This document shows positions 1 through 37,743 of a stretch of DNA of 37,743 bases, in pieces. Source of the stretch: a virus; the IMG/VR virus record IMGVR_UViG_3300046516_001305, positions 1 through 37,743 of that record; one strand, written 5' to 3'. The notes under the pieces were generated by a model. The model had not been told where the DNA came from. It saw nothing but the letters and a program-made list of their open reading frames with translations, and ran no database searches. Made by a program: the position numbers and the translations under genes. The first letter of the stretch is position 1; the number at the start of each line of letters is the position of its first letter.

Positions 1-127
1 GCATGATCGTCGCGCGAGTAGCGATTGAGGGGCGTGCGCTTTCCCTTCGCGTTGTAAGGCGAAGCGATCTTGTCGGGCCACGCCTCGCCATGCAGACACA
101 AGTCGACGAGGTCGTCCAGTGCGTCGC
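1..127. repeat. Terminal direct repeat, left copy (contig closes to a circle)
   Basis: These 127 bases are identical to 37617-37743. The reading frame that ends at 37394 continues without interruption across the junction into this copy. An exact overlap of 127 bases equals a common maximum k-mer in short-read assemblers, so I infer a circular or circularly permuted genome of 37,616 bp rather than a biological terminal repeat. Reads across the joint would settle this. Confidence 0.95.
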
Positions 128-155
128 TGGCGGGCAGGTCACGGTCTCTGGTCAT
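1..155 (-). CDS. N-terminal part of hypothetical protein spanning the contig joint
   Basis: This is the first 51 codons of the gene that continues at 37743 and ends at 37394. The start is the ATG at 155-153, and the protein begins MTRDRDLPASDALDDLVDL. Joined across the circle it is 125 residues long. The upstream gene (139-396) overlaps this start by 17 bases, suggesting translational coupling. The mature protein has a central stretch with CTMSVCSDRG and an acidic, alanine-rich C-terminus. I do not recognise the family. It belongs to a short leftward cluster with the HTH gene at 636-878. Confidence 0.7.
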   Translation of the reverse strand, partial: MTRDRDLPASDALDDLVDLCLHGEAWPDKIASPYNAKGKRTPLNRYSRDDH

Positions 156-396
156 GCATCATCTCCCCCGCAATCTCCCGCCACAGCGCGTCATCCGCCG
201 CCGGCACCACCGACGGATGAAACGTCCGCGCAAACACCCGCTGCACCAACGCCGCCACCTCAGGGACCTCCATCTCGTCGGTGAGCAGCTCGAGGATCGC
301 CAGGGACTCGATGTCGTACTCATCGTCACCGGCCCAGGCGACATCGGCCGGATCGTGGCGCTGGAGGATGGCGGTCAGGGTGGCGACGTCGATCAT
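139..396 (-). CDS. Hypothetical protein, 85 aa
   Basis: The protein starts MIDVATLTAILQRHDPADVA and is acidic (DDEYDIESL) and probably helical. Its ATG overlaps the stop of the gene at 393-605 in an ATGA arrangement, so the pair is likely coupled. The C-terminal stretch AADDALWREIAGEMM closely resembles AADDAVWRELASELL at the end of the short frame at 36719-36832, which suggests a duplicated tail module in this phage. No function is recognised. The reading frame is supported by tight packing between two overlapping genes. Confidence 0.65.
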   Translation of the reverse strand: MIDVATLTAILQRHDPADVAWAGDDEYDIESLAILELLTDEMEVPEVAALVQRVFARTFHPSVVPAADDALWREIAGEMMHDQRP

Positions 397-605
397 TGTG
401 GCTCCGGTGGATTCGGGTGCGCCTCAGTTGGCGTCCAGCCGAGCGCCATCAGCAGCGTATTGGCGCAGGCACGCACTTCCTCAGCGGTCAGGACCACCGT
501 CTGGATGCGGTGACCGTCCGCGCACACGCGGAGCGTGTAGTAGCGACTCCCCTCTGGCCGACGACACGCGAACGTGCGTCGAGGTAGTTCCGTTCCCTCA
601 TGCAT
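393..605 (-). CDS. Hypothetical protein, 70 aa
   Basis: I chose the ATG at 605 because a GGAGG motif sits six bases upstream; a longer TTG start at 620 lacks that spacing. The protein is basic at its N-terminus (RRTFACRRPEGSRYYTLRVCADGHR), then has a predicted helix around VVLTAEEVRACANTLLMALG and a proline-rich end. I do not recognise it. It lies between the HTH gene at 636-878 and the 85-aa gene at 139-396, and all appear to share a leftward transcript. Confidence 0.6.
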   Translation of the reverse strand: MHEGTELPRRTFACRRPEGSRYYTLRVCADGHRIQTVVLTAEEVRACANTLLMALGWTPTEAHPNPPEPQ

Positions 606-635
606 GCGGTGCCTCCACAATCTCTCCCGCGTCGA

Positions 636-878
636 TCATGGGGTACCGCCGGTCTTGGGTTCGGTGCGCCGGCGGGGATACTTGCCGCGCTTGCCACGAT
701 ACTCCTGTCGGTACTTCTCGATCTGATCCCGCATGATGAGCAGGTGTCCCGCGCGCTGTCCATGACCGCCCGTGCGGATAGCCTCGATCTTCCCGCGTGC
801 GATGGCGTCTCGCACGGCGCCGGGCTTGATCCCCAACTCTTCCGCAACCTCGGTAACCGTGAACACATCCCGCTCCAT
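636..878 (-). CDS. Small helix-turn-helix DNA-binding protein (MerR/excisionase-like)
   Basis: Residues 6-50 (FTVTEVAEELGIKPGAVRDA, then a basic wing and a hydrophobic strand) match the single-domain winged helix shared by excisionases and MerR-like HTH_17 proteins. A basic tail (GKRGKYPRRR) follows. It likely binds DNA as a transcription or recombination accessory factor. No integrase is present, so a regulatory role is more likely than excision. It is divergent from the accessory block at 1019, and the two promoters overlap at their -10 elements. The start lacks a clear Shine-Dalgarno site, and a stop codon seven codons upstream rules out a longer form. Confidence 0.8.
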   Translation of the reverse strand: MERDVFTVTEVAEELGIKPGAVRDAIARGKIEAIRTGGHGQRAGHLLIMRDQIEKYRQEYRGKRGKYPRRRTEPKTGGTP

Positions 879-899
879 CCGACAAGCATAACATGCCTA

Positions 900-928
900 T
901 TGACATTCCAACAGAGATAGTATAAAAT
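900..928 (+). promoter_or_regulatory. Strong sigma70-type promoter for the rightward accessory block
   Basis: TTGACA (900-905) is followed by a 17-base spacer and TAAAAT (923-928). This is close to the bacterial housekeeping consensus and is unusually AT-rich for this genome. It reads into the gene at 1019. A GCTTAT motif just downstream (929-934) resembles the half-sites at 34526 and 37005, so it may be controlled by the same repressor. Confidence 0.7.
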
Positions 929-948
929 GCTTATAGGTAGGTAGTCAA
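919..948 (-). promoter_or_regulatory. Leftward promoter for the HTH gene at 636-878
   Basis: On the minus strand TTGACT (948-943) is followed after 18 bases by TATACT (924-919). Its -10 overlaps the -10 of the rightward promoter at 900-928, so the two polymerases should exclude each other. A CCTAT/ATAGG inverted repeat (895-900 and 934-938) brackets both elements and could be an operator. Confidence 0.55.
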
Positions 949-1018
949 GCGGACTATCGACGAAAACCCTCACCGCTGGTAAGAGCGGTAAGGGCAAGCA
1001 CCCAGAGGAGCGACCCTC

Positions 1019-1318
1019 ATGAGCACCACGGCACGGTATCACAAACTGATGGTCCCCGGCACTCGCCTCCTTGTTGTCTATCGGGACCAGGATGGGGAAA
1101 TCTCCGAGCGCATCATCACCGTCTATCGCACGAGCATGCAGGGTCTCGTCTTCGCCCATTGCGAGCGGCGCAACGCAATTCGCACGTTTGATGAGGCGCG
1201 TATCCTCTGGGCTGACTACGCTGACGGTGGCACGAAGCTCGAGACGTTCGCGGCGATGCGCTACCGCGAGGAAGCGGAGCGGTGGGCCGCGGTTGATGCG
1301 ATGGCGGCGGCGGCATGA
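1019..1318 (+). CDS. Small WYL-like domain protein, 99 aa
   Basis: Residues 20-65 (VVYRDQDGEISERIITVYRT, then GLVFAHCERRNAIRTF and DEARILWA) fit the core of WYL-type domains: a beta strand, a turn, a conserved arginine-bearing strand and an R-T-F motif. WYL domains usually sense ligands or nucleic acids and regulate transcription, often in defence contexts; here no HTH is fused. A GGAG motif eight bases upstream supports the ATG. It is the first gene after the promoter at 900-928 and overlaps the next gene. The family call is by eye and moderate. Confidence 0.65.
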   Translation: MSTTARYHKLMVPGTRLLVVYRDQDGEISERIITVYRTSMQGLVFAHCERRNAIRTFDEARILWADYADGGTKLETFAAMRYREEAERWAAVDAMAAAA

Positions 1319-1587
1319 ACGACGATGTTGAGCAAGTGACCTGTCCCGTGTGCGGAAAGTTGATTGACGTCGTCCTTTGCTGGGAAGAGGCCGACTACTC
1401 GGTGGGCATCTTCGGCGGCTGGACGGGTGGCATCGCCATTGAAGACACCGCGTGCTTCGAGCATTGCTCCTTCGAACAACGCGAGGCGGTCCTGGACGCA
1501 GCGATCGCCCTGCATGGCAGCGATCCACCGGACGACTGCGCGCGCACTGACGCGGGTGCGGAGTCGCATGACGATGCACCCTTTTAG
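1315..1587 (+). CDS. Zinc-ribbon-like small protein, 90 aa
   Basis: The N-terminus carries CPVCG near residue 10, with further cysteines and a histidine in CW, ACFEHC around residues 22-50, consistent with a small zinc-binding knuckle. The C-terminus is acidic and probably disordered. The ATG overlaps the preceding stop (ATGA), so the two are likely translated together. I know no specific function; small zinc ribbons in phages commonly act as protein or nucleic-acid adaptors. An overlapping frame at 1364 is a shadow until the lipoprotein gene begins at 1601. Confidence 0.65.
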   Translation: MNDDVEQVTCPVCGKLIDVVLCWEEADYSVGIFGGWTGGIAIEDTACFEHCSFEQREAVLDAAIALHGSDPPDDCARTDAGAESHDDAPF

Positions 1588-1600
1588 AGAGGAACAGACG

Positions 1601-2074
1601 ATGCAATGGACGAAACTGGGCTCGATGCGTGGGGCGGTATGGCTTCTTCTTCTCATGCTCGTGGCGTGTGGCGGCGGATCTCCCGCTACTGCGCAGCCAC
1701 CATTGGACGCGAATGCCGTCGTGGACAAGCTCAGCACCGCGGGACTGCCGATTGGTGATCGCATGACGTATACCGCGGCGAATGATACCAATCAGTTGTT
1801 GGGACGACCCGGCCAGTATGTGAGCAAGACCTCATTCCGGGACACGCGAATCACCGATCAATCAGCGGATGTCAGCCTGGACGATGGCGGGTCGGTGGAG
1901 ACATTCGCCACCGCGGATGATGCGAAGCGTCGCTTTGACTACATTGACGGTATCTCGAAGAGCCCGCTCTTCGCGGAATACCACTGGCTGCGTGGCACGA
2001 CGCTCCTGCGCGTCTCACACAAGCTGACACCCGATCAGGCGAAGGAATACGAAACCGCCCTGATGAAGGTGTAG
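1601..2074 (+). CDS. Secreted lipoprotein, 157 aa
   Basis: The start is the ATG at 1601 with GAGAGGA upstream; an in-frame extension to 1364 overlaps the previous gene and is not used. Residues 9-24 form a signal peptide ending in the lipobox LVAC, so the protein should be lipid-anchored outside the membrane. The mature part has the pattern GRPGQY...SKTSF, then GGSVETFATADDA and LLRVSHKLTPDQAKEYE, which resembles a family of lipoproteins I recall from actinobacterial and related genomes. In a prophage a surface lipoprotein could alter the host or exclude other phages. That role is inference. Confidence 0.75.
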   Translation: MQWTKLGSMRGAVWLLLLMLVACGGGSPATAQPPLDANAVVDKLSTAGLPIGDRMTYTAANDTNQLLGRPGQYVSKTSFRDTRITDQSADVSLDDGGSVETFATADDAKRRFDYIDGISKSPLFAEYHWLRGTTLLRVSHKLTPDQAKEYETALMKV

Positions 2075-2096
2075 TTTCATTCTGGAGGAGTCAGGG

Positions 2097-2288
2097 TTGG
2101 AGAAGGACACGCAACGGCTGCTGTGCGACATTTCCGACGACCTCTGCCGCGCGATCGTCGCCATCGAGTTCGACAAGATTGAGAACGTCGCGGGCATCCT
2201 CGCCGGGATCAATGACCGGATCATCGAGGCACTGATGCCGTATGGGCATGTGGATGATGAGCGGGCCACCACGCCCGGTGAGGAGTGA
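2097..2288 (+). CDS. Hypothetical small protein, 63 aa
   Basis: This frame starts at a TTG, preceded six bases upstream by GGAGGAG, a strong ribosome site. The protein is acidic and largely helical (LLCDISDDLCRAIVAIEFD and ENVAGILAGINDRIIEAL), suggesting a small helical bundle or oligomer. No family is recognised. It is 22 bases after the lipoprotein gene and directly abuts the next gene, so all are in one transcription unit. Confidence 0.6.
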   Translation: MEKDTQRLLCDISDDLCRAIVAIEFDKIENVAGILAGINDRIIEALMPYGHVDDERATTPGEE

Positions 2289-2696
2289 ATGATGGACACC
2301 CAGTACACGAGCAACCGACTGACCGAAGCGGCCCTCCTCGACGGTCGCGGTCAGAAGATCACCTACCCTGACGGGCAGACGTACATCATCTACCCGTACG
2401 ACAACGGCGACTACAGCGTGTGGCAGCGCGGCGACGATGGCGTGTATGACTATGTGCAAACCGAGACGATGCCGGACTTCGCCAGTCACGGCACGTTCTT
2501 TCGCGCCGCCACCGCGCCCACACCGGCGCGACGGATCGAGGCGCTGCTGATCGAGATACGCGATCTTCTGCGCGGACTGACGGAGCGTGAGGATCGTGAA
2601 TCTCGCATGGAGCGGTGGATGCGAGAACCGTGGGACGACGCCCCGGCCACGGATACGCAGGAGGACAGCGCCACGGAGGGCGAGGGATCGTCCTGA
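2289..2696 (+). CDS. Hypothetical protein with YPDG/YPYDNGDY repeats, 135 aa
   Basis: The N-terminal half is rich in Tyr, Gly and Asp (KITYPDGQTYIIYPYDNGDY, then VWQRGDDGVYDY), suggesting a small beta-rich domain. Residues 80-110 form a charged helix (RRIEALLIEIRDLLRGLTER). The tail is acidic. Two adjacent ATG codons are possible starts, and TGAGGAG lies just upstream. It is the last gene of the rightward accessory block; a leftward terminator begins five bases after its stop. Function is unknown. Confidence 0.65.
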   Translation: MMDTQYTSNRLTEAALLDGRGQKITYPDGQTYIIYPYDNGDYSVWQRGDDGVYDYVQTETMPDFASHGTFFRAATAPTPARRIEALLIEIRDLLRGLTEREDRESRMERWMREPWDDAPATDTQEDSATEGEGSS

Positions 2697-2700
2697 GCGG

Positions 2701-2743
2701 GCACAAAGAAAGCCCCTCCCCGCCGCGACAGCGAGAAGGGGCT
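2701..2743 (-). terminator. Leftward Rho-independent terminator at the end of the late operon
   Basis: On the minus strand AGCCCCT (2743-2737) pairs with AGGGGCT (2717-2711) across a 19-base loop and is followed by TTTCTTTGT. It would stop transcripts coming through the endolysin gene, and it protects the converging rightward block. The HNH gene at 2930-3457 lies between the endolysin and this terminator in the opposite orientation. Confidence 0.65.
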
Positions 2744-2831
2744 GATATGGGGTGCCTCCGCACACACCCGGCGGCAGGGATAGTGCGCCGGGCAGTTTGC
2801 GGAGACGGAGGAAGGGGTAGGGATGAGCGTC

Positions 2832-2860
2832 TTGGGTTTATCCCATTGGGATGGTATAAT
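2832..2860 (+). promoter_or_regulatory. Own promoter of the first inserted HNH gene
   Basis: TTGGGT (2832-2837) and TATAAT (2855-2860) are separated by 17 bases, and a TGG just before the -10 gives an extended -10 motif. It reads into the structured leader at 2879-2929 and the HNH gene. The same arrangement, with a perfect TATAAT and a 17-base spacer, precedes the second HNH gene at 22174. Confidence 0.7.
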
Positions 2861-2878
2861 CTGCACAGGAACATGAAG

Positions 2879-2929
2879 GCTCCCGCGCTGGTGATCACAG
2901 CCGGGAGCGTGACACCGGAGGTGAGTCCG
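2879..2929 (+). promoter_or_regulatory. Two-hairpin leader of the HNH gene, ribosome site inside hairpin 2
   Basis: Hairpin 1 (2879-2908, 30 nt) pairs GCTCCCG with CGGGAGC, has one bulged C, a second stem GCTG/CAGC and a seven-base loop. Seven bases later hairpin 2 (2916-2929) pairs CGGA with TCCG around GGTGAG and ends directly at the ATG. The GGAGG ribosome site lies partly in this stem. The leader at 22120-22173 has the same geometry with compensating base changes, so I infer a conserved translational control element. Confidence 0.7.
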
Positions 2930-3457
2930 ATGCCTGCTAAAGGTACCATGAGCCAATGCACATGTGAAACGTGCGGCAAGGCGTTCGAGAAGCACCCGTG
3001 CCGCGTGCGTATTGGCAAGGGACGGTATTGTTCGCCTGCCTGTTTCCACGCTGCTCGCAAGGGTAAACAGGACTTTACGCGCTTCCTTCCCATCTCGCCC
3101 AACTCAGGAACGGGTAAGACAATCCATCCCGCCGGCTACGTTCAGGTACTTGTCAACGGCACGTATGTCATGGAGCATCGCCTTGTTGCGGAGAGGATCC
3201 TCGGTCGCCCGCTGCGTGACGATGAGGTGGTTCATCACATCGATCACAATCGGCAAAACAATGTGCCGTCCAATCTCATGGTGATGACGAACGCTGAACA
3301 TATGCGTCTTCACAATCCCAAGCTCATGCGGTGGGCGCGAGACTTCGATGCTTGCGTGCGATGTGGTCGGTCAGATCGCGTCCACGACGGGCATGGACTT
3401 TGCCACAACTGCGCGGGGCATCTTCGCTATCATGCGACCAAAGCCGTGATCGTCTGA
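2930..3457 (+). CDS. HNH homing-type endonuclease with N-terminal zinc finger, 175 aa
   Basis: The start is the ATG at 2930 directly after the leader hairpin; the frame is open upstream to 2615 but that part is not coding. The N-terminus has a zinc finger (CTCETCGKAF, YCSPAC). Residues 60-125 form an HNH nuclease core: GYVQVLV, EHRLVAERILGR, then VVHHIDHNRQNNVPSNL and NAEHMRLH, with the double histidine and N present. A second CxxC pair (CVRCG, CHNC) closes the protein. Such genes nick DNA and spread between phages. Its 3' end overlaps the endolysin 3' end by 28 bases, tail to tail. The gene at 22174 is a relative. Confidence 0.88.
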   Translation: MPAKGTMSQCTCETCGKAFEKHPCRVRIGKGRYCSPACFHAARKGKQDFTRFLPISPNSGTGKTIHPAGYVQVLVNGTYVMEHRLVAERILGRPLRDDEVVHHIDHNRQNNVPSNLMVMTNAEHMRLHNPKLMRWARDFDACVRCGRSDRVHDGHGLCHNCAGHLRYHATKAVIV

Positions 3458-4731
3458 CCGCGTAGGGACACAACCACTTCCCATGCCGTGCCCGCATGTT
3501 CTGGTTGAAAGATCAGGACTGTTCGTTCAAAGAACTGCACCGTCCGCTGTTGCACGGTGCTTCCATCGGGTTCGGTCACCAGCGCCTGTGTCTCATTCTG
3601 AGTCGGGAAGCCGAAGATCGAGAGCGGGTCGGGTGTCTGCTGCCACTTTGCCTTGATACCGCCGCCCACCCCAATCCGGTTGTTGGGATCGGTGATCGGC
3701 TCATTATAGGGATTTCCGGGGATGACGTAGTTATCGTCCGGTGCGGGGAGCGGCGGCGGTATGCCCGTCGCATCCCGGCGCGGCGCCAATACTCCGGGCA
3801 GCCGATACCACCCCGCGTATCCGTACGTCCCCGGTCCCCACGGGCGGTAGCCGATGCCCGTCCCGTCCGTCAATGTGCCGAGGAGCATTCCTTCATCCTC
3901 GTCCCAATACCCCGTATGCCCATCAGGCGAATAGAATCGGGTGTCGAACTGGACGACCGCGCCATGCTCCGGCTCGTCGCGCGCGTTGAGCAAACCTTGT
4001 GCTGCCGCTGCCTGTTGGGCTGCAAGCGCGCTGGTGTGCGCCACGACCTCTAGCCCGGCGTTGCGCCCGGTTGATTCGACGGCGGCCCTGCACCAATAGC
4101 TCCATGCATGGCTTCCGTTTCGGCTGTCATAGTCGCCGCTGTACGGGTGGCCGATCTGTGTGTGCAACATGGCGATCAGGTCCGCGCCGTAGACGCCGCT
4201 TACGGGACCAGGTGTATCCCGCGGTGGATAGTGATCCCGGTAGTACGCCCACTGATCGACGCGCTCCTGGCCGTGGCCGCTGTTCGGTCTGCCCGTGATA
4301 TAGACGCTCCATGCGTTCCCCATATCACCTGCATTGAAGTACGGGCCGATGTATTCATTGACAAGCGTGCGTGCGTATTCACCGAAGAACGCGCTCAGCG
4401 TTTTGAACGCCGCATACGTGCCGCCAGTGTCGGCGGGAATGCCGCTGTCCGTCGCGCTGGCCTGACCCGCCCACTTGATGCCGCTCAAATTATTAACAGA
4501 GGCAGCGACAAGATTTGGGTCTGCCCCCATGTGCCCTTCGAATAAAAGCCCTGACAGGAGCACGCGCGCGTCGGCATCGATCCCTTTCGCGGCGGCCATG
4601 AGCCCCTGATAGTTCTCCTGCCCGTGCATCGGTGATTCGAGCCCCATGTCGCCGGCGTCGACAATTGCCTCGTATTGGTCCGCGCTCAGCGCAGCGAAAT
4701 CATAGGAAGCGCGATCAAGCGTCGTCTGCAT
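3430..4731 (-). CDS. Endolysin: glucosaminidase plus CHAP/NlpC-P60-like peptidase, 433 aa
   Basis: I use the ATG at 4731 with GGAG six bases upstream; the frame upstream to 4845 holds hairpins instead. Residues 35-165 match glycoside hydrolase family 73 glucosaminidases (SGLLFEGHMGADPNLVAAS, NNLSGIKWAG, GPYFNAGD). Residues 180-330 resemble a cysteine amidase or peptidase: GHPYSGDYDSRNGSHAWSYW, a cysteine in WCRAAVES, then GAVVQFD and HTGYW. The C-terminal 100 residues are a proline-rich linker and a beta domain that may bind cell wall. It should cut both glycan and peptide bonds of peptidoglycan at lysis. It is the last gene of the leftward late operon. Confidence 0.82.
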   Translation of the reverse strand: MQTTLDRASYDFAALSADQYEAIVDAGDMGLESPMHGQENYQGLMAAAKGIDADARVLLSGLLFEGHMGADPNLVAASVNNLSGIKWAGQASATDSGIPADTGGTYAAFKTLSAFFGEYARTLVNEYIGPYFNAGDMGNAWSVYITGRPNSGHGQERVDQWAYYRDHYPPRDTPGPVSGVYGADLIAMLHTQIGHPYSGDYDSRNGSHAWSYWCRAAVESTGRNAGLEVVAHTSALAAQQAAAAQGLLNARDEPEHGAVVQFDTRFYSPDGHTGYWDEDEGMLLGTLTDGTGIGYRPWGPGTYGYAGWYRLPGVLAPRRDATGIPPPLPAPDDNYVIPGNPYNEPITDPNNRIGVGGGIKAKWQQTPDPLSIFGFPTQNETQALVTEPDGSTVQQRTVQFFERTVLIFQPEHAGTAWEVVVSLRGQTITALVA

Positions 4732-4752
4732 CTGCTTCTCCGATTGTGGCGA

Positions 4753-4806
4753 CGGCGAGTCCGGGTCGAGGGGACTGGGGAAGGGGAAACCCGCCCGGAC
4801 TCGCCG
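4753..4806. repeat. 13-bp inverted repeat in the endolysin leader
   Basis: CGGCGAGTCCGGG at 4753-4765 is perfectly complementary to 4794-4806, with a 28-base loop. It lies 22 bases upstream of the endolysin start and would form a stable hairpin in the leftward mRNA. It could delay or protect endolysin expression. No poly-T follows on either strand, so it is not a normal terminator. Confidence 0.55.
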
Positions 4807-4821
4807 CCGCCCCCCTACAAT

Positions 4822-4858
4822 GCCCGTAGACGCGCTGAGCGCCACGCTACGGGCTTTT
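4822..4858 (+). terminator. Terminator-like hairpin reading rightward, antisense to the late operon
   Basis: GCCCGTAG (4822-4829) pairs with CTACGGGC (4847-4854), with an internal GCGCT/GCGC, and TTTT follows on the plus strand. It would stop rightward transcripts, such as read-through from the HNH gene at 2930-3457 across the endolysin. In the leftward mRNA it is part of the endolysin leader, where it lacks a T tract. Confidence 0.45.
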
Positions 4859-4879
4859 CACCTACCGATGCGATGAGGA

Positions 4880-5674
4880 TTACGTGTGGCAGTAGCCGCC
4901 CTCACACATGCCGAGATCAAACTCCTGCTGGCCGGTGTCCACGATCACCTGATTGAGCGGGACTAGGGCATCGGTCATGAAGACCTTGCCATGCCCGAGG
5001 CGTTCGCTGCGCTCACTGAGTAACCGCTCCAACTCCACGGATTTCTGGAACAGTTCTGGCTCCTCCTGTCGTTGCCGCGCCCAATAAGATTTGCGGTGGA
5101 ATGGACAGAAGAAACACGACGATTTCCCCGGAACAGGGAGGCCGCCGCGCTCGATCACGTTGACGCAATCCTGCCGCGTTAGTCGCAGATCAATCAGCGG
5201 GTAGGTGAGTATCTGATGCGGGATGCCGCTCGATGTACGTGCCCGATGCAACTCATCAAGCGAGATGCCGAGTCCAGAGACGGCGGGGTTCTGTTTCGTC
5301 GCGCCGTGTTCTCGCAACCACTTTGAGATCACCTCGATCTTGAACCGTGCGGTGCAACTACGATTCGCGGGCGCACCGGACCCCTCAAGGCGTACGGGTA
5401 TGCCCGTGGACTTGCTACCCTCTTTCGTCATCTTCTGCCAGAGCGTTTCGTCGCGTCCGTCTCGGTATTCTTTGCGGAGTTCGTGCAACGCGATCCCATG
5501 CTGTTCCGCATACGGCATCGCCACCTCGCGCACATAGGCCAACGTCTTTGGATGCTCGCTGTCGTCGCCGGTGTTGGCGAAAAGAAAGGTGGGGAAGTCG
5601 ATCTTCCGCTCCGCTGCGAGCACGAGGGCGGCAGTACTTTGAACCCCTCCCCCGTAACTGAAGACTCGCATCAT
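4880..5674 (-). CDS. PP-loop / PAPS-reductase-like protein, 264 aa
   Basis: The N-terminus MMRVFSYGGGVQSTA is the PP-loop that binds ATP in the N-type ATP pyrophosphatase and PAPS reductase superfamily. FANTGDDSEHPKTLAYVREV follows in the expected place. A C-terminal CFFCPFHRKSYW with later CEGGYC suggests a metal or thiol site. Family members activate sulfate or modify tRNA and DNA; phage copies are common and mostly uncharacterised. It overlaps the stop of 5671-6048 (TGATG). Placement between a GNAT-like gene and lysis genes hints at a late nucleotide-modification role, which is inference. Confidence 0.78.
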   Translation of the reverse strand: MMRVFSYGGGVQSTAALVLAAERKIDFPTFLFANTGDDSEHPKTLAYVREVAMPYAEQHGIALHELRKEYRDGRDETLWQKMTKEGSKSTGIPVRLEGSGAPANRSCTARFKIEVISKWLREHGATKQNPAVSGLGISLDELHRARTSSGIPHQILTYPLIDLRLTRQDCVNVIERGGLPVPGKSSCFFCPFHRKSYWARQRQEEPELFQKSVELERLLSERSERLGHGKVFMTDALVPLNQVIVDTGQQEFDLGMCEGGYCHT

Positions 5675-6048
5675 CCGCCTCGCCGCTGATCGAGCGCATC
5701 CAGGTAAACCACAATTGAGTCTTGAGTCTGGGCAAAAAAGCCCGCATGGATTCCCGACTCGATCACCGTCTTCGCCTTCGTCCCAATATCGTCCCAATCG
5801 AGCAGGCGCTTCAGATCCCGCAGGCGAATCGTTGCATCGCCGCCACGCTCCCGCACCAGATCGCAGGCGAACAGCCAGAGCAGCGTCGCCCACGGGCCGG
5901 CGGCAATCACCCGCTCATGCTCGCGCCAGCCAACAGGTGGCGGCGGTGACGGCATCGGCCGCACGGACGGTCGCGTGAGCGGCCCCGTGGGGCGGTACGG
6001 CGGTGAGACACCTTCCTCATCACCTGGCGGCATTGCGCGCGTGTTCAT
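5671..6048 (-). CDS. Hypothetical protein with winged-helix-like C-terminus, 125 aa
   Basis: The first 45 residues are proline-rich and disordered. The rest (REHERVIAAGPWATLLWLFA, then RLRDLKRLLDWDDIGTKAKT and FFAQTQDSIVVYLD) looks like a small helical or winged-helix domain. I chose the ATG at 6048 because GGAGG lies four bases upstream; an ATG at 6063 that overlaps the previous stop is an alternative. The PP-loop gene starts inside its stop codon. No function is recognised. Confidence 0.6.
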   Translation of the reverse strand: MNTRAMPPGDEEGVSPPYRPTGPLTRPSVRPMPSPPPPVGWREHERVIAAGPWATLLWLFACDLVRERGGDATIRLRDLKRLLDWDDIGTKAKTVIESGIHAGFFAQTQDSIVVYLDALDQRRGG

Positions 6049-6062
6049 CCATCCTCCGTTCA

Positions 6063-6566
6063 TCACGAGGCCAACACGAGTTGGAGCCGTTGCTGTGCGC
6101 CAATGGGCATCAGGGGTGCGGGCATGGCATCGGGAGGCAGCTGGAATGCCCACAGACCGCCTTGCGTGAAGCCAACGTGTGAAAAGCCAGCCTTACGAAA
6201 GCACCGGCCGGGATCACGCTTGCGTCGGACTGCGTCTGCCTTCACGAACGTCACCATACCGAGCGGGGGCGGCTCTCCGTAATGCCATCGCGTGACGGCG
6301 ACCGCCTCACGGATAAGTTCACTTGACAGATGGGGCGATTCGTTGCGGAAGATGGTACACATCCAGGCACCGGCCCATGCATGTCGCACCCATTCCGCGA
6401 ACGGCCAACCGGTACCCCAGACGGCATCGCATTCGCGAGTGACCAGCACAAGACAGCGACCGGGCGGCATCATGTTTGCCGCGCCGATGTGCTGCCGCGA
6501 GTAGTGGCGATCTGCGAGGGCAGCTGCGGCGGGATGGCAGCGATGGGCAACATTCCAGTGCGTCAA
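6063..6566 (-). CDS. GNAT-like phage protein, possibly Mom-like, 167 aa
   Basis: The sequence has a pattern I know from phages of high-GC hosts: CHPAAAALADRHYSRQ at the start, PPGRCLVLV, VWGTGWPFAEW, then FRNESPHLSSELIREAV, GMVTFVKADAVRRKRDPGRC and FRKAGFSHVG at the end. This fits a GNAT-type acyltransferase fold. Related phage proteins have been compared with Mu Mom, which modifies adenines in DNA. A DNA-modifying role beside the PP-loop gene is plausible but unproven. Its ATG overlaps the stop of 6563-6805. Confidence 0.65.
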   Translation of the reverse strand: MTHWNVAHRCHPAAAALADRHYSRQHIGAANMMPPGRCLVLVTRECDAVWGTGWPFAEWVRHAWAGAWMCTIFRNESPHLSSELIREAVAVTRWHYGEPPPLGMVTFVKADAVRRKRDPGRCFRKAGFSHVGFTQGGLWAFQLPPDAMPAPLMPIGAQQRLQLVLAS

Positions 6567-6805
6567 AATGGCTCCTCTTCCTCGTCGGTGCCGTCATAAA
6601 TCGGGTGTAATAAACTCACCTCCCGCCCCTCGATCTTCGCGAGCGAACGTTCATGCGAGTTCACCCGACGCGACGAACGGGCGATCAAGTCGCGGTCATG
6701 CCGCCGGCGTCGTTCATTGGTCACTGTTTGTCTCCAGAGCCAGATGAAGGCGGCGATGCCGGGAAGACTGACGACGAATGACAGGAGCGTGTTGCGGTCC
6801 AGCAT
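6563..6805 (-). CDS. Small membrane protein, holin candidate, 80 aa
   Basis: Residues 5-26 (NTLLSFVVSLPGIAAFIWLW) are one clear membrane segment, followed by a strongly basic helix (RRRRHDRDLIARSSRRVNSH) and an acidic end (DGTDEEEEPF). A short membrane helix plus charged cytoplasmic tail is common in phage lysis proteins. It follows the 44-aa membrane protein at 6818-6952, and the endolysin is downstream on the same transcript. AAAGGGG six bases before the ATG supports the start. It could instead be a spanin-like or accessory lysis protein. Confidence 0.65.
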   Translation of the reverse strand: MLDRNTLLSFVVSLPGIAAFIWLWRQTVTNERRRRHDRDLIARSSRRVNSHERSLAKIEGREVSLLHPIYDGTDEEEEPF

Positions 6806-6817
6806 GACCCGCCCCTT

Positions 6818-6952
6818 TCACCGCAATGGACCGATGTGGTACTCCGCGAGCAGGATCAGGATCATGGCGAGGCCAAGTGCGACACCCACTGCCAGCACGA
6901 TCGACACAAACCGGAGCGTTGATCGGCGGCGATCATCCTCGTTGTTGTCCAT
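6818..6952 (-). CDS. Very small membrane protein, 44 aa
   Basis: The protein starts MDNNEDDRRRSTL and has one membrane segment of about 25 residues (FVSIVLAVGVALGLAMILIL) with a short tail EYHIGPLR. Charged N-terminus and single helix fit a holin or antiholin. Its ATG overlaps the stop of the tail hub gene (TGATG), and the next gene starts 12 bases after its stop behind a good ribosome site, so it is well embedded in the operon. Confidence 0.6.
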   Translation of the reverse strand: MDNNEDDRRRSTLRFVSIVLAVGVALGLAMILILLAEYHIGPLR

Positions 6953-8673
6953 CAGCGCAGCGCCCCGTAGCTGATCGATACGGTCACCGTGATGATGCCG
7001 GGATGAAAGACGGGCACCTCACAGATCAGATCGTGGAGTGAATCGATCCCGAGCGGATCCCCGACGACATCCGGCAATCCCGACCCCGCCACGGACAGGC
7101 CGTTCGTATAGGAAATGTCCGCGTCGAACGCCTCATTGCCCTGCGAGCCGAACTGATAGCCACCCGCGAAAAGGTAGAGATAATCCGGCGTGCTTCCCGT
7201 ATCATCGGCTCCCGGCGCGACATGCGCGATGACCTGCGTGCGCTGCTCAAATGCGCGTGCAGGGACGATGAAATGGAAGCTCTGTGAGAGCGGCACGTGC
7301 CCGGAGAAGGTCAGCACCCGCGTGTACGTGAGGGGACGGGGATTGGTTGCCAGCGCGACCAGCTGCCGCCAGGTCTCACTGATGATCACGCGGTCGCCGC
7401 GCAGTGGTCGCCCGATATTGTCCACGGTCCAGCGGTCCGTACCGATGCCGTCGTTGCTGACGGAGCGGGTGACATCGATGACGGTGCGCAACTCATTGAT
7501 CGCGCGGCGGAAATCGACCACCTGGACATCCGCCCCGGCGAGGCCGCGATTATCGCCGATCGCGGTGGTCGTCACGTCGAGGATGCGGTGCGCATCGGCA
7601 CGTGCTTGAAGAAAAGCGACGCAGGCACGATAGAGCGCGGCGGCGGCGAAGCGGCGGTCACTGAAGAACGGTGATGCGGGACGAATATCGCTAAAGACCT
7701 GTGACTGCCACCGCTCGCGCTGCGTCACGCGCGCCGCCGTGTTGACGACGAAATACGTCCAGCCGTCCTGTCCATCCGTGTTCTTGAGGTCGGGACGCGG
7801 CCGGCGGATCAGCGGGAACGCGGGATCGTACCAGGAATCGCTGATCGGGCCGGTGAGGTGCCAGTTGGCATCCGTCGCGGGGACCTCGGTGTTCCCGACC
7901 TCGTTCCAGATGTCGCGCAGGTTCGCGCCATCGACGCCCTGCGACTGCGGCACGACGATGGTGCTGATACTCTGCGCGTCGCGCTTCGGTACCAGTTCGA
8001 CAATCGGCCGGATGGACGCGGGCGGCTGGGCACTGGCGTTCCCCGCGGCGCGCTGGAGGCGGATGCCGCTGTCGAAGCGCAGGTCGCCAAAATCGATGAC
8101 GCGATCCGCAGTCGCGTTCAGCCGAAACCCGTACCCGGTCTGGCTCGAGAGGTTCGTGAACGCCCCGAGCGATGAATCGGCCTCGATCACGAAACTCGTC
8201 CCGGTGTAAAAGCCGGCCGATCCTGGCACCGCGTTCAGCGACCAGTAGCCCGTCGGCCACGGATGGCTGTAATCATGCACGCCGTTGATGATCCCGCGCG
8301 CGGCGGCATCCATGCCGAGCGCGGGATCGTTCGCATACCCGGTCAGGAGCGACCAGCGCAACTCGTCCATCAGGTCCGAGCAGCGGAACGTCGCCACCGT
8401 GCCGTCGTCCGTTTCGCTGTCGTCGCCGACGATGAACAGCCCCTGGTCGCTGCCGTCCTGCCAGAGCCGCAGGAACGTCCCCTCGTTGATCGCTGTCGCG
8501 CGCCGGGTCGCGAGTAGCAGTGAGAACGCCAACTCCCCTGCCAGATTCAACCGCGCGCCGCGCGGTGTCCAGGAGAGGTCACGGATACCGCGCACCGGCC
8601 CGGCGATCGGCACGCCATTCAGCGTCTGCTGATACTCGCCGTGATTGTCGAAGAGATCGAGCCAGACCAGCAT
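6952..8673 (-). CDS. Tail hub / baseplate protein (Gp37-like), 573 aa
   Basis: Size, order after distal tail and fibre genes, and opening sequence (MLVWLDLFDNHGEYQQTLNG) fit the siphovirus minor tail or hub proteins of the ReqiPepy6 Gp37-like type. Characteristic features are the aromatic-rich opening and repeated beta segments such as GTFLRLWQDGSDQGLFIVGD. It probably forms the tail tip ring that connects tube and fibres and may face the membrane during DNA entry. It begins three bases after the 71-aa gene and couples to the 44-aa membrane gene. Confidence 0.65.
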   Translation of the reverse strand: MLVWLDLFDNHGEYQQTLNGVPIAGPVRGIRDLSWTPRGARLNLAGELAFSLLLATRRATAINEGTFLRLWQDGSDQGLFIVGDDSETDDGTVATFRCSDLMDELRWSLLTGYANDPALGMDAAARGIINGVHDYSHPWPTGYWSLNAVPGSAGFYTGTSFVIEADSSLGAFTNLSSQTGYGFRLNATADRVIDFGDLRFDSGIRLQRAAGNASAQPPASIRPIVELVPKRDAQSISTIVVPQSQGVDGANLRDIWNEVGNTEVPATDANWHLTGPISDSWYDPAFPLIRRPRPDLKNTDGQDGWTYFVVNTAARVTQRERWQSQVFSDIRPASPFFSDRRFAAAALYRACVAFLQARADAHRILDVTTTAIGDNRGLAGADVQVVDFRRAINELRTVIDVTRSVSNDGIGTDRWTVDNIGRPLRGDRVIISETWRQLVALATNPRPLTYTRVLTFSGHVPLSQSFHFIVPARAFEQRTQVIAHVAPGADDTGSTPDYLYLFAGGYQFGSQGNEAFDADISYTNGLSVAGSGLPDVVGDPLGIDSLHDLICEVPVFHPGIITVTVSISYGALR

Positions 8674-8675
8674 CG

Positions 8676-8891
8676 CTATTCGTCCGCTGATGGCACGCGG
8701 CTGATCGTGCCATCAGCTTCGACGACATCCGTCTCGCGCAGCCCGTAGCGTTCCATCAGGTGCGCGAACCAGGCGCTGCCCACCGCTTCGGTGAGCGTCA
8801 ATCGCTGCCGCGCCTCGTGCACGGCCGCGACGACCTTTTCGTGATACCGCAGCTCATCGGCTGACAGGCGTTCTGTGGGAACTTCCGCCAC
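8676..8891 (-). CDS. Small helical tail-region protein, 71 aa
   Basis: The protein is mostly helical (RLSADELRYHEKVVAAVHEA and VGSAWFAHLMERYGL) and ends in acidic residues. It lies 12 bases after the esterase gene and two bases before the hub gene. Small proteins with a YGL...D ending are common between tail genes in phages, where some act in fibre or hub assembly. No precise family is recognised. Confidence 0.65.
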   Translation of the reverse strand: MAEVPTERLSADELRYHEKVVAAVHEARQRLTLTEAVGSAWFAHLMERYGLRETDVVEADGTISRVPSADE

Positions 8892-8903
8892 GGTCCGCCT
8901 CCC

Positions 8904-9977
8904 CTACCTGACCAAGCGCACCGCTGGCGGCACTGCCCGCCGCGCCACGACTTGCTGAAAGAATGCCCGCGCCATCATTTCGTGCCCGTAGATGGTGGGA
9001 TGCGTGCCATCCGAAAGGACCGACGTTCGCGTATAGCCGTTGTTGTTGAGCGCGTCCCAGCAGTTGACGTAACAGCAGTTCGTCATCGTTGGCTCGAGCG
9101 CGACTTGCTGAATGGCGCGGTCGAAGGCGACGATATTCGCCTGCGTCACCGCACCGCCGAGGTTGGTGTTCGGTGTCATGCTGACGAGGAGCACGAGACA
9201 GCCCGGCACGCTATAGTTCATCCGCCAGACCAACTCGCGCAGCCGCTGCTTGAAGAGGGCGAGGTAGTAGCCCGGCGTCGGGTCAGCCGCAAGCAAGGTA
9301 GAGATGTCGTTGATGCCGATCATGCAACAGGCGATTTCCGGTGTGCGCTGATCCCAGTTCGTGCCGACATGGATGATCGTCCAGAGCGGCACCGGCGACG
9401 CGGCCTGATTGTTATCGGCGAGCGTTGCCCCGGTCGCCGTCCCGGTGTTGTCCTCCGTCATGCTGAGCCAGGTTGCGCCGAGCGCGGTGAAGCGGTTCGT
9501 CGTCGGACTGGTGATGAACGCGCCCTGCGTGATCGAGTGCCCGGCCACCGTGAGGCGCCCGGCCGTGATCGCGGACGGCGTGTACTTCTCGTAGGCGTCG
9601 AGCGTCGCCCCGCCACCGGCCGCGGTGACGACGATCGTGTTCGCGACGGCGGGATTGAGCGCAATCGGCGGCGAACACGTCTTGGAGATCACCCACGCGG
9701 CCGCGGCATTGCTCGTGCCGCTCGTCTGATCCCAGGTGACCGGCGCGCTGCCCAGCGTCGTGTTGAGAATCGTGGGCGCGCCGCCGGTCGACAGCCGCGT
9801 GCATTGCAAGATCGCCGTCGAAGGACCGGCCGGGATGACGATGGTCGCCGTGTCGCCATTGGTGGTCGTGCGTGCGTAGGTGCCGCCGACAGCATTGGCG
9901 TCCGCGACGGCGCTGCCCCAGTGGCCGCCGCCGAGCGTCACCGAGGCGTCGGTCTGGTCGATGCGCGTGAATGCCAA
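8904..9977 (-). CDS. Tail-associated SGNH-type esterase, 357 aa
   Basis: I place the start at the TTG at 9977, six bases after AAAGGGG; the frame is open to 10619 but that part overlaps the fibre gene. Residues 1-130 are a beta-rich Ala/Thr/Gly region typical of virion proteins. The rest has SGNH-hydrolase blocks: AGHSITQGAF (nucleophile Ser), CMIGINDIST (Asn block) and SDGTHPTIYGH (catalytic Asp-His). Such domains remove acyl groups from surface glycans, so it may help the phage recognise or clear its receptor. It follows the tail fibre gene directly. Confidence 0.75.
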   Translation of the reverse strand: MAFTRIDQTDASVTLGGGHWGSAVADANAVGGTYARTTTNGDTATIVIPAGPSTAILQCTRLSTGGAPTILNTTLGSAPVTWDQTSGTSNAAAAWVISKTCSPPIALNPAVANTIVVTAAGGGATLDAYEKYTPSAITAGRLTVAGHSITQGAFITSPTTNRFTALGATWLSMTEDNTGTATGATLADNNQAASPVPLWTIIHVGTNWDQRTPEIACCMIGINDISTLLAADPTPGYYLALFKQRLRELVWRMNYSVPGCLVLLVSMTPNTNLGGAVTQANIVAFDRAIQQVALEPTMTNCCYVNCWDALNNNGYTRTSVLSDGTHPTIYGHEMMARAFFQQVVARRAVPPAVRLVR

Positions 9978-9994
9978 AGCGCACCCCTTTCCCG

Positions 9995-11335
9995 TTACCG
10001 GTAGAAGAATCCGTTCACGCTCACCGCGCCGACTGTGGGGCCCACGGTGGAGCAGAAGGCCTGCAGCACAAAGGTGTGCGAGCCTGCCCCGAGCGAGACG
10101 CGCGTCTGCCCGGTCAGCGTCAGCGTCTGGTTGATGGGTACGCCGTTGAACTGGACGTTCTTCCCCACCAGTCCGGCATCGACACTGAGATAGAGATACC
10201 CGCTCTGGGCCGTGGCTCCTTGCGCGAGGTCGAAGGTAAAAAAGATCAGCCCGCGCATCGCGGTGGGGAAATGGAGCGTCGTCGTCACCGCGTTTGTCAG
10301 GTTCTGGAAACCGGCATTGGTGAGTGCGGCCGAGGTGAAATCCTGCGCCAGGACGATCGGCTGAAATCCGGTCGAGTTCATCGTCGGGAAGATATTGGTG
10401 AAGTCGGTCGTACCGGGATCGACTTGCAGCGTCGTGCCGTCCCAGCGCACCGCGCAGATGAGGATCTGGTACTGGTTGGCGAGCGTCGTCGTGGTGTTGA
10501 GCGCGAAGGCGATGCCGTTGCCGCCCGAGACCGCGCCCGAGAGATCGGCGATCAGGTAGCGATTGCCCGCGGCGCCGGAGGCGGCATTCGTCGTCACATT
10601 CGCGGTATTCGTGCGCCACCGGCCGCCAACGGAGACACCGATCTTCGTGCTGGCACTCGCGGCGATGAGCAGACTCGTCCCGCCCGAGACGGAGAGGGCG
10701 TTGATGATGTTCTGCACGAGCGGTGTCGTGAGGTCGATCAGGGCGGCATCGCCGGCGCCGCCCGTCGTGATCGTACTCGGGGTTGAGCCGCCGCCGCCGC
10801 CGCCCGTCGGTGCGGACCAGATCGGATCGAGCGCCGCGCCCTGCGAGGTGAGGACGTAGCCGGCGGACCCGGGCGGCAATGCGGCCATGGCTCCCGCACC
10901 GGCACCGACGAGCAGGGCGTGTGCCGCGATCCCCTTGACGCCGGTGGCGTTCCCGTTGAGATCGCCCGTGAATCCGGGTGTGGAGATGAAGGTGCCATCC
11001 GCGGCGATAAAGGCAGTGTTCACCGTGCCCGCCGCATTCTGGATCGTGAGCAGCGGGAAGGTCTGCGCGGTGATCGGCCGGAGCAGCATGGTCGTGGCCC
11101 CGGCTTGCGTGGAGATGATGGAGAGGCCGCCGAGCGCGGTCGCGGCGTTGGCGTCACGCAGCACACCCTTGTTCGGGGTGGCGGCGCTGACCATATTCGC
11201 GCTGGTGAAGTAGGTCGTCGGCACGCTGTCAACGAACGCATCGACGAGCGTCTTCAGACTGTTTACGGGCGCGTTCAGATTCGCTGCGGTCAGCGCCCCG
11301 CCAAAGGGGAATTGCGCAATCGTCCCGAGCGGCAT
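9995..11335 (-). CDS. Tail fibre / receptor-binding-type protein, 446 aa
   Basis: The protein starts MPLGTIAQFPFGGALTAANL. It is rich in Ala, Gly, Thr and Asn, with a glycine linker (SAPTGGGGGGSTPS) around residue 180 and repeated short beta motifs such as GDLNGNATGVKGIAAH. The C-terminal 90 residues look like a compact jelly-roll-type beta domain. This fits a trimeric tail fibre or tip protein. The ATG is abutted by the arm of a 114-bp nested palindrome, and AAAGGGG in that arm is the ribosome site, so expression may be structure-controlled. Confidence 0.65.
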   Translation of the reverse strand: MPLGTIAQFPFGGALTAANLNAPVNSLKTLVDAFVDSVPTTYFTSANMVSAATPNKGVLRDANAATALGGLSIISTQAGATTMLLRPITAQTFPLLTIQNAAGTVNTAFIAADGTFISTPGFTGDLNGNATGVKGIAAHALLVGAGAGAMAALPPGSAGYVLTSQGAALDPIWSAPTGGGGGGSTPSTITTGGAGDAALIDLTTPLVQNIINALSVSGGTSLLIAASASTKIGVSVGGRWRTNTANVTTNAASGAAGNRYLIADLSGAVSGGNGIAFALNTTTTLANQYQILICAVRWDGTTLQVDPGTTDFTNIFPTMNSTGFQPIVLAQDFTSAALTNAGFQNLTNAVTTTLHFPTAMRGLIFFTFDLAQGATAQSGYLYLSVDAGLVGKNVQFNGVPINQTLTLTGQTRVSLGAGSHTFVLQAFCSTVGPTVGAVSVNGFFYR

Positions 11336-11449
11336 TTTGAAACCCCTTTGCCGTATACCGTCCCTCTGCGGTCATTCGTGACCCGTTTGCATGTGCGCGT
11401 GTAGTGCGCGACACGGCAAACGGGTCACGAAACGCAAAGGGGTTTCAAA
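11336..11449 (-). promoter_or_regulatory. Nested palindrome ending at the tail-fibre start codon
   Basis: In the leftward RNA the outer arms (complement of 11434-11449 and of 11336-11351) pair perfectly over 16 bases, and the inner arms (complement of 11416-11431 and of 11375-11390) pair over another 16. The 5' arms are separated by two bases and the 3' arms by 23. The last arm, GCAAAGGGGTTTCAAA, contains the ribosome site and touches the ATG at 11335. Outer and inner arms also resemble each other at about 12 of 16 positions, so four related copies are present. The 133-bp gap holds no gene. Confidence 0.75.
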
Positions 11450-11469
11450 CAGGCCCCCGATTCTGAGAG

Positions 11470-12372
11470 TTAGAGGCTCAACGGACGGAACACCACCGTG
11501 AGGCGGCCGTTCTGGCCGCTGGCGCTCCCGGTCGCGACGGCGATCAAGTTGCTGCCCGGCCCGATCGGCAGCGCGGATGCGGAGGCGTTGTCAGACGCGA
11601 AATACTGATACGCCCCGGCACCGTAGACGCTGCTCAGGACATCGCCGGTGGCGCAATCGACGGTGATCGTTTCGCCGCTGAGGATGTTGAGCGTGTAGGA
11701 GAAGGAGCGGTAGGTGCCGAGCGCACGGTTGATCGTCGCCGCATTGTAGTTCTGCACCGTGACGGGCGCGGTCAGCGGTCCCTGGAGGAGGACCTTGGCA
11801 CCCTCATCGGGCAGCGTACCCTGGTTCGTGAATGTCAGCGACGCGCTATTGCTGGTGATCGTCGTCGTCGGGTTGGCCGCGCCGTCCGCCGTCAGGCTCG
11901 CGTCTGCCGTCAGGCCCGTGTCCGCGAGCTGGCTGGCGTCAGGGAGATAGAGAAAGGGGCTGGCGAGGAAGAAGCTGGCCGGGATCACGCAGTAGGAGAA
12001 ATAGTCGGTGAGCGCCTCCATGTCCGCGCCGATACATTTGGCATCCGCGTACCACGCGACGCCGCTCGCCTCGACAAAGGTCAGCCGCACGAGCGCACCC
12101 GAACCCGGCCCGAGCAGGAACGCTCTCCAGGCGGCGGTGAAATCGGTCGTCGTGCCGTCGTACTTGACGGTCAACTCGACGTCGATCGTCCGCGCGTCCA
12201 GTGGCGCTGCCGCGGACGCGCGCGGGTCCCACGCGCCCGGCGAATCAAAGTAGTTGACCGACAACTGGCGGCGACTCCACGGCATCTTGACGTGCTGTTC
12301 GAGCGCCGACACCGCGTACACCACACCGGTATACAGGTCCGTGATCGTCGTCAGGGTGCGAATCGTGGCCAT
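11470..12372 (-). CDS. Distal tail (Dit-like) protein, 300 aa
   Basis: I use the ATG at 12372, the start of MATIRTLTTITDLYTGVVYA; the longer frame overlaps the tape measure. It follows the tape measure gene, as distal tail proteins do. The N-terminal 130 residues (DYFSYCVIPASFFLASPFLY at their end) and C-terminal beta region (TINRALGTYRSFSYTLNI, SGETITVDCATG) fit the Dit or phage-tail-protein fold that forms the ring under the tube. The end of the gene lies 20 bases from the palindrome upstream of the fibre gene. Confidence 0.65.
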   Translation of the reverse strand: MATIRTLTTITDLYTGVVYAVSALEQHVKMPWSRRQLSVNYFDSPGAWDPRASAAAPLDARTIDVELTVKYDGTTTDFTAAWRAFLLGPGSGALVRLTFVEASGVAWYADAKCIGADMEALTDYFSYCVIPASFFLASPFLYLPDASQLADTGLTADASLTADGAANPTTTITSNSASLTFTNQGTLPDEGAKVLLQGPLTAPVTVQNYNAATINRALGTYRSFSYTLNILSGETITVDCATGDVLSSVYGAGAYQYFASDNASASALPIGPGSNLIAVATGSASGQNGRLTVVFRPLSL

Positions 12373-12388
12373 CTTCAGGCGCCCTCGC

Positions 12389-15001
12389 TCACATCGATAG
12401 CCCGTACTGGCGGCCGGTGACCGTGAAGACGTTACTGAGCTTGTCAATCACGCGGTTCGCGATCGCTTCCTCACTCTGGCCCGCGGCGCCATAGACCTGC
12501 ACCGCGCCCGGTGCGAGCGTCACCGTCACCGGACTCGCGCCGCCACCGCCCGCACGGCTGACCGACTGAGGCGTCACCCCACTGAGCGAGCCGGTGGAAT
12601 AGGCGAAGGATTGCGGCGCGGTCGCGCGGGCGAGGGCGCTTGAGATGTCACCCGCGCCACCGAGAATGCCCTGCGCGATGCCCGCGGGAATCCACTGGCC
12701 AACCTCGTCGCGGAAGACCTTGGACGGCGAACCGATCCCGAGCGCGCTTTTCGCCGCGCCGACCGCCCCGCTCACGACACTCGTTGCCGCACTCGCAAGT
12801 CGCCCCGCTGCGCCGGTCACGCCGGAGACCATGCCGTCGACGATGGCGCGGCCGATGTCCCCACCGAGCCCGCCGGCCCAACCGGCCGCATCCGACAGCA
12901 CGCCACGGATGCCGTCGAGCGCGTTCGATACGGCAGATTTGATCCCGTCCCAGGCGGTTTGTGCCGCTGATTTGATGCTGTCCCAGATCGATTGCGCGGT
13001 CGTCTGGATCGCGGTCAGCGCCGACGAAATCAGGGATTGAATCCCATCCCACGCGGATTGCGCCGCGCTCTTGATGCCGTCCCACGCGGACTGGATCAGC
13101 GCACTGATCGCATCCATCCCGGTACCGACGATCGCGTGGAGCGCGTCCATCCAGACGCCCGCGAGCGTCTGCATCGTGTTCCAGAAGCCGGTGACGATAT
13201 TCTGGACGTTCTGCCACGCGCCGGACCAGTCGCCCTGGATCAGGTTCATCACGAGGGCGATCACATTCGAGATGATGTTGAGCTCGTTGCCGATCGTCGC
13301 ACTGATCACCGTCCAGACGCCCGAGATAATGTTCTTGATCGCCTCACCGTGCGCCGTGATGAAGTCGGCGATCGCCTGGAAATTGGTCTTCACCGTCGTG
13401 GCGATCGCCACCACCGTCGGGATGATTTCGGTGGAGATCGTCTGCCACGCGTTGGCGAGCGCGGGCAGAACCGTCTTCGCCACCTCCTGGATCGCCGGCA
13501 CGATCTGATCGTGGAAGAACGTTTGCACCTGCGCGGCAAACTGCTGGATGGCGGGGAGCCCCACGCTGACGAACCAGGCGGAGAACTGCTGCAGCGCCGG
13601 AATCACATTGGCGCTGATGAACGCGGCCGCCTGCTGGACGGCGGGGATGAGCGAACCTTGCACCCAGGCCGCGAACTCCTGGACCGCGGGGATCACCACG
13701 TTGCGAATGAAGAGCCCGAGGTTGCCGATGGCAGCCTGAAAGCCGACAATGCCGGCCGCATCCGTCCAGTTCCCCTGCAATGCCTGCACGAAGGTCAGCA
13801 CGCTGTCACGCACGAACTGGAACGCCTTGCCGAGCGCGAAGGCGATCGTTTGCAGTTGTGTCAGACCGCTCCCGGCGCCCGCGCCCGACATCGCCGCCTG
13901 GAAGGCTTTGATCGCGCCGGGCAGTTGCTGGTTGAAGGCGACGAGGAGCGGCGTAACTACCGGCAGGATCGCCGCACCCAACTGCGTCAGCACCCGAACG
14001 CCGGTGTTCTTCAGCAGTTGGAACTGCGCCGACGCAGTCTCGCTCATCTTCTTGTAGGCGGCTTCGGCGCTGCCCGCCCCTGACGTATTCTGCGCGAGGG
14101 CGTCACGGACGCTATCGAGTTCGCCCATCAGCACACGCGCACCGGTCTGTGCCTGGACATCGGGAAAGATCTTCTGGATGTAGGCGTTCCGCTGCGCCTC
14201 CGTCATCGTGCCGAGTCGCGTTTGGAGATCGCCCATCACGTCGATCGTCGAACGGAAGTTTCCACTCGCGTCCGTGGTGGCGATGCCGAGCTCCTTGAAG
14301 CCCTTCGTCGCGTCGGGCGTATGGATCTTGAGGAGCAGGTTCGAGAGGTTATTGATATTTTGCGCGGCCGGACCGCCCTCCTTCGTCACCCCGACGATCA
14401 GGGCTCCGAGTTCGTCGAAGCCAACGCCAGCGCCCTTGGCCGACTGCGTAACGAGACCAAGATTGGCCGCGAGTTCCTGGCCATTGACGACGCCGGAGTT
14501 CACGGTATTGAAAAACACGTCGCTGATATGCGATGCGTCATCGACGGACGAGCCGTACGCGTTCATGACGCCGATGACGGCGGTGCCGAACGTCTGCGCG
14601 TCGGTCTGTGCGCCCACGGCACCTTTGCCGAACTCCTCGACGAGTTTCAGCGCGTCGCCCTGCGAGACATTGATCGAGGAGAAGATGTTGTAGAGGCCGT
14701 CAGCCAGCGACTGGGCGGATTGCGGCACGCGCGTCGAGATCTCGGTCAGCGAGTTGAATACCGCGCTCGTGTCGATGTCCGGCTTGATCGTCGAGATGTT
14801 GGCGACACTCTGCTGCAAATCGGCGGCCATCTTGACGCCGGCGACACCGACGCCCGCGAGCGCCGTCCCGATCAGCGCGGTGCCGCCAGCGATCGCGGTG
14901 CCAAGACCGGCGACCTTGCTGCCGAAGCCCGAGAGGCCGCTTTCGGCCTGCGAAGTATCTGCCGAGACGGCCACTTTCAATTCGGCTGCCGTGATCGGCA
15001 C
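12389..15001 (-). CDS. Tail tape measure protein, 870 aa
   Basis: The N-terminus MPITAAELKVAVSADTSQAE and the region KMAADLQQSVANISTIKPD are typical of TP901-type tape measures. Around residues 120-300 the segment GKGAVGAQTDAQTFGTAV and following sequence match the conserved core. The C-terminal half has many helical repeats with Trp-Asp-Gly-Ile (QSAWDGIKSAAQSAWDGIQS and similar), followed by a glycine-rich region. It sets tail length and occupies the tail lumen; 870 residues suggest a tail of about 130 nm by the usual 1.5 angstrom per residue. It starts 17 bases after the frameshifted chaperone stop. Confidence 0.92.
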   Translation of the reverse strand: MPITAAELKVAVSADTSQAESGLSGFGSKVAGLGTAIAGGTALIGTALAGVGVAGVKMAADLQQSVANISTIKPDIDTSAVFNSLTEISTRVPQSAQSLADGLYNIFSSINVSQGDALKLVEEFGKGAVGAQTDAQTFGTAVIGVMNAYGSSVDDASHISDVFFNTVNSGVVNGQELAANLGLVTQSAKGAGVGFDELGALIVGVTKEGGPAAQNINNLSNLLLKIHTPDATKGFKELGIATTDASGNFRSTIDVMGDLQTRLGTMTEAQRNAYIQKIFPDVQAQTGARVLMGELDSVRDALAQNTSGAGSAEAAYKKMSETASAQFQLLKNTGVRVLTQLGAAILPVVTPLLVAFNQQLPGAIKAFQAAMSGAGAGSGLTQLQTIAFALGKAFQFVRDSVLTFVQALQGNWTDAAGIVGFQAAIGNLGLFIRNVVIPAVQEFAAWVQGSLIPAVQQAAAFISANVIPALQQFSAWFVSVGLPAIQQFAAQVQTFFHDQIVPAIQEVAKTVLPALANAWQTISTEIIPTVVAIATTVKTNFQAIADFITAHGEAIKNIISGVWTVISATIGNELNIISNVIALVMNLIQGDWSGAWQNVQNIVTGFWNTMQTLAGVWMDALHAIVGTGMDAISALIQSAWDGIKSAAQSAWDGIQSLISSALTAIQTTAQSIWDSIKSAAQTAWDGIKSAVSNALDGIRGVLSDAAGWAGGLGGDIGRAIVDGMVSGVTGAAGRLASAATSVVSGAVGAAKSALGIGSPSKVFRDEVGQWIPAGIAQGILGGAGDISSALARATAPQSFAYSTGSLSGVTPQSVSRAGGGGASPVTVTLAPGAVQVYGAAGQSEEAIANRVIDKLSNVFTVTGRQYGLSM

Positions 15002-15018
15002 GTGCGTCGCCTTTCCGC

Positions 15019-15569
15019 TTAGGTCCGAAAGCGGCCGGACCGGTCGGCGCGCCGCTCGAGTTCATTGCGCGCCTGCGCTTCGACTGATTCGGCGGTGAGC
15101 GCTCGATGCACCCAGACCATCGAGTCGTCCGCAAGTGTGCGCGGATCGACGCCTAAGTACCGACCCGCGCGAATGACGAGATACCAGATGGGAGCGCGTC
15201 CTGCGAGCCCGCCGGTGACGAGCCAGAGTCGGAGGGCGCGCTGGGTGAGTTTGGGACGGCAATCTCCGCGAAAATCACTTCACAGATTCGGGAAAGAATC
15301 TGAATCGGCACGTCCATCATGGCCGCGGCAGTGAGCGGCAGTGGTTCGCCGTCGTCGTCGGTCACGTCCCAGTCAGTCACCATCTGTGTCAGCATGCGCG
15401 CCATCGTCATGGTGACGACGCGGGCATTGTCCGGCTCCTGCTGGACCTCCTCAATCATCGCGAACATGCGCGGTGTCACACCGGCCGGGTTGTAGCCGAG
15501 CGTGATCTCGCCCGAACCGATCGGGATCGTCACGGTGCGGCGATTCTCCACGAGTTGGCTCAGCTTCAT
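15019..15569 (-). CDS. Tail assembly chaperone gpGT-type product by -1 frameshift, 183 aa
   Basis: The product joins 15569-15249 to 15249-15019 by a -1 slip at CCCAAAC (complement of 15249-15255), a perfect X-XXY-YYZ heptamer in the correct frame. After slipping the sequence reads PKLTQRALRLWLVTG, then APIWYLVIRAGRYLGVDPRT and LERRADRSGRFRT before the stop just upstream of the tape measure gene. This extension looks like real protein, with buried aromatic residues, whereas the zero-frame tail is Ser/Pro-rich. The fused form should recruit tube and tape measure subunits during tail assembly, as lambda gpGT does. Confidence 0.82.
15153..15569 (-). CDS. Tail assembly chaperone gpG-type product, 138 aa
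   Basis: This is the unshifted product of the chaperone gene. Residues 1-107 are shared with the frameshift product: MKLSQLVENRRTVTIPIG, then YNPAGVTPRMFAMIEEVQ and a helical segment. The last 31 residues are Ser/Pro/Gly-rich and lack the aromatic content of the fused form. Position between the tail tube and tape measure genes is the classic site of this pair. GAGGGG upstream of the ATG is a good ribosome site. Confidence 0.85.
   Translation of the reverse strand: MKLSQLVENRRTVTIPIGSGEITLGYNPAGVTPRMFAMIEEVQQEPDNARVVTMTMARMLTQMVTDWDVTDDDGEPLPLTAAAMMDVPIQILSRICEVIFAEIAVPNSPSAPSDSGSSPAGSQDALPSGISSFARVGT
15249..15255 (-). promoter_or_regulatory. Slippery heptamer CCCAAAC for -1 ribosomal frameshifting
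   Basis: In the chaperone mRNA the zero-frame codons are CCA AAC and the shifted codons CCC AAA. Seven bases downstream GCGCG can pair with a distant CGCGC, a possible stimulatory stem. The shifted frame remains open for 76 codons and ends just before the tape measure gene. Confidence 0.8.
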
Positions 15570-15581
15570 TGAGACCCCTCA

Positions 15582-16871
15582 CTAACCTAGGGCCGCTTGA
15601 GTATTTATCACGTCAAGATGAATCGCCTTCGACCACGTTGGATCGTGGACAAGATCGAGCGTCCACGAGAGCGTGGACAATCCGTCTTTGTCATCAAATG
15701 CCGGTGCGTCGGAGACCTGTAACGCCATATCAAGCGAGAAGCCGTAGGCGGCGGTGCCGATAGGGCTGCCCGTTGCCTTGATGCGCATGAAGCGGGTCGC
15801 ACCCTGGCGCATCGCCGTGACGAGCGCCATGCCAGCGGCATCACGCTCCATCTGCATCTTCACCTGCGGCTTGAGTTTCGTCTCATAGGTGGTGGCGTAG
15901 GAGGTGTTCGCGCTGTTGATCGCCCAGAGGGGATTGAAGCGGTCCGCCATGTCCGTTTCGACGGAGAGGACGCGCAGCAGTTTCGTCGTCCCCAGCGCCG
16001 CCGCACTGTTGTCGAGATAGACATCAAACTGCTGCGGCAGCACCGGGATCAGTGGCAGCGGGTTCGGGCCCGCGCCGGCAGCGCCCTGGACGACGCTGAC
16101 GGGACCGCCGGTGATGCCGGTCGGCGTGATCGTCCAGGCGGGTTGTACCCCGGTGCCGAAGGCGGTGCAGACAATATCGGTCGGCGTCGCGAGGTTGCCG
16201 CCGACGGCGGTATAGGGGATTGCGTTTGGTGTCGCGGTGTTGAGCGCCGTCTGCACGGTGGATGCCGTCGCCGTCGCGCCCGTGATCGCTGCCGTGGTGT
16301 TCCCGCCTGCCGCGATGGTGAAGGTGCCGCCCGTGACCGCGGCGACGGCGTGCAGACTCTTCGCGTCGTTCACGGACGGCGTCAGCGTCGCCCCTGTCGT
16401 CGTCAGCTTGCCCATCAGCGTCCCCTTGAAGGTCGCTTCATCCCGCGTGACGAGGATGTTCAGCGCCCGCGCCACATTCCCCGCGACCGTCTCGGCGCCA
16501 ACGGAGGATCCGCGCTCGATCGAGAGCGATTTGACGGTGTCCGGCGCGGAGGAGGCGATGTCGAATCCCCAGGTGTAGGCGCCCGTCGTGCCGATCTGGA
16601 CGCCGGGGGTCATCGCAAAGAAGGTCGAGAGGACATAGATGCTCTCGTCGTACGTCAGCGGGCCGTCAATGGCCGCCTCCGTCCACTCCTTGCCGAGCAC
16701 GTTGAGCGTGTCGAACTTGTTGCCCATCGGCGCGAACTTCGTGACGGTGCCTTGGATATCGGGCGCGATCGAGAGCGAGCTGAGGCGCTTCGTCGCGGGA
16801 ACCAGGGCACCTATAGTACTTTCTATGCCAACCTGGACCAGTTCGGTTACGGTCGTGCGTTCGAATGCCAC
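15582..16871 (-). CDS. Major tail tube protein with inserted surface domain, 429 aa
   Basis: The N-terminal 160 residues (MAFERTTVTELVQVGIESTI, GKEWTEAAIDGPLTYDE) and the C-terminal 150 (MRQGATRFMRIKATG, ALQVSDAPAFDDKDGLSTLS) fit siphovirus tail tube proteins. Between them, at about residues 180-270, is an extra beta module starting GGTFTIAAGGNTTAAITG with TVQTALNTA and ending PVSVVQGAAG. That module resembles add-on domains found in many virion proteins and probably projects from the tube. The gene precedes the chaperone pair, as expected. Confidence 0.78.
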   Translation of the reverse strand: MAFERTTVTELVQVGIESTIGALVPATKRLSSLSIAPDIQGTVTKFAPMGNKFDTLNVLGKEWTEAAIDGPLTYDESIYVLSTFFAMTPGVQIGTTGAYTWGFDIASSAPDTVKSLSIERGSSVGAETVAGNVARALNILVTRDEATFKGTLMGKLTTTGATLTPSVNDAKSLHAVAAVTGGTFTIAAGGNTTAAITGATATASTVQTALNTATPNAIPYTAVGGNLATPTDIVCTAFGTGVQPAWTITPTGITGGPVSVVQGAAGAGPNPLPLIPVLPQQFDVYLDNSAAALGTTKLLRVLSVETDMADRFNPLWAINSANTSYATTYETKLKPQVKMQMERDAAGMALVTAMRQGATRFMRIKATGSPIGTAAYGFSLDMALQVSDAPAFDDKDGLSTLSWTLDLVHDPTWSKAIHLDVINTQAALG

Positions 16872-16892
16872 CGGGACACCTCCTCAGATGCA

Positions 16893-17309
16893 TCAAGACA
16901 GGAGCAAGCGAAAAATGTGCCCCAACTCCACAAAGTCCTCGTCGCCGTCCTCGTAGAAGGATTCGTATTCGTCCTCCTGAATCGACGAGAGGACGAGACC
17001 ACCGGAGAGCGTGGCGCTCTTGCGGTGGAGGAGCGTGTACATCCGATCCGCGCCCGCCTCGATCGCCACGATGGAGTTGCCCGCGTGAATCAGGCGGATG
17101 AGATAGAGCGCATTCGCCATGATGCGCACGCCCGCGACCTCCATCACGCTCACCGAGCCGCCACCCTGGTTCTGGAAGACGGTCGCGGGCAGCGCGGCGT
17201 TCTGTGGCGCCTGGCGCCGATAGACCCCGCCCGGACTCGCATCCATGTAGACGGAATCGCCTTTGAGCGTGGTGGCGATCCACTTCTCGGCGGTGACGAT
17301 GGTCGCCAT
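16893..17309 (-). CDS. Tail terminator / minor tail protein, 138 aa
   Basis: The sequence MATIVTAEKWIATTLKGDS, the aromatic core and the segment YLIRLIHAGNSIVAIEAGAD match the tail terminator type of siphovirus connector proteins (DUF3168-like), which caps the tail tube and joins it to the head. Its ATG shares a base with the stop of the gp10-like gene, and the tube gene follows after 21 bases. The assignment rests on gene order and fold-type pattern. Confidence 0.65.
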   Translation of the reverse strand: MATIVTAEKWIATTLKGDSVYMDASPGGVYRRQAPQNAALPATVFQNQGGGSVSVMEVAGVRIMANALYLIRLIHAGNSIVAIEAGADRMYTLLHRKSATLSGGLVLSSIQEDEYESFYEDGDEDFVELGHIFRLLLS

Positions 17310-17650
17310 TATTCGAGCTCGCTCTCGAGGTGCGACAGGCTGTTGATGAAGGGCTGCCGCTGACGTTCCACGGCGGGGATCATTGCCGGGTGTGCGGCCA
17401 TGTACCGCGTGCCGCTCTCCTGAAAGACGGCGTACGGGGTGTCTGTCGAGACGGTGTAGTTACCCGACCCGACGCGCGTGGTCGTGATGCTGTCCCGGTA
17501 GTGGCCGGTACGCACGCGCACGCCTGCCTTCCAGTCACGCTCAATCGCAGCAGCGGTCGCGGCCGCCTTCGGGTCAACCGCGCCGGGCAGACGCGCGGCG
17601 ATCGCGGCGAAGTCGTTGCGGATGATCTCGACGCGCACGCCACTCGGCAT
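17309..17650 (-). CDS. HK97 gp10-like tail completion protein, 113 aa
   Basis: The protein has the family pattern: basic N-terminal segment, helix around AAATAAAIERDWKAGVRVRT, GHYRDSITT, then TPYAVFQESGTRYMAAHPAM, which is the hallmark Y-A-x-x-x-E-x-G-T motif. It acts in the head-tail connector or in tail completion. The stop shares a base with the start of 16893-17309, and the 56-aa gene ends two bases upstream. Confidence 0.8.
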   Translation of the reverse strand: MPSGVRVEIIRNDFAAIAARLPGAVDPKAAATAAAIERDWKAGVRVRTGHYRDSITTTRVGSGNYTVSTDTPYAVFQESGTRYMAAHPAMIPAVERQRQPFINSLSHLESELE

Positions 17651-17652
17651 GG

Positions 17653-17823
17653 CTATGCCTGCGCCTTCGCTGCGTCCTCGGCCGGCTCTTCCACGGGTGT
17701 ACCGTCCTCGTACGAGATGACCGAGTAGCCGGCGTACGCGCTGTCCTTCTCCCGCTCGTAGTCCTCCGGTTGAACGGCGTACTGCTCGTGCGTCTCGTCG
17801 TTTTCGATGATCACCATTGACAT
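17653..17823 (-). CDS. Small acidic connector-region protein, 56 aa
   Basis: This frame starts at the ATG at 17823 with GGAGG eight bases upstream, and reads MSMVIIENDETHEQYAVQPE, then DYEREKDSAYAGYSVISYED before an acidic, alanine-rich end. It fits exactly between the stop of 17824-18192 (TAAATG) and the next start two bases after its stop. Codon use and packing support a real gene. Similar short acidic genes sit between connector genes in several phages. Function is unknown. Confidence 0.7.
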   Translation of the reverse strand: MSMVIIENDETHEQYAVQPEDYEREKDSAYAGYSVISYEDGTPVEEPAEDAAKAQA

Positions 17824-18192
17824 TTAGATGACCTCCTTGCAGATGAGGATGACGCTTGTGCGATACGTACCCGCAGGGATCGTCAGGATTGAGAACGTGC
17901 GCGAATCGACCAGGATGCGGTTATCAACGTCCACCGCAGTACCGAGTGGCAGATTGACGCGATAGAGCGTCACGGTCTCCTGCACATCAGCGATGACAAT
18001 CTCCGCGTCTCCCTGTGTCAGCACGGTGATGCGACAGGGCGCGGTCGCCGTCGTGCCCCATCCCGGCGTCCCGCCACCCGCACCGTCATCAATCCAGGTC
18101 GATCCCTGGACCTGCGCGGTATCGGACATGGCGCGCTCATCGGTCTGCCGCATCCGATCCAGCGTGCCTGTGGAGAAATATGGCCGGGTCAT
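17824..18192 (-). CDS. Head closure / head-tail adaptor protein, 122 aa
   Basis: I use the ATG at 18192, which overlaps the stop of the previous gene (TAATG); the longer frame starts inside that gene. The sequence MTRPYFSTGTLDRMRQTDER, with a beta core (RITVLTQGDAEIVIADVQET) and TYRTSVILICKEV at the end, fits head closure proteins of the HK97 gp7 or SPP1 gp16 type. It seals the portal vertex before tail joining. Gene order between connector and gp10-like genes agrees. Confidence 0.7.
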   Translation of the reverse strand: MTRPYFSTGTLDRMRQTDERAMSDTAQVQGSTWIDDGAGGGTPGWGTTATAPCRITVLTQGDAEIVIADVQETVTLYRVNLPLGTAVDVDNRILVDSRTFSILTIPAGTYRTSVILICKEVI

Positions 18193-18725
18193 TAGAACAG
18201 TCCAACCGGCTGCAAGGACGCAGCCATCGCCATGCACCGGTCGTACGTGGTCGCCTCCTGTGCGCTGCCCGCACCGCTAATCGTGGTGTTCACCCGATCC
18301 GATGCCTTCCGCGCCTTCGTGCGCCAGCACTCACTGGCGGCCGCCTTGACGTCGGAGGCGCCGCTGGTGGGCACGGCGGCAGCCCACGTGATCGTCCCAT
18401 CCGCCACGTATGCCGATGGGTTGCGGCTGCTCGCGGGGATCACCCACACGGGCTCGGTGTCGCCCGAGACACCGGGCACCATCCCGGCCGTGGATACCGG
18501 GTCCCAGTCGCTCGCCAGTGACTGGGTGTGTGGCGCGTACGCCCACCCGTTCGGCACCGTCGGCGTCACGAGCACATCCGGGTAGTACGTCGTCGCGGCC
18601 GTCCACGTGCGAAAGCCCATCGAGCGGAGGATTGCCTGGTCTATCTCCGCATCAGTGAGCATGGGGTCAAGCGTCGGCTCAACCAGTGCCGCAACCGCGT
18701 CGTGGATGTCCGTGGGTACGCTCAT
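18192..18725 (-). CDS. Head-tail connector protein (gp6-like), 177 aa
   Basis: The protein begins MSVPTDIHDAVAALVEPTLD and has helices with MLTDAEIDQAILRSMGF, then an unusual beta insert (YAPHTQSLASDWDPVS, PVWVIPASSRNPSAY) and a C-terminal helix (KAAASECWRTKARKAS). The overall helix pattern and place immediately after the capsid region match gp6-type adaptors that bind below the portal. The central 70-residue insert is longer than in the smallest family members. Confidence 0.65.
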   Translation of the reverse strand: MSVPTDIHDAVAALVEPTLDPMLTDAEIDQAILRSMGFRTWTAATTYYPDVLVTPTVPNGWAYAPHTQSLASDWDPVSTAGMVPGVSGDTEPVWVIPASSRNPSAYVADGTITWAAAVPTSGASDVKAAASECWRTKARKASDRVNTTISGAGSAQEATTYDRCMAMAASLQPVGLF

Positions 18726-18733
18726 GGGAGAAC

Positions 18734-19000
18734 CTACTTCTTGGCGGGCTTCGTGCCGGTGGGCGCCTGCGGGTCAGGGCCAGGACCCTTATCTTCGGTG
18801 GGTGCTGCCGGCCGATCCGCCACTTTCGACGCCCCCCCTTCTTCGCTGGCTGCGCCCTCGTCCGTCAGACCGTACTTCGCCGCTTCCTCGTCCGTGATCG
18901 TGCCGCCAGCGGCAACGACGAGGATGGCGGCATCGGGGCTGTCTTCGGGAACGACTTCGCCCTCGGCATTCGCGTATACCGCAGTCTCAGACGTGTACAT
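18734..19000 (-). CDS. Hypothetical acidic head-region protein, 88 aa
   Basis: I use the ATG at 19000, seven bases after GGAGGA. Residues 1-45 (MYTSETAVYANAEGEVVPED, then AGGTITDEEAAKYGL) may form a small fold. The remainder is Pro/Lys/Asp-rich and disordered, ending GTKPAKK. Similar proteins with a DEEAxKYGL motif sit near capsid genes in phages of high-GC bacteria. Function is unknown. The stop is eight bases before the connector gene. Confidence 0.65.
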   Translation of the reverse strand: MYTSETAVYANAEGEVVPEDSPDAAILVVAAGGTITDEEAAKYGLTDEGAASEEGGASKVADRPAAPTEDKGPGPDPQAPTGTKPAKK

Positions 19001-19113
19001 CGGTGTCTCCTCCGTGACTTGGCGGATCGTCACCGACCCGCCAGTGCGTACCTGTTCATGTTTGCCGAGGGGGTCGCGAACTCCGCGGCCGCGACCCGTC
19101 CAGAGTCGGGAGC
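19001..19113. other. Intergenic gap with one hairpin
   Basis: This gap carries an 8-bp stem, GGGTCGCG (19071-19078) with CGCGACCC (19090-19097), with no T tract on either strand. It may be a processing or stability element between head genes. No gene or promoter is seen. Confidence 0.4.
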
Positions 19114-19359
19114 TCACACCTGGGTGCCGACGACCGTCCAGACAATCGTGGAGGTACCGTTGGTGGCTGTGCAGATATACAGTTTGCCCGCGGTCGTGTC
19201 CGTGTACAGCGTTCCCACCTTCGCGGTGCCGAGGCCAGTGACGTTGACCGTCGGCGCGGCCGCACCGGAGGTCATAGCGAGCGAGGAATCACTCCCCGCT
19301 CCCATGCGTTGCCGCGAGCCCGGCATGATCGACGGGCCAGTGGTATTGATGAATGACAT
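19114..19359 (-). CDS. Possible head decoration or fibre-like protein, 81 aa
   Basis: The chosen ATG at 19359 follows AAGGA by seven bases. The sequence MSFINTTGPSIMPGSRQRMG, then VNVTGLGTAKVGTLYTDTTA and GKLYICTATNGTSTIVWTVV is beta-rich and resembles the small hydrophobic-core repeats of virion surface proteins; the segment GTLYTDTTAGKLYICTA is common in such modules. Location next to the capsid gene suggests a decoration protein. A GTG start at 19452 with a better ribosome site would add 31 residues. Confidence 0.6.
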   Translation of the reverse strand: MSFINTTGPSIMPGSRQRMGAGSDSSLAMTSGAAAPTVNVTGLGTAKVGTLYTDTTAGKLYICTATNGTSTIVWTVVGTQV

Positions 19360-19370
19360 GCTGGGTTCCT

Positions 19371-19448
19371 TTACTTGAGTGGCCCGTAGTGGCGACGGTA
19401 TTCCTCGGACGGTGCTTTCCAACAGGCCCGCCAGCGTGTACCGTTCAC
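19371..19448 (-). CDS. Possible 25-aa peptide between capsid and decoration genes
   Basis: A GTG at 19448, ten bases after GGAGG, opens a frame that reads MNGTRWRACWKAPSEEYRRH and ends YGPLK. The rich content of Trp, Tyr and Arg looks like a real short protein and is in a different frame from the extended decoration gene. The stop lies 11 bases before the decoration ATG. The competing reading is that the same GGAGG serves the GTG at 19452 of the longer decoration protein. Confidence 0.35.
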   Translation of the reverse strand: MNGTRWRACWKAPSEEYRRHYGPLK

Positions 19449-19452
19449 TCAC

Positions 19453-19577
19453 CGGACACCTCCACGTGTCTGGTCACGCCCTCGGATGGTCAGAACATCG
19501 CGGGGGCATTTTCAGGATTCCAATGGGCTAAGTATACCATAATCCGCCATCTCAGGGGACTAGGTATATAGCCTAAC
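19453..19577. other. Gap downstream of the capsid gene with a promoter-like site
   Basis: The 125-base gap after the capsid gene is AT-rich for this genome around 19530-19577, with TGGTATACT on the minus strand (complement of 19531-19539), an extended -10. A TAGG...CCTA inverted repeat also lies here. It may initiate extra transcripts for the connector and tail genes. No gene is seen apart from the start region of the 25-aa frame. Confidence 0.45.
19531..19539 (-). promoter_or_regulatory. Extended -10 promoter candidate downstream of capsid gene
   Basis: TGG followed by TATACT on the minus strand gives an extended -10 without a recognisable -35. It would transcribe the decoration, connector and tail genes. 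The same TGG-TATA pattern occurs before the GIY-YIG and the first HNH gene. Confidence 0.4.
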
Positions 19578-20843
19578 CTAAGGTAATCCTGTCACAGTAC
19601 AAAATGCTAGAGGCCTATACACCGCTAGAGCAAGTCTTTCCTCAGCCCTGATTGTGAGCAGATTTTTTACGAAATCGTCCACGTTCGAATTTGTCGTCTC
19701 CAGCGTGATGCCCTGGCGGCGGAACACCTGCGCACCGAGTTTGAACGCGCCGACGAACGCGGTGTGCTGCGTCTGCGCGACGGTCGCGACTACCGGCAGG
19801 CCCCAGAGACGATTGGGACCGGCGTCGGCCGGATGACCCCAGATGTAGATGCCATCGGCCGTCTTGAGCAGTTTGACGTTCTGGAAATCGAGCGGATGCA
19901 TGACGACGCCATCGGCCTGGAAGAAACCGACGGTGGCGATCTTCGTGATCGCCTTGAAGACGGCATCGGGGAGCGGGTCCGTCCCGAGGGCTTGCGTCTG
20001 AATGCCGGAGGTCGTCTCGATCCCCTGGATGTTCGGCGGTGTGCCGTTGCCGAGGAGAATCTGCGCCTCCTCTTGCTGCGCGACCATGAACTGCAGTCGG
20101 TTGTTCACGTAGTCGCGGATGGCCGCGAAGTCGGCGAACATCTCGTCGGTGACCTTCCCAGTGACGGCGATCTTGCGCACCGGCGCGTCCACCTCGGAGG
20201 TGTCGAAGGCTGCTTCCGGCTTCGTAGCCCCTTCAGCGACCGTCGTCGCCGCATTGGTGAACGTGTCCTCACGGACATAGCGGATCGTGTTCATCGTCGT
20301 CTCACCCTGCGCGATGAGATCGGCGATGGTGAGGGCTTGCTGGCCGATCATCACCATGCCGGGCTGGCGGTCGTACTCAGTCAGCGTTGAGACGGCCGTT
20401 GTGAACGTCGTCTTGCCAGCGAAGCCGAGTTGTTCCGGCGCCTCGAAGAACGCCTGCTGCTGGCCGCCACCGGGGCGCCACGTCTTGTACGCATCGCTCG
20501 TGACGAACCGCTCACCGAGGGACTTCGTGGCGGGCGTGCTGCCCGGCGTCGCGCCCTCACCGTCGGCCGAGCCGCCAGCAAAGGGCACGGGTCGCACGAT
20601 GCGGCCGAAATCATCGGCCGCCTTCCGGTTCTCCTGCTCGATGACGCGCAGGCGCTCCGCCGACTTGAATGCGTCCTGGAGCGGCCCCAGTTCCGCCTCA
20701 CGCCGGCGCACTTCCTCCACCTGATCGGCGGACAGGTCGTACTCCACAGAACCATTGACGATCTTGCGGTGATCGTCAAAGAGTTTCGCCAACTCACCGC
20801 GCTTCTGCGCCAGTTCGCTGCCCATCTCAATCAATGTCGGCAT
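19578..20843 (-). CDS. Major capsid protein, HK97 fold, 421 aa
   Basis: The protein has a helical N-terminal region of about 110 residues (MGSELAQKRGELAKLFDDHR, EEVRRREAELGPLQDAFKSA) that acts as the delta or scaffold domain and is normally cut off by the prohead protease. The rest matches HK97 capsids: LTEYDRQPGMVMIGQQALTI, RYVREDTFTNAATTVAEGAT, KPEAAFDTSE, then ILLGNGTPPNIQGIETTSG and VVMHPLDFQNVKLLKTADG. It assembles the shell. It follows the protease gene. Confidence 0.95.
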   Translation of the reverse strand: MPTLIEMGSELAQKRGELAKLFDDHRKIVNGSVEYDLSADQVEEVRRREAELGPLQDAFKSAERLRVIEQENRKAADDFGRIVRPVPFAGGSADGEGATPGSTPATKSLGERFVTSDAYKTWRPGGGQQQAFFEAPEQLGFAGKTTFTTAVSTLTEYDRQPGMVMIGQQALTIADLIAQGETTMNTIRYVREDTFTNAATTVAEGATKPEAAFDTSEVDAPVRKIAVTGKVTDEMFADFAAIRDYVNNRLQFMVAQQEEAQILLGNGTPPNIQGIETTSGIQTQALGTDPLPDAVFKAITKIATVGFFQADGVVMHPLDFQNVKLLKTADGIYIWGHPADAGPNRLWGLPVVATVAQTQHTAFVGAFKLGAQVFRRQGITLETTNSNVDDFVKNLLTIRAEERLALAVYRPLAFCTVTGLP

Positions 20844-20861
20844 GACGCTTACCTTTCTTCG

Positions 20862-22070
20862 TTAGGCGCGCAACTCGACGCCGAGGGCTTCTGCCTGGTG
20901 TGCGAGGAAGCGCATGTGTGCCTGCTCAATCGCGGCGGTCTTGGCCGCCGGTTCGGTCTCATTGAGGAGCGCCTGCATCGTGGCGATGTGCGTCCCCATT
21001 GCCGCGTGGGCGACTTGCATCTGTGTGTGCATCTCCCGCAGGCGCTTGTGCCTGCCCGCAGTGAACGGACGAGCGGCCTTCTTGCCGTCGGCGGTCTGCG
21101 TGGACACTGCGATCAGGCCCGAGATGCGATCCACAAACCCCTCGATCGCATCTTGAGCGATGTCGGCGTGGTCGCTGAAGGTCATACTGCCTCGGAGCAT
21201 GACCTTCAGCGCCGTGGTGTCTGTTCGGGTTTCCGCTTGCTTTGTCCCTGTCATGGTGGTCGCGTCGTCTTCGCCCGCTTCGTCAACGTCTGTGGCGGTC
21301 ACGTAGGTCGTGACGCGCACGACGCTCTCCTCCGGGCCCCAGACGATGTCATTGCCCGCGGTCACCTGATAGGTGCGACGGAAGAGATCTTCCTCGTCTG
21401 CATAGACCACGGCATCGTCGTAGACGTCGCGGATCACGAGGCCGGGAGTCCACGTGTCAGGGTCATCGTCATCGTCGGGAAAGTCCTCGTTGAGTTCATC
21501 CTGGAGGAGCGAGCGGAGATCGTCGTACGACATGCCGGACGGCAGCGCCTTCGTCTGATTCCGCGGTTCCAGACCGAGCAGCGCGGGCAGGGACTTCATC
21601 GCCACGGCACCGTTGCGCGGCTCCGCCGGCGTCGGTGTCAAACTGGCTTCGGCGATCGGCCAGTGGGTGATCTCACGCACCGTCGCGCCGGCCTTCGTCT
21701 CCACCGCCTTGCGGGCGACAAGATGCGCGGGCGCGCCTGACGACCAGCCGAGCTTCCCCTTCGCCGCGAGGCCCGCGATCGCCTGCTCGTACTCGTCACG
21801 CAGGTTCAGTTGTGCTTCAACCCAGATGCCAACGGCGTCCGTCTTCGCGGTGAAGCGGCCGATCTTCTTGACGCCGAACTGCTCGTCCATGCCGTGCGCG
21901 TAGTAGACCGAGCGCGTGTCACCGTCTACGAGGTCGTAGTCGGTGTCTTTCGTGAAGTACTCGCCGGTCAGATCGGGACTGGCGGCGTCAGAGAAGGTGA
22001 TTAAATATCCACCCACGCGACCCTCGCCCAGGGCTTTCACGGCTGACCCGAAGGCGATTAGTGTATCCAT
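20862..22070 (-). CDS. Prohead protease (HK97-type serine protease) with long C-terminus, 402 aa
   Basis: Residues 18-160 carry the protease: GGYLITFSDAASPDLTGEYF, YYAHGMDEQFG with the catalytic His, GKLGWSSGAPAHLV with the catalytic Ser, and ITHWPIAEASLTPTPAEPRN. It trims the capsid protein and scaffold during maturation. The remaining 240 residues are acidic and helical (DFPDDDDDPDTWTPG, KRLREMHTQMQVAHAAMGTH) and longer than in HK97, perhaps a built-in scaffold. AGGAGG nine bases upstream supports the ATG. The promoter of the inserted HNH gene overlaps this ribosome site on the other strand. Confidence 0.88.
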   Translation of the reverse strand: MDTLIAFGSAVKALGEGRVGGYLITFSDAASPDLTGEYFTKDTDYDLVDGDTRSVYYAHGMDEQFGVKKIGRFTAKTDAVGIWVEAQLNLRDEYEQAIAGLAAKGKLGWSSGAPAHLVARKAVETKAGATVREITHWPIAEASLTPTPAEPRNGAVAMKSLPALLGLEPRNQTKALPSGMSYDDLRSLLQDELNEDFPDDDDDPDTWTPGLVIRDVYDDAVVYADEEDLFRRTYQVTAGNDIVWGPEESVVRVTTYVTATDVDEAGEDDATTMTGTKQAETRTDTTALKVMLRGSMTFSDHADIAQDAIEGFVDRISGLIAVSTQTADGKKAARPFTAGRHKRLREMHTQMQVAHAAMGTHIATMQALLNETEPAAKTAAIEQAHMRFLAHQAEALGVELRA

Positions 22071-22076
22071 CGTTTG

Positions 22077-22105
22077 TTGCCTCCTGATGAGCTAAACAGT
22101 ATAAT
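22077..22105 (+). promoter_or_regulatory. Own promoter of the second inserted HNH gene
   Basis: TTGCCT (22077-22082) and TATAAT (22100-22105) are 17 bases apart. It reads rightward, against the late operon, into the leader at 22120-22173. The -35 lies on the antisense of the protease gene's ribosome site. Confidence 0.7.
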
Positions 22106-22119
22106 GGAGGCAACGCAAA

Positions 22120-22173
22120 GCCCCCGCACGAGTTGTGATCGTCGGGAGCGCGTCACCGAAGGAGTTAGCTTCG
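22120..22173 (+). promoter_or_regulatory. Two-hairpin leader of the second HNH gene
   Basis: Hairpin 1 (22120-22149, 30 nt) pairs GCCCCCG with CGGGAGC (one mismatch), has a single bulged C, a second stem ACGA/TCGT and a seven-base loop. After seven bases hairpin 2 (22157-22173) pairs CGAAG with CTTCG around GAGTTAG and ends directly at the ATG; AAGGAG is the ribosome site. The layout equals that at 2879-2929, but both inner stems have different bases with pairing kept. Confidence 0.7.
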
Positions 22174-22731
22174 ATGCCCGATCAGTCTACCCCGAAACGA
22201 CTGTCTCGACGCCCTCGTGTCACATGCATTTGTGAAGTCTGCGATGCATCATTTCTGGCACCGCCCCGCAAAGTTGAAGCGGGTCTCGCACGCTTCTGTT
22301 CGGTCACATGCCGCGCAATCGCGCGACGAACGCGCATTGAACAAATCTGCGAACATTGCGGCAAGGTATTCCTGACGCATCCAAACAGACTCCTTCACGG
22401 GAGAGGGCGCTTCTGCTCGCGTTCGTGCGGCACCGCAAGCAAGCAAGGAGCGGATGCATCGCATTGGAAGGGTGGGCGCACGATGACACCTACCGGGTAT
22501 GTCAAAGTGCGCGTCGCGAAAGGTAAAGACGTGTTTGAACACCGACTTGTCATGGAACAGGTCATTGGTCGTCCGTTGCTTCCAGAAGAAGTTGTGCATC
22601 ATTGTGATGGCAACCCTGCAAACAATGACCCTGGAAACCTGCTCCTATTCGCCAATAACGTCGAGCATATGCGCTTCCACAAAGCACAAGCCGGCGATCA
22701 GTGGGGAGCACATGCACGCAAGAAGGAGTGA
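22174..22731 (+). CDS. HNH homing-type endonuclease with two zinc fingers, 185 aa
   Basis: The protein has two N-terminal zinc fingers (CICEVCDASF...RFCSVTC and QICEHCGKVF...RFCSRSC) followed by an HNH core: TPTGYVKVRVAKGKDVFEHR, IGRPLLPEEVVHHCDGNPAN, NDPGNLLLFANNVEHMRFHK. It is related to the HNH gene at 2930 throughout, with one finger more. It is inserted between prohead protease and a membrane protein gene, opposite to the late operon. Like other free-standing homing nucleases it probably promotes its own spread by cutting phage DNA lacking the insertion. Confidence 0.88.
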   Translation: MPDQSTPKRLSRRPRVTCICEVCDASFLAPPRKVEAGLARFCSVTCRAIARRTRIEQICEHCGKVFLTHPNRLLHGRGRFCSRSCGTASKQGADASHWKGGRTMTPTGYVKVRVAKGKDVFEHRLVMEQVIGRPLLPEEVVHHCDGNPANNDPGNLLLFANNVEHMRFHKAQAGDQWGAHARKKE

Positions 22732-22746
22732 ATGAGCGTGTATCGT

Positions 22747-22914
22747 TCATCCCACGCCTCCGTGCCAAAGAAGGAACGCCACGGCCATCAAGCACCAGGC
22801 GAACGAGTGAACCCGCCAGCGCGCGTAGTCAACCGTGGTGAATCCCATCAGGAAGTCCAGGCCCCAAATGATGGCGGCGCAGAGAAACAGGAGCAGCACG
22901 AATGTCAGTTTCAT
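22747..22914 (-). CDS. Small two-helix membrane protein, 55 aa
   Basis: I start at the ATG at 22914 with GAGGAG six bases upstream. Residues 3-20 (LTFVLLLFLCAAIIWGLDF) and 36-51 (FAWCLMAVAFLLWHG) are two membrane segments, with a short charged loop between. Class II holins have this topology, but the gene lies next to the portal gene, so a role in the head or in superinfection control is also possible. Its stop is 15 bases from the converging HNH stop. Confidence 0.65.
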   Translation of the reverse strand: MKLTFVLLLFLCAAIIWGLDFLMGFTTVDYARWRVHSFAWCLMAVAFLLWHGGVG

Positions 22915-22924
22915 GGCCGACTCC

Positions 22925-24370
22925 TCATCTGGTGAGCGGTGCCGCTGCCACTGCGTCTGCGGCCGGTTGATTGCCATTCGTCGCTGGCGTCGGCGGTGGG
23001 TTTGGTGCGCCGGGTTCCGTGTTCACCGGCACCGTGCTTGCCCGCACCGGCTGGGCAATCGATCCGTCACTGAAGCTCGCTCCCCGCGCCAGCAGGTAGA
23101 TGCCCTCATCTTCGGGACGCGATTCCAGGTCAACCATTCGCAGCGCGGCCGCGCGATCGATGATGCCGCCGAAGAAGAGCTTCGTTGCTCGGTCGGCAAC
23201 GGCCGTCGCATCCTCCTGCAAGGCACTGACATTGCTTGTGTCGAACTCGACGAACTGCCCGATCTGTCCGTTGAAGTCGTCACGCAACAAAGCCCGCGTC
23301 AGCACGTCCCCGAATGATTTGTAGGTCGGCATAATGTTGCCGCGGTAGGTAGCCTCGCGGGCGGCCTGATAGTTCGCGTACGTGGCGTGTTCCAACCCGA
23401 CGCCGAGGCCCGCGACAATCGCGGCCACCTGCATCAGCCCGGAGATGCGCGTCTCCGAGAAGTAGTGGATCGCCGTCAGGTCGAGGTCTTTGGGATTCCA
23501 TGAAGGCGTCGCGACCTGCAAGCCGCCCGTTGCCACCATCGTCGAACCGCGGCCGTCACCCGTAAAGCGCGAGTTGAAATAGGTCATCAGGGCCTGGGCT
23601 TCGTCCTTGCTGATCGTCTTGTCGCCCGATGGCGAGATGATGGCCCCGGGTGATCCCATGTTGTGCAGGATCGAAGCGGTATACGCTTCCGCTTCCTCAT
23701 CGTTGTAGACCAGCCGCAGGACGGCACGCAGCGGTGACAGACCCATGCGCGGATTGCGCGGATCCTGTGACCAGCGGAAGTGGATCACGTCCGCATCGTC
23801 CAGCGGATACCACTTGCCCGTGCGCCAGACCTGATAGCCGGTAAGGAAGTGCTGCCCCGCAGGGTCCCACGTCGGGCGAATCGAGATCTGCGGTTCGTAC
23901 CAGAGCTCCGCGGGGATACCGGCCGCGTTGCGGAACTTCAGCAGATAGGCGTTGCCATGCACGTTGTAATCCGCGAGCAGCGCCTGGGAGACCGTCTCCC
24001 ACGACATGTAGGGGTTCGGCTCATCGATCAACTGCGTGACGGGATGATCGGGGATTGCCTCTTCGCCCGTGTCGCTGCGTTTGACGACCCGCGGCGGCGC
24101 TTCGGGGAAGACGCGCTGCACGTACTGGACGCAGGCCATGATCGCCGACGACATCTCCAGCTCGCCGACGGACTGCTGATAGTTGACGCGCGACCCGGCA
24201 TACAGGACGGGCAGCGAGCCGCCCGTCATCTGCCCGCCCGTGGTGAAGTTACCGAAAAAGCCGGTGCTTGCGAAGGGCACCGCGGGCGCGACGGGTGCGG
24301 CCTTCGCTTCCGGCGGTGGGAAGTCGCCGAACATGAACTTCGAGAAGAGGCTGCGCTTTTTCTCTGCCAT
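22925..24370 (-). CDS. Portal protein, HK97 family, 481 aa
   Basis: The ATG at 24370 follows GAGAGG by six bases; longer frames overlap terminase. The sequence matches HK97-type portals: YQQSVGELEMSSAIMACVQY, DHPVTQLIDEPNPYMSWETV, NAYLLKFRNAAGIPAELWYE, then RNPRMGLSPLRAVLRLVYND and the aromatic-rich middle helix region. The end is a Pro/Ala-rich tail. It forms the dodecameric ring through which DNA is packaged and ejected. It follows terminase after 10 bases. Confidence 0.95.
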   Translation of the reverse strand: MAEKKRSLFSKFMFGDFPPPEAKAAPVAPAVPFASTGFFGNFTTGGQMTGGSLPVLYAGSRVNYQQSVGELEMSSAIMACVQYVQRVFPEAPPRVVKRSDTGEEAIPDHPVTQLIDEPNPYMSWETVSQALLADYNVHGNAYLLKFRNAAGIPAELWYEPQISIRPTWDPAGQHFLTGYQVWRTGKWYPLDDADVIHFRWSQDPRNPRMGLSPLRAVLRLVYNDEEAEAYTASILHNMGSPGAIISPSGDKTISKDEAQALMTYFNSRFTGDGRGSTMVATGGLQVATPSWNPKDLDLTAIHYFSETRISGLMQVAAIVAGLGVGLEHATYANYQAAREATYRGNIMPTYKSFGDVLTRALLRDDFNGQIGQFVEFDTSNVSALQEDATAVADRATKLFFGGIIDRAAALRMVDLESRPEDEGIYLLARGASFSDGSIAQPVRASTVPVNTEPGAPNPPPTPATNGNQPAADAVAAAPLTR

Positions 24371-24380
24371 GCGCATCCTC

Positions 24381-25700
24381 TCAGTCCGGTAGTGCGAACG
24401 TGATTTCCCGCGACTCGCCCGCACTCAGTTCCGTCAGGGCCCAGACCGCCGCATCGAGTCGGTCGGGGCTCGCGCCGGACTCGGGCGTCCAGCTGCACAG
24501 TTGGTCCTCAAGCGCCGCGAAGACGTTCTCACGCAGGTGATCGCGCTCGTCCACGTGCCAGACACGCCGTTGCTCATAGAGGGCAGCGATCGGGGCCGCT
24601 CTGATCGCCTTCCCACGCGATGCATGGACTTTCGTGTACGGAATTCCCTTGCGCCGCGTCCGCAGCGTGTCCTCGACCATGTCACCGCCGTTGTTCACCT
24701 CGGCCACGATCCGGTCGGCCGCGAACTCGTCGAAGGCGGCGATCGCCCGCCGTGCCCAGCCGTCCGGTGACGCCTTGCAGGAGCGGTCCGCGATCACGTC
24801 GTAGGTGCCATCGGGCCGTGTGCCGGCGACGATGATGCCCGTCTCGTCGGAGCCCTCGTTCGCGCTCGTGGCGGGGTCGATCGCGACCACCACGCGGGTG
24901 TAGTCTTCGCTACGGGGACGGCGCTGGAACGAGTCGAAGTGCCAAAGAGCCCCCGGCGTGTCAGTGAGCAGTTCACCGAAGATCTCCTGGCGCGACATCC
25001 GCGTCCCGGCGTACCGCTTGACGATCTGGGCAAAGAACGCCGGCGAGAGATTGTCGATATTCGCGTAGGTCGATCCGCGCGTCACCGCCACGTCGTGACC
25101 GTCGCGCGCCACGAGATCTCGCACCAACTGGCGCGGCTTCGGAGTCGTTGTCACGAGGCAGCGCGGCTGTGCTCCAATCCGAAGGCCAAACATGAGCATG
25201 TCGAACGCATCGGGATAGCGATAGGAAGACAACTCATCGCACCATGCGGTGTCGAAGTTCCCGCCCCGGAGACGGTCAGGTTCATCCGCGCTATAGGTCG
25301 TGGCAATCGCACCCGTGTGAAACGTGATACGCCGCTTCGACGGCTCATAGACGGGGCGCTCATGCGGGGGGAACACCGAGAGAATGCCGGACGTGCCTTC
25401 GGTAACAATGTCACGAACATCAGCGGCTGTCGGCCCGACCAGCGCGATGCGGTGTGCCTGTCCGCTACTGACGCGAGCGCGCACCCACTGGCTACCGGTC
25501 AGGGTCTTCCCGAAACCTCTGCCCGCGAGCAGGAGCCAGATCGTCCAATCTCCCGGTGGCGGCAGTTGCGCCGGACGTGCCCACACACCTTCCCAATCGT
25601 ACAAGTAAAACGCCGCGTTCTTTTCAGAGACGGCGGAGAGGATTTCCGTGCGATCCTCAGTCGGAAGGCTCGCGAGTCGTTCTACCAGCGACGTATGCAT
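24381..25700 (-). CDS. terL: Terminase large subunit, 439 aa
   Basis: Residues 60-66 (GRGFGKT) are the Walker A motif, residues 149-157 (FDTAWCDEL) Walker B, and CLVTTTPKP the coupling motif. The nuclease half has D275 in VVAIDPAT, EVNNGGD, and SPDRLDAAVWAL with the last acidic residues. The protein pumps DNA into the head and cuts it. I use the ATG at 25700, six bases after GGAAG; another at 25706 is possible. The start lies 43 bases inside the end of the GIY-YIG gene, so the insertion replaced the region before this gene. A frame extending to 25826 is a shadow. Confidence 0.94.
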   Translation of the reverse strand: MHTSLVERLASLPTEDRTEILSAVSEKNAAFYLYDWEGVWARPAQLPPPGDWTIWLLLAGRGFGKTLTGSQWVRARVSSGQAHRIALVGPTAADVRDIVTEGTSGILSVFPPHERPVYEPSKRRITFHTGAIATTYSADEPDRLRGGNFDTAWCDELSSYRYPDAFDMLMFGLRIGAQPRCLVTTTPKPRQLVRDLVARDGHDVAVTRGSTYANIDNLSPAFFAQIVKRYAGTRMSRQEIFGELLTDTPGALWHFDSFQRRPRSEDYTRVVVAIDPATSANEGSDETGIIVAGTRPDGTYDVIADRSCKASPDGWARRAIAAFDEFAADRIVAEVNNGGDMVEDTLRTRRKGIPYTKVHASRGKAIRAAPIAALYEQRRVWHVDERDHLRENVFAALEDQLCSWTPESGASPDRLDAAVWALTELSAGESREITFALPD

Positions 25701-26508
25701 CCGCATCTTCCGGTAAGTCGTCCCGCGTGATCGCCGCATATTGGCGACCGTGCACGATACAGCACACCGTTTGTGGAGATACCTGAAAGAGCGCCGCGTA
25801 TTCCTTCTGAGAACGCGACAACGCATCGTATTTGATGATTGCCGCCTGCTGTGGCGTCAGACGCCGGAGCGCATCGCGTGACTTCTCACGCGCCGACGGA
25901 GTGACGATGCGGCCTTTCTGCGCTGCGCTCATATGCTCGCGCGCGACATCGGTGTGCGTCCCCCCGCGCAACTTCGCCGCGCGCCGTTCGATCACCTCAG
26001 GGCTAAAGACCTGCACGGCACGTGCGGCACGTATCTTCTCTTTCGTTGCCTCGGTGAGCCGTTGTCCTGACCGCGCCGCGCTGATCTTCGCCACGTGCTC
26101 AGGTGAACGATTCAGCGCGATCTGCTGCATCTTGGCCCGCATCTCCGGCCCGTTCTTCCGTCCGGTATTCGCAAGAGCGATCTTCCGCTTGTGTTCTTCG
26201 CTGAGCGGCGCGCCGACGCGACCGCGACCGCCCGCCGTCGTGTTGTATCCGTGCGGCAGTTGCGAATCCAGTGTCCGTATCCAATCGGATTCGCGTGCTA
26301 ACAACTCGTCCAATCCCTCGCAGATTTCCAGCACCTCAAAGGAGAACGCCTCAACGCCGTATTTCCTGATCGCGCGATGGATTGCGAGTCTCGGTTGATG
26401 AGTCGAATCGTAGATGTGCTGCCGCCAACGCACCGCGACAGGTCGCGTCGTGATCCCAACATAGACCTTGCTATTGACGGTGTTGCGGATCCGATAGACC
26501 ACTCCCAT
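25657..26508 (-). CDS. GIY-YIG homing endonuclease between terminase genes, 283 aa
   Basis: Residues 4-90 form the GIY-YIG nuclease: VVYRIRN, KVYVGIT, RWRQHIYDS, then ESDWIRTLDS with the catalytic Glu and GYNTTAGG. Residues 100-190 hold repeated NUMOD3-like segments (SEEHKRKIALANTGRK, SPEHVAKISAARSGQ, TEATKEKIRAARAV). The C-terminus has a helix-turn-helix (SQKEYAALFQVSPQTVCCIV). These features are typical of free-standing homing nucleases. The gene separates the terminase subunits and its last 44 bases overlap the large subunit. A -10 six bases before the ATG suggests a leaderless mRNA. Confidence 0.9.
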   Translation of the reverse strand: MGVVYRIRNTVNSKVYVGITTRPVAVRWRQHIYDSTHQPRLAIHRAIRKYGVEAFSFEVLEICEGLDELLARESDWIRTLDSQLPHGYNTTAGGRGRVGAPLSEEHKRKIALANTGRKNGPEMRAKMQQIALNRSPEHVAKISAARSGQRLTEATKEKIRAARAVQVFSPEVIERRAAKLRGGTHTDVAREHMSAAQKGRIVTPSAREKSRDALRRLTPQQAAIIKYDALSRSQKEYAALFQVSPQTVCCIVHGRQYAAITRDDLPEDADAYVAGRTTREPSD

Positions 26509-26514
26509 GCACCG

Positions 26515-26523
26515 ATTATACCA
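26515..26523 (-). promoter_or_regulatory. Extended -10 promoter of the GIY-YIG gene
   Basis: TGG then TATAAT (complement of 26515-26523) lies six bases before the GIY-YIG ATG, so a transcript from the normal distance would begin at or next to the start codon. The stop codon of the small terminase is part of this -10. No good -35 is seen, consistent with an extended -10 promoter. Confidence 0.6.
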
Positions 26524-26971
26524 CGTTCTCCGCTTCCTGACGCGCTAAACGACGTTTGGCAATCTCATCCACCTTCTGCGCCAAAAGCGTCCGGGCGTCG
26601 TCAGTGTGGACATGCTCGCTGCGCTCCGTCGCTTGACCGGTCAGCAGGAGGACCTTCTCGATCGCCGTGGCGATGACGACGATCGCCGCACGCGCATCGG
26701 TCTCAGCGATCACCGCAGGTTGGCGGATATGTGCGAGGTACTCACCGATCCCTGCGAGCAGTTGCGGCACATAGTCGGCGGCCGTTTGGGCGATCAGTTC
26801 CTGCCGTTTTGCGGCGCGTATCGTCGCGTATTCGTCACGAACGCCCTGATATTTCGCGGCAAAGTGCCAGCCCACGCCCGCCGCTTTCGCGGCCGCTTCA
26901 ACGGTTGCGCCATTGGCGAAGGCGTTCTGGAGGATCTCGATTTCCGCTTCCGATACGGCGCGACGCGGCAT
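26516..26971 (-). CDS. Terminase small subunit candidate, 151 aa
   Basis: The N-terminus has a helix-turn-helix (EAEIEILQNAFANGATVEAA, AKAAGVGWHFAAKYQGVRDE) as in DNA-recognising small terminases, followed by long helices (ADYVPQLLAGIGEYLAHIRQ, ATAIEKVLLLTGQATERSEH) for ring formation and a charged end. It should bind the packaging site and hand DNA to the large subunit. I use the ATG at 26971; the open frame further upstream contains the late-leader terminator. It is the first gene of the late operon. Confidence 0.75.
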   Translation of the reverse strand: MPRRAVSEAEIEILQNAFANGATVEAAAKAAGVGWHFAAKYQGVRDEYATIRAAKRQELIAQTAADYVPQLLAGIGEYLAHIRQPAVIAETDARAAIVVIATAIEKVLLLTGQATERSEHVHTDDARTLLAQKVDEIAKRRLARQEAENVV

Positions 26972-27002
26972 GACGATCCCCCGTAAAGGCGGTGATACGC
27001 GA

Positions 27003-27031
27003 GGCAAAACAAAACCCGGCGGTCTGCCGGG
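27003..27031 (-). terminator. Terminator in the leader of the late operon
   Basis: On the minus strand CCCGGC (27031-27026) and GCCGGG (27020-27015) pair with a five-base loop, followed by TTTTGTTTTG. It lies 32 bases before the small terminase start. It would end early transcription or act as a gate that must be overcome for late expression. Confidence 0.75.
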
Positions 27032-27055
27032 GACAGTAACTCCATCCTGCACTAC

Positions 27056-27084
27056 AGTGTATCCGCATCTGTCAAGACCCGTAA
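27056..27084 (-). promoter_or_regulatory. Candidate late promoter just upstream of the leader terminator
   Basis: On the minus strand TTACGG (27084-27079) and TACACT (27061-27056) are 17 bases apart. A perfect TTGACA also occurs at 27075-27070 but has no matching -10 at normal distance. If used, transcription would meet the terminator about 20 bases later, as at lambda late promoters. Confidence 0.4.
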
Positions 27085-27107
27085 CCCGAGACCACTTTTC
27101 ATAACCG

Positions 27108-27818
27108 TCACGATTTTCCACGCGTTTTTCGATCGGAAAGAACCAAGCCCATCGTGTAGCGATGTGCGCGAAGGGCTGTCAACGACCACCCGTACCGCTC
27201 TGCGATCGATCGATCTGAGAGCCCCGCATAGAAGGCGAGCGATAATCGATGCTCATCCTCAGCAGACCAAACATGCCGCCCCGTGGCAAGACCTAACCGA
27301 TGCATTTTTGACATCACTGCTTTGTAGCTTCGTCCAAACTCGCTTGCGATGCGCCGCGTGGAGATTCCGCGTGCGACCGCTGCACGCAGTTGAGTAATCT
27401 CCGCCTCAGACCATGCGCCGGGGGAGTTGTATACCCGTTCACCGGACGGCATCGTAATCCGTCGATGAATCGTAATACCGCACTTAGCCGCCTTCCTCCT
27501 CACAGAGCCCGGCGTACGGCCAAGATGGTGGGCGATCTCCGCATTGGAAGCCCCCCGCGCAGCCAGTGCACGCAACTCCACGATCTCGGTGGATGAGTAA
27601 GGCACGCGCGTTTTCCACTTGATCGCCGCCATCGGTGCGTGCAGCCCAACCGCTCCCCGCGACCGCAGCAGCCTGAGGCGGCAATAGATCGACCGGCATG
27701 AGCGTCCGAGCTGGCGTGCGACGCGATCACGCCATCGGCCGCGAGCGTTGTACTCGCGGACCAGGATCGCGTCCTCATGCGAAGACCATGCGCCAGTAAC
27801 ACGGGCACGTTCCTCCAT
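27108..27818 (-). CDS. Tandem Myb/SANT-like DNA-binding protein, 236 aa
   Basis: The ATG at 27818 follows AAGGGGG. The protein holds four similar trihelical units, each opening with a Trp or Tyr: GAWSSHEDAILVREY, PYSSTEIVELRALAARGASN, GAWSEAEITQLRAAVARGIS and HVWSAEDEHRLSLAFYAGLS, with arginine-rich recognition helices (RTPGSVRRKAAKCGI, RSYKAVMSKMHRLGL). These are Myb/SANT-type DNA-binding repeats. A similar protein is encoded at 33182-33982. It lies directly before the late leader, so a late gene regulator or packaging cofactor is a reasonable guess. Confidence 0.72.
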   Translation of the reverse strand: MEERARVTGAWSSHEDAILVREYNARGRWRDRVARQLGRSCRSIYCRLRLLRSRGAVGLHAPMAAIKWKTRVPYSSTEIVELRALAARGASNAEIAHHLGRTPGSVRRKAAKCGITIHRRITMPSGERVYNSPGAWSEAEITQLRAAVARGISTRRIASEFGRSYKAVMSKMHRLGLATGRHVWSAEDEHRLSLAFYAGLSDRSIAERYGWSLTALRAHRYTMGLVLSDRKTRGKS

Positions 27819-27832
27819 CCCCGTAGCCCCCT

Positions 27833-28261
27833 TCACGCGAGCGCCTCGAACCGTGTCACCCACGCCCATTCCCGATCGAGCGCGCGGGCGAACTCGTCGC
27901 GGTAGGTGCGGGCGGTGGACTCCGCGATGTCAAAGAGTCTTGCAGCCTGGCGGTCGTCCATGACAATGCGGGGATCGTTGGCGAATGCATAGTGCCAGAG
28001 GCCGTCCTGAAGGATGATGCCCGTCTCCATTGCCAGCCAGACGGGGAAGTGCTTGGTGACGAGGCCGTGGCGGGCATGGTCGCCAAGCACGCGTGCCATC
28101 GTGGTGACAACCGGACCCAGTTCCGCGCGCTGGATGGCGGCCCAGGAAATGCCGAAGCAGGAGTCACCTCCTGACCGCTCACCGAAACCACTCGTGGCGC
28201 GAAACATACCGCCGAGGACGATGAGCCGCTTGAAACGATAAACGGGGAAGTGCTCAGTCAT
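27833..28261 (-). CDS. Hypothetical protein with C-terminal HTH, possible late regulator, 142 aa
   Basis: The ATG at 28261 overlaps the stop of the zinc-ribbon gene (TGATG) and is preceded by GGAGG. Residues 1-40 and 60-95 (FGISWAAIQRAELGPVVTTM, KHFPVWLAMETGIILQDGLW) are hydrophobic helices. Residues 108-135 (MDDRQAARLFDIAESTARTY) look like a helix-turn-helix similar to sigma region 4. The position before the late operon fits phage late activators of the ArpU/RinA sort, but I recognise no family. Confidence 0.6.
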   Translation of the reverse strand: MTEHFPVYRFKRLIVLGGMFRATSGFGERSGGDSCFGISWAAIQRAELGPVVTTMARVLGDHARHGLVTKHFPVWLAMETGIILQDGLWHYAFANDPRIVMDDRQAARLFDIAESTARTYRDEFARALDREWAWVTRFEALA

Positions 28262-28470
28262 CACCACCACCTCCTGCCTTTCCTGTGGCGGATGCGATCG
28301 CGCTCACGGCAATCCGCAAGGTTCGCCGCCCGGTATGCGCGATAGCGTGCCGTCTCACACTGCCGACACTGCCAGCGGTACTGGACGCCGGTGCCGTGCG
28401 GGTTATCGCGGGTGGCGAACTCGCCAGCGTCGACGTTCCGCTCCTGGCCGCAGGTCGGACAGTGTTTCAT
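28261..28470 (-). CDS. Zinc-ribbon protein, 69 aa
   Basis: I use the ATG at 28470 at the beginning of MKHCPTCGQERNVDAGEF. Two CxxC pairs (CPTCG and CRQCE) make a zinc ribbon, followed by a strongly basic helix (ARYRAYRAANLADCRERDRI). This is a common small phage type that may bind nucleic acid. It couples to the next gene through an overlapping stop and start. Confidence 0.65.
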   Translation of the reverse strand: MKHCPTCGQERNVDAGEFATRDNPHGTGVQYRWQCRQCETARYRAYRAANLADCRERDRIRHRKGRRWW

Positions 28471-28526
28471 GCGCGCTCCGGTCGCCGGGTCGACGGAGAC
28501 CGGATTGGGAGAGGGCCTGCCGCGGG

Positions 28527-28841
28527 TCAAACTTCCACCTCGAGTTCCACGCCGTCTTTTTGGTGATGGCGGATCTTGACCCGTGCCCACGCATCGCCGA
28601 GCGTCTCCCGAAACGCCGCCCGCACTGCCACCGCCAGCCCCTCTGCGGTGATCGGTTCCGCGGTCAGTGCGCGGACGGTGGCGGCATACCACTCGATCGT
28701 CACGCACTGCTCACGCGGCCCGTACCATGCCAGCACGTCGAAGGTGCAGGTGTCGTCAGCCAGGAGGCAACGACCGGGCACGTCAGCCATCGTCAGGGCG
28801 ACGGAGGTGATGCCGGGGTTGGGGAAGGTGTCAGTGTTCAT
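28527..28841 (-). CDS. Hypothetical protein, 104 aa, possible T-fold
   Basis: Sequence: an opening MNTDTFPNPGITSVALTMAD, then TCTFDVLAWYGPREQCVTIE and a helix followed by RVKIRHHQKDGVELEVEV. The order of strands and helix reminds me of the tunnelling-fold family that contains QueF, but catalytic residues of QueF are not clear and other queuosine genes are missing, so this is a weak guess. The gene overlaps the end of the methyltransferase gene by 11 bases and may act with it. Confidence 0.6.
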   Translation of the reverse strand: MNTDTFPNPGITSVALTMADVPGRCLLADDTCTFDVLAWYGPREQCVTIEWYAATVRALTAEPITAEGLAVAVRAAFRETLGDAWARVKIRHHQKDGVELEVEV

Positions 28842-29742
28842 GCAGCACCCCTTCCGCTGCGATGATGGCGCGGGCGATCACTTCGGCGCACTGGGGGACG
28901 ACGGCGTTGCCGAGGGCGCGCACTCGCTCTCGATCAAGACGTTTGTCCAATCGTCGGGAAAGCCCATCAACCACTCTCCCCAGCGCGGGTTCACCATTCC
29001 AAGAAGGGCGTTCTTTCCATGCGATTGCAGGTCGCTCCACCGTGATGCGGTCGGCGTCGGCCAGATCGTCACTGCATCTGTGAGCGTGTAGCCCGCATGG
29101 ATGCCTGTGGGCGGCACGCGCCTCCGGTTCGCCGTGGCGTTGCGCGCCATCTTGCTGTCTCCGACTGTTGGTGTCGGGAAGATGGGCGATGACCCAGAGC
29201 CGCATACGCTGATGCCACGCCCCGACGCCACCAGCCGGAAAAACAAGCGGCGGTCCGACCTCGTAACCGCTGGCTTCCAGGTCAAGAACCAGCGTGTCGA
29301 GTGCCATGTGGACGATTCCATCAACGTTCTCACACACAACCCAGCGAGACCGGACGGCTTGAATAACCGAGAGCATTTCCGGCCAGAGATAGCGGTCATC
29401 ATCCTTGCCGCCTCGCTTCCCGGCGTGACTAAACGGCTGGCAGGGAAGTCCTCCGGCAATAACGTCAACTGCCGGGGCGTCGGTGATGGTGCGGATGTCG
29501 CCATAGCAAGGCACCCCCGGCCAATGTTTCGCTAATACCCGCCTACAGTAGTCGTCCACTTCGCAGAACCAGCGCGTCTCAAACCCCGCCCAAGCGAAAC
29601 CGAGGTCGATCCCGCCCACCCCGGAAAAGAGCGAACCCACCGTAAACGCGCTGTGCGCCACGCTACGGACCGTTTCATCGTCAGAGGCAATCGGCGGCTT
29701 TACGGCCAAAGATGCCGTAGCGGGCGGCAGTGGGCCATTCAC
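28831..29742 (-). CDS. DNA cytosine-C5 methyltransferase, 303 aa
   Basis: The start is a GTG overlapping the antitoxin stop. The protein has motif I FSGVGGIDLGFAWAG, motif IV GGLPCQPFSHAGKRGG with the catalytic Cys, motif VI CENVDGI, motif VIII QRMRLWVIAHLPD, and motif X RVRALGNAVVPQ, so the enzyme should be active. It methylates cytosine at C5, probably to protect phage DNA from restriction. The region between motifs VIII and X is short. In the shifted frame at 28878-29180 the same DNA reads FPTPTVGDSK, IWPTPTASRW and WGEWLMGFPDDWT, also familiar from phage methyltransferases. Confidence 0.93.
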   Translation of the reverse strand: MNGPLPPATASLAVKPPIASDDETVRSVAHSAFTVGSLFSGVGGIDLGFAWAGFETRWFCEVDDYCRRVLAKHWPGVPCYGDIRTITDAPAVDVIAGGLPCQPFSHAGKRGGKDDDRYLWPEMLSVIQAVRSRWVVCENVDGIVHMALDTLVLDLEASGYEVGPPLVFPAGGVGAWHQRMRLWVIAHLPDTNSRRQQDGAQRHGEPEARAAHRHPCGLHAHRCSDDLADADRITVERPAIAWKERPSWNGEPALGRVVDGLSRRLDKRLDRERVRALGNAVVPQCAEVIARAIIAAEGVLHEH

Positions 29743-29951
29743 AGGGTCACCTCCGCCAGGCGCGTGGCTGCGTCACGGTCGACGATCGCGCGTCGATAGG
29801 CGTCGTACTCGGCGCTGGGCAGCATCACGAGCGCCGGCCGGTCGTGCATGGTAATCAGGATGCTGCGCTGCTCGGTGAGGATGCGTGCGAACAGGTCGCC
29901 GATGCCGCGTTGGAAAGCCGTAGATGTGACGACGAGGGGCTCGGTAATCAC
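29739..29951 (-). CDS. Orphan Phd/YefM-like antitoxin, 70 aa
   Basis: The GTG at 29951 overlaps the stop of the nuclease gene. The sequence TEPLVVTSTAFQRGIGDLFA, then SILITMHDRPALVMLPSAEY and DAYRRAIVDRDAATRLAE follows the Phd/YefM pattern of N-terminal DNA-binding fold and disordered C-terminus. No Doc, RelE or PIN toxin gene is next to it. It could be a regulator, or neutralise a host toxin that would abort infection. The longer frame upstream to 30230 is a shadow of the nuclease gene. Confidence 0.72.
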   Translation of the reverse strand: MITEPLVVTSTAFQRGIGDLFARILTEQRSILITMHDRPALVMLPSAEYDAYRRAIVDRDAATRLAEVTL

Positions 29952-30316
29952 AGCACCTGCGCTCCTTCCCCGAACAGGACGCGGGCAATGGTTGGAAGGT
30001 CGGACGGTCGCCAAATGTACACCGTCTGCCCCGCTGCCCGCAGTTCGGCGACGACCGTTTTTTGCCCTTTGATGAAATACATGCGCCCATAGCGATCTTT
30101 CACCCAGCGATCCTGCGAGAGCCGCCCCTTCTGCGTCTTCAGTTCTGCCCAGAACACGCGCTCCCGCCAGCAGACATAATCCAGCGTCGTCTGCGAACGG
30201 CGCGCGTCGTGGGGGTGATAAAAACCCCACCCGCCCCGCAGCAGCATGCCCTCGAAGATCGTCGCGAACTCCCTCTCTGACATGGCGGCGTCGATGATGG
30301 CGCGGGCCGGGCTCAT
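29948..30316 (-). CDS. VRR-NUC-like nuclease, 122 aa
   Basis: I take the ATG at 30316, which overlaps the preceding stop (ATGA). The core WGFYHPHDARRSQTTLDYVC, WAELKTQKGRLSQDRWVKD, then VVAELRAAGQTVYIWRPSD matches VRR-NUC or Holliday junction resolvase-like nucleases: D in the first motif, E-x-K in the second, and Q after. It likely processes recombination or replication structures with the annealing protein encoded upstream. Confidence 0.82.
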   Translation of the reverse strand: MSPARAIIDAAMSEREFATIFEGMLLRGGWGFYHPHDARRSQTTLDYVCWRERVFWAELKTQKGRLSQDRWVKDRYGRMYFIKGQKTVVAELRAAGQTVYIWRPSDLPTIARVLFGEGAQVL

Positions 30317-30885
30317 TGCGTGCCTCCGGGAATCAGCGATTCCCCCGTCTGCTCGAAGTGGGCGTGCCATGTGCTCCGCTCGCCCAGCGTGCGCACCAGC
30401 ACCTGAACGCGCCGCTCGAGATCGGCATCATGCGGATTGCGGTCGAGTTCCTCCAATCGCTCCGCCAGCCGACGTTCCAGCAGCGTGGTCAGTCGCGCCG
30501 ATGCGTGCAGCCATCGCTCGTGCGCACGTGAGCCGGGGCGCCAGGGCGTCGGCTTCGCGACGAACGGCACGTCGAAGTCAGCGGCCGACCACGGTCGCGC
30601 CGCCCCACGCGAGCCGTCAGCGACGGAGGTCCGGCGCCGGATCTCCACCGAGCCGCTCAGGATCTCCGTCAGCGCCGCCGGCGTCGGAAAGGTCCGCTCG
30701 CTCAGCAGCGCCCGCTCGCATGCCGCGGCGAAGCGCGCATCATCGCCCGGACCGAAGAGCGTCCAGTACGCCGCCATCGTCGGCGCGGGGACGTCAATCC
30801 GATAGACGCTTGCGAGCCTGAGCATCTGCGGTCGGAATGTCCGCTCGTAATCCACTGTCCACTTGCCTCCCGAGGACGATGGCAT
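30313..30885 (-). CDS. Possible helicase loader (G39P-like N-terminus), 190 aa
   Basis: Residues 10-75 (FRPQMLRLASVYRIDVPAPT, AAYWTLFGPGDDARFAAACE, FPTPAALTEIL) show the helical pattern of the G39P and similar helicase loader domains: a W-x-x-L centre and a conserved F-P-T/P. The rest is a basic, helical tail. The start is uncertain: ATG at 30885 has no clear ribosome site, while a GTG at 30855 follows GGGAGG by ten bases. It overlaps the replisome organizer gene by 65-92 bases, consistent with these two acting together. Confidence 0.6.
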   Translation of the reverse strand: MPSSSGGKWTVDYERTFRPQMLRLASVYRIDVPAPTMAAYWTLFGPGDDARFAAACERALLSERTFPTPAALTEILSGSVEIRRRTSVADGSRGAARPWSAADFDVPFVAKPTPWRPGSRAHERWLHASARLTTLLERRLAERLEELDRNPHDADLERRVQVLVRTLGERSTWHAHFEQTGESLIPGGTQ

Positions 30886-31693
30886 CCAGTTCCGCCATCG
30901 CCGCCTCGTTGTTCCGTTGCTTCTGCTGCGCGATCGTCACAAGGGGCGCCCCCCCCGACGGACTGGCCCGCGCAGGTGGTTCCGACGCCATCTCACCCCA
31001 GTGCCCCGCGAGGCCGCTGTGCGTGATCGGGATGCCGGGATACTTGCGCCGATAGCGATCCGCCCGAATCGGCACGTCCTCCGGTACTCCGCCCGCTCCC
31101 ACGATTTGCGCGGCGGATTCGAGAAGGCGGTCAAACTCCTTCTGCGAGAGCCGCGCCGTATTGTCATATTCGAGTGCGCGGGTCACCGCATTCACAACAT
31201 CGCGCACCGCAGCCTTCGGAGCCTTTTGCGCGGGCGCGTGCGTTTTGGTTATGGAACCCGTATCTGTATCTGTATCTGTATCTGGAGAAGGGTAAGGGAG
31301 ACGCGCGCGCGAGGACGGGCTTGCATCATGCTCGTCCGGTGCTGGCACTATGCAAGCATCATGCTCGTCGGGTGGTGGTATCACACTTACCGGTTCACGT
31401 ACGTGTGGAGACTGGTGCTTGGCAAAGTTGACGATGGCGACGTACCGATGCTCCGCATCACCGTAACGGACGATAAATCCCCGTTCTGCGAGCCCATTCA
31501 GGAGCGCGTCAACATCCTCATCGTCGTAGGGAAGGATTTCGGCTTTGATGCGCCGCGGGCGATCCGACAACCGTCCTGCCCGATCGGCGAGCGTCCAGAG
31601 TCCCGCAAAGAGCAGCCGCGCGGCCATTGGCAACTCGGCCAGGTCATCATTCGTAAAGAATCCAGGTTTCAGCAATCGAGTCCGTGCCATCAT
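30794..31693 (-). CDS. Phage replisome organizer, 299 aa
   Basis: The N-terminal 110 residues (MMARTRLLKPGFFTNDDLAE, RPRRIKAEILPYDDEDVDAL, LNGLAERGFIVRYG) fit the winged-helix origin-binding domain of phage replication proteins. A low-complexity linker with DTDTDTDT and two PDEHDA copies follows. The C-terminal 130 residues (LSQKEFDRLLESAAQIVGAG, YRRKYPGIPITHSGLAGHWG) resemble the DnaD-like helicase-recruiting part. It should open the lytic origin and recruit helicase. The gene starts at ATGATG overlapping the HNH gene stop. Confidence 0.82.
   Translation of the reverse strand: MMARTRLLKPGFFTNDDLAELPMAARLLFAGLWTLADRAGRLSDRPRRIKAEILPYDDEDVDALLNGLAERGFIVRYGDAEHRYVAIVNFAKHQSPHVREPVSVIPPPDEHDACIVPAPDEHDASPSSRARLPYPSPDTDTDTDTGSITKTHAPAQKAPKAAVRDVVNAVTRALEYDNTARLSQKEFDRLLESAAQIVGAGGVPEDVPIRADRYRRKYPGIPITHSGLAGHWGEMASEPPARASPSGGAPLVTIAQQKQRNNEAAMAELDAIVLGRQVDSGLRADIPTADAQARKRLSD
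31261..31284. repeat. Hexanucleotide microsatellite in the replisome organizer gene
   Basis: TATCTG is repeated four times in tandem. On the coding strand it encodes the DTDTDTDT stretch, so length changes keep the frame. Nearby, GCATCATGCTCGTC occurs at 31323-31336 and 31356-31369, 33 bases apart. The repeats could vary the linker or form part of an origin. Confidence 0.75.
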
Positions 31694-32046
31694 TCCCCCC
31701 GAATGTTTCCGTGCACGGCGGCATGGCAGTCTTTGCAGAGAATCACCAGATCACCCGGAGCTTCACGACCGCGCCGCTCGTAGGTGCGATGATGGAGGTG
31801 CAGTTCAATCCCTTCAGCTCCACACTGCTGACACTGTCGCCCGAACAGCCGGAAATGGAGTTCTCGGAGCGATTGCCAATGCTGCGTGCGGAGATACACG
31901 TCGTAGGGAATGACAGTCAGGAACGTCTCCATCACCCGCGTGAGCATCTCGAAGGAGCCCACACGCTCAACAGGAACCGCACCAATGGCGGCCTCAATCG
32001 CCAGCAGTGCGGCCGCCTCTTGCTCTTCGGTGAGTTTACGCACCAT
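31690..32046 (-). CDS. HNH-type protein, 118 aa
   Basis: I use the ATG at 32046. The first 65 residues are helical (EEQEAAALLAIEAAIGAVPV). The C-terminus has a compact HNH core: FGRQCQQCGAEGIELHLHHR, then DLVILCKDCHAAVHGN, with two CxxC pairs and the His-His. HNH proteins of this size may nick DNA in replication or packaging; unlike the two inserted nucleases it is in operon orientation and has no own promoter or leader. Its stop overlaps the replisome organizer start. Confidence 0.8.
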   Translation of the reverse strand: MVRKLTEEQEAAALLAIEAAIGAVPVERVGSFEMLTRVMETFLTVIPYDVYLRTQHWQSLRELHFRLFGRQCQQCGAEGIELHLHHRTYERRGREAPGDLVILCKDCHAAVHGNIRGE

Positions 32047-32070
32047 CCGCGCCCCCTCGGTCAACCGATA

Positions 32071-32099
32071 GAAAAGCGGGCACGCTACCCGCGCCCGCT
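32071..32099 (-). terminator. Leftward terminator after the recombination gene
   Basis: On the minus strand AGCGGGC (32099-32093) pairs with GCCCGCT (32081-32075) across eleven bases and TTTTC follows. It lies between the annealing protein gene and the HNH gene and could reduce expression of downstream replication genes until read-through or antitermination. Confidence 0.55.
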
Positions 32100-32110
32100 C
32101 CGTCCGCCCC

Positions 32111-33007
32111 TTACGCTTGCTGCGACAGTCGCTCCACCCGCTTCTGCACCACGCCTCGCGCCGTCGGCAGAATGCCCGCCAACTCCTCGCGTGTCAGGTC
32201 GTCCAACTCTTTGTTCCGCCCCGACAGGAACCGCTCCAGGTCGAACCCGCGCGTCCCCAGTTCCCGCAGTTCGTCCCGCAAGACGTCGTCGTCCTCATCG
32301 CCCAACGCCGGCGTGGGCGCCACCGATGCCCTGATCGCCGGCCGCGGAGCGTTTGCAACTGTTTCACGGAGTTGTGACCGTGAGGAACCACCCACCGGTG
32401 CCCTCGGGGCAGTACGCACGACCACCGGGCCCGTGCGGATCTCGCGCGCCGTCCCGTCCACCGTGTTGGCCTGGTCCATCTCCGCATCGGTGTAGATGCC
32501 TGACAGTTCCTGCGGGAATGCCTTACGCAGCGACAGGGCTTCCGCGCATTTTGCGATCATCAGGTACGGCATCTTCTGCCACATCTGGTCCTGTCCCGCG
32601 GCCGGTTTGTATTCCGACCAGCGCGCCGTCGCTGTGAAGGCACGCGGGACGCCTTCCACGAGCCGCCAGACGGTGACCGTGGCCCGGTTCGGATGCGCTT
32701 CCGCTTCCGTGTCGTAGACGGCATCGTCACTGCCCGCGTATTCGCCCGTGCGCTGCGCGACCAAGCGGTAGCCGTCGATTCCTGTCTGGATCGTCCTACT
32801 GTTGCCACGGGGGATTGAGTAGATTTGCCGCGCCAGCGGATCCAGGCCCGTACGCACGCACTGATTGAGGAACTGCCGGAATTCTGGATCGCTCGCGCCC
32901 CGGCAAACCGTCTCGCGCATCAGTGCGATGTCCTCGCGGCTGAACCGCTCCTCGGACGTCATTTCCATCACCGGCCGCATGGCGACCGCGCTTGCATTAC
33001 TGCCCAT
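32111..33007 (-). CDS. Single-strand annealing protein (Bet/RecT-type), 298 aa
   Basis: The segments FLNQCVRTGLDPLARQIYSI, TIQTGIDGYRLVAQRTGEYA, GSDDAVYDTE, TVTVWRLVEGVPRAFTATAR and YLMIAKCAEALSLRKAFPQE, then LSGIYTDAEM, match the Redbeta-like annealing family. The protein binds single-stranded DNA and anneals complementary strands, working with a nuclease. The last 100 residues form a Pro/Arg linker and a helical domain (ELRELGTRGFDLERFLSGRN) that may bind partners. It overlaps the upstream 62-aa gene by 11 bases. Confidence 0.9.
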   Translation of the reverse strand: MGSNASAVAMRPVMEMTSEERFSREDIALMRETVCRGASDPEFRQFLNQCVRTGLDPLARQIYSIPRGNSRTIQTGIDGYRLVAQRTGEYAGSDDAVYDTEAEAHPNRATVTVWRLVEGVPRAFTATARWSEYKPAAGQDQMWQKMPYLMIAKCAEALSLRKAFPQELSGIYTDAEMDQANTVDGTAREIRTGPVVVRTAPRAPVGGSSRSQLRETVANAPRPAIRASVAPTPALGDEDDDVLRDELRELGTRGFDLERFLSGRNKELDDLTREELAGILPTARGVVQKRVERLSQQA

Positions 33008-33185
33008 GGACTACCTTCTTCGTCATCGTCTGTTCCTCCGCTGCGTAACGCGCAGCCTCGATTTCGCCCACCGCGATCCGCACCTCAGCAAGTCGCTCCA
33101 TGCGCGCCAGGACTCGGGCATTGACCGTCTCCGCTTCCCAGTCACGACTGCCGAAGTAGATTGGGCGCGTTTCTTCGCTCGTCAT
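32997..33185 (-). CDS. Small helical protein, 62 aa
   Basis: The protein reads MTSEETRPIYFGSRDWEAET, then a helical stretch (VLARMERLAEVRIAVGEIEA, ARYAAEEQ). It overlaps the neighbouring genes at both ends (ATGA at its start, 11 bases at its end), so it is certainly expressed with the annealing protein. I do not recognise it; partner or modulator of recombination is possible. Confidence 0.65.
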   Translation of the reverse strand: MTSEETRPIYFGSRDWEAETVNARVLARMERLAEVRIAVGEIEAARYAAEEQTMTKKVVHGQ

Positions 33186-33982
33186 GCGCTCGTCCTTTCA
33201 CGCAGTTTTTCCAGGCGCCGGCGCTCCGCTATGCGGCCGATCGTGGTGAGATTGCGCGGTGGTTGGGTGTTGTAGACCGGCAGCGGTGACTTCCGTGTGC
33301 CCGTCAGACCGAGGCGCCGCGCCTGGTGGGTGACGCTGCCTTCGGTCCGGCCGAGCGCGGCGGCAATCTCACGGATGCGCGCTCCTGCCTCCCACTGGGT
33401 CCTGAGCGCGTCCATGTCCGCCACGGTGTAGGCGTGATGCGACTTCTCGGTGGCGATCGCGCCAGTCAGATGCAGATGCCGCATGCGATGGAGTACCGCC
33501 TGGAGCGAGCGCCCGACCTCCGCGGCGATTCGCTTCGACCCGACCTTCGCCGCTACGAGCGCCGCGAGCGCCTCATCCTCGGCATCGGTCCAGCGTGTCA
33601 GTTCGTAACTCGCTTCCCAGCCGAGTCGGCGCGCCCGCGTCCGGCACGCCTCGGCCGAGCGCCCCATCGCTTCCGCGATCTGGGGAAACGTCTGGCCGCG
33701 CTCGTAGTAGCGCACGCGCAGTTGCTCGTCCATCGCCTCCGTCCACGCATCGACGCTGCGGCGCACAACCGGCGGACGCATCACACCCGGATTGCCTCTG
33801 TTCGCGAGGCGGACCCGCACGACGGCGCCCGTCTTGAGCACCTCGTCGAGGATGTCCGCGCCGTCATTCATGACCGCGCTTTGCAACTCGTCCAGGCGCC
33901 CGAGCTTTTCCAGGTAGGCGACGGCGCGTCGAATCGCCTTACTGTCCTCATGCGAGGGGCACTGGCGATCTTTGCTGCTCAT
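33182..33982 (-). CDS. Myb/SANT-like repeat DNA-binding protein, 266 aa
   Basis: The ATG at 33982 follows GGAG by six bases. Residues 1-85 are a charged helical region (KAIRRAVAYLEKLGRLDELQ). Residues 90-240 hold three trihelical repeats: AWTEAMDEQLRVRYYERGQT, RWTDAEDEALAALVAAKVGS and AYTVADMDALRTQWEAGARI, each with a recognition helix such as RSAEACRTRARRLGW. It is a clear relative of the protein at 27108-27818. Early position suggests a regulator or a replication and recombination cofactor. Confidence 0.72.
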   Translation of the reverse strand: MSSKDRQCPSHEDSKAIRRAVAYLEKLGRLDELQSAVMNDGADILDEVLKTGAVVRVRLANRGNPGVMRPPVVRRSVDAWTEAMDEQLRVRYYERGQTFPQIAEAMGRSAEACRTRARRLGWEASYELTRWTDAEDEALAALVAAKVGSKRIAAEVGRSLQAVLHRMRHLHLTGAIATEKSHHAYTVADMDALRTQWEAGARIREIAAALGRTEGSVTHQARRLGLTGTRKSPLPVYNTQPPRNLTTIGRIAERRRLEKLRERTSA

Positions 33983-34230
33983 ACTGAACTCCAGGACGCA
34001 TACCAGCGTCGTCTTTCTGCGGGAGAAAGTGAGAGCCGGAACGCCCAGATGTGCCGCGAGGAAATCGCAATCCGCATCGCTATCGCTGCCTCCTCCGGGC
34101 TCCGTGGGGCGAGGAGCCGAACCCATGCCAGATCGGCTGATCCGTTGCATGTGACGGTTCCAGCCGGCAAACGATCTTCAATCGTAAGCGCGCGCTCCGC
34201 CGCGGGTTCAACGCGCGGAATCGTCTTCAT
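33979..34230 (-). CDS. Hypothetical protein, 83 aa
   Basis: I use the ATG at 34230, downstream of GGGAGG, rather than the one at 34251 inside the previous gene. The sequence MKTIPRVEPAAERALTIEDR, then DLAWVRLLAPRSPEEAAIAM and SLSPAERRRWYASWSSV is basic and Trp-rich. The stop overlaps the next start (ATGA). No family is recognised. Confidence 0.6.
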   Translation of the reverse strand: MKTIPRVEPAAERALTIEDRLPAGTVTCNGSADLAWVRLLAPRSPEEAAIAMRIAISSRHIWAFRLSLSPAERRRWYASWSSV

Positions 34231-34232
34231 GC

Positions 34233-34475
34233 TCAGGCAACCTCCCGACATCCCTGCTTGCCGCTGCTCGCCATTTCACCACCGTCCGTCGCAAACGGGT
34301 TAGGCGGATTCGTGGCAAGTGCGGGCAATATCTGGTCAAGGCAATAGCGAAATACCCACGACTGGGTCACGTCCCATTGCAGGGCCAACGCCTCAATCTG
34401 TCGCTTTTGCTCCGGCCTGACCGTGAATGTCGCAAGCTCGCCGATCCGCGGACGCCCGCGGGCTTTCCGTTCCAT
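34233..34475 (-). CDS. Ribbon-helix-helix regulator (Arc/CopG-like), 80 aa
   Basis: The sequence RGRPRIGELATFTVRPEQKR, then QIEALALQWDVTQSWVFRYC matches Arc/CopG-type proteins: a basic N-arm, a short beta strand (ATFTV) for operator contact, and two helices for dimerisation. It is the first gene of the leftward operon, behind a consensus promoter and a perfect AGGAGGTGA ribosome site. It faces the XRE repressor across a shared control region, so it may be the Cro-like partner of the switch. Confidence 0.8.
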   Translation of the reverse strand: MERKARGRPRIGELATFTVRPEQKRQIEALALQWDVTQSWVFRYCLDQILPALATNPPNPFATDGGEMASSGKQGCREVA

Positions 34476-34494
34476 GCGTCACCTCCTACCACGG

Positions 34495-34523
34495 ATTGTA
34501 GTAGACGTGATTGCTATTGTCAA
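34495..34523 (-). promoter_or_regulatory. Leftward early promoter
   Basis: On the minus strand TTGACA (34523-34518) and TACAAT (34500-34495) are separated by 17 bases. It reads into the ribbon-helix-helix gene. Its -35 shares bases with the -35 of the divergent XRE promoter. Confidence 0.8.
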
Positions 34524-34545
34524 TACGCTTATTCGTAGTTATTCT
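34517..34545 (+). promoter_or_regulatory. Promoter of the XRE repressor gene
   Basis: TTGTCA (34517-34522) and TATTCT (34540-34545) are 17 bases apart. Between them lies CGCTTAT (34526-34532), which also occurs as a perfect palindrome at 37005-37019. A reverse copy, ATAAGCG, lies in the XRE 5' leader (34570-34576). I infer that XRE binds these sites, regulating itself and the leftward promoter. Confidence 0.75.
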
Positions 34546-34595
34546 ATTGATGACGGGGGGCGTTGGTCGATAAGCGGGGGGGGCAAACAACGATC

Positions 34596-35144
34596 ATGGA
34601 GCAACGGACGCAGCCGGTCGACCAGGAGAAAGCGCAGCGCGAGCGGTTCGGCAAGTTTCTCCAGGCGGAGCGCAAGCGACGCTACCCGAACCAGGATCAG
34701 GTCGCGGATGTCCTCGGCATGTCACAGTCACATGTGAGCAAATGGGAGCGCGGCGAGGTCGTCGGCTTCACCGCTGGCGACCTGCGCGCCTGGTCCGATG
34801 CCTTGGAGTTGCCGATGCTGCGCCTGCTGTTGGCGGCGGGCTTTCTGACCGACCTCGATATCGCCCAGGTCGACCCGGACCTCTATATCAATCCCTACGT
34901 GCGGATGTTAGCGGACGATTTGCCGCCGCTCGGCTCCGAGCAAGACGTCAAACTCATCGCTGAGTTGGCGTGGGTCGTGAAGAACTTTGCGATTCGTCAC
35001 GGCGCGCCTCCGGTCGAAAGAGGTGCCGGACAAACAACTCAACTGGATACGCCGGTGGGGGCAGTGCAGGTAGCGCACGCAGCCGACGACGTCCTTTCCG
35101 ATCAGACACCGCTGGTGGCGGCACCTCGCTTACGGCACGCATGA
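34596..35144 (+). CDS. XRE-family repressor, 182 aa
   Basis: Residues 5-70 form a Cro/C1-type helix-turn-helix: RFGKFLQAERKRRYPNQDQV, ADVLGMSQSHVSKWERGEVV, then LRAWSDALELPMLRLLLAA. The C-terminal 110 residues have no recognisable S24 peptidase motif, so RecA-triggered self-cleavage is unlikely. It is divergent from the leftward early operon and cotranscribed with replication genes, fitting a lysogeny repressor. The ATG at 34596 has a weak ribosome site; a TTG at 34563 would add eleven residues. Confidence 0.85.
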   Translation: MEQRTQPVDQEKAQRERFGKFLQAERKRRYPNQDQVADVLGMSQSHVSKWERGEVVGFTAGDLRAWSDALELPMLRLLLAAGFLTDLDIAQVDPDLYINPYVRMLADDLPPLGSEQDVKLIAELAWVVKNFAIRHGAPPVERGAGQTTQLDTPVGAVQVAHAADDVLSDQTPLVAAPRLRHA

Positions 35145-35307
35145 TCGGGACAGGTCGCGGTGCTGGCTTACTCATGGTCTAGCCCTCCTGGGGTCGTTCG
35201 GTACCCGTCGCGCTGGGCGCTCCTGACCCCGTGACCGACGTCCTTATGGATGCGGTGATGCACACACAAGATATTACAACATCTACGTACTTCAGTAAAG
35301 AGCCTCA
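35145..35307. other. Gap between repressor and replication genes
   Basis: The first half is GC-rich without a convincing signal. The last 45 bases are AT-rich, with TTACAA and TAAAGA 16 bases apart as a weak promoter candidate for the gene at 35308. No gene was found here on either strand. Confidence 0.4.
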
Positions 35308-35712
35308 ATGACTGAAGATGAGCGGCCGTGGCAGTTGAAAAACGACTTCTGTCGCACGATCGGCCGCACCCCGCGCACGGTCGATACCTGGGTCCAGCGT
35401 GGGGTCGTCGAGCGCCGACAGGACGGCAACCGCGCCTATTTTCGCCTGCGGGAAAGTCCGCAGCCTACCGCTGCTGTGCGCAGCCCGGTTGCGGAGAGTA
35501 GCCCGGCAGCGGTCAGCAGCGGTGAGCAGCGGTTGCTCGTGGCACTCGCCGACCTGCAGGCCGCACACGCGGCGCTGACGGGGGAGGTTGCCGCGCTGCG
35601 GGCCGACGTCCGCAGACTCAGCAGCACCGCGCAGCCCGGCAGCGGTGAGCAGTCGCCCGCTGCGCCAGCGCGGACGAACTGGTTGCGGCGGCTGCTGCGA
35701 TTGGAGGGATGA
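35308..35712 (+). CDS. HTH plus coiled-coil DNA-binding protein, 134 aa
   Basis: Residues 6-48 (WQLKNDFCRTIGRTPRTVDT, WVQRGVVERRQDGNRAYFRL) form a small MerR-like winged helix. A proline-rich linker leads to a coiled coil (LVALADLQAAHAALTGEVAA, LRADVRRL) and a basic end NWLRRLLRLEG. The layout resembles plasmid partition or KfrA-like regulators. It overlaps the initiator gene (ATGA) and follows the repressor, so a role in prophage or plasmid maintenance is possible. Confidence 0.65.
   Translation: MTEDERPWQLKNDFCRTIGRTPRTVDTWVQRGVVERRQDGNRAYFRLRESPQPTAAVRSPVAESSPAAVSSGEQRLLVALADLQAAHAALTGEVAALRADVRRLSSTAQPGSGEQSPAAPARTNWLRRLLRLEG
35507..35652. repeat. Three copies of a 13-mer upstream of the initiator gene
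   Basis: CAGCGGTCAGCAG at 35507-35519, and CAGCGGTGAGCAG at 35517-35529 and 35640-35652. They encode the recurring SSGEQ or GSGEQ of the linker in the coiled-coil protein. They may be protein-binding sites for its own HTH domain or only linker repeats. Confidence 0.45.
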
Positions 35713-36320
35713 TGAGCATCGGGGCAATGACGCATTGCTGGGATCATGCACCCGTGAAGGGCAGCGCGTTATTACTGCTGCTCGCCATCGCGGACTCGGC
35801 GCGCGATCCGGACTGGGTGGCGTGGCCGGCGGTTCGGACACTCACGACCAGGACGCGGCTCAGTGAACGCCAGGTGCGGTATCTCTTGCGCGAGCTTGAA
35901 ATGGCTGGCTGTATCGCCACCGAGATTGAGGGGAGTCGCGCGGGCACGAACCTCTATCGCGTGCTCAGGACGCCGCGGGGGCTATCTTTGCCCCCCCCCG
36001 CCGCTGGGGGGCTATCAACTGCCCCCAACGGGGGCAATCTGGCGTATGAAGGGGGGCAATCGACTGCCCCCAATCCCTTAGTTGAATCATTAGTGAACCA
36101 GGGAGAGGAGGATGAACCAGAAATCGCGCTCGCGGATCGGATGGAAGCACGCTTTCAAGACCAGATGGACGCGCTCGGGGACCAACGCGCGGGATGGCTT
36201 GCCCGTCATGGGATTGTCGATGCCCGCTCCTGGTTCACCGTCCTCGGTCTGCCACTCGGAGAGAGCGCCGAACGGACGTGGGCCCGCGCAACGCGAGCCC
36301 TCAAAGGACATGTCGCATAA
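35709..36320 (+). CDS. Replication initiator with winged-helix N-terminus, 203 aa
   Basis: Residues 15-85 (GSALLLLLAIADSARDPDWV, then LTTRTRLSERQVRYLLRELE, MAGCIATEIEGS, YRVLR) are a winged helix of the HTH_36 type used by phage and plasmid initiators. Residues 90-125 are a Gly/Pro/Asn-rich linker encoded by DNA repeats. The C-terminal 70 residues (DRMEARFQDQMDALGDQRAG, ARSWFTVLGLPLGESAERTW) form a helical domain. This two-domain form with repeats inside the gene parallels lambda O. It is cotranscribed with the repressor. Confidence 0.75.
   Translation: MMSIGAMTHCWDHAPVKGSALLLLLAIADSARDPDWVAWPAVRTLTTRTRLSERQVRYLLRELEMAGCIATEIEGSRAGTNLYRVLRTPRGLSLPPPAAGGLSTAPNGGNLAYEGGQSTAPNPLVESLVNQGEEDEPEIALADRMEARFQDQMDALGDQRAGWLARHGIVDARSWFTVLGLPLGESAERTWARATRALKGHVA
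35977..36071. repeat. Iteron-like repeats inside the initiator gene, candidate origin
   Basis: Three near copies start GGGGGC-TATC or GGGGGC-AATC and end TGCCCCC (35977-35995, 36006-36026, 36051-36071), and a half copy lies at 36030-36041. Each has partial dyad symmetry. Aligned starts are 30, 23 and 22 bases apart, and an AT-richer stretch (36075-36100) follows. Origin function is inferred by analogy with lambda. Confidence 0.6.
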
Positions 36321-36336
36321 CAGAACTTATGCGACA
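36311..36336. terminator. 10-bp hairpin between convergent genes
   Basis: TGTCGCATAA (36311-36320) pairs perfectly with 36327-36336 across a six-base loop, and includes the stop codon of the initiator gene. It lies between the initiator and the converging HNH gene. No T tract follows on either strand, so terminator function is uncertain. Confidence 0.45.
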
Positions 36337-36337
36337 A

Positions 36338-36715
36338 TCACTCATCGAGCCATGACAAATCTGCCGCTGCGACGTTCGCATACGTGCGCATCCATTCTGC
36401 GCGAAACTGTCGCGCGCTCGTCTCTTCAGGCCAGATGTCCGGGCGGCGGAGAAGTTCGATCAGAATGCCCAACGGCGGCAAGGTGAGCCACTCCGTGAAC
36501 GGGATCGCGACGAACTTCTCAAGCGCATGGTGTTCGGTGTGGCACCGTTCACACAGCGCGGCGAGATTGATGCTCGCATCTTCGCCGCCATCGCCGTACG
36601 CCACGATATGGTGCAACGCGAGCGGCTTTGCCAGATGACATTTCTCACACCGCCCGTGCGCGCCCTCGATCACCGCCCGCTTCGTTGCTATGCTCACCGG
36701 CTTGCGCTTCGTCAT
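36338..36715 (-). CDS. HNH endonuclease, 125 aa
   Basis: The sequence ATKRAVIEGAHGRCEKCHLA, LALHHIVAYGDGGEDASINL and AALCERCHTEHHALEK is a standard HNH fold with both CxxC pairs and catalytic His. The C-terminal 60 residues (FTEWLTLPPLGILIELLRRP, ARQFRAEWMRTYANV) may be a small partner domain. Such genes may serve in packaging or homing. It faces the initiator gene and follows the short frame at 36719-36832. Confidence 0.82.
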   Translation of the reverse strand: MTKRKPVSIATKRAVIEGAHGRCEKCHLAKPLALHHIVAYGDGGEDASINLAALCERCHTEHHALEKFVAIPFTEWLTLPPLGILIELLRRPDIWPEETSARQFRAEWMRTYANVAAADLSWLDE

Positions 36716-36718
36716 TTC

Positions 36719-36832
36719 CTATCCCCAAGCCAGCAGCTCACTGGCGAGCTCTCGCCATACCGCATCATCCGCCGCGGCATCGGGGACTCCCTTCATGGTA
36801 TACTGGCCGGGCGGGACGGTTGCGGGCTGCAT
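36719..36832 (-). pseudogene. Short frame resembling the tail of the 85-aa gene at 139-396
   Basis: The frame ends PDAAADDAVWRELASELLAW, close to the C-terminus of the gene at 139-396. Neither the ATG at 36832 nor the one at 36796 has a ribosome site; the frame is open upstream to 37120 but passes through promoter and terminator elements. It may be a remnant of a duplicated gene or a short peptide. It lies three bases before the HNH gene. Confidence 0.35.
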
Positions 36833-36985
36833 GCGGCGGCTACGCCCGTTAGGGATGGCGGTTGCCGGTGAGGACGTCGCCCGGTTGGTCCGGTTCGTCC
36901 GGGTCAAGGTCTGTGCACGCAGGCTCTTCTGTCGGCCATCCCCTGCCGTCCCGCCTTTTCTGCAACGGAAAACACGGTCAGTTGG

Positions 36986-37014
36986 TTGCACGTCTTCGGG
37001 GGTGCGCTTATTAT
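36986..37014 (+). promoter_or_regulatory. Rightward promoter of the putative small RNA
   Basis: TTGCAC (36986-36991) and TATTAT (37009-37014) are 17 bases apart. The -10 lies inside a perfect palindrome, so a bound repressor would block it. The minus strand also shows TATAAT at the same place. Confidence 0.65.
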
Positions 37015-37019
37015 AAGCG
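37005..37019. promoter_or_regulatory. 15-bp palindromic operator candidate
   Basis: CGCTTAT and ATAAGCG flank one central T. The half-site occurs in the XRE promoter (34526-34532), inverted in its leader (34570-34576), and with one change beside the accessory promoter (928-934). Confidence 0.65.
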
Positions 37020-37020
37020 T

Positions 37021-37095
37021 GTAGGGTCCCCTCCTCACGAGCGGAACCGTAGGTTGTAAGAGCGGCGTGGTGACCAGACCACGCCGCTCTTTTTA
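37021..37095 (+). ncRNA. Putative small RNA of about 75 nt
   Basis: A transcript from the promoter at 36986-37014 would begin near 37021 and end at the terminator at 37095. It contains no ATG and no likely coding frame. Near its 5' end CCCCTCCTCAC is complementary to ribosome sites such as GTGAGGAG before the gene at 2289. Target and function are guesses. Confidence 0.5.
37058..37095 (+). terminator. Strong Rho-independent terminator
   Basis: AGAGCGGCGTGGT (37059-37071) pairs perfectly over 13 bases with 37078-37090 across a six-base loop, and TTTT with TAT follows. It is the strongest terminator in the genome, and no rightward gene ends just before it. Confidence 0.88.
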
Positions 37096-37338
37096 TGTCA
37101 ACTGTCGGCAGTTTTGACATGCTAATGAAAGACGTTTAGGGGGTGTTTGAAGGGGTGGAGACCTTCGCTACCCGCCCGTTTCCCCAAGTATACCGGCCAA
37201 CGCCTGTGCCTGTTTGGAGGTGGGGGACATTTCCAATAGCCTCCCGACGCTGATTGCTACCACAAGGAAATCCCTTGCTGTCACTGGATGCGCTTTGTGC
37301 GAGATGTTCCAAGGAGTACCATTGTGTACCTTTTGATT

Positions 37339-37376
37339 GGGGTGGTTTTCGGGGTGGATTGGGGTGCGGAGTGGGG
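37339..37376. repeat. Four phased GGGGTG repeats
   Basis: GGGG tracts at 37339, 37351, 37361 and 37373 are each followed by TG, at steps of 12, 10 and 12 bases, close to one helical turn. They may be protein-binding sites, or fold into a G-quadruplex with loops of 8, 6 and 8 bases. Confidence 0.6.
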
Positions 37377-37393
37377 TGCAGGAGTCATGGCAG

Positions 37394-37743
37394 CTATTCC
37401 TTGTCCGCAAACAGATCGACGAACGCTCGCGCGATTGCAAGCGCATAGGTTTCGCCATTGCCAGAGCCGAAGAAGGCCTCGCCCTCAAGTTCGTGTGCAA
37501 TCACTACGTCCCAGCGGACGCCGCTCACCCGGTTGCCGCGGTCGGAGCACACGCTCATCGTGCAGGTCGTGTGGCCCTTGTAGCCGTCAATGAAAAACTG
37601 GATGAGCTCGGTGGCGGCATGATCGTCGCGCGAGTAGCGATTGAGGGGCGTGCGCTTTCCCTTCGCGTTGTAAGGCGAAGCGATCTTGTCGGGCCACGCC
37701 TCGCCATGCAGACACAAGTCGACGAGGTCGTCCAGTGCGTCGC
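37394..37743 (-). CDS. Main part of hypothetical protein spanning the contig joint
   Basis: This is the C-terminal part of the gene starting at 155 in the circle. It contains EAWPDKIASPYNAKGKRTPL, HAATELIQFFIDGYKG, MSVCSDRGNRVSGVRWDVVI and AFFGSGNGETYALAIARAFV before the end DLFADKE. The pattern suggests a compact alpha-beta domain. Similar short proteins with an S-G-x-G-x-T-x-x-x-A-I-x-R-A end occur in many phages as hypothetical proteins. Total length is 125 residues. Confidence 0.7.
   Translation of the reverse strand, partial: DALDDLVDLCLHGEAWPDKIASPYNAKGKRTPLNRYSRDDHAATELIQFFIDGYKGHTTCTMSVCSDRGNRVSGVRWDVVIAHELEGEAFFGSGNGETYALAIARAFVDLFADKE
37617..37743. repeat. Terminal direct repeat, right copy
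   Basis: This is an exact copy of bases 1-127. It should be removed once to obtain the 37,616-bp circular genome. Confidence 0.95.

Follow-up and report, generated by a model that had tools for sequence, protein, structure and literature searches.

A probable phage-plasmid: an integrase-less temperate phage with a candidate maintenance module in place of the integration cassette

The window (the whole stretch of 37,743 bases analysed here) represents an integrase-less temperate phage that is most likely a phage-plasmid, a reading we hold with moderate confidence. The most fitting interpretation of the arrangement at 34.2–36.3 kb is a maintenance module replacing the integration cassette, and we regard the comparison of relatives at this locus as the strongest evidence for it. 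The first-pass annotation had put forward a candidate phage-plasmid; a recombinase-free closed map, two initiators and a locus that alternates with an integrase cassette speak for this proposal, whereas we infer the extrachromosomal state itself, as well as partition function, co-transcription and regulation. The relevant features are the following.

30794–31693, minus strand: lytic-operon initiator, of a different family from that at 35709–36320
32111–33007, minus strand: RecT single-strand annealing protein, a conserved flank of the switch locus
34233–34475, minus strand: 80-residue protein, oriented divergently to the repressor; CopG/RHH-like by eye
34495–34545: overlapping divergent promoters, with overlapping −35 boxes
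34596–35144, plus strand: Cro/CI-type HTH repressor, 182 residues (HTH_31, 5e-8; HTH_3, 4e-7)
35261–35286: block CACACRCAAGATATTACAACATCTACG, around AGATATTACAACATCT, common to the window and its relative G002 in a gap that has otherwise diverged
35308–35712, plus strand: protein with MerR/Xis-type winged HTH, coiled coil and C-terminal amphipathic helix
35709–36320, plus strand: O-like winged-helix replication initiator, 203 residues (HTH_36, 1e-7)
35977–36071: in-gene iteron array, GGGGGCWATC at 35977, 36007, 36030 and 36052
36338–36715, minus strand: HNH endonuclease, after the initiator

The ends of the window are an exact 127-bp direct repeat (copies at 1–127 and 37617–37743), and the sequence thus closes into a circle of 37,616 bp. 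A closed contig is expected of a plasmid and equally of circularly permuted or cohesive-end phage DNA. Since such phages close too, as does the integrase-bearing relative G001 with its own 127-bp terminal repeat, closure informs on the absence of genes and not on lifestyle, and we dropped it as proof of a plasmid. Structural and packaging genes of a tailed phage (terminase, portal and major head protein; PHROGs) are present. Six-frame searches of the window with PF00589, PF00239 and PF00665, in which the positive controls matched, found no tyrosine or serine recombinase and no rve (DDE) integrase; they cover these known families, with unknown families outside their scope. Because the map is closed, the missing integrase is not due to an absent contig end, and the earlier claim that no integrase is encoded anywhere holds for the window. 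ParA and ParB are common in phage-plasmids, but not strictly defining. Neither was found in six frames of the window (PF13614 and PF02195; positive controls matched), so that we rejected a ParABS system of known families, and no tRNA or Rfam element was found at threshold.

Close relatives were obtained by a portal search, and three of them were compared in full. G001 (35,506 bp, portal 86% identical) carries an S24 repressor and a 387-residue tyrosine integrase at the switch locus, and beside the integrase lies an attP-like 46-nt sequence that reads as a tRNA 3′ half ending in CCA. To judge from its genes, this is an ordinary integrating arrangement. There is no initiator at the G001 switch locus; its HTH_36 initiator is situated in the lytic operon. 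G002 (40,368 bp, portal 83% identical) has no integrase and shows the arrangement of the window: CopG-like gene, repressor, coiled-coil protein and O-like initiator, with an HNH-like ORF between the last two. The same locus thus holds an integrase cassette in G001 and the module in the window and G002, indicating that the module swaps with the integration cassette. The first-pass annotation had taken an integrase as evidence against its proposal; one is present in the close relative G001 and absent from the window.

The third relative, G003 (36,631 bp, portal 90% identical), has at the locus a Cro-like gene together with a repressor cut short behind its HTH (L027:6298–6931), with neither an integrase nor the trio of repressor, coiled-coil protein and initiator. 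Contig L005 is identical to G003 over 1,869 bp, junction included. We read G003 as a natural case of lysogeny-module loss, and possibly as a virulent derivative. In G002 and G003, the sequence missing at the ends would comprise tail or late genes and not the switch locus. A further record, G004, is 99.99% identical to the window over 16.5 kb, trio included. Beyond G002 and this near-identical record, scans with the repressor and the coiled-coil protein revealed no more copies of the trio, and only two independent genomes (the window and G002) bear it. The partial relatives G007 and G010–G013 have no match to any switch-locus protein.

The repressor matches the PHROG transcriptional repressor family (1e-9), and Pfam and PHROG profiles reveal no S24 peptidase domain in it. 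It is 69% identical between the window and G002, with a dN/dS of 0.27. The divergent 80-residue protein has no Pfam or PHROG match; it is 78% identical between the two genomes (dN/dS 0.21) and is probably the equivalent of Cro. Both divergent promoters, the leftward one TTGACA-17-TACAAT (34523 to 34495) and the rightward one TTGTCA-17-TATTCT (34517 to 34545), are also found in G002. A gap of 163 bp separates the repressor from the second gene and contains the conserved palindrome-like block, which holds the imperfect dyad AGATNTTRYAANATCT and is a candidate operator or centromere. The annotated three-gene rightward unit has correct coordinates, with the repressor, the DNA-binding coiled-coil protein and the initiator all on the plus strand, and the three genes plausibly form one transcription unit.

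The initiator start overlaps the stop of the coiled-coil gene (ATGA). Its product matches PHROG replication initiation/O-like families 1032, 391 and 678 (1e-12 to 1e-10), and the predicted structure, which is of low confidence (pLDDT 44), was not used. The four copies of GGGGGCWATC within the gene occur nowhere else in the window genome, three of the four are palindromic with GCCCCC, and an AT-richer stretch follows at about 36070–36110. The gene thus combines an O-like profile match with in-gene iterons, and the iteron array is a candidate origin. A putative plasmid replication function for the prophage is represented by this O-like initiator with in-gene iterons in a repressor-oriented unit. 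A separate replisome organizer on the lytic side had also been annotated, and the minus-strand gene at 30794–31693 indeed matches PHROG replication initiation (3e-47). Its in-gene repeats are CAGATA (four times) and GACGAGCATGATGC (twice). The C-terminal part of this protein is common to the G002 and G003 initiators and the N-terminal DNA-binding part differs, a pattern that is one of apparent domain swapping together with the origin.

In G002 the O-like initiator belongs to a different family from that of the window (PHROG, 1.7e-33) and contains TGGCGGAAANCGCCA three times plus the repeat AGAGACTACATC; the lytic initiator of G001 contains GGCAGANTCTGCC four times. Repeat content exceeds that of all 300 synonymous shuffles for the window initiator (z 5.3), the G002 initiator (z 12.2) and the G001 lytic initiator (z 13.6). 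The window lytic initiator is weaker in this test (z 3.1, reached by 3 of 300 shuffles), and repressor, RecT, portal and head genes are unremarkable in it. The repeat sites differ from one initiator to the next within a common design, as one would expect of initiator–origin pairs. The second initiator in the lytic operon, the in-gene repeats of each initiator, the trio common to the window and G002 and the purifying selection on the repressor all count for a phage-plasmid, as do the conserved amphipathic tail of the coiled-coil protein and the recurrence of the module in the independent contig G004; the lack of ParA/ParB and of a match to any known plasmid Rep or partition family counts against it, as do the absence of plasmid homologues and the restriction of the trio to two independent genomes.

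Instead, the rightward initiator might simply function in lytic or early replication and lie beside the repressor with no part in plasmid maintenance, the two initiators being redundant through mosaic exchange. Its PHROG relatives are phage O-like proteins and the lytic operon of G001 uses an HTH_36 initiator, both of which fit this explanation. However, the gene is part of a repressor-oriented unit and is ATGA-coupled to the coiled-coil gene, and the integrase-bearing G001 has no initiator at the switch locus; we consider this explanation unlikely, although it survives better than the other two discussed below.

The protein encoded at 35308–35712 had been described as KfrA/partition-like. In a Pfam search at E up to 1, its sole match is a sub-threshold one to MerR_1; KfrA_N does not match, and RocS-like_C (PF04394, DUF536) is not listed for either the window or the G002 protein. 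We therefore filed it neither as KfrA nor as Par. The KfrA identity was dropped for want of profile support and there is no ParA or ParB match, so that the family membership falls, whereas the domain layout does fit one-protein partition factors. In the predicted model, a winged HTH is followed by a 36-residue helix and then by a C-terminal helix. The amphipathic tail is TNWLRRLLRLE in the window and RNWLRRLLRLG in G002, nearly identical although the two proteins share only 45% identity, and among 11-mers its hydrophobic moment ranks in the top 0.7% for the window and in the top 0.01% for G002. We regard the protein as a candidate one-protein partition or tether factor. A fold search gave generic winged-HTH matches with Z up to 5.6, the best among the matches listed being phage Xis, which favours a rival Xis-like role; the coiled coil and the tail speak against it. 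Par and RacA are not among the fold matches listed, which excludes nothing. Within the gene, GCAGCGGT occurs three times at an exact 10-bp spacing (35506–35535) and again at 35639, with a repeat content beyond that of synonymous shuffles (z 5.4), and this is possibly a binding array. No plasmid homologues of the coiled-coil or initiator genes were found in PLSDB, and a sequence search of the PDB gave nothing useful.

An effectively virulent or pseudolysogenic phage, in which the repressor module serves superinfection control or is a relic left after loss of an integrase, is a somewhat less probable alternative than an ordinary initiator. Module loss does occur in the group, as G003 and L005 lack an integrase and carry a truncated repressor, and the window copy could accordingly be a relic as well; for the repressor, purifying selection argues against that. 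Moreover, both the window and G002 retain an intact repressor, intact divergent promoters and an intact tail, all subject to purifying selection, and the G002 initiator has been replaced yet its function class was kept. Least probable, and in our view quite improbable, is integration by a host recombinase (XerCD at a dif-like site) or an unrecognised enzyme, with the second initiator serving another role: a perfect 10-bp inverted repeat with a 6-nt spacer just after the initiator (36311–36336, TGTCGCATAA-CAGAAC-TTATGCGACA) contains the dif-type core CATAA-N6-TTATG, one or more excisionase-like proteins are encoded at 639–878 (HTH_17, 3e-8) in this genome without a recognised integrase, and the Xis fold match points the same way, but its agreement with E. 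coli dif in the arms is only partial, the repeat is missing from G001–G003 (including the trio-bearing G002) and is scored as a terminator of the convergent HNH gene as well, and no recombinase family appears in six frames of the window.

For the phage-plasmid that we favour, the following mechanism can be proposed. In the lysogen, the HTH repressor would shut the leftward lytic promoter and would be expressed together with the coiled-coil protein and the O-like initiator. The initiator would bind the palindromic iterons in its own gene and so start replication of the circle at low copy number. A nearby site would be bound by the coiled-coil protein, whose amphipathic tail would probably tether the circle to the membrane, so that the protein would act as a one-protein partition factor. 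Upon induction, the lytic operon would switch on its own initiator and a separate origin.

Lambda O has a winged-helix N-terminal domain, and its gene contains dyad-symmetric iterons followed by AT-richer DNA. The window initiator resembles it in all three respects, but adjoins the repressor and not the lytic operon, and a separate lytic initiator is present. P1 is a dual replicon with repA/oriR for the prophage and repL/oriL for lysis (PMC9948254 for oriL). We propose a similar division for the window, with two initiators, the lytic-operon one with an in-gene origin and the other for the plasmid state; unlike in P1, no Cre/lox, ParAB or P1-type RepA was seen and both initiators are phage-type. 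pSK1 Par, RocS and TubY are one-protein or accessory DNA–membrane tethers in which a MerR-type winged HTH is joined through a coiled coil to a C-terminal amphipathic helix (PMC11500499, PMC7762940). The product of 35308–35712 has this three-part layout according to its model and hydrophobic moment, with membrane binding putative; in contrast to these proteins it lacks a RocS-like_C match, no TubZ or TubR was recognised nearby, and its partition function is putative.

The closest precedent is provided by cluster A mycobacteriophages, in which a parABS (RedRock) or RepA-type (Miko, Jeeves) module replaces the integration cassette; the authors who described them were aware of no other such exchange of an integration cassette for a plasmid module among close relatives (PMC7157519). 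In both groups, the integrase cassette of some temperate phages is replaced in their close relatives by a replication/partition cassette, and the origin of an HTH-bearing initiator is proposed to lie within its gene or next to it (PMC7157519). The difference lies in the phage-type parts and the lack of an NTPase partition system in the window, which has no ParA/ParB and has an O-like initiator with clear in-gene palindromic iterons. Furthermore, repressor and Cro-equivalent change together with the cassette in the window group, whose host is probably a member of the Chloroflexota.

The suggestion of a Chloroflexota host for the phage group comes from G001, where a cargo gene with a secreted-looking product, situated between the repressor and the integrase (L023:16057–17220), resembles Chloroflexota proteins and matches only two plasmid records, from Candidatus Chlorohelix and Thermomicrobium (both Chloroflexota). 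Scans of genome contigs with capsid and RecT revealed no true relative among host prophages. Since neither a lysogen nor a host genome was found, nor a free circle inside a host, we infer the lifestyle. Only tentatively do we suggest that in a lineage of Chloroflexota phages the entire switch, with repressor, Cro-equivalent and integrase, is exchanged for a plasmid-maintenance module built of phage parts, namely an O-like initiator with an in-gene origin and a one-protein partition factor that tethers to the membrane and has no NTPase. A second, unrelated and probably Chloroflexota lineage performing the cassette swap would show that the swap is general, and such a design would probably escape phage-plasmid detectors that look for ParA/ParB and plasmid Rep profiles.

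Several further genes were observed. On the other side of the attP-like site of G001 lies a pair that is HicA/HicB-like by eye. The window contains HNH genes at 31690 and 36338, and a GIY-YIG-type homing endonuclease (25657–26508) adjoins the large terminase. A phosphoadenosine phosphosulfate reductase-like gene (4880–5893; PHROG, 2e-40) is situated among the late genes, and a strong intrinsic terminator with a 14-bp stem and a T run (37058–37091) lies to the right of the module.
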